From a virus, in IMG/VR virus record IMGVR_UViG_3300028400_000003, positions 20,086 to 84,085 of that record: 64,000 nt of DNA. One strand, given 5' to 3'. Positions 1-64,000 of this stretch are shown here, one piece after another. Both the position numbers and the translations under genes were made by a program. How positions within the stretch are numbered: the stretch's first letter is position 1; the number at the start of each line of letters is the position of its first letter. The notes under the pieces are model-generated. The model did not search any database. It saw only the letters and a program-made list of their open reading frames with translations, and was not told the origin of the DNA.

Positions 1-219
1 AATACGTGGCCGGGGACAAGCGTGACCTTTCGGGATGGCGGGCATGTGCTCGATGTTCGGGTAGGCACCAACCACAAAGCCTTCAAGCTTAGCGGGGCGG
101 CGCGTAAGGTGGTCAATCGCTTGCTCCTTGCGGGCGACCTGATCGTTGGGGCTGCTCGGAGCGGGGCGCTCATGGCGACGCTCAAGGAGGAGACCCTTTA
201 CGGGGTTTTGTCTGAGTAG
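1..219 (+). CDS. hypothetical protein, 5'-truncated at window edge
   Basis: The reading frame is open from the first base, so the gene probably begins upstream. A GTG at 22 is possible but has no convincing ribosome site. The product is a small basic protein ending in TLYGVLSE. No family was recognised. It precedes the next gene by 15 bases and appears to be co-transcribed with it. Confidence 0.55.
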   Translation, partial: NTWPGTSVTFRDGGHVLDVRVGTNHKAFKLSGAARKVVNRLLLAGDLIVGAARSGALMATLKEETLYGVLSE

Positions 220-234
220 ATCGTGGAGGATGAA

Positions 235-822
235 ATGAAGACCAACACCAGGGTTCCTAGCTTAGACCGGGCGGCTGAAATACAAAAGGCGTTGTGGGAT
301 GCCTATCAGGCCAACCTTGCGCTTCGCAGAACGGCCAACAACTGGGGCGGGTACGGTGAGCTTGAAGGCTATGATGACAAGGTAGGTGACTGCGTGGGCC
401 TTGTGGCCGAAATGGAGCAGAAGTTCCGTGAAAGTGGCCTGCTTACCTGCAAGGAGCGCATAGATGGCGACGGTATTCTGCTCAGGCCGTTCCTCATAGC
501 AGACCTTGAGGATGAGTTTGCACCTACTACGCCGGGTAAGGCTATGATCGGATGCTTTGCCTATGACGACCTACCCGAGTGGTTCAGGAAAATCGTGGAT
601 GACCGGCTAGGTCCTGAAGAGCTTAAGCGCGGCGATGGAATCGAGGTCTGCGTCATGCTGGATTACGAGAATGCCCGCACGGACATCTACGTCGAGGCTT
701 CCGGCAACAACGGAATCATCGCTGGTATTAGCTGGATAGCTTACGGCGCGGCTTCGCCGCTGGAGCTTGCTCAGGCTATGGCAGCTGACGTAAGCCTCGC
801 CCTGGTCCTGCTTGGCCGATAG
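235..822 (+). CDS. hypothetical protein
   Basis: A 195-residue soluble protein of unknown function. I chose the ATG at 235 because GGAGG at 225-229 lies five bases before it; an in-frame GTG at 223 would sit inside that site. The protein is acidic, with a helical N-terminal half (AAEIQKALWDAYQANLALRR) and a hydrophobic C-terminus. Its end overlaps the next gene by 11 bases, suggesting translational coupling. Confidence 0.7.
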   Translation: MKTNTRVPSLDRAAEIQKALWDAYQANLALRRTANNWGGYGELEGYDDKVGDCVGLVAEMEQKFRESGLLTCKERIDGDGILLRPFLIADLEDEFAPTTPGKAMIGCFAYDDLPEWFRKIVDDRLGPEELKRGDGIEVCVMLDYENARTDIYVEASGNNGIIAGISWIAYGAASPLELAQAMAADVSLALVLLGR

Positions 823-1966
823 TTTCGTGCTGGAGCGGTATCATGGTAGCGTGACTGATGACCAGTACCGCATTCTCGCAGCTAGGTTCCTACAGGAGGC
901 GATGTACACCAAGAATAAGCGGACTGGGTACCGTAGCTTCAGGGCGTGGTTAAAGAACAATGGCTATCCGGCCCCCGGTACTGATCGGGGGTTGCGCATT
1001 TTGAAGAGCTTAAAGGCTGCTCGTATTCGCACCAACACATGGGAGAGCCCCGGCCCCGATGGACCGGTACAACTGAACCAGGTACGTATTGATTGGGATA
1101 GCGTCGAGTCTGATCTACGGGCCTCGATCCTCGACTTTATACGCAGGGAGGTTGAACCGGTTAGGATTAAACCGGCAAGGCTTGGAAACAAGTTGGGCGT
1201 TCTGTCCATACCCGATATTCACGTCGGGAAACTGGCATGGGGTGATGAGGTAGGCAGTAGCTATGATACCAAGATCGCGGTAGCCGTTTACAGGGATGCA
1301 GCTTCACACCTGATAGGCGAGTTGCGGCGCAACGATGTAGGAGAGGTGGTCTATGTCGTTGGAAACGACCTGCTACACGTAGATGGCTTTGACAATGCCA
1401 CTACCGCAGGCACCCCGCAGGATACCGACACCAGGTTCCAGAAAGCTTTTTTACGGGCCAAGGACATGATCGTGGCCACGGCTTGCGCCCTAGCCGAGTT
1501 TGCTCACGTTCACCTTGTGGTTCAGCCTGGAAACCATGACCGTATTCTTTCGTGGACCCTAGGCGAGGTGCTGGCCGCCTACTTCAAGGACTCGAAGGCG
1601 GTGAAGGTTGACAATGCACCTGCCTATCGCCGGTACGTGCAAAAGGGGCGCATCTTGTTCGGCATCACTCACGGTGACAAGGTGAAACCAACCGACCTTC
1701 CCTCGATCATGGCCACGGAGGCCCCGGACAGCTGGGGGAGTACGGTGTACCGCGAGTGGTTTCTTGGGCACCGCCACCGCAAGCAGGAGTTTACGACGTT
1801 GAGCATAACCGAACAGGGCGGCGTTCGCATTCGCTTCCTCCCAAGCTTGGCCGGTCAGGACCGCTGGCATTTCGAGCGCGGATACTACAACGTGCGTTCG
1901 GCCGAGGCTCACGTCTACGCTCCTGAAAAGGGGCACCAGCTGATGAGCTTCTACTACCATCTTTAG
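812..1966 (+). CDS. calcineurin-like metallophosphoesterase
   Basis: A 384-residue protein with the full metallophosphoesterase motif series: DIH at 135-137, GND at 184-186, GNHD at 240-243, THGD near 286-289 and GHRH at 319-322. These residues bind two metal ions in nucleases and phosphatases of this fold. The first ~120 residues (YRSFRAWLKNNGYPAP region) look like a helical or winged-helix DNA-binding extension, as in phage enzymes annotated as DNA repair exonucleases. The start is uncertain: TTG at 812 keeps the upstream overlap, but GTGs at 827 and 851 are alternatives. Substrate unknown. It is distinct from the SbcD-like enzyme on the minus strand. Confidence 0.8.
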   Translation: MADSFVLERYHGSVTDDQYRILAARFLQEAMYTKNKRTGYRSFRAWLKNNGYPAPGTDRGLRILKSLKAARIRTNTWESPGPDGPVQLNQVRIDWDSVESDLRASILDFIRREVEPVRIKPARLGNKLGVLSIPDIHVGKLAWGDEVGSSYDTKIAVAVYRDAASHLIGELRRNDVGEVVYVVGNDLLHVDGFDNATTAGTPQDTDTRFQKAFLRAKDMIVATACALAEFAHVHLVVQPGNHDRILSWTLGEVLAAYFKDSKAVKVDNAPAYRRYVQKGRILFGITHGDKVKPTDLPSIMATEAPDSWGSTVYREWFLGHRHRKQEFTTLSITEQGGVRIRFLPSLAGQDRWHFERGYYNVRSAEAHVYAPEKGHQLMSFYYHL

Positions 1967-2050
1967 GCGGTATTGACAAAGCTATTACCTTTGTGTCGTT
2001 TTTACTCCTACCATAAATGCGTCTGTGGCCCTATTGTTTATGTTTGTATA

Positions 2051-2079
2051 TTGACAAATGGCGAGCGCGTTAATAGTTT
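2051..2079 (+). promoter_or_regulatory. weak candidate promoter upstream of tmRNA
   Basis: A perfect TTGACA (2051-2056) is followed 17 bases later by TAGTTT, a poor -10. It shares the TTGACAAAT core of the phage's strong promoters, so it may be a degenerate promoter or a protein-binding site. Another TTGACA at 1973-1978 has no usable -10. Apart from these and the tmRNA promoter, 1967-2163 holds nothing I can identify. Confidence 0.3.
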
Positions 2080-2093
2080 GTTGATTATTGCCC

Positions 2094-2122
2094 TTGACTT
2101 ATTTATGCTGGCACGCTATACT
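2094..2122 (+). promoter_or_regulatory. promoter of the tmRNA
   Basis: TTGACT (2094-2099), a 17-base spacer and TATACT (2117-2122). Predicted transcription starts about 35 bases before the mature 5' end of the tmRNA, as expected for a precursor trimmed by RNase P. Confidence 0.75.
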
Positions 2123-2163
2123 GCGAGTAGGCGGTGAGGTTCAAGCCCAAGCCGCCGAAAACT

Positions 2164-2482
2164 GGGGGCGAACAGGGTTCGACGGAGCAGAAGGTAGCCG
2201 TGGCGCGGGGGCGAGGTGCCGGAGGCCTCGTAAAACACCGGCAAGCTGTAACTGGCAACGACACTTTTCTCGCCGCTGCTTAGCAAAGTCTAGGCAGCCG
2301 GGTCAGCGTCAGACCTGGGAACAGAAATGACGCCCTCGTGCAAGATGCCTACCTCCAAGGGTATACCGCTACCCGCTCGCACGGGCAAAAGGCGGTGTTA
2401 GTACGGCGTGTTCATACCCCCAACGAGTAGCGCCACGCCTACCCTGTTTCGGACGCGGGTTCAATACCCGCCGCCTCCACCA
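2164..2482 (+). ncRNA. ssrA: transfer-messenger RNA (tmRNA)
   Basis: A complete 319-base tmRNA. The 5' GGGGGCG (2164-2170) pairs with CGCCTCC (2472-2478), followed by A and an encoded CCA. A G-U pair at position 3 of the acceptor is the alanine identity signal. The 5' end has the conserved GGTTCGAC, and the T arm is GCGGG-TTCAATA-CCCGC. The tag frame most likely resumes at GGC 2254 and reads GNDTFLAAA before TAG 2281-2283; the resume codon could be one earlier. The AAA end fits ClpXP-type recognition. tmRNA frees stalled ribosomes and marks the products for proteolysis. It has its own promoter and terminator and heads the tRNA array. Confidence 0.95.
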
Positions 2483-2485
2483 CTC

Positions 2486-2511
2486 GGGCCGCCTTCGGGC
2501 GGCCCTTTGCT
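2486..2511 (+). terminator. intrinsic terminator after tmRNA
   Basis: GGGCCGCC (2486-2493), TTCG loop and GGCGGCCC (2498-2505), followed by TTTGCTT. The eight-pair stem begins three bases after the tmRNA CCA. Confidence 0.85.
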
Positions 2512-2522
2512 TGTGTCAACAC

Positions 2523-2551
2523 TTGACAAAAATAGTAGGGTCATATATAAT
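2523..2551 (+). promoter_or_regulatory. promoter of the tRNA array
   Basis: Perfect TTGACA (2523-2528), 17-base spacer, perfect TATAAT (2546-2551). It lies immediately after the tmRNA terminator and about 42 bases before the first tRNA, so it probably drives the whole array. Confidence 0.85.
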
Positions 2552-2599
2552 ACAGCTGGCAGCCGCAGGCGGCCGGTGGAGCTTGAAAACCTAGATCGT

Positions 2600-2675
2600 A
2601 TAGGGGTGGCGCAATTGGTAGCGCACCGGCTTTGGGAGCCGGGGGTTGCGGGTTCAAGCCCCGCCCCCTATACCA
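2600..2675 (+). tRNA. tRNA-Pro (TGG)
   Basis: 76-base cloverleaf. The acceptor ATAGGGG pairs with CCCCTAT, the anticodon loop is TTTGGGA, and the T loop is TTCAAGC. CCA is encoded. Confidence 0.92.
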
Positions 2676-2678
2676 TAT

Positions 2679-2721
2679 GGGCGGCATGGATGCAAGCTGG
2701 GTTCAAGCCCCAGCCCGCCCA
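2679..2721 (+). pseudogene. tRNA remnant lacking D and anticodon arms
   Basis: GGGCGG (2679-2684) can pair with the CCGCCC before A2721, and an intact T arm CTGGG-TTCAAGC-CCCAG sits between. Only about ten bases separate the 5' acceptor strand from the T arm, so D and anticodon arms are absent. There is no CCA. It looks like an internally deleted tRNA inside the array. Confidence 0.5.
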
Positions 2722-2910
2722 AGAGCGCGGGAGTTGCACCATGATGCGCAGAGCAGCCGATGGAAGGTGCAACAGGTTGCCGCCGAAGGCGGGGTCGGCG
2801 GTGGAAACAATGGAGCGGGTTTGGGAAGATGCGGCCAGCTACGCTGACCAACGCATCGGCCCGAGCGTAGGGGAACCCGCAGGGGCTACGGTAGGTGGGG
2901 ACCGTAGCTG
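2722..2910 (+). ncRNA. structured inter-tRNA RNA A (pseudoknot)
   Basis: No gene is apparent between tRNA-Pro and tRNA-Ala, but the spacer is packed with perfect inverted repeats. These are: GTTGCACC 2733-2740 with GGTGCAAC 2766-2773; CCGCC-GAA-GGCGG 2780-2792; GCGGGTT 2815-2821 with AACCCGC 2874-2880. Inside the last, GATGCG 2828-2833/CGCATC 2852-2857 interleaves with CTACGCT 2839-2845/AGCGTAG 2864-2870, an H-type pseudoknot. The spacer ends in a hairpin GCTACGGT/ACCGTAGC with loop AGGTGGGG (2893-2900). It does not match any RNA family I know. It would be co-transcribed with the tRNAs. Confidence 0.5.
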
Positions 2911-2915
2911 TTTAT

Positions 2916-2991
2916 GGGCGCGTAGCTCCAACGGGAGAGCGGCCGGTTTGCACCCGGCAGGTTGCAGGTTCAAATCCTGTCGCGTCCACCA
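2916..2991 (+). tRNA. tRNA-Ala (TGC)
   Basis: 76 bases. The acceptor GGGCGCG/CGCGTCC contains the G3-U70 pair that marks alanine tRNAs. Anticodon loop TTTGCAC. CCA is encoded. Confidence 0.93.
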
Positions 2992-2994
2992 TGC

Positions 2995-3084
2995 GGTGGG
3001 GTGGCGGAGCCAGGTTTAACGCACCCGGTTGCTAGCCGGGCGGTCTGAAAAGGCCCGTAGGTTCAAATCCTACTCCCACCGCCA
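2995..3084 (+). tRNA. tRNA-Ser (GCT)
   Basis: 90 bases with a long variable arm. Anticodon stem CCCGG/CCGGG around TTGCTAG, discriminator G as usual for serine, CCA encoded. Only three bases separate it from tRNA-Ala. Confidence 0.92.
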
Positions 3085-3087
3085 GAT

Positions 3088-3165
3088 GCCAGCGTAGCCC
3101 AATCAGGCAGAGGCACCCGGCTTAGGACCGGGGTAGTGCAGGTTCAAGTCCTGCCGCTGGCACCA
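3088..3165 (+). tRNA. tRNA-Leu-type (TAG anticodon), short variable loop
   Basis: 78 bases. Acceptor GCCAGCG/CGCTGGC, anticodon stem CCCGG/CCGGG around CTTAGGA, so the anticodon is TAG (reads CUA). T arm GCAGG-TTCAAGT-CCTGC, CCA encoded. The variable region is only GTAGT, whereas bacterial leucine tRNAs normally carry a long variable arm. The anticodon is clear; charging with leucine is inferred. Confidence 0.85.
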
Positions 3166-3166
3166 T

Positions 3167-3241
3167 GCCCGGTTAGCTCAACGGTAGAGCGTTCGCCTTG
3201 TAAGCGAGGGGCTGGGGGTTCAAATCCCTCACCGGGCTCCA
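3167..3241 (+). tRNA. tRNA-Thr (TGT)
   Basis: 75 bases. Acceptor GCCCGGT/ACCGGGC, discriminator T, anticodon loop CTTGTAA, CCA encoded. One base after the previous tRNA. Confidence 0.92.
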
Positions 3242-3244
3242 GAG

Positions 3245-3452
3245 GGGCGTCTGCACGACGCATGCGGCCTGGCGCGGGCGGGGCGGGCCGTCGCGGGAGC
3301 CTGTTCGGAGCCGGAGGGCTGCACTAGATCATGGGAACAGGCAGGCTGCACCGGAGGTGGGGCCGGTGTGGAAGCGGAGCAGACCTAGTAGGCTTCATGC
3401 CTGCGGAGCGTAGGTGGGGTCTGCACATCATGATCGGCGGGGGTCATGATGA
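3245..3452 (+). ncRNA. structured inter-tRNA RNA B (pseudoknot)
   Basis: A second gene-free spacer with dense perfect pairing: GCGTC/GACGC 3247-3261; GCCTGTTC 3299-3306 with GAACAGGC 3335-3342; CACCGG 3349-3354/CCGGTG 3363-3368 around the loop AGGTGGGG; ATCATGA 3427-3433/TCATGAT 3444-3450. GAAGC 3371-3375/GCTTC 3392-3396 interleaves with GCAGACC 3379-3385/GGTCTGC 3418-3424, giving another H-type pseudoknot. AGGTGGGG recurs at 3412-3419. The same loop and the same knot topology as spacer A suggest a related RNA. Confidence 0.5.
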
Positions 3453-3457
3453 CTCGA

Positions 3458-3533
3458 TGGCCGGTAGTTCAAATGGCAGAACAACGGACTTTGGATCCGT
3501 GGGTTGCAGGTTCGAGTCCTGCCCGGCCAGCCA
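3458..3533 (+). tRNA. tRNA-Gln (TTG)
   Basis: 76 bases. Acceptor TGGCCGG/CCGGCCA, anticodon loop CTTTGGA, discriminator G, CCA encoded. Confidence 0.92.
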
Positions 3534-3536
3534 GAC

Positions 3537-3623
3537 GGAGGGGTCGCCAGTAGGTGCGGCAACCGGTCTTGAAAACCGGGGCGGGTAACACCGTTGCAGG
3601 TTCGAGTCCTGTCCCCTCCGCCA
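3537..3623 (+). tRNA. tRNA-Ser (TGA)
   Basis: 87 bases with a long variable arm. Acceptor GGAGGGG/CCCCTCC, anticodon loop CTTGAAA, discriminator G, CCA encoded. Confidence 0.92.
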
Positions 3624-3626
3624 TAT

Positions 3627-3701
3627 GGCCCTGTCGTCTAATGGACAGGACATCTGCCTACGGAGCAGAAGATCGGGGTTCGAGTCCCTGCGGGGCCGCC
3701 A
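3627..3701 (+). tRNA. tRNA-Arg (ACG)
   Basis: 75 bases. Acceptor GGCCCTG/CGGGGCC, anticodon stem TCTGC/GCAGA around CTACGGA, CCA encoded. Confidence 0.92.
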
Positions 3702-3721
3702 GAAAGAAAGGGGCGACCGGT

Positions 3722-3901
3722 GTGGAAAGACCTTATTGCCTTCTCGTTGATAACTTTGTGACCGCCTGTGGAAAGTACAGGTTTGCCATCGTTGACTTCC
3801 CCTACGTCGCAAGAACACTCGATGAGGTCACATGCGAAGAGTGCAAACGCTCCAAGGAATACCAGAAGTTGGTAGACATGGCCCCGTCGTCTAATGGATA
3901 G
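3722..3901 (+). CDS. small CxxC protein overlapping a tRNA gene
   Basis: A 59-residue protein read from GTG 3722 behind a GAAAGGGG purine stretch. Near the C-terminus it has VTCEECKRSKEY, a single CxxC typical of small phage zinc-binding proteins. Its last seven codons and stop lie inside the following tRNA-Arg gene (overlap 3880-3901). Function unknown. It is the only likely protein gene between the array's tRNAs. Confidence 0.55.
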   Translation: MERPYCLLVDNFVTACGKYRFAIVDFPYVARTLDEVTCEECKRSKEYQKLVDMAPSSNG

Positions 3902-3954
3902 GGCAGCGGGCTTCTAACCCGCCTGTGCAGGTTCGAGTCCTGCCGGGGTCACCA
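3880..3954 (+). tRNA. tRNA-Arg (TCT)
   Basis: 75 bases. Acceptor GGCCCCG/CGGGGTC, anticodon stem GCGGG/CCCGC around CTTCTAA, CCA encoded. Reads AGA/AGG arginine codons. Confidence 0.92.
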
Positions 3955-3966
3955 GAAGGAGGGACG

Positions 3967-4437
3967 ATGACGAGGGAGATATGCAAGGCGTGCGGTCGGG
4001 TCAGTCGCGTAGGGTTCAGCGTCCCGGATGACCTTTGGGCCGAGGTGGTGCCCGAGGTCTATCGCGATAACGTCGTGTGCCTGGCGTGCTTCACGGAATG
4101 GGCTGATGAGTCGTTGAGGCCCTGGGACGAGAAGATCGAACTTTACCCGGTTTCCTTGAAGACGCTTCTATCCTATGAACAATCTGGCATAGTGGATACC
4201 CCAGAAGTAGGGCTGCGGCGCTTGCTCGACGAACTTGTTAGTCAGGGGCGCATCCTCAAGGCCACCTTTAATAGAATGCAACAACGCTACTGGAATGTTG
4301 TCCTTGAGGTTGACGAGGAACAGTACTACAAGGCAGGCTTCCGGCTTGGCATCATTTCCGAAATAACCGAAAAGATAGACCGGCAGTATGGAATCTACAC
4401 GAACATCACCATGCATCCAAAACGGGTGGAAACATGA
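3967..4437 (+). CDS. hypothetical zinc-binding protein
   Basis: 156 residues from ATG 3967, preceded by AAGGAGGG. The N-terminus holds two CxxC pairs (CKAC at 6-9 and CLAC in the thirties), which could bind one zinc ion. The rest (YEQSGIVDTPEVGLRRLLDE) is unrecognised. It overlaps the RNA ligase gene by four bases (ATGA), so the two are probably coupled in translation. Confidence 0.7.
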   Translation: MTREICKACGRVSRVGFSVPDDLWAEVVPEVYRDNVVCLACFTEWADESLRPWDEKIELYPVSLKTLLSYEQSGIVDTPEVGLRRLLDELVSQGRILKATFNRMQQRYWNVVLEVDEEQYYKAGFRLGIISEITEKIDRQYGIYTNITMHPKRVET

Positions 4438-5093
4438 AACGGGCGCTTCGTAAGCATCATAGAACTTACCATCTTCCTTGGAGCGAAGGCGCGTCACGGG
4501 ACGATCTGATTGTGCCAAGCGACGATCATTTTACCGGCCTGCCAGTCGTGGTAACGGAGAAGATGGACGGCGAAAACACATCACTCTACCGCCACACCGT
4601 ACACGCGAGGTCGGTAAACAGCGGCCACCATCCATCTAGGGCATGGATCAAGGGCTTCTGGGCGAAGATCGCCCATGCCATACCGGACGGCCTGATCATT
4701 CGCGGCGAAAACCTTTATGCAACGCATTCCATCTACTACGCCGATCTACCAAGCTACTTCATGGGGTTCGCCGTCGAAACCGCAGAGGGGCTTGTGTGGT
4801 CATGGAGAAGGACCGTTGAGTTGTTTGAAGCGCTTGGCATCGAGCCGGTTCCGGTGATATATGAAGGGCTATACAATCGCGACGTGATACACCGGGCGGC
4901 TATGGAATATTTCGCCAAGACTGGCGGCCTTGATCGTCATGAGGGGTACGTCGTTCGGGTGAGCGGTGGATACCTAGCCTCAAAGCATAAGACGAGGATC
5001 AATAAATGGGTTCGCAAAGACCATGTGACCACGGACGGGCATTGGATGCATGGTAAGTTAGTGGTAAATGGGTTGGCAAAGGAGAGGGGGTAG
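4434..5093 (+). CDS. RNA ligase, Rnl2-like
   Basis: 219 residues with the nucleotidyltransferase motifs of ATP-dependent ligases: motif I EKMDGEN (adenylated Lys43), motif III GENLYATHS, motif IV EGYVVR and motif V-like NKWVRKDH. The spacing and short length fit the T4 Rnl2/phage RNA ligase family, which seals nicked RNA through a lysyl-AMP intermediate. The gene lies immediately after the tRNA array, so repair of tRNAs cleaved by host anticodon nucleases is a plausible role (inference from T4). Start ATG 4434 overlaps the previous stop. Confidence 0.85.
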   Translation: MKRALRKHHRTYHLPWSEGASRDDLIVPSDDHFTGLPVVVTEKMDGENTSLYRHTVHARSVNSGHHPSRAWIKGFWAKIAHAIPDGLIIRGENLYATHSIYYADLPSYFMGFAVETAEGLVWSWRRTVELFEALGIEPVPVIYEGLYNRDVIHRAAMEYFAKTGGLDRHEGYVVRVSGGYLASKHKTRINKWVRKDHVTTDGHWMHGKLVVNGLAKERG

Positions 5094-5095
5094 GA

Positions 5096-5317
5096 GTGCG
5101 GCGAAGACGTAGAGGTCTAGCGGCAAGGAAGGCCAAGCAGGTGGCCAAGACGCTTATTGGCGGCATGTTAGGTACGGCCTTCGGGGCCGTGATGCTCCCA
5201 TTGGAGGCGCTTCATCGGGCCGAAACCGGCTTGACGGATGAACCCTATCTAGTCGAGGAGGGCTTAGGCAACTTGTTTGGCGGCCTCGTGGAAACCATGT
5301 TTGACTGGGAGGAGTAG
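5096..5317 (+). CDS. small basic hypothetical protein with hydrophobic segment
   Basis: 73 residues from GTG 5096, preceded by GAGAGGGG. A very basic N-terminus (RRRRRGLAARKAKQ) is followed by a Gly/Ala-rich hydrophobic stretch (LIGGMLGTAFGAVMLPLEAL) and an acidic tail. Possible membrane-associated protein; function unknown. Confidence 0.6.
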   Translation: MRRRRRGLAARKAKQVAKTLIGGMLGTAFGAVMLPLEALHRAETGLTDEPYLVEEGLGNLFGGLVETMFDWEE

Positions 5318-5326
5318 GAGGATACG

Positions 5327-5593
5327 ATGACCAAGAAGGAGATGCAGAAACGCATTAACACCCTGGAAGAAGAGGTGGCCTTTCTGCGGGAGCTAGTGCG
5401 TATGCTGACGCATGGACAGATGCCACAAACCCCAACCTATCCCACGCCTACGCCCTGGCAGCCGCTACCCAGACGAACGAATCCGGTATGGCCGCAACTC
5501 CCGTGGGACATCTGGGTTGGCGATAATACAGGCGGTAAGCCGAAGCACTGGAGCAGTAGCGCTAGCGGGGTTGAAGTCAGCGCCTTTCACTAG
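5327..5593 (+). CDS. hypothetical protein, coiled coil plus Pro-rich tail
   Basis: 88 residues from ATG 5327, with GGAGGATACG upstream. Residues 1-30 form a heptad-like coiled coil (MQKRINTLEEEVAFLRELV), followed by a proline/tryptophan-rich segment (PTYPTPTPWQPLPRR). This looks like a small oligomeric linker or adaptor protein. Function unknown. Confidence 0.6.
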   Translation: MTKKEMQKRINTLEEEVAFLRELVRMLTHGQMPQTPTYPTPTPWQPLPRRTNPVWPQLPWDIWVGDNTGGKPKHWSSSASGVEVSAFH

Positions 5594-5612
5594 TAGAATG
5601 GTCTTACATCCC

Positions 5613-5689
5613 CCTCGACGCTGCGGCGTTGAGGTGCACCCCCGCCGAACCGTCACCGTAGGTGGCTTGCCGAAGGGCTAGGCGGGGGT
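5613..5689 (+). promoter_or_regulatory. multibranched RNA structure between genes
   Basis: Hairpin CCTCGACGC-TGCG-GCGTTGAGG (5613-5634) is followed by a nine-pair outer stem ACCCCCGCC (5638-5646)/GGCGGGGGT (5681-5689). The outer stem encloses GTCACC-GTA-GGTGGC (5652-5666) and a short GCC/GGC stem. It ends six bases before the -10 of the resolvase gene, so it is probably the 3' end of the upstream transcript. An elaborate terminator or a regulatory RNA are both possible. It matches no riboswitch I recognise. Confidence 0.4.
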
Positions 5690-5694
5690 TGCGT

Positions 5695-5700
5695 TATGAT
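5695..5700 (+). promoter_or_regulatory. -10 element of a leaderless resolvase gene
   Basis: TATGAT ends five bases before ATG 5706, and no ribosome site is present. No -35 is recognisable. Confidence 0.45.
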
Positions 5701-5705
5701 CAGGT

Positions 5706-6260
5706 ATGAAACCCTTACGCGATGGAAAGATTGTAGGCGTTGATCCAGGCACGGGTAAGGTTCACGTGGCTGTCCTGCGAGTATCGGATGGCCGGCTTTA
5801 CTATGAAACCAGTGGCTCCTACGGGGTAGGCGACCTTGAACCGGTCAAGGAGCTGCTAAGCACGGCCAAGAGGTTGGTTGTAGAGAAACCCGGCGGTACC
5901 CTGTACGGAAAGGTGCGCTACGATCACCTGGTAATGATCAGCGTCAACGCAGGCCGCGTGTTCCAAATGGGCATAGACCAGGGGCTCGAGTCCCGCCTGG
6001 TAAACGCGCATGGTCCTGGAGGCTGGCGGCCCGCATTGCTTAAGAGCGGAAAGGGCTACCGTCGAAAGGGGCAAGAGGTAGCGGAGCTTGAGGCCCTGCT
6101 GCCTTACCTGATCCGTGAGCTACCGCTTCGCAATGGTAGGTTGAAGGGGGTGGTGAGTGAGCACCAGCGGGACGCCTTGGGCATAGCCGTGGCGGGCGCG
6201 TTGGGGCTTAACCCGCTACCCCGTAGAGGCAAGCAGCGCCGTGGACCCATAGCTCAATAG
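5706..6260 (+). CDS. RuvC-like Holliday junction resolvase
   Basis: 184 residues with RNase H-fold resolvase motifs: GVDPGTG with Asp13 on the first strand, LVVEKP with Glu60, and EHQRDALGIA with His153/Asp156 near the C-terminus. These match the catalytic carboxylates of RuvC, which cuts four-way DNA junctions with Mg2+. In phages such enzymes resolve replication and recombination intermediates before packaging. The length is close to bacterial RuvC (about 170). The gene appears leaderless. Its last 18 bases lie inside the downstream tRNA gene. Confidence 0.8.
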   Translation: MKPLRDGKIVGVDPGTGKVHVAVLRVSDGRLYYETSGSYGVGDLEPVKELLSTAKRLVVEKPGGTLYGKVRYDHLVMISVNAGRVFQMGIDQGLESRLVNAHGPGGWRPALLKSGKGYRRKGQEVAELEALLPYLIRELPLRNGRLKGVVSEHQRDALGIAVAGALGLNPLPRRGKQRRGPIAQ

Positions 6261-6319
6261 GTTAGAGCACCCGGCTCATAACCGGTAGGTTGCAGGTTCA
6301 AGTCCTGCTGGGTCCACCA
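6243..6319 (+). tRNA. tRNA with CAT anticodon (Met or lysidine-Ile2)
   Basis: 77 bases. Acceptor GGACCCA/TGGGTCC, anticodon loop CTCATAA, T arm GCAGG-TTCAAGT-CCTGC, CCA encoded. The CAT anticodon could be elongator Met or the Ile tRNA modified by TilS. The GGACCC acceptor resembles bacterial Ile2, but I cannot decide. It is separated from the main array by 2.3 kb. Confidence 0.88.
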
Positions 6320-6329
6320 TTTTACACCG

Positions 6330-6362
6330 GTGCCTAGTTGAAAATTTGACTAGGCACATATT
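6330..6362 (+). terminator. inverted repeat, possible terminator
   Basis: GTGCCTAGT (6330-6338) pairs perfectly with ACTAGGCAC (6349-6357) around an A/T-rich loop, ten bases after the tRNA, followed by ATATTTAG. A short T run makes it a weak terminator. It could also be an operator for the promoter 20 bases downstream. Confidence 0.45.
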
Positions 6363-6375
6363 TAGCCGCATGCCC

Positions 6376-6404
6376 TTGACAAGTAGTGTAATACCCTATA
6401 TACT
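6376..6404 (+). promoter_or_regulatory. promoter
   Basis: TTGACA (6376-6381), 17-base spacer, TATACT (6399-6404). The leader AAGGACAGGAGGTAGGC contains the ribosome site and is nearly repeated at 8164, 9164 and 27072. Confidence 0.85.
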
Positions 6405-6422
6405 AAGGACAGGAGGTAGGCA

Positions 6423-6803
6423 ATGGCGAAGATCGCACATATACTGACTGATGACCAAGAGATCAGCATCTTCACCACTGGGGGCAACGTGGACGTAAAA
6501 GGGGTTTCTTCGTTCGCGGAAGGCGTTCAGCGGTCTAAGGAGCTTGCTGAGGAGTACCGTGAAGCCGGGTATGAGGTGACCGTGTACGTCAAGTTTGACT
6601 TGGGCGAGGACGGCGCTATGTACGCTAGCAGCTTCGAGTTTGGCCCTGAAGGCGCGGAGATCGCCGGTGTCTATGAAAGCCCCGAGGGTGAAATTCCGGG
6701 CAAAATTCACGTGTACACGGTTCACGGCGGCGATGGTCTGCGCATTCCGGCCACGGTCGAGGACCTGAACAACGACTGGAACGAATGGGGGTTTAAAGAA
6801 TGA
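6423..6803 (+). CDS. hypothetical protein
   Basis: 126 residues, first gene behind a strong promoter, with GGAGG ten bases before ATG 6423. Acidic, apparently a single alpha/beta domain (SKELAEEYREAGYEVTVYVKF). The last codons overlap the next gene by four bases. Not recognised. The strong promoter suggests high early expression. Confidence 0.7.
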   Translation: MAKIAHILTDDQEISIFTTGGNVDVKGVSSFAEGVQRSKELAEEYREAGYEVTVYVKFDLGEDGAMYASSFEFGPEGAEIAGVYESPEGEIPGKIHVYTVHGGDGLRIPATVEDLNNDWNEWGFKE

Positions 6804-7732
6804 ACGCACGTGACATTGCCCGCTACTGGAATTGGTCTTCAACGGACCCAGAGGCCCGCGCTCAGGAAGCACTCGACTACATGCGTGGTAACCTGCGGCG
6901 CTTCCTTGAGCACGTCAATAAGCTGGCGGGTATGGATGGCGTGGACCCCAGCTTTGACCCTGCCGAAGAGTACGGACGCTTCGTGGCCAAACACAAGGAG
7001 CTTCACCGCGCCTACTGGGAGGCCATCGGCCGCACGGCCAACCCGATGATCACGGGCCGCGCTAAGTTTCCGGTCGAGCGCAACCGACGGGCCAACGAGA
7101 TCGCCGTTAAACGCTTCGAGGCCATCGAGGACCACCTGGAGAAGGCGATGAAAGCCGCTGAGCGCAAGGCGTTCCCTTACGGCATGAAGGGCGACCCGGT
7201 GAAAAACGAAGACCCGGAGGCCGTTAGCAAGCTCGAAGAGAGGCTTGAGCGGCTTAAGGGGTTGCAGGCCAAGATGAAGGAGGCTAACCGGCTGTTCCGG
7301 AGTGGTGATGACCAGGCCCTTATCGAAATGGGCTTCAGCCCCGAACAGGTCGAGGAGTGGCGGACGAGCACGGATATCTTCAAGGCCGGCCCTCCCTTCA
7401 AGAGCTTCGACCTGGCCAGCGTTCGCGGCAAGATCAAGCGGGTAGAGGAGCGCCTGGTCGTGCTCAAGCGTCGGGCCGAACGCCTTGAGCGCGAGGGCGG
7501 GAACCCAACTTACGTTGTTGTGCCCGGCATGCGCATCGTTGAAAACCTGGAGCTAGATCGTCTACAGTTGTTCTTCGACGGCAAGCCCAAGGACGAGGTT
7601 CGCGCGTTGCTCAAGCGCAATGGCTTCAAGTGGGCTCCCTCGAAGGGGGCCTGGCAGCGCAAGCTCACGGACAACGCTAAACGCGCTGTGCGTTACATCG
7701 TTGACGAAATCCTCAAGGGGGGTGGGCTATGA
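6800..7732 (+). CDS. coiled-coil protein with C-terminal GFKW module
   Basis: 310 residues. The middle (about 130-240) is highly charged and helical, with likely coiled coils (SKLEERLERLKGLQAKMKEA). The C-terminus has RNGFKWAPSKGAWQRKL, a small module often found at the end of phage and plasmid proteins annotated as DUFs. The same module occurs in the gene at 9182. Function unknown; a nucleic-acid-associated role is conjecture. Confidence 0.7.
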   Translation: MNARDIARYWNWSSTDPEARAQEALDYMRGNLRRFLEHVNKLAGMDGVDPSFDPAEEYGRFVAKHKELHRAYWEAIGRTANPMITGRAKFPVERNRRANEIAVKRFEAIEDHLEKAMKAAERKAFPYGMKGDPVKNEDPEAVSKLEERLERLKGLQAKMKEANRLFRSGDDQALIEMGFSPEQVEEWRTSTDIFKAGPPFKSFDLASVRGKIKRVEERLVVLKRRAERLEREGGNPTYVVVPGMRIVENLELDRLQLFFDGKPKDEVRALLKRNGFKWAPSKGAWQRKLTDNAKRAVRYIVDEILKGGGL

Positions 7733-8175
7733 TTGCCCACCCTCCGAAGGCTTACTATGTAGGCGTTCGCCAGCCTATGCGCGATCTATTCCAGCCCGTA
7801 AAAAACGCCATGCCCTATAGCGGGCTTCCGAAAAAACCGGAGGGCGGGTTGTGGATGAGCCCGTGGTCTTCATACGCGCCTGCGTGGGTTGAGTTTCTGC
7901 TAGACAGCGGACTCAGGTTTAAGGATTGGGATCGGTTGGGCGTGTGGGAGGTTGACGTGAGCGGGCTCAAGACGGCGCGTGTGGCCCCAACCGACCCGTA
8001 CCCCGACTTCGAGGAGCTGGCCCGTGAATACGACCTGTTCTTTTTAATGGCCAGGGACGTTTGCGGCTGGACCTACACCTGGGACATACCAACCTTCGTG
8101 TTGCTCAGGTGGGTTGACGGACTCGAGTTCCGCAAGATCGCGGACAGCGTGAAGCAGTTTAAGGACAGGAGGTAG
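7729..8175 (+). CDS. hypothetical protein, possible ADP-ribosyltransferase-like fold
   Basis: 148 residues, overlapping the previous gene by four bases. The central motif KKPEGGLWMSPW resembles a conserved pattern in uncharacterised phage/bacterial proteins that I loosely associate with ADP-ribosyltransferase-like folds. The C-terminal half is Trp/Asp-rich (WTYTWDIPTFVLLRW). The link to that fold is low-confidence and based on memory of the motif only. Confidence 0.6.
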   Translation: MIAHPPKAYYVGVRQPMRDLFQPVKNAMPYSGLPKKPEGGLWMSPWSSYAPAWVEFLLDSGLRFKDWDRLGVWEVDVSGLKTARVAPTDPYPDFEELAREYDLFFLMARDVCGWTYTWDIPTFVLLRWVDGLEFRKIADSVKQFKDRR

Positions 8176-8178
8176 GCA

Positions 8179-9105
8179 ATGAACCGAACGGCTATCAAAG
8201 GAGCAGGCAGGGTGAGCGTGCACCAGGGGTTCCTCAAGGCCCTGATCGGCGATCTTGAGGTTGACTGGCTTCTTCCGGAGGTCAGCGGTGAGGGGCACCT
8301 GGTCAGCCTGAACGACTGGAAAAAGATCAACGCTACTGTAGCCTTCAAAAAGGGTGAGGTCTTTACCGCTGGAAGTACCCTCAACTTCAAGCACGGGAAA
8401 GTCACCGTCAAAGCAGAGGTCTTTGAAGACGCGGTGGATGGCGAGCCCTTGCCGCGTGACTCCAGTGAGGCCATGCCGTGGGAACCCGGCATCATGGAGG
8501 TAAGGGTTGCGTCGTCAAATCAGGACTATCGGGCCGTCTTCAGGGGCGTGCAGTTTGAGCCCAACCGCATCGTTGCCGCGGATGGGTTCAGGCTACATGC
8601 TATGGACGTCAAGACGCCCGCGCGGTCCGCTATCATCATCGAGGGTAGGTTGCTCGACGCCCTTAACCGCCTCCGGCCTACCCGTTACTGGTTCGGGGAA
8701 CACGGCATGTATGCTGCGGGTGAGGACTGGGTGGCCTTTGCGCCTAGCATGGGTGACGTGTACCCGGACTACATGCGCGTCGTGCCTTCCGAGTTTATCG
8801 AGCCGGAGGTGAGGCTGATAGCCGATGATTGGCTCGAGTCCCTGAAGACGGCCGCGCAAACCGTGGACAGCGAAAATGGGTATGTCTTCATCGGCGAGGA
8901 TGGCTCGATCTTTCACGACCGGATCGAGGTCGAGGGGGTCTTTAGCCGGATGCCGGTGAAGCAGGCCTACAATGCCAAGTACCTGATGGAGGCGTTGATC
9001 TTCACCGGAGGCCGGGAGGCCACGCTTATGACCAGCGGTCCTACGGGGTACACCCTGGTCCGGGGCGGTGACCGTTGGGCCGTACTCAGGCCCTATGCCT
9101 TTTGA
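8179..9105 (+). CDS. DNA polymerase III beta-clamp-like protein
   Basis: 308 residues. Features of bacterial beta sliding clamps: ADGFRLHAM in the middle domain, FAPSMGDVYPDY before the third domain, YNAKYLMEAL and a C-terminal AVLRPYAF resembling the DnaN VLMPMRL end. DnaN is about 366 residues, so this version is shorter, mainly at the N-terminus. Clamps encircle DNA and tether polymerases. A phage copy would recruit a phage or host polymerase to phage replication forks. GGAGG lies eight bases before ATG 8179. It is transcribed with the preceding genes. Confidence 0.75.
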   Translation: MNRTAIKGAGRVSVHQGFLKALIGDLEVDWLLPEVSGEGHLVSLNDWKKINATVAFKKGEVFTAGSTLNFKHGKVTVKAEVFEDAVDGEPLPRDSSEAMPWEPGIMEVRVASSNQDYRAVFRGVQFEPNRIVAADGFRLHAMDVKTPARSAIIIEGRLLDALNRLRPTRYWFGEHGMYAAGEDWVAFAPSMGDVYPDYMRVVPSEFIEPEVRLIADDWLESLKTAAQTVDSENGYVFIGEDGSIFHDRIEVEGVFSRMPVKQAYNAKYLMEALIFTGGREATLMTSGPTGYTLVRGGDRWAVLRPYAF

Positions 9106-9134
9106 AGTCTTGACTGAGTACAACGCCACCCTAC

Positions 9135-9163
9135 TTGACAAGTATGGTGGCGCAATATATACT
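9135..9163 (+). promoter_or_regulatory. promoter
   Basis: TTGACA (9135-9140), 17-base spacer, TATACT (9158-9163), then the same AAGGACAGGAGGTAGGC leader as at 6405. Confidence 0.85.
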
Positions 9164-9181
9164 AAGGACAGGAGGTAGGCG

Positions 9182-9529
9182 ATGAAGCGCACGCTGGTCT
9201 TCAAGTACACGGAGAAGGGGGTCACGGCCACGGGCTACACCTACCCGTACCGCGAGGCCCTGAAGCGCAACGGCTTCAAGTGGGACCCTGAGCGGAAGGC
9301 GTGGGTTCGCGATGAGTACCTTCGCCCTACCGCTGAGTTTTACGACGCGCTGGTTTACGCGCATCGTAAGGCGGGACTGGCCCGCAAGATGACCCGCGTC
9401 GAGGTCTACAGCAACGCGCGTCTCAACCCTGATGAGCCCGCTATCGGCTGGGTCCACGGCTACGGCTACTCGCGCCCGCTCACGGAGAAGGCACATAAGC
9501 GTATTTACGGCGCTTACAAGCGCCAGTAA
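9182..9529 (+). CDS. hypothetical protein with GFKW module
   Basis: 115 residues behind its own promoter. Residues 25-45 contain ALKRNGFKWDPERKAWVR, matching the C-terminal module of the gene at 6800. The rest is basic and aromatic (WVHGYGYSRPLTEKAHKRI). Function unknown. The shared module and nearly identical leader suggest duplication of a promoter-module unit. Confidence 0.7.
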   Translation: MKRTLVFKYTEKGVTATGYTYPYREALKRNGFKWDPERKAWVRDEYLRPTAEFYDALVYAHRKAGLARKMTRVEVYSNARLNPDEPAIGWVHGYGYSRPLTEKAHKRIYGAYKRQ

Positions 9530-9539
9530 GGAGGGTGTC

Positions 9540-9782
9540 ATGAGGAAGCGGCTCACTAAGCTGGTCAAGATGTTGGGAGGTATCGGCGGGGCGCGTGCGG
9601 CGTTCAGGGGTTGGGACGAAGATAAGGAGACCGGCGTTTTGCAGCACGAAATCGAGGGCATCCCTGGTGACCTGATCGAAAAGGTAACGCTGAGGGCTGG
9701 GGATAAGCCTTGGGCCGTCATCGTGGTTGTCATCACGCTGAAGAACGGCAAGGAGATCGTTCGCACCATCGCGGAGGTCTAG
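9540..9782 (+). CDS. hypothetical protein
   Basis: 80 residues from ATG 9540, chosen because AAGGAGGG lies seven bases upstream. Basic N-terminal helix (MRKRLTKLVKML) followed by a beta-rich segment (KPWAVIVVVITLKNGKEIV). Function unknown. It is directly followed by the paralogue triplet. Confidence 0.65.
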   Translation: MRKRLTKLVKMLGGIGGARAAFRGWDEDKETGVLQHEIEGIPGDLIEKVTLRAGDKPWAVIVVVITLKNGKEIVRTIAEV

Positions 9783-10448
9783 GTGGTGTTCCTGAGCCCG
9801 GATCAGCTTATACGGGTTTGCAAGTGGCATGACGCCGCTATCAACCTGTTCCACGACTTTGGGAGCCGGTATGAGTCCTACAGCATAAGTATGACCCGTA
9901 GGCAGTCGGATCTCCAGGTATATATCAACGATATTGGCATAGAGTTGTACCATCTTGCATATACTAGAAGCACTTCACCGGTATGGCTAGTCAAGCCGCC
10001 ACGCGTGGATGGATATGACAACGAGGAGTACATAATTAGGCAAATCTACCTTGGCCGCTTTCACGGAATGATGCCAACGTCACAGAAATGCGGGTTTGAG
10101 ACTAGATACGACACCAGATACTTGCTTGACCAGGTATACGAAGAGGGCGTGGATCGGTTCATCATGGAGGCAACACGGGCCTATCTGGACTATGCCAGGC
10201 ATATCAAGCACCTATGGTTTATGGACCCAGCCCTACCCGCCCTCAAGGGCTTTGCTGAGATGATGCGGCTGGCGGGTGTGACGGATATCATACCCGAAGA
10301 TACCTTTTCCCTGGGCGACTTCGTGCGGGCGGTGGCGAAGGCGCAGGGGATAAAAATGAACCAGAGGATGCAAGTCACCTTCAATGGAATGACGCCCTCC
10401 AGGGCCATAGAGCGGCTAAGGGAGCTTGGGATCGAGGTGGTGGTGTGA
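9783..10448 (+). CDS. paralogue 1 of a tandem triplet, unknown function
   Basis: 221 residues from GTG 9783. The C-terminal half shares with the next two genes the pattern AYLDYARHIKHLW, DPALPALKGFAEMMRLAG and a terminal RLRELGIEVVV. The N-terminal half (WHDAAINLFHDFGSRYESYSI) aligns only loosely with theirs. No catalytic motif is evident. It overlaps the next gene by four bases, so all three are translated as a unit. Confidence 0.75.
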   Translation: MVFLSPDQLIRVCKWHDAAINLFHDFGSRYESYSISMTRRQSDLQVYINDIGIELYHLAYTRSTSPVWLVKPPRVDGYDNEEYIIRQIYLGRFHGMMPTSQKCGFETRYDTRYLLDQVYEEGVDRFIMEATRAYLDYARHIKHLWFMDPALPALKGFAEMMRLAGVTDIIPEDTFSLGDFVRAVAKAQGIKMNQRMQVTFNGMTPSRAIERLRELGIEVVV

Positions 10449-11095
10449 CCAGTATGCCGACTAGGGGGTTATGTAACCGCATTAAGGAGGCAAACACACT
10501 CTATGACCGGTATGGAAGCCCGTGGATTAACTACAGCCTGGTTATAAACCACTACAAAGTGCCCATCTCCGTAAGGGTTAGCGTCCTTGGTGTTGAGATT
10601 CTTGAGCGGCGGACCATAGTAGGAAAGCTGGAGTTTCGCCATACGATCAACCTGCATGCCGAACACCGGCTGGATTTGCTAATCGGCGTGGTAGAGGATG
10701 ACGACGGTGGGGCATGCAGGCTAAGACCAACCAGGCTCCGCCCTCTAAACGCAACGGCGGATGAAATCTGGATGTGGCTTAAGGTCGAGCTTAGCGTTAA
10801 GGATATGATCTACGCGGCGGTGGAAGAATACTATGCCTATGCCGATCATCTCCGCCACCTGTGGGTTAATGACCCCGCCCTCCCGGCCTTGCAGCGCTAT
10901 GCGGTGATGATGCAGATAGCGGGGATCAGTTGGTTTCCAAAAGACAAAAACACGCTGAGCGGGTTTATGATTGACCTTGGAAGACTCCACAACCACAAGC
11001 CGTGGGAAAAAGAAACGATGGCCGCCTTCATGGACCTTACACCATCGGAGGCCGTGGAAAAAATCAAAGAGCTAGGGGTGGAGATCATTCCATGA
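10445..11095 (+). CDS. paralogue 2 of a tandem triplet, unknown function
   Basis: 216 residues from GTG 10445; ATG 10454 is an alternative. Shares YYAYADHLRHLW, DPALPALQRYAVMMQIAG and the terminal KIKELGVEIIP with its neighbours. The N-terminus, LCNRIKEANTLYDRYGSPW, aligns with the third copy's KMKRAHDLIERYGNF. Soluble, no signal peptide. Function unknown. Confidence 0.75.
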   Translation: MTSMPTRGLCNRIKEANTLYDRYGSPWINYSLVINHYKVPISVRVSVLGVEILERRTIVGKLEFRHTINLHAEHRLDLLIGVVEDDDGGACRLRPTRLRPLNATADEIWMWLKVELSVKDMIYAAVEEYYAYADHLRHLWVNDPALPALQRYAVMMQIAGISWFPKDKNTLSGFMIDLGRLHNHKPWEKETMAAFMDLTPSEAVEKIKELGVEIIP

Positions 11096-11760
11096 CGCGC
11101 TTACAGCAGCTTTGCAGCAAAATGAAGCGGGCTCACGACCTGATCGAGCGCTACGGAAACTTTTACGATGACCACACGGTGGCCCTATCGCACTATCGGC
11201 CTTCGTTCAGGGTTGCGGCAACTGAAAACGGCTTGCAGGTGTACCTACTGTACCCGCTTAAGTGGCCTTGGTTTGAGCCCTATGCTCCACGATACTTTAG
11301 TCTGGTTTACCCTATGGCCAGGCACCGTGACGGGCGTTACTTCCTGGGGGCTATCAAGGATGATGGAGACGGTTGCCGATACTGGCCGGTAAAAGAGGTG
11401 GAGCGTAAGAGGTTCAGGGAGCTTGTACGGGAAAACCCTAAGTTGGCCGATCTTATGGCGCTCACCGCCAGGGCCTATCTTGATTATGCCGAACGCCTTA
11501 AGCGTGAATGGGAGGCTAACCCGCTGCTGCCTCGATTGCAGGGGTATGCCAGGATGCTCAAGCTTGAAGGTGTGGTGCATACGGTTCCGGAAGATAGGCC
11601 TACGCTCGACGCTTTCATAAATGAGCTAGTCGAGAGCAGCGACGTTTTACAGGCTATGGGTTACGGAGGCTACCGCATGCACGATGTTTCCCCTAAGATG
11701 GCCGCTGGGCTTCTTAAGCGTATCGGCGTTGACCTGGACCCAGCTATCCTTGACAAATAG
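11092..11760 (+). CDS. paralogue 3 of a tandem triplet, unknown function
   Basis: 222 residues from ATG 11092, overlapping the second copy by four bases. Carries AYLDYAERLKREW, NPLLPRLQGYARMLKLEG and the terminal LLKRIGVDLDP. The final codons CTTGACAAA form the -35 of the next promoter, so promoter and gene overlap. Function unknown. Confidence 0.75.
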   Translation: MTRLQQLCSKMKRAHDLIERYGNFYDDHTVALSHYRPSFRVAATENGLQVYLLYPLKWPWFEPYAPRYFSLVYPMARHRDGRYFLGAIKDDGDGCRYWPVKEVERKRFRELVRENPKLADLMALTARAYLDYAERLKREWEANPLLPRLQGYARMLKLEGVVHTVPEDRPTLDAFINELVESSDVLQAMGYGGYRMHDVSPKMAAGLLKRIGVDLDPAILDK

Positions 11761-11778
11761 AGCAGGGCAATATATAAT
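11750..11778 (+). promoter_or_regulatory. promoter embedded in the end of a gene
   Basis: TTGACA (11750-11755) inside the last codons of the preceding gene, 17-base spacer, TATAAT (11773-11778). Matches the phage consensus with its TTGACAAATAG core. Confidence 0.85.
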
Positions 11779-11806
11779 AGGCGAGAGGGGAAGAAAGGCG
11801 GTGAGT

Positions 11807-12019
11807 ATGGGAAAGCCGAAACTAGAGCTTACGGGTGAAAACGGCAATGCCTTCGCCATTCTTGGCCGTGCTCGGGCCGCGCTCAAAAAGCACCTGCGTG
11901 AGCAAGGCAAGACGCCTTTGCAGGTCAAGGATGAGGTCGAGCGCTTCACGCGCGAGGCCACTAGCGGGGATTACGATCACCTGTTGATCGTGGTCAATCA
12001 GTGGTTTGAGGTCGAGTAG
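11807..12019 (+). CDS. small conserved phage protein
   Basis: 70 residues from ATG 11807 (AAAGG eight bases upstream). The pattern LTGENGNAFAILGRARAALKKH and the ending SGDYDHLLIVVNQWFEVE recall a widespread small phage protein of unknown function. It stands alone between a strong promoter and a strong terminator. Confidence 0.8.
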   Translation: MGKPKLELTGENGNAFAILGRARAALKKHLREQGKTPLQVKDEVERFTREATSGDYDHLLIVVNQWFEVE

Positions 12020-12024
12020 GTATG

Positions 12025-12060
12025 AAGCGCCCCTAGCCCCCTCTAGGGGCGCTTTTGCTT
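12025..12060 (+). terminator. intrinsic terminator, possibly bidirectional
   Basis: A twelve-pair stem AAGCGCCCCTAG (12025-12036)/CTAGGGGCGCTT (12043-12054) with a six-base loop and TTTTGCTT. The stop codon of the convergent minus-strand gene (12033-12035) lies inside the stem. On the minus strand the T run is poor. Confidence 0.85.
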
Positions 12061-12623
12061 AGGAGGTGGAAAGTGCGGGAGCGGCGGTCTTTGGCCCTAC
12101 GGCGGTCTATCGCGCTCGGACCCACTCGATGATCGGCCGGGTTGGGCAAGCAAATCCAAAGGCGCTCCTTACGCGACTTCAGAAAATCGGAGACCATAAT
12201 GTCTACGCCGGTCGGGTCTTTATCAAACCCCGGCCATACTGGGAAATAGGATAGCAGCTGCTTTGAATAGCCCTGCGGGAGGTAAAAGCAAAGGGCACCC
12301 CAAAGCTCGCGAGTCCACCGCCCGCCAGCGGTGAGGTGTTTGGGGTTGAGGTCTTCCTTGCGTCTGGAAAAGAAGTTGATCACGGTTTGAGGGCGTTGCT
12401 CGATGCAGGCCGAGGCGATCCGGTCGAAGCCTGGGGCAAGGATAACGTCGTCTTCGAGGTGCAAGGCCGGGCCGTCGCCTGCTGCGGCCAGCGCGGCGAT
12501 GAACGTATCCATAGCGTTGCGCGTCTTGTCCCAAACAACCTTGGCCTCCGGGATTCGGGCCGTAAGTTCTGACACCATTTCGCGCCGTTCGTCTATGGCC
12601 CTGATGATGGTCGGGATGTTCAT
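12033..12623 (-). CDS. glycosyltransferase-like protein (GT25-like)
   Basis: 196 residues on the minus strand in an otherwise plus-strand region. ALHLEDDVILAPGF resembles the acidic sugar-nucleotide-binding motif of GT25-type and related phage glycosyltransferases, and the C-terminal LPNPADHRVGPSAI also fits. Possible targets are modified phage DNA bases, host surface sugars or tail proteins; none can be chosen from the sequence. It appears leaderless, from a promoter that diverges from the next gene. Its isolation and orientation suggest independent acquisition. Confidence 0.65.
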   Translation of the reverse strand: MNIPTIIRAIDERREMVSELTARIPEAKVVWDKTRNAMDTFIAALAAAGDGPALHLEDDVILAPGFDRIASACIEQRPQTVINFFSRRKEDLNPKHLTAGGRWTRELWGALCFYLPQGYSKQLLSYFPVWPGFDKDPTGVDIMVSDFLKSRKERLWICLPNPADHRVGPSAIDRRRAKDRRSRTFHLLSKSAPRGG

Positions 12624-12629
12624 GGGACC

Positions 12630-12635
12630 ATGATA
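12630..12635 (-). promoter_or_regulatory. -10 element of the leaderless glycosyltransferase gene
   Basis: On the minus strand TATCAT ends six bases before ATG 12623. No ribosome site and no clear -35. Confidence 0.45.
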
Positions 12636-12662
12636 GCACCGGCCCTATATGGCGTAGTCGTA

Positions 12663-12668
12663 TATAAT
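12663..12668 (+). promoter_or_regulatory. -10 element of a leaderless gene
   Basis: TATAAT, preceded by TA as in the other phage promoters, ends six bases before ATG 12675. No ribosome site and no -35 at the usual distance. It is back-to-back with the minus-strand -10 at 12630. Confidence 0.55.
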
Positions 12669-12674
12669 GGGCGC

Positions 12675-13274
12675 ATGGGCCAGGAACAGGTGGTGTACAG
12701 AACGGCGCTGCGGAAGAGGGGGCCGCTGAGCCGTCAGGCACCGGGCTCAAGTGTTGAGATCGTTCAGCGGGTCGAGTTTGACCGTGGCGTTGTTTTTAAG
12801 CACGATCTAAGCCACGGGCTGCCGCGTGAGTACCGCGAGGTCGAGGCCGTTTACTGTGAGGTTCCCTTCAGGGGAGGCTATGAAGGCGATCAAGCCTATA
12901 CGGATTTTATCAGCGTAGTGGCCTCAATTTACGATACATTAGGGGTGCCAACCATCGTTGCTGGACCGCGTGCCATCGAAAAAGCGGGTGAGCCGCACCG
13001 CAAGCTAGATGAGTATCAAGTGGTATCATCCGTGATACCGCTTTACGCTTGGGGTTGGGATGGGCCGCTGCCTGACCGCTGGGACAAAATGCTGATCATG
13101 CTATCAGGTCACTTCGAGTCCATAGGGGACCCCGTGTGCGGCTTCGGCAATACCGGGTTGGTGTTCGCGTTGCGCGGGAAGGGGTTCGTTATGTCGGACG
13201 TGAATGCGGTAGCCGTATCTGTAACGGCCAAGCGCATCGAGGAAGCTTTAAGGAGGCAGAATGACGCTAGATGA
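12675..13274 (+). CDS. hypothetical protein
   Basis: 199 residues from ATG 12675, chosen because a consensus -10 sits exactly six bases upstream. Mixed alpha/beta, with a segment resembling a nucleotide-metabolism or hydrolase domain (YDTLGVPTIVAGPRAIEKAG) that I cannot assign. It overlaps the next gene by 14 bases and sits at the head of the PAPS-reductase/ParB operon. Confidence 0.7.
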   Translation: MGQEQVVYRTALRKRGPLSRQAPGSSVEIVQRVEFDRGVVFKHDLSHGLPREYREVEAVYCEVPFRGGYEGDQAYTDFISVVASIYDTLGVPTIVAGPRAIEKAGEPHRKLDEYQVVSSVIPLYAWGWDGPLPDRWDKMLIMLSGHFESIGDPVCGFGNTGLVFALRGKGFVMSDVNAVAVSVTAKRIEEALRRQNDAR

Positions 13275-13533
13275 GTTTCGCGAGTTTGTCAAAGCGGGCC
13301 GGTGGCACTTCGCCAAAACGATGCCTAAGCATCCCCACTTCTACGTGCGAAAGCGCGAGTCTGACCCTAAGCGGTTCATGGAAGCCGCGAGGTTCGTGTG
13401 GGAAAACGGGACGCCGCGCAAGTGGTTCAACCGCGTTTATCGTTACCTTGAGGTGGATGGGTATGAATACTGGTTGGCCGCGCCGTTTCAGAAGGATACC
13501 GTGATTATCAACCGAAGGCCACTCGATGAGTAA
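13261..13533 (+). CDS. small protein of the IbrA/IbrB-like operon
   Basis: 90 residues; TAAGGAGG lies four bases before ATG 13261. Basic and aromatic-rich (KHPHFYVRKRE, WENGTPRKWFNRVYRYLEVDGYEYW). Small proteins of this type occur beside phage PAPS reductases, from memory. Overlaps the PAPS reductase by eight bases. Role unknown. Confidence 0.7.
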   Translation: MTLDEFREFVKAGRWHFAKTMPKHPHFYVRKRESDPKRFMEAARFVWENGTPRKWFNRVYRYLEVDGYEYWLAAPFQKDTVIINRRPLDE

Positions 13534-14677
13534 ACCACGCCTCCCTGACAGCCGCATTACCCTGCCGCTCACCGTTTACGAGGCGGCTCAGCGCCGGATT
13601 GCGTATGTGTTTGACGAGTTTGACCACGTGGTTGTGGAGATGAGCGGCGGTAAGGATAGCACGGTGGTCTTCAACCTTGCGCTCCAAGAGGCGCAAAGGC
13701 GCGGGAGGCTACCGCTTACCGTAAGATGGCTTGACCAGGAGTTCGAGTGGCAGGCCACCGTGGACTACATGACGGCCATTTTCGAGCGTGATGATGTAAG
13801 GCCCGAATGGTTCCAGGTCGAAATGATTATGAGCAATGCGTCTTCTTCCTCAGAAGACCAGATCGTGGTTTGGGAAGAGGGCATGGAGGACAGGTGGATT
13901 CACCCGAGGCACCCGCTTTCGATCAAGGACAAGAGCCTGTTCCCAAAGCTCGACCGGTTCCACGCCTTCCTGAAAAAGGTAGACCGCTTCTTAAATCCTA
14001 ACAACCCGGTGGCCGTCTTCACTGGAATGCGGGCGGAAGAAAGCGCTGGCCGTAAAGCAGGGCTGACCACTCCCAGTTACAAGGGATGGGTTAGTTGGGC
14101 TAGCGCCCTTGACAAGCGGCGCAACCACTACGCTTTTCACCCGATATACGACTGGTCCGTGACGGATGTTTGGGGGGCCATTGCAAAGAACGGGTGGCCG
14201 TACAACCGTGTCTATGATTACCTGTTCGCCACCGGGAGGCCGCTCAGTCGTATGCGTGTCAGCAACCTAATCCACGAGAACGCCATTATTGACGCCCCCG
14301 TGTTACAGGAGTTCGAGCCTCGCACCTATGAGCGCATCGTGGCCCGCACCGGCGGTATTGACGCCATCGGCAAGGTTGGAAACGACTTCTTTAAGGTCGA
14401 GTTGCCGCCGATGTTTGGAAGCTGGGAAGAGTACACGGAATGGTTAGCGCCGAAGCTGATCACTGACCCGAAAAAGCTTGCCCGGTGGAAGAAGGAGGTA
14501 AGGACGTTCAGGGAGAAGCTTAGCGGCGCAATACCTGACGAGGCCATTAACAAATTCATCGTCAAGTCGTTGATACGCAACGACTGGGAAGGTGCCTGGT
14601 TGAAGATCAAGATGTCGCAGTGGTATTACAAGGCCCGGCAACGGGACCGTGGCGAGCTAGAGGGGGTCAATCAGTGA
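13526..14677 (+). CDS. PAPS-reductase-family protein (IbrA-like)
   Basis: 383 residues. The PP-loop SGGKDST at 40-46 binds the adenylate of PAPS/ATP in this family. Downstream motifs include FTGMRAEES and HPIYDWSVTDVW, characteristic of the larger DUF3440/IbrA branch. Relatives act in sulfate reduction and, as DndC, in DNA phosphorothioation. In phages the protein is almost always paired with a ParB-like partner, as here, where the two genes overlap (GTGA). A role in DNA modification or counter-defence is inferred, not shown. Confidence 0.85.
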   Translation: MSKPRLPDSRITLPLTVYEAAQRRIAYVFDEFDHVVVEMSGGKDSTVVFNLALQEAQRRGRLPLTVRWLDQEFEWQATVDYMTAIFERDDVRPEWFQVEMIMSNASSSSEDQIVVWEEGMEDRWIHPRHPLSIKDKSLFPKLDRFHAFLKKVDRFLNPNNPVAVFTGMRAEESAGRKAGLTTPSYKGWVSWASALDKRRNHYAFHPIYDWSVTDVWGAIAKNGWPYNRVYDYLFATGRPLSRMRVSNLIHENAIIDAPVLQEFEPRTYERIVARTGGIDAIGKVGNDFFKVELPPMFGSWEEYTEWLAPKLITDPKKLARWKKEVRTFREKLSGAIPDEAINKFIVKSLIRNDWEGAWLKIKMSQWYYKARQRDRGELEGVNQ

Positions 14678-15357
14678 GCAGCAAGGCGGCGATGGAAAAG
14701 GCTATAACGCAGTATGTGCAAGATGACCCTGACCGGCTGCAAGAGGTTCGTGACCTGCTTGCCAGGCTAAGCCCGTTCAAGGTCATGCCCGTGGACGCGG
14801 TGCGGTGGGTTCCGATTGGCAAGCTGGTTGCTAACGACTACAACCCCAACGCGGTGCCTCGCAGGGAGATGGCGCTGCTCTACCGCTCGATCAAGGAAGA
14901 CGGTATCACGCAGCCGATTGTCACGTTTTACGACTCCGATAAGGACCGCTACATCATCGTGGATGGCTTTCACCGTTATACGGTCATGCGGATGCATCCT
15001 GATTTGCTCAAGCATACGCAGGGTAGGGTTCCTGTTGTGGTCATTCAGAAGCCGCTCGTTGAGCGCATGGCCTCGACGGTTAGGCACAACCGGGCGCGGG
15101 GGAAGCATAGCGTGGCCGGTATGGCCAACCTGGTTTTCAAGATGCTAAGCGAGGGCGTAACCGATGCCGAGGTCTGCGAAAAGCTTGGACTCACCAGTGA
15201 GGAGCTTGTTAGGATCAAGTACGTTACCGGTTTTGCCAAGCTATACGAGGATGTGGAATATACCAACGCTTGGGAGCTTGATAGAATGACGAAGGCGCGT
15301 ACCGCCGCTGAAAAGAAAGGGGAACAGAAGATTTATGGGAAAAAGAGCCGTAGCTGA
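14674..15357 (+). CDS. ParB/sulfiredoxin-fold protein (IbrB-like)
   Basis: 227 residues from GTG 14674, after GAGGGGG and overlapping the previous stop. The ParB-like core begins with RWVPIGKLVANDYNPN, continues with SIKEDGITQPIV and contains VDGFHRYTV. A helical C-terminal part (DAEVCEKLGLTSEELVRIK) looks like an HTH. Paired with PAPS reductase it matches the IbrA/IbrB arrangement. Such proteins bind or hydrolyse nucleotides; the DNA target is unknown. Confidence 0.8.
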   Translation: MSSKAAMEKAITQYVQDDPDRLQEVRDLLARLSPFKVMPVDAVRWVPIGKLVANDYNPNAVPRREMALLYRSIKEDGITQPIVTFYDSDKDRYIIVDGFHRYTVMRMHPDLLKHTQGRVPVVVIQKPLVERMASTVRHNRARGKHSVAGMANLVFKMLSEGVTDAEVCEKLGLTSEELVRIKYVTGFAKLYEDVEYTNAWELDRMTKARTAAEKKGEQKIYGKKSRS

Positions 15358-15997
15358 GAATATCGAGGTCTGGCCGCTGGACAAGATCAAGCCGTACTGG
15401 AGGAACCCGCGTAAGATTGACCGCAAGGCCATCGAGGCCGTTAAGGCCTCCATTGCTGAATACGGTTATGTACAGCCGATTGTTGTTGACGCCGAGGGGA
15501 TTATAGTTATTGGACACGTTCGTTATAGGGCCTTGCAGGAGTTGAAGGTCAAAGAGGTTCAGGTGATCGTTGCCGATCTTCCAGAAGAAAAAATCAAGTC
15601 GCTTAGGCTCGTTGACAACCGGGTTGGCGAGTTGAGCCGTTGGGATGAAGACAAGCTGTTCCAGGAGCTTGCAGAGCTAGTGGGCGAAGCTACTGAGGTC
15701 ACCGCCTTCTTTCCGGAATTCGACCTTCCAGACGTTGACGCTATTGTGGACACTCTAGGCGACATCGGGGCCGATCTTGTACAAGCGCAAGAGGGCGAAA
15801 GCGCCGGCTCCGACGATGACCCGTACTCCGTTAGCAACGCCGATATCGTCAACGCCGAGGTGAAGCTGGAAACCGCCCCGGCTTCACAGAAACCGGCCGA
15901 TCACACCGTACAGGTCACATGCCCGCATTGCGGCGAGGAGTTCGGGGTTGACGTGAAGCGTCTGATGCTCATCCTCGAGTCCCAGAAGCAGCGCTAG
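15335..15997 (+). CDS. second ParB-like protein with C-terminal zinc ribbon
   Basis: 220 residues, overlapping the first ParB-like gene by 23 bases in another frame. Core motifs are LDKIKPYWRNPRKI, SIAEYGYVQPIVV and GHVRYRAL. The C-terminus carries TCPHCGEEFGV, a CxxC that could bind zinc with another partner. In many phages such a gene directly precedes the small terminase, as here. It may bind DNA near the packaging site or act as a ParB-like nuclease; both are inferences. Confidence 0.8.
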   Translation: MGKRAVAENIEVWPLDKIKPYWRNPRKIDRKAIEAVKASIAEYGYVQPIVVDAEGIIVIGHVRYRALQELKVKEVQVIVADLPEEKIKSLRLVDNRVGELSRWDEDKLFQELAELVGEATEVTAFFPEFDLPDVDAIVDTLGDIGADLVQAQEGESAGSDDDPYSVSNADIVNAEVKLETAPASQKPADHTVQVTCPHCGEEFGVDVKRLMLILESQKQR

Positions 15998-16008
15998 CCT
16001 CAAGCATT

Positions 16009-16041
16009 GGGCGGGTGGTTAATGGCCGCCCGCCTTTATTG
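16009..16041 (+). terminator. intrinsic terminator before terminase genes
   Basis: GGCGGGTGG (16010-16018) pairs with CCGCCCGCC (16026-16034), including one G-U pair, followed by TTTATTGTT. It separates the ParB operon from the packaging genes. Confidence 0.75.
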
Positions 16042-16044
16042 TTG

Positions 16045-16050
16045 TAATAT
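16045..16050 (+). promoter_or_regulatory. -10 element of leaderless terminase gene
   Basis: TAATAT ends six bases before ATG 16057, immediately after the terminator; no ribosome site. No convincing -35. Confidence 0.5.
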
Positions 16051-16056
16051 ACAGGT

Positions 16057-16590
16057 ATGACGAGAAAGGGCGGGAAGCCTAGGAAGAAAGCCAAGGACTC
16101 GCTTGATCCACAGGCACGTGAGGGCATACGCCTGGAGTACGTAACGCGCAACGCGAGCCTGAGCAGCCTGGCCAACCGTCACAACGTACCCCTGGAAGAG
16201 CTACGGAGCATAGCCGATGAAGAGGGCTGGCACGGTCAGCGTGATGAGTATTGGCGCGGGGTGTACACGGACGTCATTCACGCTACTCGCGCGGCTACGG
16301 CCAACCTAATGGCCGGTACGGTTAGCTCCGCCGATAGGTTGGTGCGTTGGGCCAAGGAGCAGATGGCGGTCAACGAAAAGACGGGCGAGGTCAGAATTGG
16401 CCCTGACCAAGTAATTGATATCGCCAGGGCGATCAGGGTCTCCCTTGACGTGCTCAAGTTTACACTTGGAGAGCCTGACAGCCTGGTAGTTTCCACAGGG
16501 GTTGAACCGGCGGTAAAAAGTTACGTCATGGAGGAGGCGGCTCGCGCGTTGAAGGACATTATCGGCGAAGACGACGGTGACGATGAATGA
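16057..16590 (+). CDS. terminase small subunit
   Basis: 177 residues. The N-terminus is very basic (TRKGGKPRKKAKD). A helix-turn-helix-like region follows (LEYVTRNASLSSLANRHNVP) and then a helical domain. It overlaps the large terminase gene by four bases. Small terminases bind the packaging site and load the large subunit. The call rests on position, HTH and size. The gene is apparently leaderless. Confidence 0.75.
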   Translation: MTRKGGKPRKKAKDSLDPQAREGIRLEYVTRNASLSSLANRHNVPLEELRSIADEEGWHGQRDEYWRGVYTDVIHATRAATANLMAGTVSSADRLVRWAKEQMAVNEKTGEVRIGPDQVIDIARAIRVSLDVLKFTLGEPDSLVVSTGVEPAVKSYVMEEAARALKDIIGEDDGDDE

Positions 16591-18122
16591 AGTGGTTCCT
16601 GGAAGAGCTAGCCCGCAGGGGCGACGTATCCCTAGACAAGATCGCCGAAGCCCTGGAAAACCCGCACAAGGTCGAGGAGCTTGTGCGGCTGGCCAGTCAC
16701 TTCGACGCCGTGGCGTTCGGGTTGCGCTTCCTACCTCACCATTTTCGTTCTCCGCCAGCGCCCTTTCATTACGTTATCAGTGAACGATTGGCGAAGCGTG
16801 ACTACTATGCCGTAGCCGCGCCGCGCGGTCATGCTAAGTCAACGCTGGTAGGTCTAGCCCATCCGCTGCTTGAAGCGGCTTCGGGGCGGGCGAAGTTTAT
16901 CTTGCTCATCGGGGCTGATGCCGGGGCGGCAGAGGACCGCCTTGAGGATGTGCTTAACGAGTTGGCCGATAACGACGCATTGCTCGATGAATTCCCACAC
17001 CTGCGGCCGCCTGATCCCGGCGAGTTGAAAAAATGGGCCAAGGCGCGAAAGAAGTTTAAGCAAAGGCGCTCCGACTTTGTGTCCGTAGGCGGCATCCGCT
17101 TTTCTGCAAGGGGTGCGGGCCAGGCGCTACGTGGCATGAAGCAGGGAGCGCAGCGGCCCGATCTGATTATCCTCGATGACGTTGACACGGATCAGCGCTG
17201 CGACAGCCCCCGCCAGCTGGTCAAGCTAGCCCGGTGGTTTGATACGGTGATCATGAACCTGGAAGGGGTCGAGCGGGCACGTATTCGTATTGCGGGAACA
17301 AAATTGTGCCACCGGGCGTTGATATCGCAGCTGGTTGAAAGGTGGCACGGGGACACGTTCAAGGCCATTGTTGACGAGGAGCGAGGCAAAACGTTATGGC
17401 CTGCGGTATGGCCGTATGAGCGCCTGATCGAGAAACGGGATGGCGGCTATGATGATGATGGTTCATGGGTCCAGGGTATCGGTCCGCGCCGTTTTGCACG
17501 GGAATATCAGAACGACCCCGCGTCCGAAGATGAGACGTTTTTGACGGAAGAACAGGTAACGTTTGTGGCCACGCCGCCACCTGGCTATCCCAAGTCTGGA
17601 TACTACACAGCAGGGCTTGACCTGGCAGTAGGTATGAGTGAAAAATCATCACAGAATGCGATAGTCCTAATGTGGCACAGCCCGGCAAACGTTACCTACA
17701 TCATTGCCGCTGAAAGATGGCGCGGTGTGGCGGGACTCGAGGACCGGGTGCGTCGCTTCATCGAGGAGAACGCCCTGCAAACACCACGGTTGATTGCCGT
17801 CGAGGCCGTACAGTATCAGATGAAAGCCGTACTCGATCTTACCAGCGCCATGCCCTACCGTTTCGTTCCCGTGCATCCGGACCGCAGCAAATCGGCGCGG
17901 TTTGCGCTCATAGCGGACCGCTTCGTCAACGGCCAGATCACGATGCTCAACGGCCTTCCCACCTGGTTCAAGGAGGAGCTGTTTTCGTTCCCTATTGGAA
18001 CCTTCACCTGGGACGGCATAGACGCTACGGTATACGCCTATCTAGCTAAGTTTGAAAAGGGGAGGAGCAAGAGGATGTCAACGGCCATACTGCAACCTAG
18101 CGGAGGGGGTGACTGGCAGTGA
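16587..18122 (+). CDS. terminase large subunit
   Basis: 511 residues. The ATPase has a Walker A-type APRGHAKST at 78-86 and Walker B LIILDDVD at 193-200. The RNase H-like nuclease domain begins at GLDLAVG (Asp345), followed by VEAVQYQ and a late Asp in IDATVYAYL. The enzyme powers DNA packaging into the prohead and cuts the concatemer. It overlaps both neighbours by four bases. Confidence 0.93.
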   Translation: MKWFLEELARRGDVSLDKIAEALENPHKVEELVRLASHFDAVAFGLRFLPHHFRSPPAPFHYVISERLAKRDYYAVAAPRGHAKSTLVGLAHPLLEAASGRAKFILLIGADAGAAEDRLEDVLNELADNDALLDEFPHLRPPDPGELKKWAKARKKFKQRRSDFVSVGGIRFSARGAGQALRGMKQGAQRPDLIILDDVDTDQRCDSPRQLVKLARWFDTVIMNLEGVERARIRIAGTKLCHRALISQLVERWHGDTFKAIVDEERGKTLWPAVWPYERLIEKRDGGYDDDGSWVQGIGPRRFAREYQNDPASEDETFLTEEQVTFVATPPPGYPKSGYYTAGLDLAVGMSEKSSQNAIVLMWHSPANVTYIIAAERWRGVAGLEDRVRRFIEENALQTPRLIAVEAVQYQMKAVLDLTSAMPYRFVPVHPDRSKSARFALIADRFVNGQITMLNGLPTWFKEELFSFPIGTFTWDGIDATVYAYLAKFEKGRSKRMSTAILQPSGGGDWQ

Positions 18123-19483
18123 GGATAAGGGAGGGCATTACGATACCGCAGCCCCTTGGCGAGTCAACCCTAGACTCCGTTGGGTTTACCGTCTACCGTG
18201 GAACGCTCACGCAGAACACCATGACGCTCGCCCAAAACATGCTGCAAGCGTACAAGGCTGGCAGCACGATCAGCCGGGTGGTCAACCAGATCGTTGAGCA
18301 GGTCATGGCCGATGGCAATATTGCGCCGGCCATCCAGGCACCCGAAAAGATCAGTGAACCCTTGCAGGGGTGGTGGAATAGCGAGAGCATCACGCACCTG
18401 CTACGCCAGTCGTTCAAGGAATACCTGTTAAGCGGTGAGGTGTGGTTGTACGTGCCTCGCCGAAACAAGAAGGAAGGTGTCAAGGTCTACACGCTGGTTC
18501 CGTGGTATATCAACACCGTTGAGGGCACCAGCGCTCGGGCATGGAGCAAGGCGAGTTACGTCAACGCCAAGACCGGCGAAAACTATCCGCTCACCCCTGA
18601 AAACACCGTTTTCGTTGCGCACGATGCCCTGTTCGGCGAGTTGCGCGGCATCACCCCGTTCGCCTCACTCTACTTCGCCACGCAGACGTATGAGGACTGG
18701 TTGCAAGGCCGCATCAGGATTAACCGGCTATCGGGCAACATTATCGGCAAGATGCATTTCCCGGACCTTGAAAGCGCCGCGTCGAGCCTACTCAACGCGC
18801 GGGTGGTGCATGATCCCGATGGAGACTACCTTGAGGTAGATGGCCCGGTGGAAATACCTAAGCCGGGCACGATGGCCGTATTGATCGGCGAGGGCTCGGA
18901 CTTTCAACTGGTGACGCCCAACGTCGGCGCTTCGACGGCTAAGGACGACGGTGAAGCCATATGGCGTATGGTGATTGAGGCCACCCGCCTGCCTGAGTTT
19001 TTGTCTGGTTGGGGTAGGGGCGTTAACGTGGCCACCGCACGGGTACAGTACCCGTTCGCCGTTCGCATGATGCTGGCCCTCCGGGATGAGTTTGACGATG
19101 CCATCCAGATGATGGTGCGACTGGTGCTACAACGCTTTGCGCAAAACCGCATCATACCCCCGACGTGGCGCGATGATAACGGCAACGAGTGGACCCCGGC
19201 CACGGTTCCAGTGCACATTAGCTGGCCCGAGGTTCGCGAGCTTGACTTCGACGCTATCAGCCGCACGGTGCTGGAGCTGCTAAAGCTTCAGGTGATTGAT
19301 CCTTCGGCCGGGTTGTACATGCTCGGGTGGAGCAAGGACGAGCTAGAGCAGATCGCAATGGCGAACGAGGCCGTAGGCGGCGCAACCGATCCCAGCAAGA
19401 TAGCCCAAACGATACAGGAGGCGCTAAATGCCTGGCTTGAGCAAAAGCTTAACGAAGGGGCACCTGATACTAGCGCTGACTGA
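18119..19483 (+). CDS. portal protein
   Basis: 454 residues. Directly follows the large terminase and has portal-family features: an early SRVVNQIVEQVMADG region, a central EIPKPGTMAVLIGEG segment and a long helical C-terminus rich in Ala/Glu. The portal forms the dodecameric DNA channel at one capsid vertex. The 3' end overlaps the next gene by 56 bases. Confidence 0.88.
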   Translation: MRIREGITIPQPLGESTLDSVGFTVYRGTLTQNTMTLAQNMLQAYKAGSTISRVVNQIVEQVMADGNIAPAIQAPEKISEPLQGWWNSESITHLLRQSFKEYLLSGEVWLYVPRRNKKEGVKVYTLVPWYINTVEGTSARAWSKASYVNAKTGENYPLTPENTVFVAHDALFGELRGITPFASLYFATQTYEDWLQGRIRINRLSGNIIGKMHFPDLESAASSLLNARVVHDPDGDYLEVDGPVEIPKPGTMAVLIGEGSDFQLVTPNVGASTAKDDGEAIWRMVIEATRLPEFLSGWGRGVNVATARVQYPFAVRMMLALRDEFDDAIQMMVRLVLQRFAQNRIIPPTWRDDNGNEWTPATVPVHISWPEVRELDFDAISRTVLELLKLQVIDPSAGLYMLGWSKDELEQIAMANEAVGGATDPSKIAQTIQEALNAWLEQKLNEGAPDTSAD

Positions 19484-20273
19484 ACGCAGACCGCCGCCGC
19501 GAAAGGTGGCCAAGGAGCACAAGCGGGTTCGTGAGGTCTATGACCGGACGGCTGAGCGGTTTGTTGGGGTTTACGAGCGCCAAGCCTACCCTACGATCCT
19601 CGACTACATTGCGCGGGGGTATACGGATGACGCCCTGCTTCAGTCGCTTGCTGTTAGCCTCATGACAGACTGGCCAGCCGAACGGCTGGCCGCCCTGGAT
19701 GACTTCACTAAGGTTTTCCTCAGTAACCTGCTTTACGGGTACAACTACGGGGCGCAAATTCAGTACCGCGCGATTGGGGGCAAGGGTAAGTTTGAACTAA
19801 AGAACCTTGCCGAGCTTGAGCGCCTGGAACGGCGGGCCGTTTCCATGTCCAGGTACGCCGTCGTTCGCACGCTTGAGCGCAAGCTATTCATGTGGACCAC
19901 ATCGGGGGTACTGGCCGGTTACAAACCCTCAGAGGTCCCCATGAATTACGGCTACTTGGTTGACGTGAGTCATAAGGTTGGGATACTCGGAGGCTACAAC
20001 GAAGGGCGTAGCCGGGTGGTTAAGAAGTCTTGGAAAGGGGGTGAGATGCAGAAAACATGGGCACACGCCGGGGCCGATCTTAAGAGGCGGGATAGCCACG
20101 TGGCCGTCGAGGGCATGACCATTGGCCTCGAAGAGCTTTTCCCAGTGGCCAACGGGGTGAAATACCCGCACGACTGGGAGAATGCGGGGTGTGACGAGTG
20201 GTGCAACTGCCACTGCTATGTTGAGTACGTTCCTGGCCGCAACGCTACCGTTGAGCCGTGGAATGGAGAATAG
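19428..20273 (+). CDS. minor head protein (Mu gpF/SPP1 gp7-like)
   Basis: 281 residues from ATG 19428, with AGGAGG seven bases upstream inside the portal gene. Near the end WAHAGADLKRRDSHVAVEG and the Cys-rich DEWCNCHCYVEYV match the C-terminal pattern of head morphogenesis proteins. These attach to the portal and assist prohead assembly or DNA ejection. Position between portal and protease supports this. Confidence 0.75.
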   Translation: MPGLSKSLTKGHLILALTERRPPPRKVAKEHKRVREVYDRTAERFVGVYERQAYPTILDYIARGYTDDALLQSLAVSLMTDWPAERLAALDDFTKVFLSNLLYGYNYGAQIQYRAIGGKGKFELKNLAELERLERRAVSMSRYAVVRTLERKLFMWTTSGVLAGYKPSEVPMNYGYLVDVSHKVGILGGYNEGRSRVVKKSWKGGEMQKTWAHAGADLKRRDSHVAVEGMTIGLEELFPVANGVKYPHDWENAGCDEWCNCHCYVEYVPGRNATVEPWNGE

Positions 20274-20285
20274 GGGGTTAGTAAT

Positions 20286-21935
20286 GTGAGCAAGGGAAGA
20301 ATCTTGAAGGAGCAGGCTATCGGCTACGTCCTGCTAGAGCAGGAGGGCAACGGTAGCCCGGTGGCCAAAGTTACCCTAATCAAGGCGGGGCTTTCCCTGA
20401 ACAATGTGAATTACCCGCCTGACGTGCTGGCCGCAGCCGCTCACCTGTACAACGACAAGCCTTGCATGCTGGATCATAGCTGGTCACCAAGCGTGCGTGA
20501 CATTGCGGGTTGGTTCCGAAATGCCCGCTGGAACGCACAGGATCAGGCCATCGAGGCCGATCTGTACCTGCTCGACACGCAGGCGGGGCGGGTGCTGCTT
20601 GAGCTTGCGCGTGAGGAGCAGCGGCTTCGTGCTGAGGGTAACATTGGCGAAGGCAGCCGGTTGTTCGGGCTCAGTCACCAGGTCTTTGGCGACGTGGAGG
20701 TTGTAACGGACGAGGGCGGTAACGAGTACGTAAACGTCCGTGAGATCACTGAGGTTATGAGCGTTGACGCCGTGGCCTTCCCCGCCGCCAATGGCGAGGT
20801 TAAGGAGTTGCACGAAAGCGCCGATAACCCCGAAAAGACCTGCATGAGCGCCGAACAGTTTGGCCGAGTCCTAGAGGAAGCCATGAAGCGAGCTACCGAA
20901 GGTGGGGATCGGCTTGCCGAACGCGCCACCCGGTTCCGTGACCTGCCGCTTGCCGAACGCGCCCGCCCCTGGAACGGAGCGGCAGCCCGTCAGCGTCTCC
21001 GCAAATGGGCGAGTGAAGACGGCTCGGGTAACACGGATACGATTGACTGGCGCAAGTACCGTTGGGGCTTCTTCTGGTATGACCATACCGATCCCGAGAG
21101 GCTTGGCAGCTACAAACTGCCTTTTGCTGACGTGCTCGGGGGCACGATCCGCGCTATTCCACGGGGCATCTTCGCCGCTGCCGGGGTAGTGAGCGGGGCG
21201 AGGGGCGGCCCCGACATACCGGAAGAAGACATGGCGGGCGTCAAGCGCCACATTTCGGCCTACTACCGCAAGATGCGGGACGAGTGGGACGACCCCAACC
21301 TGATGCCGCCGTGGGAGCGCGAAGAGTCGAGGCCAACCGATGAAGAGGCTGCGGCCTTTATCGAGGCCTTTGGGCTCGATGCGTTCGTTGAAACCTTCGG
21401 CTACTCTCCCAGCACTAGCGGGGGTGAAGCAATCGAGGAGCAGCACGATGAGAGTAAGGAGGAAGAAGCCATGAGTGAAGCCAACAAGAATCCGGAAGCA
21501 AAGACACCTGAAACCGCGCCGATGCCTGACGAAAAAGGTATCCGCGAGCAGGTGGCCGAGGAGTTCGCCGAAAAGCTTCGGGGGCTCGTTGAGGAGAACA
21601 AGCAGCTTCAGGAAGAGGTCGAGGCCCTGAAGGAGCAGATCAAGGCCTTCGAGGAGGAGAAGGCGGCGGCCGAACGCGCGGCCAAGCTCGAAGAGATGTT
21701 CCTGGCGGCCGGGATCGAGGGGGCCGCTCGCGAGGTGCTTGAGGGCGTCGTGAGCGACCTTCCGCTTGAAAAGGCCGAAAAGGTCATTAAGCTGGCCGCT
21801 GGAACCGAGCCCAAGGAAGCTGACCCCGCGCCCAAGAAGCGGGTTCAGGAGGGCACGGAAGAGGCGAGCCCAACCGACCTTGGACGCAAATACGCTGAGC
21901 AGGTCTTCGGCCTCAAGGTCGAGGAAGCAAACTAA
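20286..21935 (+). CDS. prohead protease with C-terminal scaffold
   Basis: 549 residues from GTG 20286 (GGGGG nine bases upstream). Residues 1-180 resemble a prohead maturation protease, including MLDHSW and SRLFGLSHQVFG with candidate His/Ser residues. Residues ~210-350 hold an inserted domain (DWRKYRWGFFWYDHTD, GGPDIPEEDMAGVKRH) seen in other phage protease or capsid proteins. From ~390 an acidic coiled coil (LVEENKQLQEEVEALKEQ) looks like scaffold. The fusion resembles lambda C/Nu3, supported by an internal start at 21471. Confidence 0.8.
   Translation: MSKGRILKEQAIGYVLLEQEGNGSPVAKVTLIKAGLSLNNVNYPPDVLAAAAHLYNDKPCMLDHSWSPSVRDIAGWFRNARWNAQDQAIEADLYLLDTQAGRVLLELAREEQRLRAEGNIGEGSRLFGLSHQVFGDVEVVTDEGGNEYVNVREITEVMSVDAVAFPAANGEVKELHESADNPEKTCMSAEQFGRVLEEAMKRATEGGDRLAERATRFRDLPLAERARPWNGAAARQRLRKWASEDGSGNTDTIDWRKYRWGFFWYDHTDPERLGSYKLPFADVLGGTIRAIPRGIFAAAGVVSGARGGPDIPEEDMAGVKRHISAYYRKMRDEWDDPNLMPPWEREESRPTDEEAAAFIEAFGLDAFVETFGYSPSTSGGEAIEEQHDESKEEEAMSEANKNPEAKTPETAPMPDEKGIREQVAEEFAEKLRGLVEENKQLQEEVEALKEQIKAFEEEKAAAERAAKLEEMFLAAGIEGAAREVLEGVVSDLPLEKAEKVIKLAAGTEPKEADPAPKKRVQEGTEEASPTDLGRKYAEQVFGLKVEEAN
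21471..21935 (+). CDS. scaffold protein from internal in-frame start
   Basis: ATG 21471 lies in frame within the protease gene and is preceded by AAGGAGG eight bases upstream, a stronger site than the parent gene's. Initiation here would give a 154-residue acidic coiled-coil protein (MSEANKNPEAKTPE start) as free scaffold, like lambda Nu3. Confidence 0.65.
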   Translation: MSEANKNPEAKTPETAPMPDEKGIREQVAEEFAEKLRGLVEENKQLQEEVEALKEQIKAFEEEKAAAERAAKLEEMFLAAGIEGAAREVLEGVVSDLPLEKAEKVIKLAAGTEPKEADPAPKKRVQEGTEEASPTDLGRKYAEQVFGLKVEEAN

Positions 21936-21950
21936 TGGAGGTGAATGAGC

Positions 21951-22298
21951 ATGGCAACCAAGACATACATTAGCGGTCCCGTTGCACACGTTCGCGTCAA
22001 CGTCGGCGCGGCCAGCTACTCGAAGGGTGACTTTTACAAGGCCGGGCGTCTTAGCGGCTTTGTGGTCACGGAACCCGACAGCAGCGGCGATATGATTATC
22101 GCCGTCGAGGGCGTTTTCATCGTGCCCTTCCTTGGCACCAACGCGGTGGTTGCGGGTGACGTGGTTGAGTACAACTCCGGAAGCGCGGCCTTCGAGAAAC
22201 CCGCCACCCCTACCGCCGCAGACGCCATTGTGCTTGAGGACCACGCAGCGGCCAATGGAACCCTCAAGGTTCTGCTTGTTCCCGGACTGAAGCTCTAG
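21951..22298 (+). CDS. capsid decoration protein (DUF2190-like)
   Basis: 115 residues from ATG 21951; GGAGG lies nine bases upstream, while ATG 21945 is too close to it. A beta-rich protein with AGDVVEYNSGSAAFEKP and VLLVPGLKL, typical of DUF2190/cement proteins that stabilise the capsid surface. Located between scaffold and major capsid genes, as is usual. Confidence 0.75.
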   Translation: MATKTYISGPVAHVRVNVGAASYSKGDFYKAGRLSGFVVTEPDSSGDMIIAVEGVFIVPFLGTNAVVAGDVVEYNSGSAAFEKPATPTAADAIVLEDHAAANGTLKVLLVPGLKL

Positions 22299-22322
22299 GT
22301 TGAGTGAGAGGAGAGTAACGAC

Positions 22323-23252
22323 ATGAAAAACATTACAAGCCTGCGAGAAATGGCAACCCTGGCCGATGCCCCGGTTGCCCTGGGTACCGCCGTCAACCTG
22401 CTTGTGCTTGACGCTTATCAGCGTGCCTCGCATGACTGGCAGAAGTACACCAAGATTGACACAGTTCCCAACTTTAACGACGTGAAGCGCGTCATCGTGG
22501 ACACCGGCGATGATGACCTGGAAAAGGTGCTTGAGGGTGAATATTACCCCGAGATGGGCATCACGGAGACAACCAACACCTGGCGCGTGGTCAAGTGGGG
22601 TCGTCTCCTAAAGGTCACCTACGAGATGATCGTCAACGATGACAACCGTAAGCTGCGTGACCTTGCGGCCGGTGTTGGGCGGCTTGCCGCTATCGCGGAA
22701 AGCAAGCTGGTGACCAGTCAGTACAGCGGCCTTTCCGTTAGCACGGGCTATGACGGTAACCCGCTTTCGGGCACGATGGACACCACGCTGATGGATAAGG
22801 CGATGGCGACTTACGCCCAGCTTACGGACAGCAACGGTAACGCGCTTGAAATCGCGCCTGCCTACGTGGTCACCCCGCCCGCCTACCGCTCGTTCCTGGA
22901 GAGCTACTTCCGCCCCAGCACCGCGCTCGACTTCAACCCATACGCCGGGGCCGCTGAGGTGGTTGAAAACCGCTACCTGACCGGCAACAAAATCTTCATC
23001 TTCCCCAACCCCAACGACTTCCCCGCGCTGGAACTTGACTACCTGAAGGTGCCCGCTGATCCGCGTGAAGACTACAGCCGTGGCCCCCGCGTGCTCGTTG
23101 ACCAGGCCAGCAGCGCCGCCGCTGTGCTGCCCGGTGACGTTGGCACTTCGGGTGACGGCTTCCGTTACGACAGCATCTCTTACAAGGTCCGCCACGTGTT
23201 CGGCGCTGGTGTCGTTGAGTCCAACGCCATCCTCGTTGTTGAGTTTGTCTAA
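22323..23252 (+). CDS. major capsid protein
   Basis: 309 residues, strong GAGGAG site upstream. Contains segments typical of Mu-type/HK97-fold capsid proteins: KIDTVPNFNDVKRVIVDTGD, TYEMIVNDDNRKLRDL and a C-terminal SYKVRHVFGAGVVES. Position after scaffold and decoration genes fits. Forms the icosahedral shell. Confidence 0.88.
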   Translation: MKNITSLREMATLADAPVALGTAVNLLVLDAYQRASHDWQKYTKIDTVPNFNDVKRVIVDTGDDDLEKVLEGEYYPEMGITETTNTWRVVKWGRLLKVTYEMIVNDDNRKLRDLAAGVGRLAAIAESKLVTSQYSGLSVSTGYDGNPLSGTMDTTLMDKAMATYAQLTDSNGNALEIAPAYVVTPPAYRSFLESYFRPSTALDFNPYAGAAEVVENRYLTGNKIFIFPNPNDFPALELDYLKVPADPREDYSRGPRVLVDQASSAAAVLPGDVGTSGDGFRYDSISYKVRHVFGAGVVESNAILVVEFV

Positions 23253-23260
23253 TGATCCAT

Positions 23261-23266
23261 TAGAAT
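23261..23266 (+). promoter_or_regulatory. -10 element of a leaderless neck gene
   Basis: TAGAAT ends six bases before ATG 23273. TTGAGT (23239-23244), 16 bases upstream, is an acceptable -35 lying inside the end of the capsid gene. No ribosome site. Confidence 0.5.
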
Positions 23267-23272
23267 AGGGCT

Positions 23273-23740
23273 ATGGACTTCAAGGAAGCCTACAGCCGGT
23301 TCAGGTCATTTGACACCAAACGGCGCGTCACGGTACGCGAGCACCTGTTTGATTACATCACGGAGGTGCTCGCGTACTATGGCGGCGTTGAGGAGGCGCG
23401 GCCACCTTCGGATGAAGCGCTTGAGCAGGTGCACGCTGAGCTAAACCGTCGGACTTTCGATAGCCTGCAAAAGTCGCGTGACGAAATCACCCTTGCAGGG
23501 CTCCGCAGGGTCAGGGATGACGCCTTGCCACCCGATCTTAAGAACGCCCTCAAGGGCATCGGAATAACGACACCAGGCCATCTGCTCAGCGCCATTCGGG
23601 AGAAGTCGTTACCCGATGACGCGTTCAAGTCGGTCCTGGACTACCTTGGGTTGCAGCGCAAGGGTGGGCGTCCGCGGAAGGCCGGCCAAGAGGGGAAGGA
23701 GGTAGAGGTTGCAGGTAACGCTGGAGGAAATAGCGGCTGA
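23273..23740 (+). CDS. hypothetical head-tail region protein
   Basis: 155 residues with a charged helical core and a Lys/Gly-rich tail (RKGGRPRKAGQEGKEVEVAG). It lies between the capsid and connector genes, so a neck or capsid-associated role is likely. It overlaps the next gene by 32 bases. Family not recognised; the gene appears leaderless. Confidence 0.7.
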   Translation: MDFKEAYSRFRSFDTKRRVTVREHLFDYITEVLAYYGGVEEARPPSDEALEQVHAELNRRTFDSLQKSRDEITLAGLRRVRDDALPPDLKNALKGIGITTPGHLLSAIREKSLPDDAFKSVLDYLGLQRKGGRPRKAGQEGKEVEVAGNAGGNSG

Positions 23741-24116
23741 TACCCTACCGGGCGCTGACGGGCCAGCCGGTCCGCTGCCCGCCTCCCCGCTTGGGGTTAA
23801 GCCAGACACGGACGAGTACCGGGAAATCGTTGAGAACGTCAAGCGGCAAATCGAGGCTCACCTGGCCGCGTTTTCCGCCCCAACTACCCTGCTCAAGCTG
23901 GCGCTCATACGATACTACGCGGCACAGGCCGTATTGTCCCGAGCACGCACAGGCAGCGTCAAAGACCCGAGCGGCGCTTCCATCACGCTTAGCGGTAGTG
24001 ACTTAGCTCCCTGGCAGAACATGAAGGAGGAGGCCGCCGCTGAGATCAACCGCTACGTGCCAAGCCGGAGCCGGGGCGGGGTTTACTTCGCCGAAATCGA
24101 AGTCGAGGATGACTGA
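23709..24116 (+). CDS. head-tail connector-like protein
   Basis: 135 residues from TTG 23709, supported by AAGGAGG upstream. A Pro/Gly-rich N-terminus (LPGADGPAGPLPASPLGVKP) precedes helices (IVENVKRQIEAHLAAF, LKLALIRYYAAQAVL) like those of gp6-type connectors that dock to the portal. Function assigned by position and helical pattern. Confidence 0.6.
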   Translation: MQVTLEEIAADTLPGADGPAGPLPASPLGVKPDTDEYREIVENVKRQIEAHLAAFSAPTTLLKLALIRYYAAQAVLSRARTGSVKDPSGASITLSGSDLAPWQNMKEEAAAEINRYVPSRSRGGVYFAEIEVEDD

Positions 24117-24118
24117 CC

Positions 24119-24787
24119 ATGCCGTTACCAGATGATCGGTTTGACGAAATGCTGGCGCGTGTAATGAGCGCCCTGCCGCCTAGCACGTTCACCGTTACTC
24201 GTGGTTCAACTACGGAGAGCGTTGAGGGATACCTGCGTGAGCGGGCCTCGAAAAGCGAAAGCGGTATGGGCGAGGTTGGCCGTTCGGCCACCTTCTACAT
24301 TACCAGCGGTTCCCTACAAACCGGTGACCTCCTCGATGGCGCTGACGAAGACTACGTGGCTTACGACACGGCTCCGTCACACGGCTTCGCTTCGGCGTGG
24401 AGGCTGATACGCATTCCTCCCTTTAGCGCCATGCAGACCTACAGCCTCGACTTCGAGGCTCAGGGCACTACATGGAGCACAGACCCCGACACCGGCAACC
24501 GGGTACCCTCGCGCTCAACCCAGACCGTAGAGGCCGTCCTTAAGGCTTCGCGTGATCCTAAGCTGGCCGATGTCCTTGGGGTTAGGCCTGGGGAGGTAGT
24601 GCTTGAGGGCTACTGCGTCAACCCAACGACGCTTCCAAGCGGAGTGAGTGAAGGTTCGGAGGCCACCCTGACCATCGGCGGCGTGGCGGGTACGTTCGTG
24701 CTGGGGCCACGCGTGCCTGACCCGATGACCGCTAAACAGGTCGCGTTCGGCGAGTACCTGGTTGGGAGGTGGTCATGGCAAAGCTAG
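24119..24787 (+). CDS. neck or head-completion protein
   Basis: 222 residues, beta-rich, with GSLQTGDLLDGADEDYVAYD and a repeated fold suggested by EVVLEGYCVNP. It lies between connector and tail-completion candidates, where stopper proteins occur. No specific family identified. Overlaps the next gene by 13 bases. Confidence 0.6.
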   Translation: MPLPDDRFDEMLARVMSALPPSTFTVTRGSTTESVEGYLRERASKSESGMGEVGRSATFYITSGSLQTGDLLDGADEDYVAYDTAPSHGFASAWRLIRIPPFSAMQTYSLDFEAQGTTWSTDPDTGNRVPSRSTQTVEAVLKASRDPKLADVLGVRPGEVVLEGYCVNPTTLPSGVSEGSEATLTIGGVAGTFVLGPRVPDPMTAKQVAFGEYLVGRWSWQS

Positions 24788-25191
24788 TTTGGCATGGCCC
24801 CAAGTTTAAGGAGGCCATGATACGGGCGTTCATCGAGGCTCAGCCCAAACTGGTGCGTAGGTTCACTGAGGAGGTCAACGCCGATAAGTGGACCTGGCCT
24901 AACCCACCTTCTCCTCGCGATATCGTGGACACCGGCCGTCTGCGTGACAGCCTGAACAACCCCAACCACACTGGACCTAGAACGCCGACGGTGGAGAAAA
25001 CGGGCGACCTGGTTCGGGCCGTGCACACCTGGCACGTTCCTTACGCCGTTTATGTGCATGAAGGGTACACGCTGAGGAGCGGCTTCTTCGGCCCCCCAAG
25101 GCCGTGGACCGAGCCCGCAGTCAAGGGCTTCAAGTGGCGTGAGCACTTGATCGGCGTGCTTCATGAGCAGCTGCGGAGGACAAGCCAATGA
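24775..25191 (+). CDS. HK97 gp10-like tail completion protein
   Basis: 138 residues from ATG 24775 (GGGAGG five bases upstream). VPYAVYVHEGYTLRSG and PPRPWTEPAVKGF match the hallmark of the HK97 gp10 family, which joins the neck to the tail tube. Overlaps the next gene by four bases. Confidence 0.75.
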   Translation: MAKLVWHGPKFKEAMIRAFIEAQPKLVRRFTEEVNADKWTWPNPPSPRDIVDTGRLRDSLNNPNHTGPRTPTVEKTGDLVRAVHTWHVPYAVYVHEGYTLRSGFFGPPRPWTEPAVKGFKWREHLIGVLHEQLRRTSQ

Positions 25192-25577
25192 GTGAAGTGC
25201 TCGATCTACGCCAGGAGCTTGAAACCTTGCTAAGCGACCTGCTTGGAACCTACACCTACCCTGACGGGGCCACAACCCCGGCGATCAACGTAGGCTTCAA
25301 GGTTCCAGAGGGGGTTACCGCTACGGGGCTCGAAGTGGTCATATCGCCTGAGCCGTCGTCGCAACCTATGGCCATGCAGGGTGACAAGGGGGTGTACCGC
25401 GAGTGGTTGGTTGTGCTCAGGCAATGGGATGACGCTGACGTAGACTCCCTGCGGCTGGCGGTGGAGCGCATGATCGCGAGGTGGCCCGAAATGACGGCTC
25501 CGGTTGTGGTTCCGGCCACATACGAAACCCTAGCCCAAGCGAGGGTGAGTGTACCCCAGAGGGTACAGGTGAAGTGA
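25188..25577 (+). CDS. tail terminator-like protein
   Basis: 129 residues with an alpha/beta pattern (LRQELETLLSDLLGTY, VYREWLVVLRQW, DSLRLAVERMIARWP) similar to tail terminators that cap the tube during assembly. It sits just before the tube gene. Assigned by position and pattern. Confidence 0.6.
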   Translation: MSEVLDLRQELETLLSDLLGTYTYPDGATTPAINVGFKVPEGVTATGLEVVISPEPSSQPMAMQGDKGVYREWLVVLRQWDDADVDSLRLAVERMIARWPEMTAPVVVPATYETLAQARVSVPQRVQVK

Positions 25578-25590
25578 AAGGAGAACAAGC

Positions 25591-26268
25591 ATGCCCTGGA
25601 AAGACGACTTCGTTCTTGGAAAAAGCCAGGCGCTTTACGTCTACCTGCTTCCAGCCGGTAGCCGTGACGCACCTAGCAGCGTGACTTTTACGGTTAGCAA
25701 CGCCGGCTCCGACGTGGCGGCTGGCAGTACGAGCATCCCGCTGGCTTCGGCCACGGGGGTAATTGTCCCGGAGGGGACGATCCTTACCTTTGGCAGCGTT
25801 GAGGTCTACGTCGCACAGACGGCCCAAGCCACGGACACCAGCCTGACGGTTGATCCAACTTCGGCCGCGATTACGGACGGCTCGACGGCCACCTGGGACC
25901 AGATGGTGCGGGTTCACGGTGGCACCAACAGCCCGTTCCAGGGGTCGAGCAACGAGCAGACCACCAACACTTACGAGTCGGGCGGTTGGACTGACGGTAA
26001 GGTGGTCAGCAACACGTGGACGATCAACTGGTCAGGAAATTTCCGGCCCGATGACTACGGCTACAAGTACGTGCGGGATGCCTGGATGAACCAGCAAGAG
26101 CTTTACGTTCGCCAGGTACGTACCCGTGAGGATGGCAGCACCGCTGAAAAGCGCGAGGGGGTTTGCGCCGTCACCAGCTTCCAAGACGACGCACCCGCCG
26201 ATGGCGTGGTCACCACTAGCTTTACGCTAGTCGGGCGCGGTTCTCCGACCATCACGGAAACACCCTAG
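25591..26268 (+). CDS. major tail tube protein
   Basis: 225 residues, beta-rich, strong AAAGGAGA site. It begins with a KDDFVLGKSQALYVY segment and contains an Ig-like Ser/Thr-rich region (SDVAAGSTSIPLASATG), followed by the tube fold (GKVVSNTWTINWSGNF). It is the last gene before a strong terminator, as is common for abundant tail proteins. Confidence 0.75.
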   Translation: MPWKDDFVLGKSQALYVYLLPAGSRDAPSSVTFTVSNAGSDVAAGSTSIPLASATGVIVPEGTILTFGSVEVYVAQTAQATDTSLTVDPTSAAITDGSTATWDQMVRVHGGTNSPFQGSSNEQTTNTYESGGWTDGKVVSNTWTINWSGNFRPDDYGYKYVRDAWMNQQELYVRQVRTREDGSTAEKREGVCAVTSFQDDAPADGVVTTSFTLVGRGSPTITETP

Positions 26269-26273
26269 TTCCA

Positions 26274-26302
26274 GAGGGGGCTTCGGCCCCCTCTTTTCTT
26301 TT
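26274..26302 (+). terminator. intrinsic terminator after tail tube gene
   Basis: GAGGGGGC (26274-26281), TTCG loop, GCCCCCTC (26286-26293) and TTTTCTTTT. A strong end to the head and tube operon. Confidence 0.92.
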
Positions 26303-26313
26303 GGCCTATACAC

Positions 26314-26342
26314 TTGACAAATAGGGCAAAGTCATATATAAC
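26314..26342 (+). promoter_or_regulatory. promoter of the accessory block
   Basis: TTGACA (26314-26319), 17-base spacer, TATAAC (26337-26342), directly after the terminator. It has the TTGACAAATAGGG core. Confidence 0.85.
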
Positions 26343-26363
26343 GAAATTAGAAAGGGGGCAGAG

Positions 26364-26555
26364 ATGGAAAAGAGGTTATTGGTTTACGAGGGGAATGTCA
26401 GGGAGGCACGCGAGGAGGCCCGTGCCGCGCTCAAGGCCGGGTATGTCGTCACCCTGGTCTTCGTTGGAACCGGTAAGAGCATCGAGGTCGAGCGCGTTCA
26501 GGAACTCGAGAATGCCCTGGCCATCTTTGAAGGGCGAGCGCTGGAGGTCGTGTGA
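26364..26555 (+). CDS. small hypothetical protein
   Basis: 63 residues behind AAAGGGGGC. The sequence EAREEARAALKAGYVVTLVFVG suggests a compact helix-strand protein. It starts the accessory block inserted between tail genes. Function unknown. Confidence 0.65.
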   Translation: MEKRLLVYEGNVREAREEARAALKAGYVVTLVFVGTGKSIEVERVQELENALAIFEGRALEVV

Positions 26556-26794
26556 TGATCAAGGTGCTGGATCAAAAGGGTAGGCTGCACCTGTTTGGGC
26601 CTCACACGGTGTTTGAGCGGACAGGCACCCAGGTCGTGGCCCATGTGCTTGCTGGACTGGCCGTGCTCCACGGGGTTGGTGATCCGCACTACCACTCGAT
26701 CACCCTTGCCGAATACACTTCGGAAGCCGCTGCCGAAAGCGCCGTCATGAGCCTGGCCAGCGCCCAACCCACGGAGTTTGTCTACTTGGCGTAG
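26555..26794 (+). CDS. small hypothetical protein
   Basis: 79 residues from ATG 26555, overlapping the previous stop by one base; GTG 26552 is an alternative. Histidine-rich middle (LHGVGDPHYHSITLAEY) and an Ala-rich helix. Function unknown. Confidence 0.65.
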   Translation: MIKVLDQKGRLHLFGPHTVFERTGTQVVAHVLAGLAVLHGVGDPHYHSITLAEYTSEAAAESAVMSLASAQPTEFVYLA

Positions 26795-26801
26795 GTGTAA
26801 C

Positions 26802-27032
26802 ATGATACTGCTTTCATTCTTCATCCTGTTGTTTCTGGCCCTGGTGCTCGTGCTACGCGCCGAGTTATCGCCTATGGACAAGGGGCGGCTGGCGCTTTTC
26901 ATCGGCGTGCTGGCCGTTGCGGGTATGGTGTTCGCACTTCTGTTTGCCACGATCAACGCGATTGACCAGCACGAAAAAGAGGTGGACCGCCTGCTCATAC
27001 AACTTGAGTCCGAGTTGAACCAAGGGCGGTAA
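26802..27032 (+). CDS. small two-span membrane protein
   Basis: 76 residues from ATG 26802 (TAGGTG upstream). Two hydrophobic spans, LLSFFILLFLALVLVL and LFIGVLAVAGMVFALLF, with a charged C-terminal helix (EKEVDRLLIQLESEL). It could be an inner-membrane or holin-like accessory protein, but it is remote from the lysin. Confidence 0.7.
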   Translation: MILLSFFILLFLALVLVLRAELSPMDKGRLALFIGVLAVAGMVFALLFATINAIDQHEKEVDRLLIQLESELNQGR

Positions 27033-27041
27033 CCCCTTGAC

Positions 27042-27070
27042 TTGACAAATAGCGCGTTACCATATAAGAT
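27042..27070 (+). promoter_or_regulatory. promoter
   Basis: TTGACA (27042-27047) with AAATAGCG following, then TAAGAT (27065-27070) at 17 bases. The leader AGGCAGGAGGTAGGT resembles those at 6405 and 9164. Confidence 0.75.
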
Positions 27071-27087
27071 AAAGGCAGGAGGTAGGT

Positions 27088-27423
27088 ATGCGAGTAAGCA
27101 AAATGCAGGTTGACCCCAAACTTGTTGCTAAGCTGGCCAAGATGAACTACGGCCCACACCTTCCGCTCAACATGAGGCGGGTGGAGAGCACAGAGGCCAC
27201 GTTCATAGGGGCTATGTTCCCCGAGTATCGGGTGACGCGCGGTCTGGCCGGTGAGGTGGTCTTTCACGAGGATGGCAAGATCGTGTTTGTTACCGCAGCC
27301 TACAACACCTACACCGGCGACCTTGAGATCAAGGGGCTTGCTGGCTTGGGGCCACGGGCAAGAGGGACCGTCGAGCGTCTGGCAAGAGCAGCCCTTGGGT
27401 TGAAGCAGGAGGTGAGGTCGTGA
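27088..27423 (+). CDS. hypothetical protein
   Basis: 111 residues behind its own promoter. Compact beta-rich middle (TRGLAGEVVFHEDGKIVFVTAAY) with a basic helical C-terminus (ARGTVERLARAALGLKQ). Overlaps the next gene by four bases. Function unknown. Confidence 0.65.
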   Translation: MRVSKMQVDPKLVAKLAKMNYGPHLPLNMRRVESTEATFIGAMFPEYRVTRGLAGEVVFHEDGKIVFVTAAYNTYTGDLEIKGLAGLGPRARGTVERLARAALGLKQEVRS

Positions 27424-27740
27424 AGCACCGGCATAGGTACGTCTATGAAAGCCCACGTGGCTTCGCCAACGAGTTTGTGATCTATGTGGTCCCGGAGAGT
27501 TGGAAGGTTGCGAGCATCTTCAGTTTTTCAAAGGCCGGGCGGTCGCTTCATCCCATCACTCGCAAGAAGGCCGTGGAGTCTTTACGCGGCTATCGCGGCA
27601 AGGATAGCCGGCGCTCGTTGTATGCGTGCCCGGTGTGCGGCTATGTTCCGGAAGGGGTGGCCGCAGGCGAGGTTGAGCGGCCGTGGTGGTCCAAGGCTGG
27701 CGATCTAAAGGCCTACCTTGATAATGGCAGTTACTACTGA
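27420..27740 (+). CDS. hypothetical protein with CxxC
   Basis: 106 residues from GTG 27420. Basic and aromatic-rich N-terminal part, then YACPVCGYVPEG, a single CxxC knuckle. No second pair is present, so zinc binding would need a dimer or other ligands. Function unknown. Confidence 0.65.
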   Translation: MKHRHRYVYESPRGFANEFVIYVVPESWKVASIFSFSKAGRSLHPITRKKAVESLRGYRGKDSRRSLYACPVCGYVPEGVAAGEVERPWWSKAGDLKAYLDNGSYY

Positions 27741-27748
27741 GGGCGGTC

Positions 27749-28792
27749 ATGGAAAAGGATTTCAGCTTTAGCTTGGTAGACGATATTCGCAACGACGGTA
27801 ACGCGTTGCTGCTGATCACGCGGTACGGTTCCCATCTGTACGGGACAGCAACAGAGGACTCAGACGAAGATTACGCAATCCTTTACGCCCCACCGCTTGG
27901 TGATATCCTGCTTGGCACAGAAAGGCACTCCTACCGGTACAATTCCAACGCGGACGGCAAGAACCACGCAGGCGACGTTGACATACAGGCGTCAAGCGTT
28001 AACGGGGTGGTCAAGCGGTTCATGAAGGGAGAGCTTGTAGCGCTCGATCTGCTTCATGCTCCAACCAATCCGCATGCGTTAATCTACATACACCCCGCCT
28101 TCATGCAGTTTCTAGAGGGCTACATTTGGAACCACCGGTTGACACCGGTACGCATGGCGGGCGTGCTCGGTTACATGCGCAACCAGGCTAACAAGTACGG
28201 GATGAAAGGCACCAAGCTTGGTGTAGCGTTGGAGCTTGATCGGGCGGTCAACCGCTTGATCGAGCGCTACGGTGGGGATACACTTATCAGCGCCGTAGCT
28301 AACGACATACCCGTAAACAAGCCGCATGTGCAATGGGCATGGATGGACGCCCTCGGAAAGGGCGGTTCCCATAAGAAGGTGCGAGCCCTGAACGTGTTCG
28401 GCCGCTTTGCCCCTGAATACTGGACGCTCGATCAGTTGAGCGTAGCCGTGCGTAGGGTGGTTGACGGTTATGGACACCGCTCACTCAAGGCAATGGAGCA
28501 AGAAGGCGTTGACTACAAGGCGCTAAGCCATGCGCTCCGGGCCGCGCATGAGTATGAGGCTTACATCGGCGGCCACCTACGCTTCCCGCTGCCGCCGAAC
28601 GTGGTAGACACCGTGCGGGCCATTAAGGAAGGTAGGATGGATTTTGCTCAGGCCAAGGCGGTAGTCGAAGCGGCCGTTGATCGGGTCATGCGGCTGCATG
28701 AGGCCAGGCAGGCGGACAACGAGGCGGTGGAAGAAAATTATGCGCTGGCCAAGCAGGCGTTGAAGAACCTGTATGCCGCGCTTTGGGGGTAG
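27749..28792 (+). CDS. nucleotidyltransferase (Pol-beta superfamily)
   Basis: 347 residues. RYGSHLYGTATEDSDEDY (26-42) is the GSxxxG...DxD signature of predicted nucleotidyltransferases found in T4-like and many other phages. The helical C-terminal domain (HRLTPVRMAGVLGYMRNQ) is usual for this family. Such enzymes transfer a nucleotide to RNA, protein or a small molecule; the phage substrate is unknown. GGCGGTC lies upstream. Confidence 0.8.
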   Translation: MEKDFSFSLVDDIRNDGNALLLITRYGSHLYGTATEDSDEDYAILYAPPLGDILLGTERHSYRYNSNADGKNHAGDVDIQASSVNGVVKRFMKGELVALDLLHAPTNPHALIYIHPAFMQFLEGYIWNHRLTPVRMAGVLGYMRNQANKYGMKGTKLGVALELDRAVNRLIERYGGDTLISAVANDIPVNKPHVQWAWMDALGKGGSHKKVRALNVFGRFAPEYWTLDQLSVAVRRVVDGYGHRSLKAMEQEGVDYKALSHALRAAHEYEAYIGGHLRFPLPPNVVDTVRAIKEGRMDFAQAKAVVEAAVDRVMRLHEARQADNEAVEENYALAKQALKNLYAALWG

Positions 28793-28794
28793 CT

Positions 28795-29079
28795 ATGAAG
28801 TCCGGAAAGGTGCTCGGGTACAGGGTGACGGTAGACGGTCAGACGCTCACCGTAAACGACTGCCAGTTTTCGCCGTCGAGAGCCAGTTTTGGACCAGCGG
28901 CGAGCGGCATCAGGGTGGAATGCGCCGATGGTATCAAAGCCAGCTTCATGCTTGGGCGGTCCTTCTTCGTGGTAACCGTCAACGAAGCAGGTTGGAGAGT
29001 GGTGGCCAAACGCGCTCAGATCGTGCCTCGCGTGTTTGGGGGCGAGTGGGAGAGCGAGCGGAAGGCAAAGGTTACTTGA
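28795..29079 (+). CDS. hypothetical protein
   Basis: 94 residues from ATG 28795 (GGGGG six bases upstream). Beta-rich with no catalytic motif visible (GYRVTVDGQTLTVNDCQF). Function unknown. The -35 of the next promoter lies near its stop. Confidence 0.6.
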   Translation: MKSGKVLGYRVTVDGQTLTVNDCQFSPSRASFGPAASGIRVECADGIKASFMLGRSFFVVTVNEAGWRVVAKRAQIVPRVFGGEWESERKAKVT

Positions 29080-29104
29080 CAAATATAACCAGGCAATATA
29101 TAAT
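29076..29104 (+). promoter_or_regulatory. promoter
   Basis: TTGACA (29076-29081), 17-base spacer, TATAAT (29099-29104); AGGCAGGAGGTGCG leader. Confidence 0.85.
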
Positions 29105-29124
29105 CAGGCAGGAGGTGCGAGGTA

Positions 29125-29211
29125 ATGGCGAAGTTGATCTGGGGGGCCGTAGGGATTCTGGCCGTGGCCGTGGCGTTGTGGCTTGACATCAGGCGTGAGG
29201 GTTTGCCGTAG
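29125..29211 (+). CDS. 28-residue membrane peptide
   Basis: A short gene directly behind a consensus promoter and GGAGG site. The peptide has one hydrophobic span (WGAVGILAVAVALWL) and a charged tail DIRREGLP. Function unknown. Strong expression signals support it despite its size. Confidence 0.55.
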   Translation: MAKLIWGAVGILAVAVALWLDIRREGLP

Positions 29212-29219
29212 GGGGAGTG

Positions 29220-29759
29220 ATGAAGGTTTATCTCGTAACGACTGAGCACATAGAAAATTGGGAGGGTATGGTAACCCGGGTGTGGGTTGCGGCGCAAAAT
29301 GAGCGGCAGGCTGCCGCCATCGCCGCGCTCGCCTTCGATAAGATGCTTGGTAACTACCAGCCGGGCATCATCGGCAGCGATCCTCTAGACCCCTATGTCT
29401 ATCCGCTGAGGGCTTCGTCTTATGCCCTTCTGGGCATCCTTGGCCAGAACCAGGTTTACGACATCGGAAAGACCCCGCAGCTGATCGAGGTAACCGAAGA
29501 GCAGGAAAAGCAGCTGATGAACCTGTTTTGGGGAACGCCGCCCGGTTCCGTGTATGAGCGTGGCGGCTTCACCCAGCCTGCCGAAGACTACATCTGCAAG
29601 AACTGCGGAACCGAGGTGGACTGCTTCGGGAGCTATCGGGAAGATGGGGAAGACGTTTGGCTTGCCGTTGACTGCGAAAACGGAGCACCGCTCGAAGCCT
29701 GCCCGCATTGCGGCCACGGTGGAGTTTGGTGGAGGAAGAGGGGCAATGTCAAGAATTGA
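29220..29759 (+). CDS. hypothetical zinc-ribbon protein
   Basis: 179 residues from ATG 29220 (GGGGGAG upstream). The N-terminus has YLVTTEHIENWEGMVTRVWVAAQNE, a pattern known from small phage proteins. The C-terminus carries two CxxC knuckles, ICKNCGTEVD and ACPHCGHGG, forming a probable zinc ribbon. Overlaps the next gene by 14 bases. Function unknown. Confidence 0.7.
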   Translation: MKVYLVTTEHIENWEGMVTRVWVAAQNERQAAAIAALAFDKMLGNYQPGIIGSDPLDPYVYPLRASSYALLGILGQNQVYDIGKTPQLIEVTEEQEKQLMNLFWGTPPGSVYERGGFTQPAEDYICKNCGTEVDCFGSYREDGEDVWLAVDCENGAPLEACPHCGHGGVWWRKRGNVKN

Positions 29760-29904
29760 GCAGATCTTCGACTTTATTGGCAAGGCCATTCTGATCGCAG
29801 CGGCGGCCTGGATCATCTTTTACATCGTCTACGTATCTATCACGGTGGCGGTGGACTGCAACATCGAGGCAGGACCATGCATTGAGGAGGTGAGCAGACC
29901 ATGA
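29746..29904 (+). CDS. small single-span membrane protein
   Basis: 52 residues from ATG 29746 (GAGGGG just upstream). A hydrophobic span AILIAAAAWIIFYIVYVSI and a short Cys-containing tail. Overlaps both neighbours. Function unknown. Confidence 0.6.
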   Translation: MSRIEQIFDFIGKAILIAAAAWIIFYIVYVSITVAVDCNIEAGPCIEEVSRP

Positions 29905-30287
29905 CGGTCAAGAGCACCACGGGTAGCACTCACCCACTCAAGCATCTTGATCTGGCCATACAAACCCTACGGGATGCACAGAAGCGCGTGCGTGAGCGTG
30001 GTTGCCACGAAGAGTATGACCTGGCGAATGTGGAGTTTGACATTGGCACGGCCATGTTACAGATCAAACTGGCAGAACAAGCCTTCAAGTGGAGAGAGGT
30101 GGACAAGGTGGCCCCGCCAAAGGACGGGTCGCTTTTGATTATCGAGGAAGGGGGCGGTGAGTATGCGGTAGTACGGTGGAGTGAGAGGGACGGTCTCGAA
30201 GCCTGGCACAATGCCTATGGAGGCCCGGCAACCTTCATGAGAGACGAAGACATCGAGGGGCTGCGGTGGAGGCCGCTCACCCCCTAG
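29901..30287 (+). CDS. hypothetical protein, DUF551-like C-terminus
   Basis: 128 residues. The second half has the PP-DGSLLII, AVVRWSE and GLRWRPL pattern reminiscent of DUF551 phage proteins. The N-terminal half is helical (LDLAIQTLRDAQKRVRERG). Function unknown. Confidence 0.65.
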   Translation: MTVKSTTGSTHPLKHLDLAIQTLRDAQKRVRERGCHEEYDLANVEFDIGTAMLQIKLAEQAFKWREVDKVAPPKDGSLLIIEEGGGEYAVVRWSERDGLEAWHNAYGGPATFMRDEDIEGLRWRPLTP

Positions 30288-30297
30288 GAGGTCACAT

Positions 30298-30765
30298 ATG
30301 CATGTTATCGAGAAACCAGACGGCTCGGGCTTTTACATTGCCACACTTGAGGTGTTTGACGAAGGCGAGTGCGGCGTGAAAAGCCTGTTCACCTACGTGG
30401 GCTCGGGCCGCAACCCCGAGGAGGCCCTTGAGGAGGCTAAGAAGCAGCCCTGGTATGCATCGTTCGCTCCAAACCGCCATCTTCAAAGGGGAGACAGCGG
30501 CCCGCTCTTCGCCCCACGGTCCATCAGCCTCAACATCTTCAAGGCCAAGCCGTGCCCATCCTGCGGCAATCATCATCTCACCTACGTTGCAAGTCAGAGA
30601 AACTGGATCGCGGTGACCTGCGAGAACTGCCTTCTGATTGGCCCCAAGGTAGGCGGATACACCATCAACGATCCAGCTACCACACCATCGGCCAAGCTAC
30701 GGGCGGTCCTAACTTGGAACACTTGGATCAAAACGTTTAAGGGAGAGAAGAAGGATGAAAGTTGA
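30298..30765 (+). CDS. Lar-like restriction alleviation protein
   Basis: 155 residues. From about residue 80, KAKPCPSCGNHHLTYV and VTCENCLLIGP followed by a C-terminal LTWNTW reproduce the Lar family layout (two CxxC pairs, then WN near the end). Lar proteins of the Rac prophage relieve type I restriction. The family is widespread in phages and often uncharacterised, so the function here is inferred. AGGAGG lies upstream of ATG 30298. Overlaps the next gene by 11 bases. Confidence 0.7.
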   Translation: MHVIEKPDGSGFYIATLEVFDEGECGVKSLFTYVGSGRNPEEALEEAKKQPWYASFAPNRHLQRGDSGPLFAPRSISLNIFKAKPCPSCGNHHLTYVASQRNWIAVTCENCLLIGPKVGGYTINDPATTPSAKLRAVLTWNTWIKTFKGEKKDES

Positions 30766-31132
30766 TCGGCGCATCTACTTGATTTTCGTGAATTACGCCC
30801 CTGACAAGGACCCTCCGGTTGAGCTTGACCTGACCAAGCGCTACCTTCACCCCCTCGGCGAGGCCGGATTCACGGTGGATCCGAGGATGGTCAACTACCG
30901 CGCCGAGGACTACGCCAGGCATGTTTGGGCCAGCATGCATGATCCGGACCCTTACCAGGGCCTCGACTTCGCGGCCTACATGGTGACCGGCCCTAGTACG
31001 GCTGCTTTGGTTTGGTGGAAACGGGCAGGTCGTGTACGCGGACGGTGGGCATCGTGGCACGGCAACCCGTCACACAAGCGGATCAAAGGTAAGTGGATCA
31101 AGAGTGAGGTAAACGAAGGGAGTGACGCATGA
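30755..31132 (+). CDS. hypothetical protein
   Basis: 125 residues from ATG 30755, inside the end of the previous gene. Mixed fold (VNYRAEDYARHVWASMHDPD) with a basic C-terminus (GNPSHKRIKGKWIKSE). Function unknown. Overlaps the next gene by four bases. Confidence 0.65.
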   Translation: MKVDRRIYLIFVNYAPDKDPPVELDLTKRYLHPLGEAGFTVDPRMVNYRAEDYARHVWASMHDPDPYQGLDFAAYMVTGPSTAALVWWKRAGRVRGRWASWHGNPSHKRIKGKWIKSEVNEGSDA

Positions 31133-31476
31133 GCGATCAGACGGCAGGCACACTTATCGAGGAGCTTAAGGAAGCGACGCAACGGTACAGCAAGGCGAGG
31201 GAAGAGTACATGAAGGCGGCCATCGAGCACCGCAAAGCTAAGGCGTGGCTGAAGGAGCTTGAAGCTAACCTGCTCATCGAAGGATCGGTGACGGGCAAGA
31301 ATGCACAAGAGCGCGAGGCCTCACTGATGGCGCTCACATCGGATAAGCGGGATCAGGTCCTCGCGGCTGAGCATATGCTGAGCAAGGCATCCGCCAAGCT
31401 GGACATCGCCAGCGAGGAGCTGAAGACGGTGCGTGCGGCCATGAACTTTCTGGCCGCTAAAGAAGGTGGTAAGTGA
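31129..31476 (+). CDS. helical phage protein
   Basis: 115 residues, almost entirely helical and coiled-coil. The central VTGKNAQEREASL is a motif I recall from a widespread small phage protein of unknown function near recombination genes. Soluble. Confidence 0.7.
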   Translation: MSDQTAGTLIEELKEATQRYSKAREEYMKAAIEHRKAKAWLKELEANLLIEGSVTGKNAQEREASLMALTSDKRDQVLAAEHMLSKASAKLDIASEELKTVRAAMNFLAAKEGGK

Positions 31477-31880
31477 TGGTGAAAAAGGTACTGCTTCTTC
31501 TGCTGCTCATGATTCCACTTGGGCTGTTTGCGGCTTGCAGTCAGGCTGACGTAGTTTCCAGCAACATCAGCCGAAAGGCCGATCAGTTTCAGGTTTACCG
31601 CCGGATCATCTTCTACAACGGCATCACCGGCGAGTACATGCTGAACATCGAGGGCTACTGCTCGCTTGGGAACTACGATAAGGATGGCGAAGTATCGGTT
31701 ACCTGCAAGGTAGGCCGGGGCAAGTACGTCAAGCACTACCTTGGACTAAGCGATAACGTGACCTACTTCGCGGAGCAGACCGTGGCCACCCCTGAAGACC
31801 CTTACCACTATGTGGTTTACTTCAGGCCAACCACCATCGTCCCCAACTTTGAGCTTGACGTGCCAGGGAGCCAGCGTTGA
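31476..31880 (+). CDS. putative phage lipoprotein
   Basis: 134 residues from ATG 31476 (GTG 31473 also possible). The N-terminal KKVLLLLLLMIPLGLFAAC is a signal peptide with a lipobox-like FAAC, so the Cys may be lipidated. The mature part, beginning SQADVVSSNIS, is beta-rich (YRRIIFYNGITGEYMLNIEG), a pattern common in phage proteins. Outer-surface or periplasmic location is likely; superinfection exclusion is one possibility. Confidence 0.7.
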   Translation: MVKKVLLLLLLMIPLGLFAACSQADVVSSNISRKADQFQVYRRIIFYNGITGEYMLNIEGYCSLGNYDKDGEVSVTCKVGRGKYVKHYLGLSDNVTYFAEQTVATPEDPYHYVVYFRPTTIVPNFELDVPGSQR

Positions 31881-32086
31881 GTGGCAAGCGCCAGGTCTAT
31901 GCCGTTTTGCGGCTTACGAACGGGATCGTGGTTGAGGTGACGGGCATAGACGGCCACGGCCGCGAGGCGGTGGTGAACCTGCCGGAAGGAAGGTACCTTA
32001 TACCGGTTTTTGATTCACTGGAAGAGGCGCGAGAGCAGTCCGAAGGTGGGAAGTACGATATCCTGGCGCTTGAAGTAGGCGAATGA
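31877..32086 (+). CDS. small hypothetical protein
   Basis: 69 residues from TTG 31877, overlapping the lipoprotein stop by four bases. Beta-rich start (VYAVLRLTNGIVVEVTGIDG). Function unknown. Confidence 0.55.
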   Translation: MSGKRQVYAVLRLTNGIVVEVTGIDGHGREAVVNLPEGRYLIPVFDSLEEAREQSEGGKYDILALEVGE

Positions 32087-32124
32087 CAACCTAGGAGGTA
32101 CTGCGTGCTGTGGTAGGCTAAGCT

Positions 32125-32376
32125 ATGGTCTACTACAGCACGCATAAACGTGGCGGAGAGCCAGTAGTGTGCTTGTTTGGGGCCAGAAGGTTGACGGATG
32201 GAACGCTGGCCGTTGACATACTCGCCGTTGCTGAGCGTTGGTCCCAAGCTGAAGTCGAGGTGCAAACACCACCCGATCACTCGCGCTCGCAAAAGATGCG
32301 TATACGCCTTCCGGAAGATGCCCTGAACCGCAGCGTGCCCATCATGATGCGGGAGGTTAGAATAGAGCAGATATGA
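32125..32376 (+). CDS. small hypothetical protein
   Basis: 83 residues from ATG 32125. No ribosome site lies directly upstream. AGGAGG at 32094 instead faces a three-codon reading frame GTG-CTG-TGG-TAG (32105-32116) ending eight bases before this ATG, so translation may restart from it. Function unknown. Overlaps the tail chaperone gene by four bases. Confidence 0.6.
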   Translation: MVYYSTHKRGGEPVVCLFGARRLTDGTLAVDILAVAERWSQAEVEVQTPPDHSRSQKMRIRLPEDALNRSVPIMMREVRIEQI

Positions 32377-32792
32377 GCCTACCGTTCAAAACACCAAAGC
32401 CGCAGCAAACGATTGAGGTTGGAGACAAGGCCACCGGCAAGGTCAAGGTCCCCGTTTACGGAGGCCTTCTTACCGGCGAAGCCATCGAGATTGCCAAGCT
32501 ATTCCAGCAGGTGAGCAACGAACTTGGCAAGAGCGTTGACGACATTACGGATCAAGACCTGGTAGCCTACAAGGACGCGCTGGCGCTGATTGCGCTGAGG
32601 TATCGGGTCAAAGGTGGAGAACAGGCCACCCTTGAAGACCTGCAAACGGCCCCGTGGTCCGTAGTGGATGCACTGGCCAAACTAATGATCAACGAACTAA
32701 ACGCCGAAGCCCTCCGGAACTTGCAGGCTGTCATCGCGGAGGAAGACGAGGGCGGTGAAACAAAAAAAGAAAAAAGCCAGCCGCGCAGCTAA
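32373..32792 (+). CDS. tail assembly chaperone, upstream product (gpG-like)
   Basis: 139 residues. An acidic, helical protein located directly before the tape-measure gene, ending in a Lys-rich tail encoded by A runs. Its size, position and overlap with a -1 frame match lambda gpG. It is thought to hold the tape-measure protein during tail assembly. The C-terminal part is where the ribosome can shift frame. Confidence 0.85.
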   Translation: MSLPFKTPKPQQTIEVGDKATGKVKVPVYGGLLTGEAIEIAKLFQQVSNELGKSVDDITDQDLVAYKDALALIALRYRVKGGEQATLEDLQTAPWSVVDALAKLMINELNAEALRNLQAVIAEEDEGGETKKEKSQPRS

Positions 32793-32829
32793 CGGATGAC
32801 GATTGGACCCAGCTATTTGCGCGGCTGGC
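32762..32829 (+). other. programmed -1 ribosomal frameshift site
   Basis: Slippery heptamer A-AAA-AAA (32762-32768), read ACA-AAA-AAA-GAA in frame 0. Seven bases later comes a perfect twelve-pair stem GCCAGCCGCGCA (32776-32787)/TGCGCGGCTGGC (32818-32829) with a 30-base loop. A purine-rich GGAGGAAGACGAGGGCGG upstream may act as a Shine-Dalgarno-like stimulator. The downstream frame stays open to 33169. Confidence 0.88.
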
Positions 32830-33169
32830 CTACCACTATCCAAGCATCATTCACCACGAAAACTTCGCCTGGCTTCCGCTTGGGCTTGTCATGGCCCTCG
32901 ACCACGCACTCCAAACAATAGAATACGACCGGGCACAGCTATTGTCCTGGGGTGATGCGATGGTGGCCTACATAGTAGCTAAAACGGGTTTCGCAAACAT
33001 ACCCGATGCGAGGTTGGAGGACTTCAACCCGTTTGCCGTCGCACAGAAACGCTGGCCGCGCAAGGGAGCCAGGGAGTTTATACGCGAGGTCAAGGCCGGG
33101 CGTGTGCCTAGGTGGTTGCTAGGGTTCGCGCCTATCAACGAGCTTAAGTATGCTGCGGGGAATGATTAA
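32768..33169 (+). CDS. tail assembly chaperone, frameshifted part (gpT-like)
   Basis: After the -1 shift the reading continues RKKPAAQLTDDDWTQLFARL and ends FAPINELKYAAGND, adding 133 residues. With the 132 residues before the slip this yields a 265-residue fusion like lambda gpGT. No strong independent start exists in this frame (the ATG at 32891 lacks a ribosome site). Stop overlaps the tape-measure ATG by one base. Confidence 0.82.
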   Translation, partial: RKKPAAQLTDDDWTQLFARLAYHYPSIIHHENFAWLPLGLVMALDHALQTIEYDRAQLLSWGDAMVAYIVAKTGFANIPDARLEDFNPFAVAQKRWPRKGAREFIREVKAGRVPRWLLGFAPINELKYAAGND

Positions 33170-36100
33170 TGGCGAGTTACTCTCTTGGCCGCGCCATATT
33201 TGAAACCGGAGTAGACCTAACCGGGCTGAACCGTGGCCTCACGAAGGCGGAGCAGCGGGTCAAAGCCTTTGGGCTGAAGATCGAGCGTCAGGTCAAGGGC
33301 GGGAAGGCGTTTAGCTTCACCGCGCCGCTCGAAAAGCAGACCGCAGCTATCAATAAGTTTTCCAAGCAGGCCGAGCAGTCGCTTGGGCGGGTCAAGCGAG
33401 CAAGCGCTGGAACCAGTAACGCCCTTGGCAAGATGGTGACCAAGTACCTGGCCGCCGGTGCGGTCCTATACGGCGTGCAAAAAGCCTTCCGCGCCACTAT
33501 CAACGCCGCAAAAGACTTTGAGGTGGCCATAACGAATATTGACACCCTGGCCGCCAACACTACGGAGCAGATGGCTTTGCTCCGTCAGGGCGTGCTCGAT
33601 CTTGCTTCCGTGGTAGGCGAGGGACCAACGAAGCTCGCGAGCGCCCTTTATGACGTAGTTTCAGCCGGGTACTCCGGAGCCGAAGGGCTGAAGGTGCTTG
33701 AGGCATCGGCTAAGGCCGCTCGCGCTGGTTTGACCACAACGAAGGTGGCGGCCGATGCCGTGACGACTACCCTCAACGCCTACGGACTGGCCGCTGAGCA
33801 GGCCACGCACGTTACGGACGTTTTGCAGACCACGGTCAAGTACGGTAAGACCACCTGGGGTGAACTGGCTCCCGTGATAGGTCAGGTGATTCCACTGGCC
33901 GCCGCAGCGGGGGTGAGCATCGAGGAGCTTGGCGGTGCCCTGGCCGTGCTAACCGGCAACGGTGTGCAAACGTCTCAAGCCGTCACGCAGGTGCGTTCCC
34001 TGATCGCCGCACTCCTGAAAGACACTTCGCAAGCTCGCGAGGTGATGGATAAGTACAACTTCAGTATTTCCGCCAGCACCCTACAGCAGAAGGGGCTGAT
34101 CGGAACCCTCAAGGAGCTTCAAGGGGCTATCGGCGGCGACACGGAAGCCCTGTTCAAGTTCCTAGGCCGCGTCGAGGCCGTCAACGCAGCCCTCGCCCTG
34201 ACCACGGATCAGGGGTTCAAGAAGCTGGTCAGCGTTACGGAAGAGATGCGGAAGGCCGGGGGTGTGGTTGACGAGGCCTTTAACAAGCAGCTAGGAACGG
34301 CTCAGGGGCAGATTGATCGGTTTACGGCGGCCCTTGACGCCCTTAAGATCACTCTTGGAAACGAACTTTTGCCTACCATCGGCATTGTAGCCGGGGCGCT
34401 TGCCGGGTTGATCGAAAAGATCAACGACCTTGCCAACCCTCGCCTTGCTGCGGCCAAGAAGCTGGTACTTGAGGCGGGCGTGGCGGAAGAGCAGGTTTCG
34501 CCCGAGCAGCTAAGCAAGATCGCCGGTATCCAGGAGCAGCTGCGTGAATTGCGCGAGGTCGAGCGCCGCCTTAAAGACCTGGATACCGTGATGCGTACAT
34601 CCGGGGTTGGGGCCTTCATCTCCGGGCTCGAAACCGTGGCCGCCCGCCTTGGTATGACCAAAGAGGAGCTAGCCGAGGTTCACAAGGAGGCACGTAAGGC
34701 GCTTCGCGAGGGGCGTGGTGAAGAGTTTGCTGCTCAGTTTGCGGCTCGCGTCAATCAGATGCTCCAGTCTCAGAAGTCAGAGCTACAGGCGTCCCTCGAT
34801 GAAGCGCTCAAGCCGGGGCCTGGGGCCGAAGACCTTTCGCAGAAGATCGAGCAGATCAACCGCAGCCTGAACAACGCTCGCCAGCAGGCGCAACAGCTAG
34901 GTAGCGCCGACATCTTCAAGACGGCGGCGGCCAAGGCCGTGGAAAGCCTCAAGGCGTTGAGGCAGGAATTTGCCAGCAACGAAGAGGTTGTACAGAATAT
35001 TGACAACCTTATCAAGTCCATCGAAACCGAGGCGGCTAACTTCAAGGTGGCCCCGCAGGCCCCGAGTGAAGCTGAGGCCGAAGACTTCCTTAAGCCCTAC
35101 CGCGACGCCTTGCAGAACATCACCCTGAAAAGCAAGCTTGGGTTGATTGACGAAGGGACGGCGCGGCGGCAGCTTGAGGACATACGCAACCGCCTGCAAA
35201 AGGTGCTCGAAGGTACCGGGGATCAGGCTAAGCAGAACAGCATCATGACCTTGATCCTGAGCCTCGATCTGGCCATGAAGGGGTTGCAAACCCAGGCCAA
35301 GAGCACGGATGATGCCTTCCAGGCATGGTTGCAGAAGCTTGAGGTACAGGCCAAGCGAGGGCTCCGGCCCGTGTCTGAGATCAAAAACGAAGTGGCCAGC
35401 GCCCGCCAGAAAATACTTGAGCAGATACGAGCCCTTGGGCCGCTGGACACTCGCGAAAAGGTGGAAATACTCTTTGAGCTAAGCGCAAAGCTTGACCGGC
35501 TCGATGGGCTAAGCGAAACGCTTAAGGGGGCCACGGACAGGCAGCTTGAGGCGTATCGCGAATACTACCGCTCCCGCGTCGAGGGGCTGGGTTATGAGAT
35601 GGCCGATGAAGCACGGGCGGCCATGCAAACGCTGGCCAGCGCCCTTAGTGGTGAAGCCGATTTCTCCCAGGGGCTCGCCGCCGCAGAAAAACTGCGTGGC
35701 TTGATCGAGCAAAGCGTTGTCCCGATACCGGATGCGGTCAAGACGGCGGCGTTGGAACTTCTTGACGCCTTCGATGCCTACGGCGCGGCCATAGCGGATG
35801 GCTTCGAGAAAGCTGCACGAGCCGTCAATCAGGCCCGCTTCGGAGAGGGCATACTGGCCACCGCTGACGCCTTCAGGCGCTCCTTCGATACCGTAGGCGA
35901 GGCGCTGGTTTACCTTGGTAAGAACGGTCAGCTTACGGAAGAAAACATGCGGGCTTTGGGGGTGGCCTATGGTGAGGTTGGCCAGACCCTAGAACAACTT
36001 TTTACCGGGGCTAGCGCCCTCAACCTGGCCTTCAAGCTTGGAATCATCAGCGCGGACGACTACCGCAAGCGCCTATCCGAGGCGCGTGATGTGTTGCAAA

Positions 36101-37713
36101 CCATAATCCAGACCGTCGAGGTTGGCAGCCCCGCCTTTGATCAGCTGGCCGATGCGCTCCTGCGGGTTAACGAGGCCCTTAACCGGCTTGGGCGGGATGC
36201 TGGTGACCCGTTGCAGGGCATAGACGACCTAAGCGAAGCGCTAAGCACTTTGGCCGCAGACGGGGCCATATCGCGTGAAGAGGCCGTGCGGCTGGCCAAG
36301 GGGTTCGGCGGTCTTGGCGAGGCGGTGGCCGGGGCCGTTGGCGGCCTTGGCACCTGGAACGCAAGGTTGCAGGCGGGCTTGATCACGGAAGACGAGTACC
36401 GCACTAAGCTAGAGATGACCCGCGACATACTGCAAGAGCTTGCTCAAAGGTACAAGGACGACCCAGTGCTCCTTGAGCTTTATGCTGGGGCATTGGATAG
36501 CGTAAACCAGCAGCTTGCCACCTTGAGTGACACCGGCGGGCAGCTGAGTGACGACAGCCTCTTGCCTGAAGAACTTGACCGCAGGGCGTCCCTGCTATCG
36601 GCCAGATTCCGGGAGGTTGGCGAGGCGCTGGCGAGCCTGGCCAAGGATGGCCGGCTAACCGAGCAGGAGATGAGCCTACTCAGCCGTGCTTTTGGTGACC
36701 AGGGGCAGGCTATACTCGACGCCTTTGACGGTTTTCGCGAGATACGAACGGCGTTTGAGATTGGTCAGATCGGAGCCGAAGAGTTTCGGAGTGCGGTAGA
36801 GGGCATACTGCCTCAGCTGGAAGAGGCCATCCAAAACGTCGAGCGGGGTACCCCAGCATGGTATATGCTCGCCGAAGCGATCAAGGCGGCCAAGAGTGCA
36901 CTAGGCGATGGCGGTAGCGAAGCGTTTGACCTTGGCAAGGAGATTGCGTCAGGGCTCAGTAACATATCAAGCCGGGCTCAAGTCGGGCTTCTAGGCAACG
37001 GCCTTGAGCAGCGTAGGCAGGTGCTCGAAGAAACGGCTTCCTTGCTCCGGGAAAAGATCGCCGAGGGCCTAAAGAACGGCCTAGACCCTGACAATCCAGA
37101 GATACAGGCGGCGCTGGAAAAGTTGCAGTCCACGGAGATTGAGTTGAAGCTGGTCACCGCCGGGGCCAAGATTGCGGACGCCTTCGTTGACGCGGCGGCT
37201 TCGGTTGGTCAGGCGTTGGGCGAGTACCTGGTCAACGGTGGCGCTGAGGCCGGGGCCAGACTTTACGACGCCCTGGTTTCTGCGTCAGAAACCTTTTCCA
37301 ATGTGCTCAAGTCTACCCTCACGGACCTTGGAGCCGACCTAGGCGGCAAGCTAGGGCAGCAGCTAGGTGAGTCCATCGGCGGGGCCGTTGGCGGGGCGCT
37401 CGGGGCCGCAGGCGGGCCGCTTGGCATGGCCATAGGTACGGCTATCGGGGCCGCCGTGGGTTCGTTGCTTGGGAGCCTGCTCGATTTCATCTTTAAAGCT
37501 CCCAAGGCAAAGCCTGAACCTGATACCCTGGACAAGAGGGTGACGACAAGCGTGTCGGAGGTCAACTACACCGCCATTGCCAACCTGAACGTAACCGAGG
37601 GGGCCAACATGCGCGATCCACAATTCCGGTCTGAGCTACGTGGGTTCGTCAGGCAGACGGCTACGGAACTGCTCGATCAGTTAGGGCTCGTCAAGGGAGG
37701 CGCGAATGCCTAG
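33169..37713 (+). CDS. tape measure protein
   Basis: 1514 residues, by far the longest gene. An N-terminal TP901-like core (DFEVAITNIDTLAANTTEQM, DVVSAGYSGAEGLKVLEASA) is followed by long helical regions and three related blocks of about 120 residues, each with a LGIISADDYRKRL-type segment. Near the end a Gly/Ala-rich hydrophobic stretch (AVGGALGAAGGPLGMAIG) may insert in the membrane. The protein sets tail length and is ejected with the DNA. Confidence 0.95.
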   Translation: MASYSLGRAIFETGVDLTGLNRGLTKAEQRVKAFGLKIERQVKGGKAFSFTAPLEKQTAAINKFSKQAEQSLGRVKRASAGTSNALGKMVTKYLAAGAVLYGVQKAFRATINAAKDFEVAITNIDTLAANTTEQMALLRQGVLDLASVVGEGPTKLASALYDVVSAGYSGAEGLKVLEASAKAARAGLTTTKVAADAVTTTLNAYGLAAEQATHVTDVLQTTVKYGKTTWGELAPVIGQVIPLAAAAGVSIEELGGALAVLTGNGVQTSQAVTQVRSLIAALLKDTSQAREVMDKYNFSISASTLQQKGLIGTLKELQGAIGGDTEALFKFLGRVEAVNAALALTTDQGFKKLVSVTEEMRKAGGVVDEAFNKQLGTAQGQIDRFTAALDALKITLGNELLPTIGIVAGALAGLIEKINDLANPRLAAAKKLVLEAGVAEEQVSPEQLSKIAGIQEQLRELREVERRLKDLDTVMRTSGVGAFISGLETVAARLGMTKEELAEVHKEARKALREGRGEEFAAQFAARVNQMLQSQKSELQASLDEALKPGPGAEDLSQKIEQINRSLNNARQQAQQLGSADIFKTAAAKAVESLKALRQEFASNEEVVQNIDNLIKSIETEAANFKVAPQAPSEAEAEDFLKPYRDALQNITLKSKLGLIDEGTARRQLEDIRNRLQKVLEGTGDQAKQNSIMTLILSLDLAMKGLQTQAKSTDDAFQAWLQKLEVQAKRGLRPVSEIKNEVASARQKILEQIRALGPLDTREKVEILFELSAKLDRLDGLSETLKGATDRQLEAYREYYRSRVEGLGYEMADEARAAMQTLASALSGEADFSQGLAAAEKLRGLIEQSVVPIPDAVKTAALELLDAFDAYGAAIADGFEKAARAVNQARFGEGILATADAFRRSFDTVGEALVYLGKNGQLTEENMRALGVAYGEVGQTLEQLFTGASALNLAFKLGIISADDYRKRLSEARDVLQTIIQTVEVGSPAFDQLADALLRVNEALNRLGRDAGDPLQGIDDLSEALSTLAADGAISREEAVRLAKGFGGLGEAVAGAVGGLGTWNARLQAGLITEDEYRTKLEMTRDILQELAQRYKDDPVLLELYAGALDSVNQQLATLSDTGGQLSDDSLLPEELDRRASLLSARFREVGEALASLAKDGRLTEQEMSLLSRAFGDQGQAILDAFDGFREIRTAFEIGQIGAEEFRSAVEGILPQLEEAIQNVERGTPAWYMLAEAIKAAKSALGDGGSEAFDLGKEIASGLSNISSRAQVGLLGNGLEQRRQVLEETASLLREKIAEGLKNGLDPDNPEIQAALEKLQSTEIELKLVTAGAKIADAFVDAAASVGQALGEYLVNGGAEAGARLYDALVSASETFSNVLKSTLTDLGADLGGKLGQQLGESIGGAVGGALGAAGGPLGMAIGTAIGAAVGSLLGSLLDFIFKAPKAKPEPDTLDKRVTTSVSEVNYTAIANLNVTEGANMRDPQFRSELRGFVRQTATELLDQLGLVKGGANA

Positions 37714-38110
37714 CGTAACGGTTACACCACTGAGTGGCGGGTCAGCCGTCACCCTGCCACAGTTTAATGACATATCCTACGGGTCGCAGCGCGAGGTATC
37801 CTTCGGCTGGCAGACTCCGCTTAAGGACATCTACGCCGATATCGTTGGGCTTGCGGCCACGAACGTACAGGTCGAGCGCAACCGCAATGGAACCTACGTG
37901 GCCATAGCTGATCCAGGTGCTCAGGCCGTGGAGGTCAGCTGGACGGAGTACGAGCTTGATACTAGAGTGCCACTATCCAAGACGGCCAAGGGTGTGATCA
38001 CGCTGAGCGGGACGACGTACCGCAACCTGGCCGAAACGACAACCATGACCCTATGGCGGGTGCAATGGTTGTTCATCAGGGCCACGGGTGAATCCTATGA
38101 ACTGGTGTAG
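37706..38110 (+). CDS. tail protein downstream of tape measure
   Basis: 134 residues, beta-rich (LPQFNDISYGSQREVSFGWQ), overlapping the tape-measure gene by eight bases. Probably part of the tail tip. Family not recognised. Confidence 0.65.
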   Translation: MPSVTVTPLSGGSAVTLPQFNDISYGSQREVSFGWQTPLKDIYADIVGLAATNVQVERNRNGTYVAIADPGAQAVEVSWTEYELDTRVPLSKTAKGVITLSGTTYRNLAETTTMTLWRVQWLFIRATGESYELV

Positions 38111-38117
38111 GTGAGGC

Positions 38118-40274
38118 ATGGATCCCAAACCGCTTACGCCCTCTACCAAAGTGGTTCCAGACCCCAAGCCGTTGTCACTTTCGGCTCAGCTGCCGGTGGC
38201 GGCCTTGGGCTCCTACAACCACTTCTACGGGAGCGCCGGCGGCTACTCGGTTTACTACCCCGATCTGAATTCCTACACCTGGTTTGAGGCGGCGCGGCTC
38301 AACGACCCCGTAAGGGTCCACCTAGGTGAGTCTTTGGGCGGGCGGTTCGTTGATTCGGATATTTCGTTTACTTACCTATCCGTAGCCCCGCTTGAGGTTG
38401 GAGATACACACTTCATCGGGGCCGAGATAACCCCGAACGAACCACTACGCACCTTCTGGATTACCACGAAGGCGGAGGAGGCGGGCCTGATCACCTACGG
38501 CGGGGCTACCCTGCTATCCAGGCTTCACTCAACCGTGGCCCCCGAGGTAGTCGAGAATGGGCCGTTTACCCCGCAAGAGGCGCTGGAAAAGATACTTACC
38601 AGCTGGCGTGACGCCGGGCATGACTGGCTTGTGTGGGAGCCGATACCTAGCATTGGCATCAGGGTCGAATCGGGCATCTACATTCCAACGATCAACGCGC
38701 TGGCCCTATTCCAGGACAAAGACCTTGCGATTGAGCAGAAGACGATGCGGCAATGGCTTGAAGAGTTTATTGCCCCATTCTCCGACTATTACTTCCGCGT
38801 CACGAGCGCTGGCAAGCTGCAACTGGTTAGGCTTGGCGAGGGATACGAAACCGGAGGGGTGCTGAGCAAAGACTGGGGCGTCAGCGGCAATGCAAGCGAT
38901 ACCTTCACTTCATCCGCAACGAGCCTGACCATTAACCTTACTCCGCGCATCTACAGGTATGAAACCCTTGTGCTCGCCCCTACACCTGCTAGCATAACCG
39001 TACTCAACGACGGCGTGGCCGTATCCAACACATTCACGGGCACAGGTACGGATGGAAACGCTTACGACTTGACCGTTGAGGCCACACTTGACGCGGCAGG
39101 CAATGGCACCATAGCCGTCACCTCCTTCAAGCTCAACGGGGTCGAGGTTACCCGCGAGGCGGTCGGGTATAGGGTTGACTGGACGGCTTCGCCTACGGAT
39201 CGGGTGCTCAAGGTGCTTGGCAACGATGACCTGACCCCGGAGGAAACCCTAACCACGCTCACGGATGAGATCGTCAACATCTGCAAGGTGACGAGCAAAG
39301 GATACGACTTCGTGAGCACCACGGACATTCTTGAACCTGCGTGTGGGATCATGAACGTCCAATGGTGGTGCGGCGGCGGCCAGCAACTCCTCTCCCCGAC
39401 CCCTTCGACGGTATGCCCCACGGGCCGCTACAATTTGGGTACGGGCACGACATCATGGCAGGAGCGGGCAACCCGCTACGTAGTGCTACCCGAGGTGTGG
39501 AAGGTAGCGGCCAACACGCTGGTAGGTGGAACCACGATTGACGTTAGCACGCAAGTGCATTGGTATTTTGACCGCTGCGGCGATACCGCCCCGCAGGGGT
39601 ACTACACCTCCCAAACGGTTACTGGAACGGCTCAGATCAACAACGGGGACTGGCAGCTGGTTGGAAACGCCTACCTTGACCCGAGCGCCTGGGGCGACCT
39701 TAACGCCTATGTCTATGTGCAAAGCGTGTTTGACGCTGATGGCACGTTCCAGGGTTTTAGGGTGAAGCTTGGTTTGCGCATGGGCGATCTACAGAGCGTT
39801 TGGGCTTTCGGGGTGCAGCTGAACGCCGATGGCACATCGTTTAGTGAACGCCAGGAGAACATCGTGGCCGTGTACGGCGAGGCCACGGAAGACCCCGGCG
39901 TTGGAGGTAGTCAACAGGTCTACGGTAGGCGCATCCGCGAGATTGACATGGGCTGGTTCCCGGTTAGTTACGATGACGCCCTCTCCATTGCCCAAGCGGT
40001 GGTCACCAACAACTACAACCCGAAGCGCGAGTACACGCTTGAGCTTATGCCGCCCTACACGGCACTTAAGCCCGATGACATTGCCGCACCGGTGAAGTTT
40101 AAGGACATCGAGGGGGTGCTTTGGGCCTGGAAGTATACGGAGATTCATAGCGCGGCCACATCGCGCTCGCGCATGGAGATCACGGTTCGCGAGACCAGTC
40201 ACGTGCTCAGTGACGTACTCGATGAAACAGCCTACGGGGATGCCGTGTATACTGTGTCTAAGTACCTGGAGTGA
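38118..40274 (+). CDS. tail tip/hub protein candidate
   Basis: 718 residues. Located where distal tail and hub proteins lie. It has a beta-rich N-terminal half with SYTWFEAARLNDPVRV and WLEEFIAPFSDYYFRVTSAGK, resembling gp27-like hub domains, an Ig-like insert (NGVEVTREAVGYRVDWTAS), and a C-terminal ring-like segment (YTLELMPPYTALKPDDIAA). The assignment rests on position and domain feel only. Confidence 0.65.
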   Translation: MDPKPLTPSTKVVPDPKPLSLSAQLPVAALGSYNHFYGSAGGYSVYYPDLNSYTWFEAARLNDPVRVHLGESLGGRFVDSDISFTYLSVAPLEVGDTHFIGAEITPNEPLRTFWITTKAEEAGLITYGGATLLSRLHSTVAPEVVENGPFTPQEALEKILTSWRDAGHDWLVWEPIPSIGIRVESGIYIPTINALALFQDKDLAIEQKTMRQWLEEFIAPFSDYYFRVTSAGKLQLVRLGEGYETGGVLSKDWGVSGNASDTFTSSATSLTINLTPRIYRYETLVLAPTPASITVLNDGVAVSNTFTGTGTDGNAYDLTVEATLDAAGNGTIAVTSFKLNGVEVTREAVGYRVDWTASPTDRVLKVLGNDDLTPEETLTTLTDEIVNICKVTSKGYDFVSTTDILEPACGIMNVQWWCGGGQQLLSPTPSTVCPTGRYNLGTGTTSWQERATRYVVLPEVWKVAANTLVGGTTIDVSTQVHWYFDRCGDTAPQGYYTSQTVTGTAQINNGDWQLVGNAYLDPSAWGDLNAYVYVQSVFDADGTFQGFRVKLGLRMGDLQSVWAFGVQLNADGTSFSERQENIVAVYGEATEDPGVGGSQQVYGRRIREIDMGWFPVSYDDALSIAQAVVTNNYNPKREYTLELMPPYTALKPDDIAAPVKFKDIEGVLWAWKYTEIHSAATSRSRMEITVRETSHVLSDVLDETAYGDAVYTVSKYLE

Positions 40275-40284
40275 GGTGTAGCTA

Positions 40285-40998
40285 ATGGCCCAGAATCCGA
40301 TTTACACCACGATAAGCTCCCTGCCTGGTAGCACCACGGGCAAGGTGCGGGTGGTCAAGTTTCACCTGGACGATAACCATGACGTGCTCAATCAGGCCAT
40401 CGAAAATGCTATCCTCGCGACCTACAGTCAGGGCGGGGTGACCAAGCAGGGGACCACTTCGCTTTCGGGCACCACCTTTTCAATCACGGATCATGCCGGT
40501 ATCAGCATAGACATGACGGCGGCGGGCTACATCACCTCCGCAAGCCATGATGTAGCTTCGGCCGCGGATGGCAAGCATCGGCTCGTCATGATGATCACTC
40601 CCTCAACGACCGCCCGCACCTACACGGACCCTGAAACAAGCGAAACGATCACCCACGACATGGCCACGGCCATTGGGGTGCTCGGGGTGATTGAGGGCGA
40701 CGCTACCAACTACCCCACCCTCACCGGCAACGTCGTTCCGATTATCAAGTTTGAGATGAGCAGCGGGACGGTGACTACGTGGTCTGATGACGGCGACTAC
40801 ATTGCCACGGCCTACACCGTAGACAACCACGAAGCGGCAAGCGACCCGCACCCGCAGTATCAGAAGGAGCAGGCTGGGGCTACGGCTAGCCGCCCGGCCA
40901 GCCCGGCCACCGGCGAAATGTACTTTGACACTACCCTAGGCAAGCCCATCTGGTATGACGGTAGCAACTGGGTTGACGCAACGGGGACAACAGTCTGA
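40285..40998 (+). CDS. tail fibre/appendage protein
   Basis: 237 residues. The middle is beta-rich. Near the C-terminus HEAASDPHPQYQKEQ and SRPASPATGEMYFDTTLGKP are hallmarks of phage fibre proteins, the latter a small beta module for trimerisation or chaperoning. Probably binds or presents receptor-binding parts. Confidence 0.75.
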   Translation: MAQNPIYTTISSLPGSTTGKVRVVKFHLDDNHDVLNQAIENAILATYSQGGVTKQGTTSLSGTTFSITDHAGISIDMTAAGYITSASHDVASAADGKHRLVMMITPSTTARTYTDPETSETITHDMATAIGVLGVIEGDATNYPTLTGNVVPIIKFEMSSGTVTTWSDDGDYIATAYTVDNHEAASDPHPQYQKEQAGATASRPASPATGEMYFDTTLGKPIWYDGSNWVDATGTTV

Positions 40999-41012
40999 TG
41001 ATGGGGGGGAAG

Positions 41013-42062
41013 ATGAACCCGAGAGTTAGCAAGCGCGGAGATCGGTACATACCGGAGCTTGCCCTTGCTCAGGGGCCGGTGGCGATTGGAACCGGCTCGA
41101 CCTATGCTGAACTGTTCGGGTACATCTGGGCGGTAGAAGTCAGCGAAGCCGACGAGGTGGTGCTGTATCAATACGATGAGGCGACTTCGGCATGGGACGA
41201 GAAGCATACGATTGCGGATGCTCCCACCCCACCGGAGAAGATGCGTCACATCAGCCTCGCTTTTGATCAAGCCGCGCGTCCGATTATCGCTTACGAGCAC
41301 AAGGACACGCAGCAGATCTACGTGAGGCAATGGGATGGACTTAGCAACACATTTGTCTACCGGGGGCCATTCGACGGGGTTGATCCGGTGCTAATCAACG
41401 ACGTTGTGGTTCATTATCAGATAGGACAAAGCGACATTCTGTGCTATCACCTGACAAAAGACAGGCAAACATTGGTTGCTCGGGTACAAAGCGAGCAGTA
41501 TGGCACTCAACATGATCAAACAACCTTTACCGCTCAGGTATACCTTGATCAGATTGCCAGCTACGATTATCGGCTGGCCGTCGTGGGAAGCTATTGTTCA
41601 GACCAGGACTCAACCGACGTAGTGCTTGATACTGGTCCATATCCACAATACTTGTCGGATGTCGTTCACCAATCAAGCTACATTGCCGGTACCGGGAATT
41701 ATATACCCAAGATTGTCGCCGAAGATGTAGGAACCGACAATGTAGCGGCCGCATCCTATACGGTTGGAGCAGGCAACTATATCCCACTAACCGTGATTAT
41801 TGACGTTGGAAGTGATGGCGTAGCATCGGTGGCTTATATTGTTGGAAATACCGATTATGCAACGGTCGTGGTTGTTCATGACCTTACGGCCTCGCAGTAT
41901 ACATCACCAGACGCCGTGACCACAGCATCGTTTATTGCGTCTACGGTCATATATTCCATTGTCGTGGTTGTTCATGACCTTACGGCCTCGCAGTATACAT
42001 CACCAGACGCCGTGACAAGCTCAAGCTACATAGTTGGAGGTGGCACCTATGCAACAGCATAG
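41013..42062 (+). CDS. tail fibre-module protein A, copy 1
   Basis: 349 residues. I chose ATG 41013 because the product then starts MNPRVSKRG like copy 2; GGGGGG precedes it. The first ~190 residues are shared (HISLAFDQAARPIIAYEH, GPFDGVDPVL, SDILCYHLTKDR). The C-terminus is a set of about 32-residue repeats (VHDLTASQYTSPDAV), two of them identical over 56 bases. The RQWD/YEH pattern is beta-propeller-like. Overlaps protein B by 14 bases. Likely a host-recognition part. Confidence 0.75.
   Translation: MNPRVSKRGDRYIPELALAQGPVAIGTGSTYAELFGYIWAVEVSEADEVVLYQYDEATSAWDEKHTIADAPTPPEKMRHISLAFDQAARPIIAYEHKDTQQIYVRQWDGLSNTFVYRGPFDGVDPVLINDVVVHYQIGQSDILCYHLTKDRQTLVARVQSEQYGTQHDQTTFTAQVYLDQIASYDYRLAVVGSYCSDQDSTDVVLDTGPYPQYLSDVVHQSSYIAGTGNYIPKIVAEDVGTDNVAAASYTVGAGNYIPLTVIIDVGSDGVASVAYIVGNTDYATVVVVHDLTASQYTSPDAVTTASFIASTVIYSIVVVVHDLTASQYTSPDAVTSSSYIVGGGTYATA
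41865..42016 (+). repeat. 56-base perfect direct repeat in fibre gene
   Basis: 41865-41920 is repeated exactly at 41961-42016, a 96-base period equal to 32 codons. Part of a longer, degenerate repeat array at the 3' end of the gene. Confidence 0.9.
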
Positions 42063-43179
42063 CAGATTTGAGAAAAGCGGCAGATTCTACCTTCCAAAAG
42101 TTAGAGTGCTTGGCGAGAGAAGACCGCCAGCGCCCAAGCAACATGTTCGCATGCTTGGACCACAGGAGATGTTCTGGCAGATCATCGAGGGCAATGATGT
42201 CGTTAGGGAGGCCGAAAGCCCTGTACATAACATCGTGCTTACCAACTCCCTTGATCTTGCTGCATCCTATGGTTTTACGGGCCAGGCCAACTACGCCGTT
42301 GTGGGTACCGGCTCCAGCACCCCCGCAGCTTCGCAGACCGGACTAGACAACGAAGTAGCGAGGACCAACTACCTACCTGACGGCGAAACGGTTACGGTGA
42401 CCCGAAATGCAGACGGCGATTACACATTCCAAGTCGTAAGGGAGTTTACGGAGGCTGAGGTTGGCGGCCAAAACCTTACGGAGTGGGGCTTTAGCGGGGG
42501 CGGAACCGCTGGAAATAATCTGATGAGCCGCGAATTGTTCAGGGATGGCAGTGGAAATCCGATTACGATCACCCTTGCTTCAGATCAAAAACTTCGACTG
42601 ATCTATGCGACCAGATTTACGGTTGGGCCAGTGACGGCTACCGCAACCGACTTGACGATTAGCGGATATGGAACGGTGAGCGGGAAAAGCATTGCCTTTA
42701 AAAGCGCTTCAATCTTTGGGCTTACTCAAGGGGCGGTAGATATTTATACTGCCGACATGGTGGCCAAAGCATCGAATGGTACGCCATTTTCTCGTTATAT
42801 TCCATCTGGCGACCCAGGATATGAACTGAATTTATATCTCATGTTTTGGATTACATCTTCATTGTATACAGCGGATTATAACACCAACGCTGCGGCGCAA
42901 AGCGCTGGTACCATGCGCTCCATTGACGACGGCAATCTGCCTTTCAATGCCTATACATCGGGTTCATACCAACGAACGATCAGCTCAGCACTCTTCGGCA
43001 CCACTGAAGCAAACTACAATATAGCAAGTATTGGATTTGCAGTTTCGGATTCATCTACTGAGTCAAACAGGGGATTTGGTTGGGCATGGATAGCTAACGA
43101 TAGCAACAACACCATTAATAAAGACAACCTGCATAAGATAGACTTCTCCGGCTGGGGTATTTCCTGGAGCGCCCTGTGA
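42049..43179 (+). CDS. tail fibre-module protein B, copy 1
   Basis: 376 residues from ATG 42049 (GGAGGTGG upstream inside gene A). The shared core with copy 2 includes YAVVGTGSS-PAASQTGLD, EFTEAEVGGQNLTEWGFS and GNNLMSRELFRDGSGN. The C-terminal half differs between copies except for short motifs (FNAYTSG, INKDNLHKIDF). This fits a conserved base with a variable receptor-facing part. Confidence 0.75.
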   Translation: MQQHSRFEKSGRFYLPKVRVLGERRPPAPKQHVRMLGPQEMFWQIIEGNDVVREAESPVHNIVLTNSLDLAASYGFTGQANYAVVGTGSSTPAASQTGLDNEVARTNYLPDGETVTVTRNADGDYTFQVVREFTEAEVGGQNLTEWGFSGGGTAGNNLMSRELFRDGSGNPITITLASDQKLRLIYATRFTVGPVTATATDLTISGYGTVSGKSIAFKSASIFGLTQGAVDIYTADMVAKASNGTPFSRYIPSGDPGYELNLYLMFWITSSLYTADYNTNAAAQSAGTMRSIDDGNLPFNAYTSGSYQRTISSALFGTTEANYNIASIGFAVSDSSTESNRGFGWAWIANDSNNTINKDNLHKIDFSGWGISWSAL

Positions 43180-43188
43180 GGTACATGG

Positions 43189-44253
43189 ATGAACCCTAGA
43201 GTATCCAAGCGTGGCGACTACTGGTTCCCAGAGCTAGCCCTAGCTCAGGGGCCGGTGGAAATAGCCGTTACTGGTTCAGATTACGCAAGCCTTTTCGGCC
43301 ATGTTTGGGCCGTAGCGCTCGAAGAGGCAGGCGAGGTGGCGTTGTATCAATACGACGCTGCGGCCACAACCTGGAACAAGAAGAGCACGATCACGGATGT
43401 ACCTACACCGGTCAATAAGATGCGCCACATCAGCCTGGCTTTCGATCAGGCAGCCCGGCCCATCATTGCCTATGAGCACGTAGACACGCAGCAGATTTAC
43501 ATCCGGCAATGGGATGCTACGGCCAGCGCTTTTGTCTACCGGGGACCGTTTGACGGGGTTGATCCGGTGCTGGTCAACGATGCCGTAGCCCACTATCAAG
43601 TGAACGACAGTGATATTTTGTGCTACCACTTAACAAAAGATAGGCTTACGTTGGTAGTGAGGGTTCAGCGTGAGCAATATTCCACCGCATACACACAGGA
43701 AACGCTTGCAGAGGCGGTATATCTAGACCAGGTGGCGGCGTTGCCGCTTCGGCTTGAGCTTGCTGGCTCCACCCTTGACGCACCTAATACCACAGGCTAT
43801 GCACGTGTCACCGGCCTGTATCCTTATAACGCAGATGACCTGTTAGCTACAGCTAGCTATGTACCTGCACAATCCGCAATCTACCATCCGATAGTCGTTG
43901 TTGTTGACGTTGGCGAGGATGCTATTGGGTCTGCATCATGGGATAACGCACAAACTGCCACCTACTATCCGCTGGTCATTGTTCGCGACATTGGTACTGA
44001 CCTGCTTGGCACCACATCCTGGCAACCAGCAGGTGGCACCTATTATCCAGTAGTCATTACAGAAGACCTTACGGGGGCTGGCTATACCAGCCCGGACAAT
44101 CTTGGAACAGCTGTATGGAGCCATCCCAGTACGGGGACTTACTATCTGGTAGTCGTTACGGTTGACCTAACCGGTGCGGGCTACACCAGCCCGGATGACC
44201 TTGGAACAGCAACGTGGTATCATCCAACCACGGCAACCTATCAAGCGATTTGA
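43189..44253 (+). CDS. tail fibre-module protein A, copy 2
   Basis: 354 residues, starting MNPRVSKRG, with GAGGT six bases before. Closely similar to copy 1 over the first half (HISLAFDQAARPIIAYEH). The C-terminal repeats (EDLTGAGYTSPDNLGTAVW) follow the same period but have different sequence, with Trp in place of Tyr/Ile. Confidence 0.75.
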   Translation: MNPRVSKRGDYWFPELALAQGPVEIAVTGSDYASLFGHVWAVALEEAGEVALYQYDAAATTWNKKSTITDVPTPVNKMRHISLAFDQAARPIIAYEHVDTQQIYIRQWDATASAFVYRGPFDGVDPVLVNDAVAHYQVNDSDILCYHLTKDRLTLVVRVQREQYSTAYTQETLAEAVYLDQVAALPLRLELAGSTLDAPNTTGYARVTGLYPYNADDLLATASYVPAQSAIYHPIVVVVDVGEDAIGSASWDNAQTATYYPLVIVRDIGTDLLGTTSWQPAGGTYYPVVITEDLTGAGYTSPDNLGTAVWSHPSTGTYYLVVVTVDLTGAGYTSPDDLGTATWYHPTTATYQAI

Positions 44254-44264
44254 GAGGGGGATGA

Positions 44265-45305
44265 ATGATCATCATCAGAAGGGCGCTCACTAGGAAGCCG
44301 CAGATCAGCGTTGGCCTGCGGGCGCAGCATTTGCTATGGCAGCTTGGGCATTATCAAGAGAGCTTTACCATAGGCTACGGTGGAAGATCAATCAAGCGCA
44401 GATGGATCGTTGATGCGGAAGCAGAGCAGCACAACCTTGTGCTCGATCAGACATACGATGACCTGATCGCATCTCATGGCTTTGTAAATATCAGCAGCTA
44501 TGCCGTCGTTGGCACTGGCTCAAGCGCTCCGGCGGCATCCCAGACCGGGCTCGACTCGGAGCTGGTCAGAACGAACAACGAGGCACAAGCGACTGACATC
44601 ACGCGGACGGCAGATGGCGTATACGAAGTAACGAGATACAAGGAGTTCACCGAGGCCGAGGTCGGTGGTCAAAACCTTACGGAATGGGGGTTTTCACCAA
44701 GTAGCACCGCTGGCAACAACCTGATGAGCCGTGAGCTTTTTCGTGACGGTAGTGGAAATGCGATCACGGTAACCGTTGCATCGGATCAACGCTTGAGGCT
44801 TATTTATAAGACAAAGATCACGTTCAGCCCGGTTACTGCAACGGCGACAAGCATTAACATTGCTAATCTAGGCACACGCACAGGCAAGTATTTATGGAAC
44901 GTAGATAGGTGCGGTAGTGCATCATATGGCTATCCAGACCAAGGCGATTTGAAGGTCGCCAATGGGTTTGCCGTTGGATCGGTTGATCGCTTCACAGTAA
45001 GCGATACTTCATATACTGGAACCTATACTGAAAGTACGGCGGAGCCGGGAAAACCATACAAGGCTCCAACGTTTCAGGCGTACACTTCTGGGGATCGGCA
45101 ACGATTGACCAATCAGATCACCTTCGAGGCAAACGAGGCCAATATTCTGATTGCTTCCTGGGGGTTTGGTTCCCTTAATGATCCGTGCGGCTCCGGGTAT
45201 TATACCAAGAACATGCTTTTTGTGTTTGATAGCGGTCAGGAAGTTGATAAACAGAATACCCATAAACTGATCATAGACCCATTCACGATGACATGGGGTC
45301 CATAG
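44265..45305 (+). CDS. tail fibre-module protein B, copy 2
   Basis: 346 residues behind GAGAGGGGG. Shares the core of copy 1 (EAEVGGQNLTEWGF, NNLMSRELFRDGSGN, KLIIDPFTMTWG end), while the N-terminal ~60 and the central receptor-like part (CGSASYGYPDQGD) differ. The last gene of the duplicated module. Confidence 0.75.
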   Translation: MIIIRRALTRKPQISVGLRAQHLLWQLGHYQESFTIGYGGRSIKRRWIVDAEAEQHNLVLDQTYDDLIASHGFVNISSYAVVGTGSSAPAASQTGLDSELVRTNNEAQATDITRTADGVYEVTRYKEFTEAEVGGQNLTEWGFSPSSTAGNNLMSRELFRDGSGNAITVTVASDQRLRLIYKTKITFSPVTATATSINIANLGTRTGKYLWNVDRCGSASYGYPDQGDLKVANGFAVGSVDRFTVSDTSYTGTYTESTAEPGKPYKAPTFQAYTSGDRQRLTNQITFEANEANILIASWGFGSLNDPCGSGYYTKNMLFVFDSGQEVDKQNTHKLIIDPFTMTWGP

Positions 45306-45352
45306 CCCTACGTGGCCCGCTCCGGATGCTATAACGGGAAGGAGGTGAGAAC

Positions 45353-45643
45353 ATGCTGACCAACATCTTCAAATACTGGACTTTCATCAAGAGTCTGATC
45401 ACGGTCTTTCCAAAGGTGCTCGAAGTGGTGAAGAAGGTCGAGGTGATCAATTCGGCTTCCACCGGTGAGCAAAAAAAGATGTTCGCCAAGCAGCTGCTCG
45501 GGGATACCCTACCCGTACCCCCGACCTGGTGCAAGAAAGACTGGGAGGAGTTTTACGGCGGCCTGATTGACGCCGTAGTCGCCCTGCTGCATTGGCGTGG
45601 CATCTTCAAGCATGGCCAGGGCCACCCCTGCTACAAGGGGTAG
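45353..45643 (+). CDS. hypothetical protein upstream of lysin
   Basis: 96 residues with GGGAAGGAGG upstream. Helical N-terminus (LITVFPKVLEVVKKVEVI) and a Cys/Trp-rich C-terminal half. Located directly before the lysin; role unknown. Confidence 0.65.
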   Translation: MLTNIFKYWTFIKSLITVFPKVLEVVKKVEVINSASTGEQKKMFAKQLLGDTLPVPPTWCKKDWEEFYGGLIDAVVALLHWRGIFKHGQGHPCYKG

Positions 45644-45645
45644 AC

Positions 45646-46143
45646 ATGCTAAATGACGCCATTCTTGAAGCAGCCTATCGCGCTATCCGGGGCACCCTCG
45701 CGGTCGAGGATCGTCCCGGATATTGCCTCAAGACGGTTCGCCAGATCATCGAGGATGGCCTTGACCTTGCACCTGGCGACTTCTATCGCCTTTGGGTCTA
45801 TCCGAACTTTCACCTTCGACCCGATGAAACCCCGGAGGACATCAAACCCTACTGGGCGAGGGGCGCTGAGAGGGCTTTGAGGAACGCGGGGCAGGCGGTT
45901 CGTTCCATCGAGGACGCCAAGCCTGGCGACCTGGTGTTTTGCTATCGGGTGAGCAAACCCTACGGGCACGTGGGCATCCTGCTCGACGGGAAGCTGATCC
46001 TGGAGAACACCTATGCCCTCAACCGGGGGTGGAAACGCGACGGATTGAAGGCCATCAGGATCACTCCGATGCGGCAATGGGATCCGATCACTACCGTCAT
46101 CAGGCTGAGGCTGCCGGAGGGTGGAAATGCTGGCCAAGTTTAG
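45646..46143 (+). CDS. NlpC/P60-like endolysin candidate
   Basis: 165 residues from ATG 45646 (AGGGG upstream). GYCLKTVRQIIEDG places a probable nucleophilic Cys27 at the head of a helix, AKPGDLVF is the strand before, and PYGHVGILL gives His108, followed by ENTY as the polar third residue. This is the layout of NlpC/P60 and CHAP cysteine peptidases that cut peptidoglycan. A holin-like gene overlaps its end by 17 bases. Confidence 0.75.
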   Translation: MLNDAILEAAYRAIRGTLAVEDRPGYCLKTVRQIIEDGLDLAPGDFYRLWVYPNFHLRPDETPEDIKPYWARGAERALRNAGQAVRSIEDAKPGDLVFCYRVSKPYGHVGILLDGKLILENTYALNRGWKRDGLKAIRITPMRQWDPITTVIRLRLPEGGNAGQV

Positions 46144-46417
46144 ACGCTTCATGTTTACACCGCTGGCGATCACGCTGGTCTTCATCGCCCTACCGATCTG
46201 GACCTATCTCATGCTTGGATGGGAGGCAGCCTGGCGGTTTGGTATCCTGCTTGCGGTGCTCGGTGCCGCCGATCTCGCCATCGGCTGGGGCAAGGGGCTC
46301 ACCCTCTCAGAGCAGGTGAATAAGGACTGGCATCGCGACCCGAAGCGCTACATCATGTGGATTGCTGGCATTGTAGTAGGGCTTGTGCTTTTGCATTTCC
46401 ACTTCACGGGTAAATAG
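46127..46417 (+). CDS. holin candidate (three spans)
   Basis: 96 residues from ATG 46127 (GGAGGG upstream). Three hydrophobic segments, PLAITLVFIALPIWTYLML, AWRFGILLAVLGAADLAIG and YIMWIAGIVVGLVLLHF, and a charged loop between the last two. Coupled to the lysin gene, so it probably forms the lysis pore. Confidence 0.7.
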   Translation: MLAKFRRFMFTPLAITLVFIALPIWTYLMLGWEAAWRFGILLAVLGAADLAIGWGKGLTLSEQVNKDWHRDPKRYIMWIAGIVVGLVLLHFHFTGK

Positions 46418-46434
46418 GAGGGAGGTATGAAGCG

Positions 46435-46671
46435 ATGAATTGGAGGAGCGTGCTAGAGAACACGATCACGCAATGGGCCGATGGGTATGAAGCGGTTCAG
46501 GATGGTGACATTGTGCGATATACAATATTTAGGGGAGGGTATCTGTTTGCGTTTGAGATCGACTATAAGGCTGACATGCCGAGCATTGCCTGGAGCGACG
46601 CCTTCCCAACTGATGAGGTTGCTGGGTTCATGGAGGGCCTACATGCCCTACTAACATCTGCGGGGGCCTGA
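46435..46671 (+). CDS. small hypothetical protein
   Basis: 78 residues, GGAGGG upstream. Acidic alpha/beta protein (DGDIVRYTIFRGGYLFAFEI). Lies between holin and fibre genes. Function unknown. Confidence 0.6.
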   Translation: MNWRSVLENTITQWADGYEAVQDGDIVRYTIFRGGYLFAFEIDYKADMPSIAWSDAFPTDEVAGFMEGLHALLTSAGA

Positions 46672-46672
46672 T

Positions 46673-48913
46673 ATGCCAAGAGTCCGCGATACTAGCACGG
46701 CGGCCGACTCGACTGATACAACCAGTCACTCTATCGTTGTTCCAAACACTCAATCTGGCGACCTGCTACTTTGGTTTGTCGTTAAGGATACGACGGCAGG
46801 CGACGGCCCAAATCCACCGGCTGGTTGGAATACATATTATACAAGGGTTAAGTATGCTAGGTTCGCCGTATTTTGGCGCAGGTCTGATGGAACAGAATCT
46901 GGAACGACCGTGACAACAACTAGTAGCGACGCGGACGCCTGGGTATCGGTTATGGCAAGCCTAGTTGGGGCCTCTGATCCGGACTCGGTTAGCACGGTTT
47001 CTGAGTTTTTGTTTTCGACGGCTGGACACGAGTTTGTGGTGCCAGCTACCACCCTGCCCGGCTCGAATCGGATGGCGTTGTGGTTTGCATGGACTAATGC
47101 CACCCCAGCCGCAACTGGCGGACCTGGCGGGGTCATGCTTGGGGCACTTGACGCGACTAGTATTGGCCTCCTTGTACACGCCGACAACTTCTTTAACGAA
47201 TCACAAACTTACCCATTTGGCCTCCAGGCATCGGCTTCTGTTACCTTTGCTGGTGCGGTAATGTTTGTGCCAGATGATGGAACAGGATGGCACGCCCGCG
47301 TAAATAATGGGTGGGTTGAGCGGGCGATCAACTATCTTGCGTGGGACGACGGCTTTATTGACGATGCAAGCACCGACACGTATACCATACCTGTGACGAG
47401 CATTGCCGGTAGAACAGCCCAAGCGGCTCCAGCAAGCAATACAAACTATCAGGTAGACGCCGGTATTTATCCGATGCAGAAGGGGTGGCGTACTGCGGCC
47501 CCAAAGGGTGCAAACTGGAGAGCCACCTATGGGGCGCTATCTAGAAAATCCGAGGCACCAGCAGACTTGAGCCAGCCTGGCACATTCCTTTTGTATGGTC
47601 TGTATCCACAAGAACCACGACGCTTTTTGCAGCTCGGCCCCGTGGATTTTGGGGCTGGCCTCGGTCTGATTGATACCAATGGCAATATGGCATTCTGGCC
47701 AACCAACGGCGCGGACGACGTTACTTATCTAAGCGCTGGGTTTCTGAGCTTGCTCCTTGACCCATACTATCAAAGTGGAGCATTGCAATATGATGCCGGT
47801 TTTGATCCCGCCAACATAGACAAGTTTCTCTTTGCCGCCCATTCGGCTAACGGAAACGCCTATACCATAGCCTCACGCTTGTTTATTGTGAGCAGTCCAC
47901 AGATCGTAGGTGGTTCAACGACCCACACGGTCGGGATCAGCGAATTGATCAGGTGGTTTTCCGGATCGTATCACCGCCCCTATCGAACGATAGGTGGACT
48001 CTTTGAATTGAGGATACCATTTGACATTGGGGACGGCTCAATCGAAACACATTTCCAGATGAGCGGCCAATCACTACTATTTCCAAGGTCAGGGTCAGTT
48101 TCCCTGAGAGATGTAACACACCAGGTCGCACCTGGAAAAATGGGCATCAATCTCAACCTTACTTCGACGAGTACGGCCAGTTTTACATCAAGCTCAATAT
48201 CATGTCCCAGCGGATTTTATATCAAACATTCTGGCGCTGGTTCAGCTACCATTGACGGATGTAACCTGGGGCATCCGATCCTAGTCGAAGCGAAGAGTGG
48301 CTTTGCTTTTACGAATTCCAATATTGAAGGTGGACATAATATTCACGTTTACTCTGGTTCCACATTTAGTGGAAATAGGTTTTCCGGACGACTCAACAGC
48401 GCTGACCCGACGGTGATACTTCACGACGTTTCATCACTATCTGACACAACGGTGGATGGTGCTTATATAGCTATACGCCTCACCGATCCGACAATCACCA
48501 ATTACACCTTTGACGGTGTGGTGCTATCGAATAACGATTACGACATCGAGAATACTAGCGGGGTTAACGTGACGATTGCGATGGTTGGGGGTTCGGTTGC
48601 TGATCAGGCTAAGCTGCTAGAAACCAGCGGGAGCATCACTCTTGACTATCAAGCCACCGTGACCGTCACTGGATTTGTGTCTGGTAGCAGAATTCTAGTC
48701 CAAAACGTGGATTCTGGCACGATCTTATACAACGACATACCAGCATCAGACCCGCTTGTGGTTAACTTCTCCCTTGGAGGCAATCCATCGGCTAATATTT
48801 TGGTTAGGGTTCGTAATGCATCTGGGTACCCAAGATATAAGCCGTGGGAACAGAGCGCTGTCGTTGATTCCACCGGGGCTACGTTTAGGGTCACCCAAAC
48901 GATAGATGAATGA
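46673..48913 (+). CDS. large tail fibre protein
   Basis: 746 residues, Ser/Thr/Gly/Asn-rich beta protein. The N-terminal ~200 form an Ig/concanavalin-like part (VVPNTQSGDLLLWFVVKD). From ~480 a series of short strands (ATIDGCNLGHPILVEAKSG, FTNSNIEGGHNIHVYSG) looks like a right-handed beta-helix. The C-terminal module (ILVRVRNASGYPRYKPWE) recurs in the next gene. A receptor-binding or polysaccharide-binding fibre is likely; no catalytic residues were identified. Confidence 0.75.
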   Translation: MPRVRDTSTAADSTDTTSHSIVVPNTQSGDLLLWFVVKDTTAGDGPNPPAGWNTYYTRVKYARFAVFWRRSDGTESGTTVTTTSSDADAWVSVMASLVGASDPDSVSTVSEFLFSTAGHEFVVPATTLPGSNRMALWFAWTNATPAATGGPGGVMLGALDATSIGLLVHADNFFNESQTYPFGLQASASVTFAGAVMFVPDDGTGWHARVNNGWVERAINYLAWDDGFIDDASTDTYTIPVTSIAGRTAQAAPASNTNYQVDAGIYPMQKGWRTAAPKGANWRATYGALSRKSEAPADLSQPGTFLLYGLYPQEPRRFLQLGPVDFGAGLGLIDTNGNMAFWPTNGADDVTYLSAGFLSLLLDPYYQSGALQYDAGFDPANIDKFLFAAHSANGNAYTIASRLFIVSSPQIVGGSTTHTVGISELIRWFSGSYHRPYRTIGGLFELRIPFDIGDGSIETHFQMSGQSLLFPRSGSVSLRDVTHQVAPGKMGINLNLTSTSTASFTSSSISCPSGFYIKHSGAGSATIDGCNLGHPILVEAKSGFAFTNSNIEGGHNIHVYSGSTFSGNRFSGRLNSADPTVILHDVSSLSDTTVDGAYIAIRLTDPTITNYTFDGVVLSNNDYDIENTSGVNVTIAMVGGSVADQAKLLETSGSITLDYQATVTVTGFVSGSRILVQNVDSGTILYNDIPASDPLVVNFSLGGNPSANILVRVRNASGYPRYKPWEQSAVVDSTGATFRVTQTIDE

Positions 48914-48977
48914 ACCGACATGGCACAAACTGGCCCCTGCTGAGTAGTAGCATTATGGTTGATAGGAGGAGATACCA

Positions 48978-50696
48978 ATGGCAAGCTATGCAACATACGA
49001 CGCGACCGCTAAAGCCGCTATAGCTGCGGACATGACGGTCACCTACAACAGCGGTACCGGCGGGTATGACATCCGCATGGTAGGTAGCCCGAGCGGCGAC
49101 CGGTACTCTGTGCTGGTCCTTCACCGCTGGCTTCAAGACCTGGCGGATGAAGGGGCCATTAGTGGCGATGACGAGGTGGCCATCACCGTCCCCAACCCGT
49201 CCGAGCGTAAGACGGACAATGTTATTGTGCTACAGAATGGCTTCAATATTGACGATACCGTAGCGCAATACCTGTTCAACGGCTCCATCGAGCAGGATAC
49301 GGGTAACGTGCTTTATGCCGGTCTCCAGGTGATCGGCAGCGTCGTGGATGGTACGACTTTGCAGATCGTCCAGAACAACGCTCTACTCACGGCCTTCTGG
49401 GGAGCCGCCCCGAACGCGCTGAACGCCGGATACCCGAGCGCCGATACCATCATGAACATCCTGGTAAAGGTGAAGGATGCCGGCTCATGGATTGACGGCG
49501 GTCGCATCAGAGTGCAGGCGCGGTACTGGGGCGCTACCTACGCCTACGCCTACGCCACGTTGGGCACGGGCATTACCCCGGTAGCGGTTTCCACTAGTAC
49601 GGACCTCAACAACACCAGTACGGAAGCCAACGCGGCCAGCTACTACACAGCGCTTACCATCACGGAGGGGTACCTAACCCAAGACCTTGACAACGACGGG
49701 ACCAGCGAGCCCTATTATGTCAAGGTTGACTATGGCACGAACTCCGCCGCCCAAACATACGAGGCCCTGAAATACATTCAGCGCGAAGGAAGTGCTGAAA
49801 CGATTTTCGGCCTCAGCGGTGAACTATTCCTGGGCATTACACACAAGATTCCAGTAAGCAGTGTCACCGGCTCGTTCCAGACGGCAGAGCAGATCAGCTG
49901 GGCAGGTACCAAGTCGGGGACCGCACAGGTGCTCGCCTATGACGGTAGTACTACCCTTTGGGTTCAGCTGCTCACTGGCGAAGCTCCTGCGAGTGGTGAT
50001 AGCATCACCGGCGCTACCAGCGGGGCCACGGCTACCGCTGGCGCGGTTGCTAGCTACAACCCACCCTCCTACGTTTGGGCCGGTCAGTTTACGGGTTCGG
50101 CGTGGATCGGCGGTTATGGTTTCTCGATTGACTTCTCCGATGTCACCAAGGATGACACTTACACGGACCTCAACGATGTCACACACACGCCGCCGAACTA
50201 CCAGCAGGGAGTCGTCACCAACCTGACTGCGGGCGAGTTTTACGTGTTGGTGGCCCCATCCACCGGTTCTGGGTCTACCACGATCCAGTTTGACCAGTTG
50301 AGCGTGTCGGGCTCACACTCTAGTACGGATACCACGCTCACCGTGAGCACGGCCATACCTGCGGATACTCCAGCTTCCGGTTACATTCGCGTGCAAAAGG
50401 CCAGCGGTAGCGCTGACTATGCGAAGGTGCAATACACATCGTGGAGCGGTAGTACCTTTACCCTGGCCGCGCAACTTGGGTTTGCGCTTGCTGGCGGCGA
50501 GAACGTGTTTGTGGCTTACCTTGACACTCTTGCATCGGCTACGTCTGAGTCCTTTACGGCGGTTTACACGGCGGATCGTCCGATGGTCGTCCGCGTTCGT
50601 GACGGTGGAGCAACGCCGATCAAGCCCTTCGAGACACCGGCGACATTTACCTCGACCGGCTTCTCCGTGGCCACTATCGTCATTGCTGACGAGTAA
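48978..50696 (+). CDS. large tail/fibre structural protein
   Basis: 572 residues, beta-rich and Ser/Thr/Gly-rich, with GGAGGAG upstream. Early segments YSVLVLHRWLQDLADEG and VIVLQNGFNIDDTVAQY recall phage structural proteins. The C-terminal MVVRVRDGGATPIKPFE module resembles that of the preceding fibre. Ig-like repeats occupy the middle. Role: tail fibre or capsid fibre. Confidence 0.75.
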   Translation: MASYATYDATAKAAIAADMTVTYNSGTGGYDIRMVGSPSGDRYSVLVLHRWLQDLADEGAISGDDEVAITVPNPSERKTDNVIVLQNGFNIDDTVAQYLFNGSIEQDTGNVLYAGLQVIGSVVDGTTLQIVQNNALLTAFWGAAPNALNAGYPSADTIMNILVKVKDAGSWIDGGRIRVQARYWGATYAYAYATLGTGITPVAVSTSTDLNNTSTEANAASYYTALTITEGYLTQDLDNDGTSEPYYVKVDYGTNSAAQTYEALKYIQREGSAETIFGLSGELFLGITHKIPVSSVTGSFQTAEQISWAGTKSGTAQVLAYDGSTTLWVQLLTGEAPASGDSITGATSGATATAGAVASYNPPSYVWAGQFTGSAWIGGYGFSIDFSDVTKDDTYTDLNDVTHTPPNYQQGVVTNLTAGEFYVLVAPSTGSGSTTIQFDQLSVSGSHSSTDTTLTVSTAIPADTPASGYIRVQKASGSADYAKVQYTSWSGSTFTLAAQLGFALAGGENVFVAYLDTLASATSESFTAVYTADRPMVVRVRDGGATPIKPFETPATFTSTGFSVATIVIADE

Positions 50697-50707
50697 GGAG
50701 CAGGCCC

Positions 50708-51370
50708 GTGGCCTACTCCGTTGACTGGACAAACCGTATCGTTACGGTCCCGCAGTCTGACCTAACGCTCATACAGGCGGCGGGGGCTAATGCCCTCGCC
50801 GTGTATGAGCTTGACGTTGCCGATTTCTGGCGCGAGGTTCGGAGGCTCGAGTCCGAAGTGCCAGGCTTGCCGAATCCGATCATCGTTTCCAACACCGCCC
50901 CGGCGGCCACGGATAGCGTGACTACCCTTCCGCGGGTGGTGCGGGTCATAAACGGCTACCGGGTGGAGTTTGACGATTCGCCCGGCAACTATCAGGTACG
51001 GCTCGTTGGCGGCAACACCAACATTCACGATACTTCCGTACTGGTGCCCAACGGTGTGAGCGTGGTGCCCTCTAACTCCGCCGGTCTCGTGCTCGCACCT
51101 GATTCCAGCGGTGCGGATGTCAACGTCACCAGCGTGGGCGGGGTCACGGTAAGCGGGCCGGATGACCTGAAGGCCGATCTTACATTCCTCGAAGCCATCG
51201 AGGGTGGAACCTGGAAGATCGAAGACGATGGAAGCGGTAATGCCGTACAGGTGTTTTACGATGCTTCCAACGTTGAGGTAGCACGGGTGCAACTGTACCG
51301 CAAGGATGGCCAGCCGGTGAGCATGACGGAGTTTGACGCGGCGAGCATCACGGAGCGGAGGAGGGTCTAG
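50708..51370 (+). CDS. fibre-associated structural protein
   Basis: 220 residues from GTG 50708, GGAGC upstream. Beta-rich (NGYRVEFDDSPGNYQVRLVGG, TNIHDTSVLVPNGVSVVPS), similar to beta-structured virion proteins that accompany the preceding fibre type. A helical insertion LEAIEGGTWKIEDD lies near the C-terminus. Overlaps the next gene by one base. Confidence 0.65.
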   Translation: MAYSVDWTNRIVTVPQSDLTLIQAAGANALAVYELDVADFWREVRRLESEVPGLPNPIIVSNTAPAATDSVTTLPRVVRVINGYRVEFDDSPGNYQVRLVGGNTNIHDTSVLVPNGVSVVPSNSAGLVLAPDSSGADVNVTSVGGVTVSGPDDLKADLTFLEAIEGGTWKIEDDGSGNAVQVFYDASNVEVARVQLYRKDGQPVSMTEFDAASITERRRV

Positions 51371-51552
51371 TGCCAGGCCCGCACAGTCAGATCATCACGC
51401 GCGGATATGGCACCCTCGCCTCGCAGAGCCGCATCATCATGAGAGGCTATGCTGGGGCGGTAACCGCCGTGACCCGTAAGGTTGCTGAGATCGTCAAGCT
51501 AGCTGGAACCCTTACCAGCATAGTTAACTTGGAGGGAACATGGCGCAGGTAG
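51370..51552 (+). CDS. small structural-region protein
   Basis: 60 residues from GTG 51370. Two short repeats, SQIITRGYG and SRIIMRGYA, then a VTRKVAEIVKLAGTL stretch. Overlaps the following small gene by 13 bases. Function unknown. Confidence 0.6.
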   Translation: MPGPHSQIITRGYGTLASQSRIIMRGYAGAVTAVTRKVAEIVKLAGTLTSIVNLEGTWRR

Positions 51553-51716
51553 AAGTTATTGAGCTTGAGGCCAGTGTAAATATTAAGGGCGAGCACGACG
51601 CTTCCGTAGCCCTTGGCGTAGATCGTGACGCCAGCCTGATCCAGGTGCTCGAAGTAACGGCCAGTGTTACGCAGATTGTGGAAGCCGATACCGAGTTTTT
51701 GCTTGAGGAGGCATAA
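51540..51716 (+). CDS. small structural-region protein
   Basis: 58 residues from ATG 51540 (GGAGGG just upstream). Strand-forming repeats (VIELEASVNIKGEHDASVAL, VLEVTASVTQIVEADTE). The stop TAATG overlaps the next start by one base. Function unknown. Confidence 0.6.
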   Translation: MAQVEVIELEASVNIKGEHDASVALGVDRDASLIQVLEVTASVTQIVEADTEFLLEEA

Positions 51717-52027
51717 TGGCACAGAAAGTCTATGTTGGAGATACCGGGACCATCATACGCTTCAGGTTTTCGAGCGCCGAAACTTTTCCCGATGGTCCTT
51801 ACACGGCAAAGATCAAATACCGGAAGCCATCAGGACAGACGGGCGAGTGGGGTGGCACGGTTACTCTTAACCCCGATCCAGCATACGCAGCCTACGTTGA
51901 CTACACCACGCTTGCGGATGACCTCGATGAGGCAGGAACGTGGTGGTTGCAGGCCTACATTAGCGGCGCTTCATGGACCGGCCATAGCAATTCCGTCAAG
52001 CTTACGGTGTATGACCTTTTCGAGTAG
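51716..52027 (+). CDS. beta-sandwich virion protein
   Basis: 103 residues. The pattern GDTGTIIRFRFSS, YTAKIKYRKPSG and TWWLQAYIS fits small Ig/BppU-like domains used in phage tail or neck proteins. Supplied with GAGGAGG upstream. Confidence 0.65.
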   Translation: MAQKVYVGDTGTIIRFRFSSAETFPDGPYTAKIKYRKPSGQTGEWGGTVTLNPDPAYAAYVDYTTLADDLDEAGTWWLQAYISGASWTGHSNSVKLTVYDLFE

Positions 52028-52113
52028 GGTGCTTCACATGGTTCATTCTGGCTTCCCAATTAGATTACCATTGGGGCGGTGGGTGGTTATGAATCCCATG
52101 ATGGGGGTCTTAA

Positions 52114-52323
52114 GTGAAGCGCGAGTTAATCATAGAGCTAACCTTGCTCGTGACTACTGCCATTGCGTTTCTCGCGCTAGTAGTCAAAAGCATCCTTACA
52201 GGGGACGACATACCCCCAACGCTGGCCTACCTGATCGGCCTGAGTTGGGGGAGCTTGCTTGGTGTTAAGGAGGTCGTCAGGAGAATCGGGGGCGGTCGTT
52301 GTGAAGAGGACGTTGAAGAGTAA
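52114..52323 (+). CDS. small membrane protein
   Basis: 69 residues from GTG 52114 (GGGGGTC upstream). Two hydrophobic segments, LLVTTAIAFLALVV and LAYLIGLSWGSLLGV, then a charged tail. Possibly a second holin/antiholin. The interval 52028-52113 before it holds no gene I can support. Confidence 0.6.
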   Translation: MKRELIIELTLLVTTAIAFLALVVKSILTGDDIPPTLAYLIGLSWGSLLGVKEVVRRIGGGRCEEDVEE

Positions 52324-52672
52324 CCCGCATGCGCTTACCGCATTAATCATAGCTTCATTTGTTGGTGTTATTCTACTTGAGGTTTACATTTCCAACAACG
52401 CACTCACCGCTTTGCTGGTGTGGCTTGGCCGATCTGTTATTATCGCCTACGCCGTGCATCAGGCGATCATCGCGCTGGCCGGGATGGCCGATGACATGCT
52501 TGAGTTGTTCTCCGGTTTGGGCGGCCTGATGTACCTTGTGGGCGTTCATCTATGGACCATACAATCGTATCAAGGACGCTATGACCTTGACCTGCTGTTG
52601 CGGGTGCTTGGTATAGCCCTAATGCTGCTACCGCGCGTTTGGCGCGTTACCAAGTTAGCCCTAACCGGCTGA
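52301..52672 (+). CDS. multi-span membrane protein
   Basis: 123 residues from GTG 52301. Several hydrophobic segments (ALIIASFVGVILLEVYI, LVWLGRSVIIAYAVHQAII, LLLRVLGIALMLLP). Overlaps the previous gene by 23 bases. Its end meets the convergent SbcD-like gene (12-base overlap). Likely lysis or membrane function. Confidence 0.6.
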   Translation: MKRTLKSNPHALTALIIASFVGVILLEVYISNNALTALLVWLGRSVIIAYAVHQAIIALAGMADDMLELFSGLGGLMYLVGVHLWTIQSYQGRYDLDLLLRVLGIALMLLPRVWRVTKLALTG

Positions 52673-53704
52673 TAGACCACGCAGCATTTGCACCACGTCA
52701 CTCACGGGTTCGCGCCCGTGAGCCTTTCTGTACCTGACGTAGGCCTCCGCCACACCTCCATGAGCAAAGCCCCCGATTACGGCCTTGGCCACCTCATTTA
52801 TACGGATGGCCGGCTTACGTATGATTTCAAAGCGCTCGACCCCGGCTAGCCGTAACGTGGTATCGGCCATACTGGCTTCTTCTTCCGTGGTGCAAACTGC
52901 CTTGACGATATCGGAAGTGTTACCGGTCCAATCCTCGAAACTGACGAACCTACGGCCGGAGTCAAGTCCACGCCACTCTACAGTGTAGTGGCGTCCATTG
53001 CTGAGCCTTTCGATGTGGATGGTTACGTACCCGGGTCGCCCTTCGCCGTGCCCGGTCTGTACTGTTGGGCCGGTGTAATAGACGTGCCAGCCGTTACTAT
53101 CCACGAAGTCGTGTGCGGCATGCAGGTGACCTAGCACCATTATTCTGCGGGTGGAATCGGCATCGTCCGCAGCGCTAGCGCCGGTAAGCACGATTTCGTC
53201 TTTCCCAAGGTGCTCGGTTGGCGGGGCGTAGGGACTCTCTGGATGCGTACCGTGCCCAACGTAGATTTGCCGCATGCGACCATCGGGGTAAAGCGAGCCC
53301 TCTCCCCAATTGAAGATCGTGATTCCGGCATCTTCAATATCGGCATAGCCTACGCTGATACCGTTTTTCAACCAATAGAGGGATTTGAACGCATCGAGGG
53401 CTGAGTGGTTGTGCCCGTAGTCGTGGTTTCCATGCACCATAAGCGTGCGAAAAGGTGAGGTCAACGGCCTTTCCATAATGGCGTCGGTTAGCCCTGCGAT
53501 CAGCTTGGGCTGAGGCTTCGAGGAATCGAAAACGTCACCGGCCATGATTAGTAGGTCAGCGCCCGTGGCCACTGTAGTTACGGCGTCGAGCACGTCATGA
53601 TCCCGTTCGGGATACAAGCGGTGCCGCTTTCCTAGATGGAGATCGCCCAAGATGGCCACCCGATAATGTTTTTTGCGACGCTTCGTTCCATTGCCTTCAA
53701 TCAT
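52661..53704 (-). CDS. sbcD: SbcD/Mre11-like nuclease
   Basis: 347 residues. Metallophosphoesterase motifs in order: GDLHLGKRHR, AGDVFDSSKP, VHGNHDYGHN and GHLHAAHD. These match SbcD/Mre11 and phage T4 gp47, which pair with SbcC/gp46 to process DNA ends. The partner ATPase is encoded 6 kb away on the other strand. Shares an eight-base overlap with the upstream RecD2-like gene and is probably co-transcribed with it. Confidence 0.85.
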   Translation of the reverse strand: MIEGNGTKRRKKHYRVAILGDLHLGKRHRLYPERDHDVLDAVTTVATGADLLIMAGDVFDSSKPQPKLIAGLTDAIMERPLTSPFRTLMVHGNHDYGHNHSALDAFKSLYWLKNGISVGYADIEDAGITIFNWGEGSLYPDGRMRQIYVGHGTHPESPYAPPTEHLGKDEIVLTGASAADDADSTRRIMVLGHLHAAHDFVDSNGWHVYYTGPTVQTGHGEGRPGYVTIHIERLSNGRHYTVEWRGLDSGRRFVSFEDWTGNTSDIVKAVCTTEEEASMADTTLRLAGVERFEIIRKPAIRINEVAKAVIGGFAHGGVAEAYVRYRKAHGREPVSDVVQMLRGLSAG

Positions 53705-55784
53705 TGCTATGCTCCCAGACCTTCAACCACGTTGAGCGGTTGTTACCACGGCGCTTGACGCCCATAGCTAGCATTCGACTATCGGCATGCAGGTAAAGCA
53801 CTTCCTTGGCCCGCGTGAGGGCGGTGTAAATTATTTCCCGGTTCGCCATTACGTAGTGCCCCCTGTCCAGCACGAACACGACGCGCTCCCACTCCGAACC
53901 CTGCGACCGGTGCACGGTGATGGCATAGGCGAGCGCCAGGTTGGTGAGGGAGGTACCGCCGCTTTTGCGGTTGATTTCTACGTGCTGATCGCCAAGGTTA
54001 ATCACCACGTTCTCCTTCGTGATTTCCCTGACGATGCCAACCTCCCCGTTCATGATGCCTGCGTCATAGTCGTTAGACATGCCGATGACGGGATCACCTA
54101 CGTTGATTTCGGCACCACCCGCGCCGGTGAAGGTTAGGGTTGAGCCGCCCAACTGAAAGAAGATTCGGCGAGGGGAGCCTGGCGCGTTGACCTTGCCTTT
54201 AATGGCCTGGTTGAGCCCCCAAACCCCGAGCGGCCCCCTGTTCATGGGCGTGAGCACCTGAACCTCTTGACCTGCGTTCCACATATCGGCTACCCGTTGA
54301 ACAATGGCATCGGGGTCGTTCGGGTGGACTTGCAACGTATCTGGGAACCGGCCTTCGAGCACCTGGTAGGCCGCTTTGACGATGGGGCTTTGCTCAGCCT
54401 GACGGTAGATGCGGGTAAGACGCACAACCGGCCCGCCGCGCCGTACAAGGTCGTGAAAGACCTGGCCAGGGCCTACGCTTGGCAACTGGTTGGCGTCGCC
54501 AACGAGCAGCAGCTTGGCTCCCTTCGGCATGGCCTCGATGACCCGTCGCATGAGTGAAACGTCAACCATGCTCGCTTCATCAATCACCAGCAGATCAATT
54601 TGGAGCGGGCGGCCTGGTCCATAGGCCCATTCGCCTCCCGGCTTATATCCCAGCAGGCGGTGAATGGTTGACGCGTCTTCAATCCCAAACGCCCGTAGCC
54701 TGGCCGCCGCCTTTCCCGTAGGCGCGGCCACGGCCACGCGCATTTTGCCGTGAGCCTGAGCAGCGGCTATGATCGAGGCCAGGGTGTGGCTTTTGCCTGT
54801 TCCAGGGCCGCCGGTGAGTATGACGAGGTTGTGGGCTTGCAGCAGCATAGCCGCTCGCACCTGCTCGGCGCTCAGTTTGTTTTGTAACGAGATGGCCACG
54901 TCAACGAAGCGGTCATCCCTGTCCCCTTTGACAAGCCCGCGCTGAGCCGTGTAGAAGTCGTGGATGGCCGTTTCGGCGGCGTGGTGCTTTTTGAGGCCAA
55001 CCCAATCGTCTTCTTCTATGGCAAGACCTTTCTCGATGGAGAATCGTAAACCGCGCTCCAGGTCTTCGCGGCTTACGTCTATGTTTTCGGCTTCGGCTAG
55101 GAACTCTTCGAGTGTGACCGCCGTATGGCCTCGCTTGCTGGCCAGTTGATCGAGCACGTAAACGGACATGGCTTGCAGACGGCGCGGGTCTGTTTTTTCG
55201 ATTCCCATGCCCTCGGCAATCTCATCGGCCAGCTTGAACCCGATACCCTGGACCATAGTGAGTAGGTAGGGGTTGGCCCTCACCGTTTTTACCGCGCCTA
55301 CCCCGAAGTGCTTGAAGGCGCGGTATGCGTAGGCGTTGCTCAGCCCCATCTCGATGAGCGTGCCAACCTCCTCGATTTCGTGCTGGCGCTCGCGCCACAA
55401 TGAGCTTATGCTTTCGGCCTTTTCGCGGTTTACACGTTTTATTTTTTGCAAGAACTCCACATCGCCAAGCCTGGAAAGTTTGTCACCTACCGCCTCCATG
55501 ATCTGCTTAGCCGTAGACGGCCCCACGCCATCCACGTTATCGGCTAACCAGCTAGCTATGGCGGATGCGCTGTTGTCACGCACCACGCGAACCTTGCTAG
55601 GCGTTAGTTGAGTACCGTATTTGGGGTGTTCCCTTGGTTGAAACTCCCCTTCGAGGATATCACCCGGTTCTACTCGCCCAAGTTGCCCGGCCACGACTTC
55701 CTGCTTGCCGTCAAAGTCTACCAACGTTACGGTAAACCCGCTACCTTCGTTTGCATAGATGATACGCTCGACTTTTCCCCTCAC
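53697..55784 (-). CDS. RecD2-like SF1B DNA helicase
   Basis: 695 residues from GTG 55784 (GGGAGG upstream). N-terminal OB-like start (GSGFTVTLVDFDGKQ), helix-hairpin-helix GVGPSTAKQI, then helicase motifs: Walker A GGPGTGKS near 325, VIDEASM, VGDANQLPSVGPG, YAITVHRSQGSEW and YTALTRAKE. This is the layout of RecD2, a 5'-3' helicase lacking RecBC partners. Probably unwinds DNA during phage recombination or repair. Confidence 0.88.
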   Translation of the reverse strand: MRGKVERIIYANEGSGFTVTLVDFDGKQEVVAGQLGRVEPGDILEGEFQPREHPKYGTQLTPSKVRVVRDNSASAIASWLADNVDGVGPSTAKQIMEAVGDKLSRLGDVEFLQKIKRVNREKAESISSLWRERQHEIEEVGTLIEMGLSNAYAYRAFKHFGVGAVKTVRANPYLLTMVQGIGFKLADEIAEGMGIEKTDPRRLQAMSVYVLDQLASKRGHTAVTLEEFLAEAENIDVSREDLERGLRFSIEKGLAIEEDDWVGLKKHHAAETAIHDFYTAQRGLVKGDRDDRFVDVAISLQNKLSAEQVRAAMLLQAHNLVILTGGPGTGKSHTLASIIAAAQAHGKMRVAVAAPTGKAAARLRAFGIEDASTIHRLLGYKPGGEWAYGPGRPLQIDLLVIDEASMVDVSLMRRVIEAMPKGAKLLLVGDANQLPSVGPGQVFHDLVRRGGPVVRLTRIYRQAEQSPIVKAAYQVLEGRFPDTLQVHPNDPDAIVQRVADMWNAGQEVQVLTPMNRGPLGVWGLNQAIKGKVNAPGSPRRIFFQLGGSTLTFTGAGGAEINVGDPVIGMSNDYDAGIMNGEVGIVREITKENVVINLGDQHVEINRKSGGTSLTNLALAYAITVHRSQGSEWERVVFVLDRGHYVMANREIIYTALTRAKEVLYLHADSRMLAMGVKRRGNNRSTWLKVWEHSND

Positions 55785-55801
55785 CGTCGCCTCCCTGACT
55801 T

Positions 55802-55830
55802 ATTATATAGGCTAGGGTAATATAAAACAA
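55802..55830 (-). promoter_or_regulatory. promoter of the RecD2-SbcD operon
   Basis: On the minus strand TTGTTT (55830-55825), 17-base spacer, TATAAT (55807-55802). It is back-to-back with the plus-strand promoter at 55835. Confidence 0.75.
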
Positions 55831-55834
55831 GGGG

Positions 55835-55863
55835 TTGCGCTGGGTTATGGAGAGCACTAAAAT
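55835..55863 (+). promoter_or_regulatory. promoter of the replication operon (leaderless type)
   Basis: TTGCGC (55835-55840), 17-base spacer, TAAAAT (55858-55863), which ends six bases before ATG 55870. Confidence 0.6.
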
Positions 55864-55869
55864 ACCCGC

Positions 55870-55992
55870 ATGGCCCTAGGCGTTAAGAAAGCAGGTGTGC
55901 CCCCTCTAGGCGAAGGGGGCACAGAAGGGAGAGACGGTGAGATCTCCGATAACTATTATACACCGCTTCAGTCATGGATCAACCCTCGATAG
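55870..55992 (+). CDS. 40-residue leaderless leader peptide or small protein
   Basis: Starts MALGVKKAGVPPLGEG and runs through a strong hairpin to a stop at 55990-55992. There is no ribosome site, but the -10 spacing is that of leaderless genes here. It overlaps the next gene in a different frame. It may be a small protein or a leader peptide whose translation opens the hairpin covering the next ribosome site. Confidence 0.45.
   Translation: MALGVKKAGVPPLGEGGTEGRDGEISDNYYTPLQSWINPR
55897..55922 (+). promoter_or_regulatory. hairpin in the replication operon leader
   Basis: GTGCCCCC (55897-55904)/GGGGGCAC (55915-55922), an eight-pair stem with a ten-base loop, directly before the GGGAGA ribosome site of the gene at 55937. 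No T run, so it is not a standard terminator. Confidence 0.6.
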
Positions 55993-56236
55993 CGTACCGG
56001 TGCCTACGGAACTTTTACATGACGTAGGAGTGTCACTGGGGGCGAAGGGGGTTTACATCATGCTTGCGTCCAAGCGATCCGGTGAACGGGTTGACTTCGA
56101 TGCCATCCTCGAGGATTACCTGCAAGAACTGGAGAACGCCGGTTGGGTTGTGGTGACCAACCGGCGAACGAGAAGGACCGTGGAGCTTTTGCAGCGGCAA
56201 CCAGACCACGCAAGGATTGGGGGATACGAGGTATAG
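55937..56236 (+). CDS. hypothetical replication-region protein
   Basis: 99 residues from GTG 55937 (GGGAGA upstream). LGAKGVYIMLASKRSGERVDF and ELENAGWVVVTNRRTRR look like a winged-helix domain similar to the N-terminus of the next gene. Role unknown. Confidence 0.6.
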   Translation: MRSPITIIHRFSHGSTLDSVPVPTELLHDVGVSLGAKGVYIMLASKRSGERVDFDAILEDYLQELENAGWVVVTNRRTRRTVELLQRQPDHARIGGYEV

Positions 56237-56241
56237 CTGCC

Positions 56242-57873
56242 ATGACCATTATACCATCTACACGCCAGCCCGTTAAGGGGTCAACAAAGGTGGCGCATTC
56301 GATTCTCAAGGACCGCTCGCTTACGGACGAGGCCAGGGGTTTGTTGATCTACCTGATGAGCAAACCCGAGGGGTGGATTTTTACCGTAGGCCGGATAGCC
56401 AGACACAAGCATTTGTCCGAGGCGAAGGTGAGGCGGGCGCTCAGGTTGATCGAGGGGGCTGGGTACCTTCAGCGCATGCCGGTTAGGAAAAACGGACGCA
56501 ACGCGGGCTTCAGGGTGGCCGTCAAGCGCCAAGCTGGCCGGTTCGCCCTGATCCCCAACCGCTACGTGTCAGCCCTGAGCATTCAGGCCCTTGGCCTTTT
56601 GGGCGTGCTGGCCGCCGCGCCGCCGGGGTGGGTTTGGACGGCTCGGGGCTTGTTACGCGCGACGGGCGTTGGAGCCTACACCCTACAGCGCCTCCTGGGA
56701 GAACTGGTAACGGCCGGGGCCGTCGAAAAGGAGCGGGTGCGGCATACGAACGGCCAGTACGGAGGTATGATCCTCACCGTGGTTGGAGTGCCAAAACCAG
56801 CGTTGGTTTTACCAAAGGCTGAAAAGCCAAAGCCTGAAAAACGCAAGGCTGAAAAACGCGTACACGCTCCGCCAGGCACGCTGGAAACGGCCGCCCTAAG
56901 TAAGAAGGAAACTTCGAGTAAGAAGAAAGAAGAGAAAGAAGACGCTACGCTAAGTATCGGAGATGGAGGAGCCGAAGCCAAGGCCAGTCATCCACAACCC
57001 GCTGCAGGAGGGGTAACGCCTTCACCCCAAAAGACCAGGACCAAAAAGCCCAAGAAAAAGGAGCCAAGCCCTGCGTTCCGCGCGGCTCAATCGTTGAAGA
57101 TGCCGGAGAAGCACCGCCGCCGCTGGATGGGGCTGGCGCGGAACCTGACCAGCCGGGGAGCGGCCAACGGGATTGCGGCCAAGTGGCCGGACCTGATACC
57201 AGCGCTCATGCACTTCAGTTTTGCGGCGCGGTTGACGGCACATACCACCGCGATCTGGACGCAAGACGTTTACCGTGCGGCCAAAGAGCACGGCCCTAAG
57301 CGGGTAGCCGCAGCCCTGGAGCGGGCAAGCCGCAGTCGTGATCCACTCACCACCTTCAAGCGAGCCCTTGCTGAGGAGCCTTTTGATCCGATGGCGGTGC
57401 AACCGCCGATCAACCCGGACCTATGGCGGGTGCTCGTGCTTCATCTTGAGCGCATGAACGGCTCCCTTGGTAGGCCACAGGTCGAGTTGTTGCTTGGCAA
57501 ACTGGTGCGGTGGATCAAAAAACACGGCCACAAGGCCACAGAGGAGGCGGTGAGCCGTGCGGTTGAACGCGGTTGGCGCAATGTATACGAGCCCAAACCC
57601 GGAGGCATGGCGTGGAACCACAAACCAGCAAGCAACGGCAATGTGCCCCGCCTCGCTTCCGAGCACGAGGTGTTTGGTCACCGTGATCCCTGGCGCTACC
57701 CGTGGCCCAAGCGCTTGCTCGACGTAGTGGGGCCGCCGCCCGATCCGGACAACATCGAGGCTTGCCGTGAATGGTTTTGGGAGGTTGGGGAAAAGGCCCT
57801 TTATGCTGAACATTTCGACATACCGCAGGGCGAGGCGGCCAAGGTATGTGAGGATTGGGGGTTTAAGTTGTGA
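56242..57873 (+). CDS. replication initiation protein candidate
   Basis: 543 residues from ATG 56242. The N-terminal ~90 (TDEARGLLIYLMSKPEGW, SEAKVRRALRLIEGAGYL) and the next ~80 form two winged-helix units typical of phage replication/DnaD-type proteins. A lysine-rich linker (EKPKPEKRKAEKR) follows. The C-terminal ~250 is a helical domain ending PQGEAAKVCEDWGFKL. It lies immediately before a DnaC-like loader, supporting a role in origin opening and helicase recruitment. Confidence 0.65.
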   Translation: MTIIPSTRQPVKGSTKVAHSILKDRSLTDEARGLLIYLMSKPEGWIFTVGRIARHKHLSEAKVRRALRLIEGAGYLQRMPVRKNGRNAGFRVAVKRQAGRFALIPNRYVSALSIQALGLLGVLAAAPPGWVWTARGLLRATGVGAYTLQRLLGELVTAGAVEKERVRHTNGQYGGMILTVVGVPKPALVLPKAEKPKPEKRKAEKRVHAPPGTLETAALSKKETSSKKKEEKEDATLSIGDGGAEAKASHPQPAAGGVTPSPQKTRTKKPKKKEPSPAFRAAQSLKMPEKHRRRWMGLARNLTSRGAANGIAAKWPDLIPALMHFSFAARLTAHTTAIWTQDVYRAAKEHGPKRVAAALERASRSRDPLTTFKRALAEEPFDPMAVQPPINPDLWRVLVLHLERMNGSLGRPQVELLLGKLVRWIKKHGHKATEEAVSRAVERGWRNVYEPKPGGMAWNHKPASNGNVPRLASEHEVFGHRDPWRYPWPKRLLDVVGPPPDPDNIEACREWFWEVGEKALYAEHFDIPQGEAAKVCEDWGFKL

Positions 57874-58112
57874 GCTTTCTCGAAGGCCTTGAGCGCGAGC
57901 TTGCTATCAAGTGGGGAAGGGGCCAGTTTCAGCTAGAGGCCATTCATTACGTTGACGGGTCCAAGTCTGATACAGAGATTGATTACGAGATGTCTTTCAT
58001 TTACCCCAAGTTTAGGAATGGGCGGGTCGTGCGGTGGTATGTAGATCATGGCGGCTCGGGTTTGCCGCATACGGTCTACGTTTTCTCCGTCAAAACGAGC
58101 AACGGAGGGTAA
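57870..58112 (+). CDS. small hypothetical protein
   Basis: 80 residues from GTG 57870, overlapping the previous gene by four bases. A beta-rich protein (SDTEIDYEMSFIYPKFRNG) between initiator and loader genes. Function unknown. Confidence 0.6.
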   Translation: MSFLEGLERELAIKWGRGQFQLEAIHYVDGSKSDTEIDYEMSFIYPKFRNGRVVRWYVDHGGSGLPHTVYVFSVKTSNGG

Positions 58113-58114
58113 GG

Positions 58115-58867
58115 GTGAGCAGCCTAACGCGCGATGAGCTTGTTGCCTGGAAAGAAAACCCCATGCAGGTAGACCATGAGGCGCATGAAGAGGCGTGTTC
58201 GGATGGGTTCGTCTACCTAAACGACGGTTCGGCCGCGAGGTGTCCCGTCTGCGACTGGCAGCGTCACCGGGAGAAGCTGCTTGTTGAGATGGAGCGGGCT
58301 GGAATCAGCCGCCGGTACCTGCTAACCGAGTGGTCCAAGCTTGAGATGACCCCGATGTTTTCGAGGCTTAAGGAGGCCGTTGCGAAGATCGGCGAAGTTT
58401 TGGAGAGCGGTATGAGCGCCGTATTCACGGGGCCGCCAGGGACAGGCAAGAGCACGGCGGCGGCGCTGATGGCCAGGGCCGCCATCGAGCGCGGTCACAC
58501 GGCTCACATGGCCAACATCGGCCGCATAAGCGCCTTGGTGCGGTCGGGGTACGACGGTGACGGCGACGGGTGGACGGAGGCGGGAGCGATTGAATGGTTG
58601 GCCACGCCCGATCTGCTCGTGCTTGACGATCTTGGAGCCGGTGAAACGCGCGAGGGGTCGCATGAACTGAAGTTGCTGTATCTAGCGCTGGAACAACGTC
58701 AGGCCAACGGCCTGATCGCCGTAGTGACTACCAACCTGTCGGAGGATGCGCTGCGAGACCGCTTAGGCGAGCGGGTGATGAACCGGCTCATGCCCTACAA
58801 GGTCTTTAGGTTTGGCGGCAAAAATTACAGACGGCATAGGGCCGCCTCCTGGCCTGGGCTTGAATAA
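58115..58867 (+). CDS. DnaC-like helicase loader ATPase
   Basis: 250 residues from GTG 58115 (GAGGGTAAGG upstream). N-terminal zinc-like ARCPVCDWQRH, then AAA+ motifs: Walker A GPPGTGKS, Walker B LLVLDDLG and sensor-like VVTTNLSED, ending with an arginine-finger-like RVMNRL. The DnaC/IstB family loads the replicative helicase on DNA. No helicase of that type is in the window, so it may serve the host DnaB or one encoded outside. Confidence 0.82.
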   Translation: MSSLTRDELVAWKENPMQVDHEAHEEACSDGFVYLNDGSAARCPVCDWQRHREKLLVEMERAGISRRYLLTEWSKLEMTPMFSRLKEAVAKIGEVLESGMSAVFTGPPGTGKSTAAALMARAAIERGHTAHMANIGRISALVRSGYDGDGDGWTEAGAIEWLATPDLLVLDDLGAGETREGSHELKLLYLALEQRQANGLIAVVTTNLSEDALRDRLGERVMNRLMPYKVFRFGGKNYRRHRAASWPGLE

Positions 58868-58888
58868 TATAGCCGTGCAATATATAAT
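58860..58888 (+). promoter_or_regulatory. promoter
   Basis: TTGAAT (58860-58865), overlapping the loader's final codons, 17-base spacer, TATAAT (58883-58888). Confidence 0.8.
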
Positions 58889-58908
58889 GAGATCGGGAGG
58901 TGAACCGT

Positions 58909-59292
58909 TTGACGGAAAAAGAGGTGAAGAGGCTGGCGTTGACCGCCGTAGGCAACGAAAAGGTGGCCGAGGTGCTGCGTCGGCTGGCCGAAGGACCGGT
59001 CAAGTCGTGGGATGTACTCGAAATGTACCCCGACCTGTCAACGTCCACGGAATGGATATGGCCCAAGCTAGGCGAGGCCGGGTTCGTCCGGGTGGAATCG
59101 GGTATCGAGTACAACCCGAAGAAGCAGCGCTCCACCCGCGTGAGGACGTTTTACCAGGGGCCTAACTTTGGTAAGCTTTATGCCCTACTCAGGGCGGCTG
59201 ATGACATCGGCGGCTTTGAAAACGTCACTCCAGTCACGACGGGCGGCACCATGAAGCCAGTACCCGAGGGCGAGCCCGTAGAGGAGGTGTAA
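58909..59292 (+). CDS. winged-helix-like hypothetical protein
   Basis: 127 residues from TTG 58909, chosen because GGGAGG lies eight bases upstream; GTG 58900 sits inside that site. GNEKVAEVLRRLAEGPVKSWDVLEMYP and FVRVESGIEYNPKKQRSTRVRTF resemble a winged helix with a wing. Possible transcription regulator. The 3' end overlaps a convergent HNH gene by 108 bases. Confidence 0.6.
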   Translation: MTEKEVKRLALTAVGNEKVAEVLRRLAEGPVKSWDVLEMYPDLSTSTEWIWPKLGEAGFVRVESGIEYNPKKQRSTRVRTFYQGPNFGKLYALLRAADDIGGFENVTPVTTGGTMKPVPEGEPVEEV

Positions 59293-59520
59293 GTTGTCTG
59301 ATTCCCACCGTAGGCCTTCGCCGGTGTGCTGGACCCAACCGTGGCACTCACGGCATAGCGGTACCACAAGGTCACTGCTACGTCTCCGCCCGAGGTCCGG
59401 TGCTGGCAGGTGGTGCGGGTCGCACCATTGCTCGATTCCACACCGCACGCACCGCTGAGGCGTAGAGCGTATAAGGTGGAGAACGTCAGGGCGTTTGATT
59501 GATAAAGGTTTGTCTAGCAT
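59185..59520 (-). CDS. HNH endonuclease-like protein
   Basis: 111 residues on the minus strand. Zinc/HNH arrangement: RCVRCGIEQWCDPHHLP, then PLCRECHGWVQHTGEG. This is the two-knuckle frame of HNH nucleases that cut DNA, sometimes near packaging or as homing enzymes. It appears leaderless: TATACT ends six bases before ATG 59520. Its last third is antisense to the plus-strand gene ending at 59292. Confidence 0.7.
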   Translation of the reverse strand: MLDKPLSIKRPDVLHLIRSTPQRCVRCGIEQWCDPHHLPAPDLGRRRSSDLVVPLCRECHGWVQHTGEGLRWESDNLHLLYGLALGYWLHGAARRDWSDVFKAADVISRPE

Positions 59521-59526
59521 GTTAGC

Positions 59527-59532
59527 AGTATA
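59527..59532 (-). promoter_or_regulatory. -10 element of the leaderless HNH gene
   Basis: Minus-strand TATACT ends six bases before the start codon; no ribosome site; no clear -35. Confidence 0.5.
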
Positions 59533-59546
59533 AGGGAGATGGTGAG

Positions 59547-59924
59547 ATGACCGACCTAGAGGTTGCCCTTACGGAAGAGATGCAGCAGATCGCACGGGCC
59601 GCACTCCTGGAGGGCAGCTACTATGCGAAGCCTGAGCACCAGCAAGATCAGCGCTGGAAGGACACCGCCCCAAGCAAAAGGCAGCTTCGCCTGATCCGGA
59701 TGCGACGGGGCGGCCCTTCGTTTAACTACCCTATTCCGGAGGCGCTTTATAAAGCGATGATGATAGCCCTGACGGGTGAACCCACGAGCAGGGCGATCAC
59801 CACCCGTGAGCAGGCCGTAACTTACCTGGATGCCGTGAGCCATATTGACCCCGAGCACCTAAAACGCATTGCGTTGATCATTGCGCGTATCAAGTTTGGA
59901 GGCGCAGGCCATGCTCACCCTTGA
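59547..59924 (+). CDS. hypothetical protein
   Basis: 125 residues from ATG 59547 (GGGAG upstream). The N-terminal half resembles single-strand DNA-annealing or ERF-like helices only loosely (EEMQQIARAALLEGSYY). KRQLRLIRMRRGGP is basic. Overlaps the SbcC-like gene by 14 bases. Function unknown. Confidence 0.65.
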   Translation: MTDLEVALTEEMQQIARAALLEGSYYAKPEHQQDQRWKDTAPSKRQLRLIRMRRGGPSFNYPIPEALYKAMMIALTGEPTSRAITTREQAVTYLDAVSHIDPEHLKRIALIIARIKFGGAGHAHP

Positions 59925-61656
59925 AGTCGAGCGGTATGGAATTATAAAGGGGCGTCAGTTTAGCTTTGGTGATGGCGTAACGGCTATTGTAGGCGGCAAC
60001 GGCTCGGGTAAGAGCACGTTGCTGGATGCCATCGTCTACGCCATGTACGGCGTGAACCGCTTCTCCGAGCCGTCCAACGTAAAACTGCTCATAGACAACG
60101 ATGGGCTAGCTATATTTGAAAGGTCGAGAGCGGGCAAGAATACCAAGGTTGAGGTCACGCTGCCAGGAGAGGGGGTGTTGACACAGCACCGGCGGGCCTT
60201 GGAAGTGATGCTACAGAACGGGTGGTTGTCCTATGAGCAGGCCGCCATCACCTGGTTTGGAAAGCAGCAACACCTTGGCTTCCTAGGTCTGAGCGCTAGG
60301 GACCGCCGGCTGGTTGTTGAAGAATTGCTAAGGCTTGACGTGTGGGATTCTGCAGTTGAAACGGCCAAGCGCAAACGCCAGGAGGCGCAGCGCGGGCTCG
60401 AAACCGCGCGGGGGCGGTTACAGCAGCTCCTTGACACACAAAAAAGCCTTGAGGAGCGAGCGCGGTCTATTGGTAAGGAACTCGAGGCCCTGCCACCGCT
60501 CGACGGGGTTATGGAAGAGCCGCCGCCTTATACGATTGAGCAGGTAGAGCAGGCGGAGGCCGAACTGGCCGGTGTAGTCGAAGAGCTTGATAGCCTGCAG
60601 TCAGAGGTAGCTAAGGCCGAAAGCCACCTGAACGAGGTCCGGGGGCGTTTGGAGTTTTTAGATGAAACCCTGGCGCGGTTGTCTAAGGAGCTAACCCGTG
60701 CTGATGATGAGGCCAAGGCCTTGACCCTGGCCATCGAGGTTGTGGACACTGAAACCCCATGCACCAATGATCAGAAAACGGCTTGCCCGTTCGTCATAGC
60801 CGCCCTTGGCCAGGCGCGGCCCGACCGTGAACGTCTGGCCGAACTGACTACCCTCCGCGAGGTTTTAGAGCGCGACCTTAAGGAAGCGGCCAAGCGCCGC
60901 AATGAACTGCACTCCGACCTTGCCAGCGGCGAAAAAGCGCTTGTGGCGTTGAAGCAGCGGGTGAAAGAACTTGAGCGTAGGCGGGCGCGTTTGCTGCCTA
61001 TCGTTGAAAAGCGGGAGCAGGCGACTACGTGGACCAATGAGCAGCGTCAGAAGCGCGAGATGCAAGAGCGTCGCAGCAAGCTTGAAGCCTCGTTACAAAC
61101 CCTTGAAGCCACGCTGGAGCAGGCGAGGGCTGATTCAGAGCGGGTAGAAAAGAGTATCGAGGCGCTGACCCGTGAATACACCACCTGGACTGAGGCGGTC
61201 AACGACCTTGGCCCGAAGGGTGTGCGTCACCACCTACTGATTTCGGCGCTTCCACAACTGGCCCAACGGGCGAACGACGTTTTGCTTGAGCTAGGGGCTC
61301 CCTTTCAGGTGGGCTTTCGCACGGAAAAGGAGTTGACTAAAGGGGGCAGGGGTGAAACCTTGGATGTCATGCTGGTGCGTGACGGAGTAGAGGTGGATGC
61401 CAGCACGGCCTCGGGTGGCGAGCGGGTGCTGGCCGATCTGGCGTTCCGGCTGGCGCTCATGGATGCTTACCGTGGTGCGGGGTGGAAGGTGCCTAGCCTG
61501 CTTGTGCTCGATGAGACCCTAGCACCGCTTGACGCTGAAAGACGCGTTACTGTCTTGAGCGGTCTACGTAAGCTTGGTATTGAGTCCATCGTGCTTACAA
61601 GCCACGTCGAGGAAGTAGCCGATTATGCCGATTACGTAGTTGAGGTGAAACGATGA
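59911..61656 (+). CDS. sbcC: SbcC/Rad50-like ATPase
   Basis: 581 residues from ATG 59911 (GGAGG upstream). Walker A GGNGSGKST at 28-36, long coiled coils, a zinc-hook-like CTNDQKTACPF near 283-291, then signature ASGGERVLADL and Walker B LLVLDETLAPLD. Shorter than cellular SbcC (about 1000), like T4 gp46. Acts with SbcD in end resection or recombination. Partner gene lies on the opposite strand 6 kb upstream. Overlaps the next gene by four bases. Confidence 0.88.
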   Translation: MLTLEVERYGIIKGRQFSFGDGVTAIVGGNGSGKSTLLDAIVYAMYGVNRFSEPSNVKLLIDNDGLAIFERSRAGKNTKVEVTLPGEGVLTQHRRALEVMLQNGWLSYEQAAITWFGKQQHLGFLGLSARDRRLVVEELLRLDVWDSAVETAKRKRQEAQRGLETARGRLQQLLDTQKSLEERARSIGKELEALPPLDGVMEEPPPYTIEQVEQAEAELAGVVEELDSLQSEVAKAESHLNEVRGRLEFLDETLARLSKELTRADDEAKALTLAIEVVDTETPCTNDQKTACPFVIAALGQARPDRERLAELTTLREVLERDLKEAAKRRNELHSDLASGEKALVALKQRVKELERRRARLLPIVEKREQATTWTNEQRQKREMQERRSKLEASLQTLEATLEQARADSERVEKSIEALTREYTTWTEAVNDLGPKGVRHHLLISALPQLAQRANDVLLELGAPFQVGFRTEKELTKGGRGETLDVMLVRDGVEVDASTASGGERVLADLAFRLALMDAYRGAGWKVPSLLVLDETLAPLDAERRVTVLSGLRKLGIESIVLTSHVEEVADYADYVVEVKR

Positions 61657-62615
61657 AGAAGAGAAAATCAAAGGTGAGAAAGAAGCCTGGTGATGATTGG
61701 TTCAAGGTCGCGGAGATGGCCGAGGTAGCCGGTCTGTCTAAGAGCGCGATGGCGGCGCGGGTGGAAAAGGTCATTAACGAACACCCTGAAGAAGTCAAGG
61801 GCAAGGTGGTGCTATGGCACAACTCCACCTACGTACACCCGAAGGTCTTTGACCTGGTGATGACCCTCTACCCGGTGCCCGTGGTCAAGAGGCCGCCTTC
61901 GGGCTGGAAGCGCACCCGTGAGCTTTCCGAAGAGCTTGGGATACCGCAGTCAACGATTAGCAACTGGGTTCGGGTTGGAAAGGTCAAGGCCGTTCGGGTT
62001 GGGAAGGCCTTCTACCTTAACCCCAGATCGGCCATGCGCCTGATCGAGTTGCACCGTGCCTCCTCCAGCAATCCAGGTCAGCCCTGGTTGCTTATTTTCA
62101 AGGCGGCGATGATCTACGGCGTGGCCCAACGCACCATTAAGCGCCTGGTCCGTCTGGGCAAGGTACGGGCGCTTGAGCGCGGACGCAAGTTTTACGTCAA
62201 CGAGGATGACCTGGAGGCTCAGTTATCGCAGCGCCGTAGCCGTGACGAAAAGCCACCGGCCAACGCAATAGCTAAGACGGAAATGATGAGGCTTTTGGGG
62301 CGTGACAGCGTAGACCGCATCGTCCGTATCGCCAAAAAGAAGGGGTGGCACTACGGCGAGTATTTTACGGATGGGGCCTGGCGCGTTTACGTAGACCGCA
62401 GGGTGCTTGACGAGATCGCCATTCCCAGCTTGCCTAACGACTGGGTTCCCCTTTACGAGATCGTTCCCCAAAACAAAAAGCACACCACGCGGTCCCTAAA
62501 GCGCAAGCTTCAGGATATGGGATACGAGGTGCGTATCTTCATCTATAAAGGGAGGAAGGTGCTGGCTACACCGGCATGGGCCATCAAAGAGTTGACGGGC
62601 GGGAGGGTTGCATGA
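61653..62615 (+). CDS. protein with several tandem helix-turn-helix units
   Basis: 320 residues. At least three MerR/excisionase-type HTH units: KVAEMAEVAGLSKSAMAARV, RTRELSEELGIPQSTISNWV followed by RVGKAFYLN, and KAAMIYGVAQRTIKRLVRLG followed by RGRKFYVNEDD. Further degenerate units may follow. The N-terminus is strongly basic (KKRKSKVRKK). Probably binds repeated DNA sites, as regulator or in recombination. Overlaps ThyX by four bases. Confidence 0.7.
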   Translation: MKKRKSKVRKKPGDDWFKVAEMAEVAGLSKSAMAARVEKVINEHPEEVKGKVVLWHNSTYVHPKVFDLVMTLYPVPVVKRPPSGWKRTRELSEELGIPQSTISNWVRVGKVKAVRVGKAFYLNPRSAMRLIELHRASSSNPGQPWLLIFKAAMIYGVAQRTIKRLVRLGKVRALERGRKFYVNEDDLEAQLSQRRSRDEKPPANAIAKTEMMRLLGRDSVDRIVRIAKKKGWHYGEYFTDGAWRVYVDRRVLDEIAIPSLPNDWVPLYEIVPQNKKHTTRSLKRKLQDMGYEVRIFIYKGRKVLATPAWAIKELTGGRVA

Positions 62616-63277
62616 AGAAGAGGATCTCGGTTGAAAACGACGGATTCGTTGAGTTGATTGACCACATGGGCGATGATACCCGGATCGTCGAGGCGGCGCG
62701 GGTGAGCTATAAAGGAAGCCGGCCGAAACGTGATGACGAGCGTCTGATTCACTACCTAATGGACAACGGGCATATGAGCCCGTTTGAACACGTCGAGTTT
62801 GAGTTTTACATCAGGGCTCCAATCTTTGTAGCCCGCCAGTGGTTCAGGCACCGCACGGGTCAGCCCAACGAGGTCAGCCGCCGCTATCGCGCCTTCGACG
62901 GCGGGCTTTGGAGGCCGTCAAGCTGGTTCAAGCAGAGCAAGAAGAACAAACAGGCTAGCGCTGGTCTGCTTGCAGATGAAGCGGCGGCCGAAGCCACCCG
63001 AGCCCTGGATAAGGCCTACAGGGCGGCGCAAGACGCCTACGCTCGCTTGCTCGACCTCGGGGTATCGAGGGAGCAGGCCCGCGCCGTATTGCCCCTGGGT
63101 TCGTATACGGAGTTTTACTGGAAACAAAACCTGCGAAACCTGCTCAACCTGCTCGATCAGCGCTTGAGCCCGCACGCCCAAACCGAGACGCGGGCCTACG
63201 CCGCCGCCGTGCTTGCACTTATCAAGCCAGTCGTTCCCGTTGCAATGGCCGCTTGGGAGAAAGCGAGGGGTTTCTGA
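62612..63277 (+). CDS. thyX: flavin-dependent thymidylate synthase
   Basis: 221 residues from ATG 62612 (GGAGGG upstream). Contains the ThyX motif RHRTGQPNEVS (RHR-x7-S) followed by RRYRAF, with YLMDNGHMSPFEHVEFEF before it and an LNLLDQRLSPHAQTETR segment. It makes dTMP from dUMP using FAD, NADPH and methylene-tetrahydrofolate. Coupled to the Dcd-like gene, so both supply dTTP. Confidence 0.92.
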   Translation: MKKRISVENDGFVELIDHMGDDTRIVEAARVSYKGSRPKRDDERLIHYLMDNGHMSPFEHVEFEFYIRAPIFVARQWFRHRTGQPNEVSRRYRAFDGGLWRPSSWFKQSKKNKQASAGLLADEAAAEATRALDKAYRAAQDAYARLLDLGVSREQARAVLPLGSYTEFYWKQNLRNLLNLLDQRLSPHAQTETRAYAAAVLALIKPVVPVAMAAWEKARGF

Positions 63278-63960
63278 TGATTCTTGGAGCATGGTTTTGG
63301 CGGTGGTTTGGCCGCAGCATCGTTGAGCCCTTCGACCCTGGACAGATCAGCCCCGCAAGTTACGACGTAAGCCTTGGAAACCGGGCGATCTTCTATCGCT
63401 TCAAGGGCGTTGACCTTCCGGGGCTCAGGGTTGAGCTTGACGACGGTAAAATCTTTGTGCCAGTCCCCGGAGAAGATCGGGTTTTGACCTTTGACAACCA
63501 GCTACGGGCGGGCGACATCTTCCTCGCCGAAACGGCGGAATTTTTCAGGCAGCCGCGCGGGATTAGCCTGAGCCTGTACCTTAAATCCAGCACGGCACGC
63601 TCGTTCCTGGAGCACCTTCACGCCGGTTGGGGAGAACACGGCTTTCACGGCCGCTACACGCTGGAGTTCAAGGCCGTGGCACCGGGACGCCTCTACCCTG
63701 GAAAGCCAATAGGTCAGATGGTGGCCCATGCTACGCTAGGCTGGCACTCGTATAGGGACAAGCAGAACCGCCACTATCAAAACCAGAGTGGGGTCACGCC
63801 TAGTCTCAACGACGGCCTGGCGTGGAGGCCGTGGTGGAAAGACCCTGATCTTTGCGAGCAATGGCGCGTCGAGCACGGTATTGACCTCCGTATGCGGTGC
63901 AACCATGCGGCAGCGGTACAAGCCCTTGAGCAGCTTATGGGTTTCGGGTGGCGAGGATGA
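63277..63960 (+). CDS. dcd: dCTP deaminase/dUTPase-like protein
   Basis: 227 residues from ATG 63277, overlapping ThyX stop. QISPASYDVSLG, LKSSTARSFLEHLHAGWGEHG and GRYTLEFKAVAPGRLYPGKPIGQM match the dCTP deaminase family. It probably deaminates dCTP to dUTP or handles dUTP, feeding ThyX. An unusual C-terminal extension (WRPWWKDPDLCEQWRVEHG) follows the conserved core. Confidence 0.85.
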   Translation: MILGAWFWRWFGRSIVEPFDPGQISPASYDVSLGNRAIFYRFKGVDLPGLRVELDDGKIFVPVPGEDRVLTFDNQLRAGDIFLAETAEFFRQPRGISLSLYLKSSTARSFLEHLHAGWGEHGFHGRYTLEFKAVAPGRLYPGKPIGQMVAHATLGWHSYRDKQNRHYQNQSGVTPSLNDGLAWRPWWKDPDLCEQWRVEHGIDLRMRCNHAAAVQALEQLMGFGWRG

Positions 63961-64000
63961 GGCCCACCTTTCGCATTCACACCTTTGGCGGCGTTGGGGT
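63957..64000 (+). CDS. hypothetical protein, 3'-truncated at window edge
   Basis: Begins MRPTFRIHTFGGVG, overlapping the Dcd-like stop (ATGA) after GGCGAGG. Too short to assign. Confidence 0.55.
   Translation, partial: MRPTFRIHTFGGVG

Follow-up and report, generated by a model that had tools for sequence, protein, structure and literature searches.

Two long spacers in the tRNA array of an uncultured virus each contain two full copies of a single two-hairpin module (M1-M4 in total), and it is very probable that these four copies make up a genuine structured RNA family, which is undescribed and known from one virus. As read from the sequence, complete divergence of the stems together with retention of the shape and of an eight-base G-rich loop points to an undescribed functional RNA, and we put only a little short of even the possibility that the tRNA operon gives rise to a new family of stable RNAs that would present one loop repeatedly to a putative partner. 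The window (the whole stretch of DNA analysed, 64,000 nucleotides) belongs to a virus record of 84,085 bases and carries the tRNA array at 2600-3954, with tRNA ends called by ARAGORN; at these positions the junctions between tRNAs mostly measure just 1-3 nt. Spacer 1 is flanked by tRNA-Pro and tRNA-Ala and spacer 2 by tRNA-Thr and tRNA-Gln. Long spacers also separate tRNAs in other virus arrays (L013 7222-8901, L045 7663-12285), without this module.

Each module consists, in this order, of GGA, an 8-bp helix A with a closing G-C pair and a loop of 25-50 nt (25, 50, 28 and 30 nt in M1-M4), whose 3' strand ends in C, a short linker (AGG in M1-M3, A or ACA in M4) and a helix B of 9-10 bp, which in all four copies is capped by an 8-nt loop [A/C]GG[C/T]GGGG. 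The copies, and a possible degenerate fifth one whose likeness was judged by eye, are as follows:

2730..2804, + strand: module M1; GGA; helix A 2733-2740/2766-2773; linker AGG; helix B 2777-2786/2795-2804; loop AGGCGGGG at 2787-2794
2812..2909, + strand: module M2; GGA; helix A 2815-2822/2873-2880; linker AGG; helix B 2884-2892/2901-2909; loop AGGTGGGG at 2893-2900
3296..3371, + strand: module M3; GGA; helix A 3299-3306/3335-3342; linker AGG; helix B 3346-3354/3363-3371; loop AGGTGGGG at 3355-3362
3376..3451, + strand: module M4, the weaker copy; GGA; helix A 3379-3386/3417-3424; linker A/ACA; helix B 3426-3434/3443-3451; loop CGGCGGGG at 3435-3442
3247..3291, + strand: possible degenerate fifth module; 5-bp hairpin, 2-nt linker, 8-bp hairpin with a 12-nt loop ending in GGGCGGGG

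Folded alone, M1 adopts the two-hairpin form; for M4 the MFE favours a shifted helix A, and the fold of 3247-3291 (z -0.5) is not significant by itself. The initial annotation had drawn attention to the octamer AGGTGGGG, which does lie at 2893, 3355 and 3412 and occurs once more in the window, at 20900. Both of the hairpins that it described around this sequence have 8-nt loops, on stems longer than it had claimed (9 bp each, 2884-2909 and 3346-3371); the third occurrence (3412) is not a hairpin loop and spans the end of the helix A loop of M4 and the start of helix A'. Overlooked were two extra hairpins of the same kind, those with loops AGGCGGGG and CGGCGGGG, and likewise the 8-bp helix A that accompanies every one of the four.

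Stem sequences differ in nearly every pair between copies. Helix B nevertheless keeps its pairing in all 36 pair cells across the four copies, each of its nine pairs varying on both sides with zero mispairs, and helix A varies at seven of its eight positions, again with pairing intact. Since no homologue was found in the collections searched, this covariation is that of four paralogues partly chosen for folding; pairing was itself among the features by which the copies were identified, a caveat addressed by shuffling the loop set and helix A. REP hairpins have a tetranucleotide at their foot, and the copies studied here, repeated in intergenic space, have a GGAG below each first hairpin that may resemble it, as might be expected of duplicates in decay or of mobile REP-like palindromes that now have no function. 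Such elements share their stem sequence, however, whereas the stems of M1-M4 diverged almost wholly while remaining paired, and the 84-kb record holds no further copies of the module. We therefore consider this origin improbable, and a REP-like palindromic element was rejected as a candidate because a conserved stem sequence is absent.

Besides the pairing, the association of one loop with one kind of stem sets the spacers apart from their shuffled counterparts. All of their 8-nt-loop hairpins with a stem of at least 7 bp (n=4) carry [A/C]GG[C/T]GGGG loops, whereas none of 3,000 spacer shuffles held more than two 8-nt-loop hairpins with loops alike, and just one reached two. Hairpins with an NGGYGGGG loop and a stem of at least 7 bp number exactly four on both strands of the 64 kb, all within the two spacers, and none of the NGGYGGGG sites outside M1-M4 (36 sites in the window in total, both strands) sits on a stem of that length. 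One hairpin of this kind turned up in about 3.1 Mb from other loci. An 8-bp helix A at its fixed place after GGA appeared in shuffles with frequencies of 0 for M1, 0.00025 for M2, 0.001 for M3 and 0.002 for M4. A model built from M2-M4 recovers M1 at 23.6 bits (E 0.0013; best non-member E 0.36), and M1-M3 are clear relatives of one another. The model built from M1-M3 fails to recover M4, which scores 13.6 bits (E 1.1) among the noise; therefore, the membership of M4, based on its loop, GGA and helix A, is probable, not certain.

That the spacers fold better than shuffled sequence holds well for spacer 2 (z -3.7 for 3242-3457) and just slightly for spacer 1 (z -1.5 to -1.9, the latter for 2722-2910). 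Chance folding of G-rich spacer sequence has in its favour the G+C content of 64-69%, the finding that many shuffles fold at least as well as M1 by itself and the frequency in shuffles of pseudoknots of the size once proposed here; the fourfold co-occurrence of loop, stem, linker and GGA lies, on the other hand, far outside the shuffles, and makes this explanation very improbable. The initial annotation had argued against chance from the recurrence of both loop and topology. What stands of that argument is the hairpin-plus-loop set (four against a best shuffle of two in 3,000); the octamer alone is weak evidence, because some octamer was present three times in 134 of 2,000 shuffled spacer pairs (6.7%). 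The interleaved helices, read at the time as an H-type pseudoknot in each spacer, are at chance level, such knots being contained in 17-48% of shuffles (6+7 bp in 17% and 25%, 5+7 bp in 39% and 48%). Nor are the proposed knots equivalent to each other, as they occupy different parts of their modules. We therefore rejected the pseudoknot as the shared element; the copies share the two-hairpin module instead, and the earlier idea that the tRNA array harbours a recurring family of structured RNAs is supported, and strengthened, by four copies with compensatory changes, without its shared pseudoknot topology.

Protein coding offers no better account of these regions. A ribosome-binding-like GGGAG about 7 nt before ATGATG at 2741 might suggest a small protein encoded by the frame that crosses spacer 1, but this frame scores -0.18 per codon, against +0.07 to +0.21 in likely genes, and continues through the tRNA-Ala gene, so that such a product is most improbable. 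The spacers are, as previously noted, without good genes: their frames traverse tRNAs and have negative codon scores, and coding was rejected because no coding signal was detected.

No Rfam family matches the spacers, GOLLD, ROOL and RNase P, which had been brought up as candidates, included; at gathering and permissive thresholds the array yields gathering-level scores for tRNA and tmRNA only, with no notable match in the spacers. When 2.9 million viral contigs were scanned with exact patterns, the matches listed were all sites without stem or context, and the same was true of every match in bacterial genome contigs. Model R1 found no homologue over 0.99 Mb of loci; its one match over 85 virus records (24.9 bits) and its three matches over 297 genomes of one phylum (near 30 bits) have no tRNAs nearby and were judged to be chance. 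Queries with the terminase, exonuclease and capsid protein retrieved no near relatives of the virus from collections that may lack its close kin.

The position of the spacers suggests how they could become RNAs of their own. Upstream of the array lies a promoter that could drive it as a whole:

2523..2551, + strand: sigma-70-type promoter TTGACA-17-TATAAT, 12 of 12 consensus positions matched, 48 nt upstream of tRNA-Pro

Both spacers would be transcribed together with the tRNAs from this one strong promoter, and tRNA maturation, with RNase P acting at the 5' end of the downstream tRNA and 3' processing of the upstream one, would free two stable RNAs. Each spacer has a tRNA on either side, and its last hairpin stops 6 nt short of the next tRNA; therefore, standard processing would be expected to excise the following RNAs, whose ends are predicted from the ARAGORN tRNA ends:

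2676..2915, + strand: predicted excised spacer RNA 1, 240 nt, tRNA-Pro to tRNA-Ala
3242..3457, + strand: predicted excised spacer RNA 2, 216 nt, tRNA-Thr to tRNA-Gln, z -3.7

Judged by position and promoter, processing of the spacer RNAs together with the tRNAs is plausible, and we lean slightly towards the existence of an excised spacer RNA. Alternatively, the structured spacers could act solely in cis, keeping neighbouring tRNAs folded apart, guiding or timing RNase cleavage or protecting the precursor, with no function after processing. Their place in the array, with the last hairpin so close to a tRNA, and the single promoter predicted for the array agree with such a role, but most tRNA junctions here need no such element, and a general spacer duty leaves an invariant G-rich loop on unrelated stems unexplained; we regard a cis role as unlikely, though well ahead of chance or of duplicated elements.

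For RNAs acting after excision, the second hairpin of each module would display the fixed loop [A/C]GGYGGGG to one common partner. The loop is most likely the binding site of this partner, because the stems diverged freely while shape and loop stayed, and the presence of several loop sites per RNA suggests a multivalent binder or decoy, whose candidate targets would be a host or viral protein, or a C-rich RNA. Decoy action is a tentative suggestion, and equally doubtful is the fuller proposal of an undescribed viral ncRNA family of tandem two-hairpin modules, derived from tRNA precursors, that would capture a host or viral factor via identical G-rich loops. CCCCRCC sites in the virus, antisense to the loop, show no clear pattern. 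In decoy RNAs of the CsrB/RsmZ type several hairpins carry the same loop motif in one RNA, that motif being GGA-based, whereas the loop described here, [A/C]GGYGGGG, is without GGA; GGA is not enriched in the spacers either (counts of 8 and 8 against shuffle means of 6.2 and 7.0), and a CsrA/RsmA decoy was rejected on both grounds. Phage tRNA operons are generally interpreted as devices for codon supply or tRNA repair. The near-invariant loop of a module present in four copies is a concrete, testable candidate binding site, and internal spacers of tRNA operons would become a place to look for regulatory RNAs.

The nearest known kind is that of stable RNAs within phage tRNA clusters, namely rnaC and rnaD of T4, also named species 1 and 2; they measure 139 and 119 nt, and the phage record, which states no function, places them in the tRNA gene cluster. 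Like them, the spacer modules sit in a tRNA operon outside the tRNA genes; unlike them, rnaC and rnaD are single copies whose folds lack the paired-hairpin module and the GGYGGGG loop, and model R1 gave no match on the T4 locus (L115), so there is no detectable homology. GOLLD and ROOL also occur in association with phages and tRNA genes; they are large structured RNAs, each a single folded molecule much larger than these modules. Their Rfam models, as already said, do not match the spacers (for the structures of both RNAs, see PMC12286853). In E. coli, 3'ETS-leuZ, a 53-nt fragment of a tRNA transcript derived from an external spacer, works as a sponge of the sRNAs RyhB and RybB, with no repeated modules described, and as of a 2021 review no stable internal spacer RNA had been reported (PMC8166272). 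The likeness would lie in the release, from a tRNA precursor, of a piece that has its own role, the excision of the spacer RNAs being in our case inferred.

Other RNA-related features lie around the array. Adjoining tRNA-Pro is an element not called as a tRNA by ARAGORN or the Rfam tRNA model:

2679..2721, + strand: tRNA-like minihelix; folds into an acceptor-like 7-bp stem (one mismatch) and a T arm, without D or anticodon arm

A viral tmRNA gene (2164-2482; predicted tag GNDTFLAAA) has its own promoter-like site and terminator; compared with 38 bacterial genomes, its longest and best match is to a Solidesulfovibrio genome (77% across the first 98 nt), a weak hint as to the host. A DUF3800-IX RNA (Rfam RF02968, 48.9 bits) at 5636-5696 lies immediately upstream of an ORF (5706-6260) that by eye resembles RuvC-like nucleases, with no Pfam match. 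Also adjoining the tRNA array is an RNA ligase gene (PF09414; 4434-5093), with relatives at 40-49% identity in many viral contigs, some of them next to tRNA arrays.
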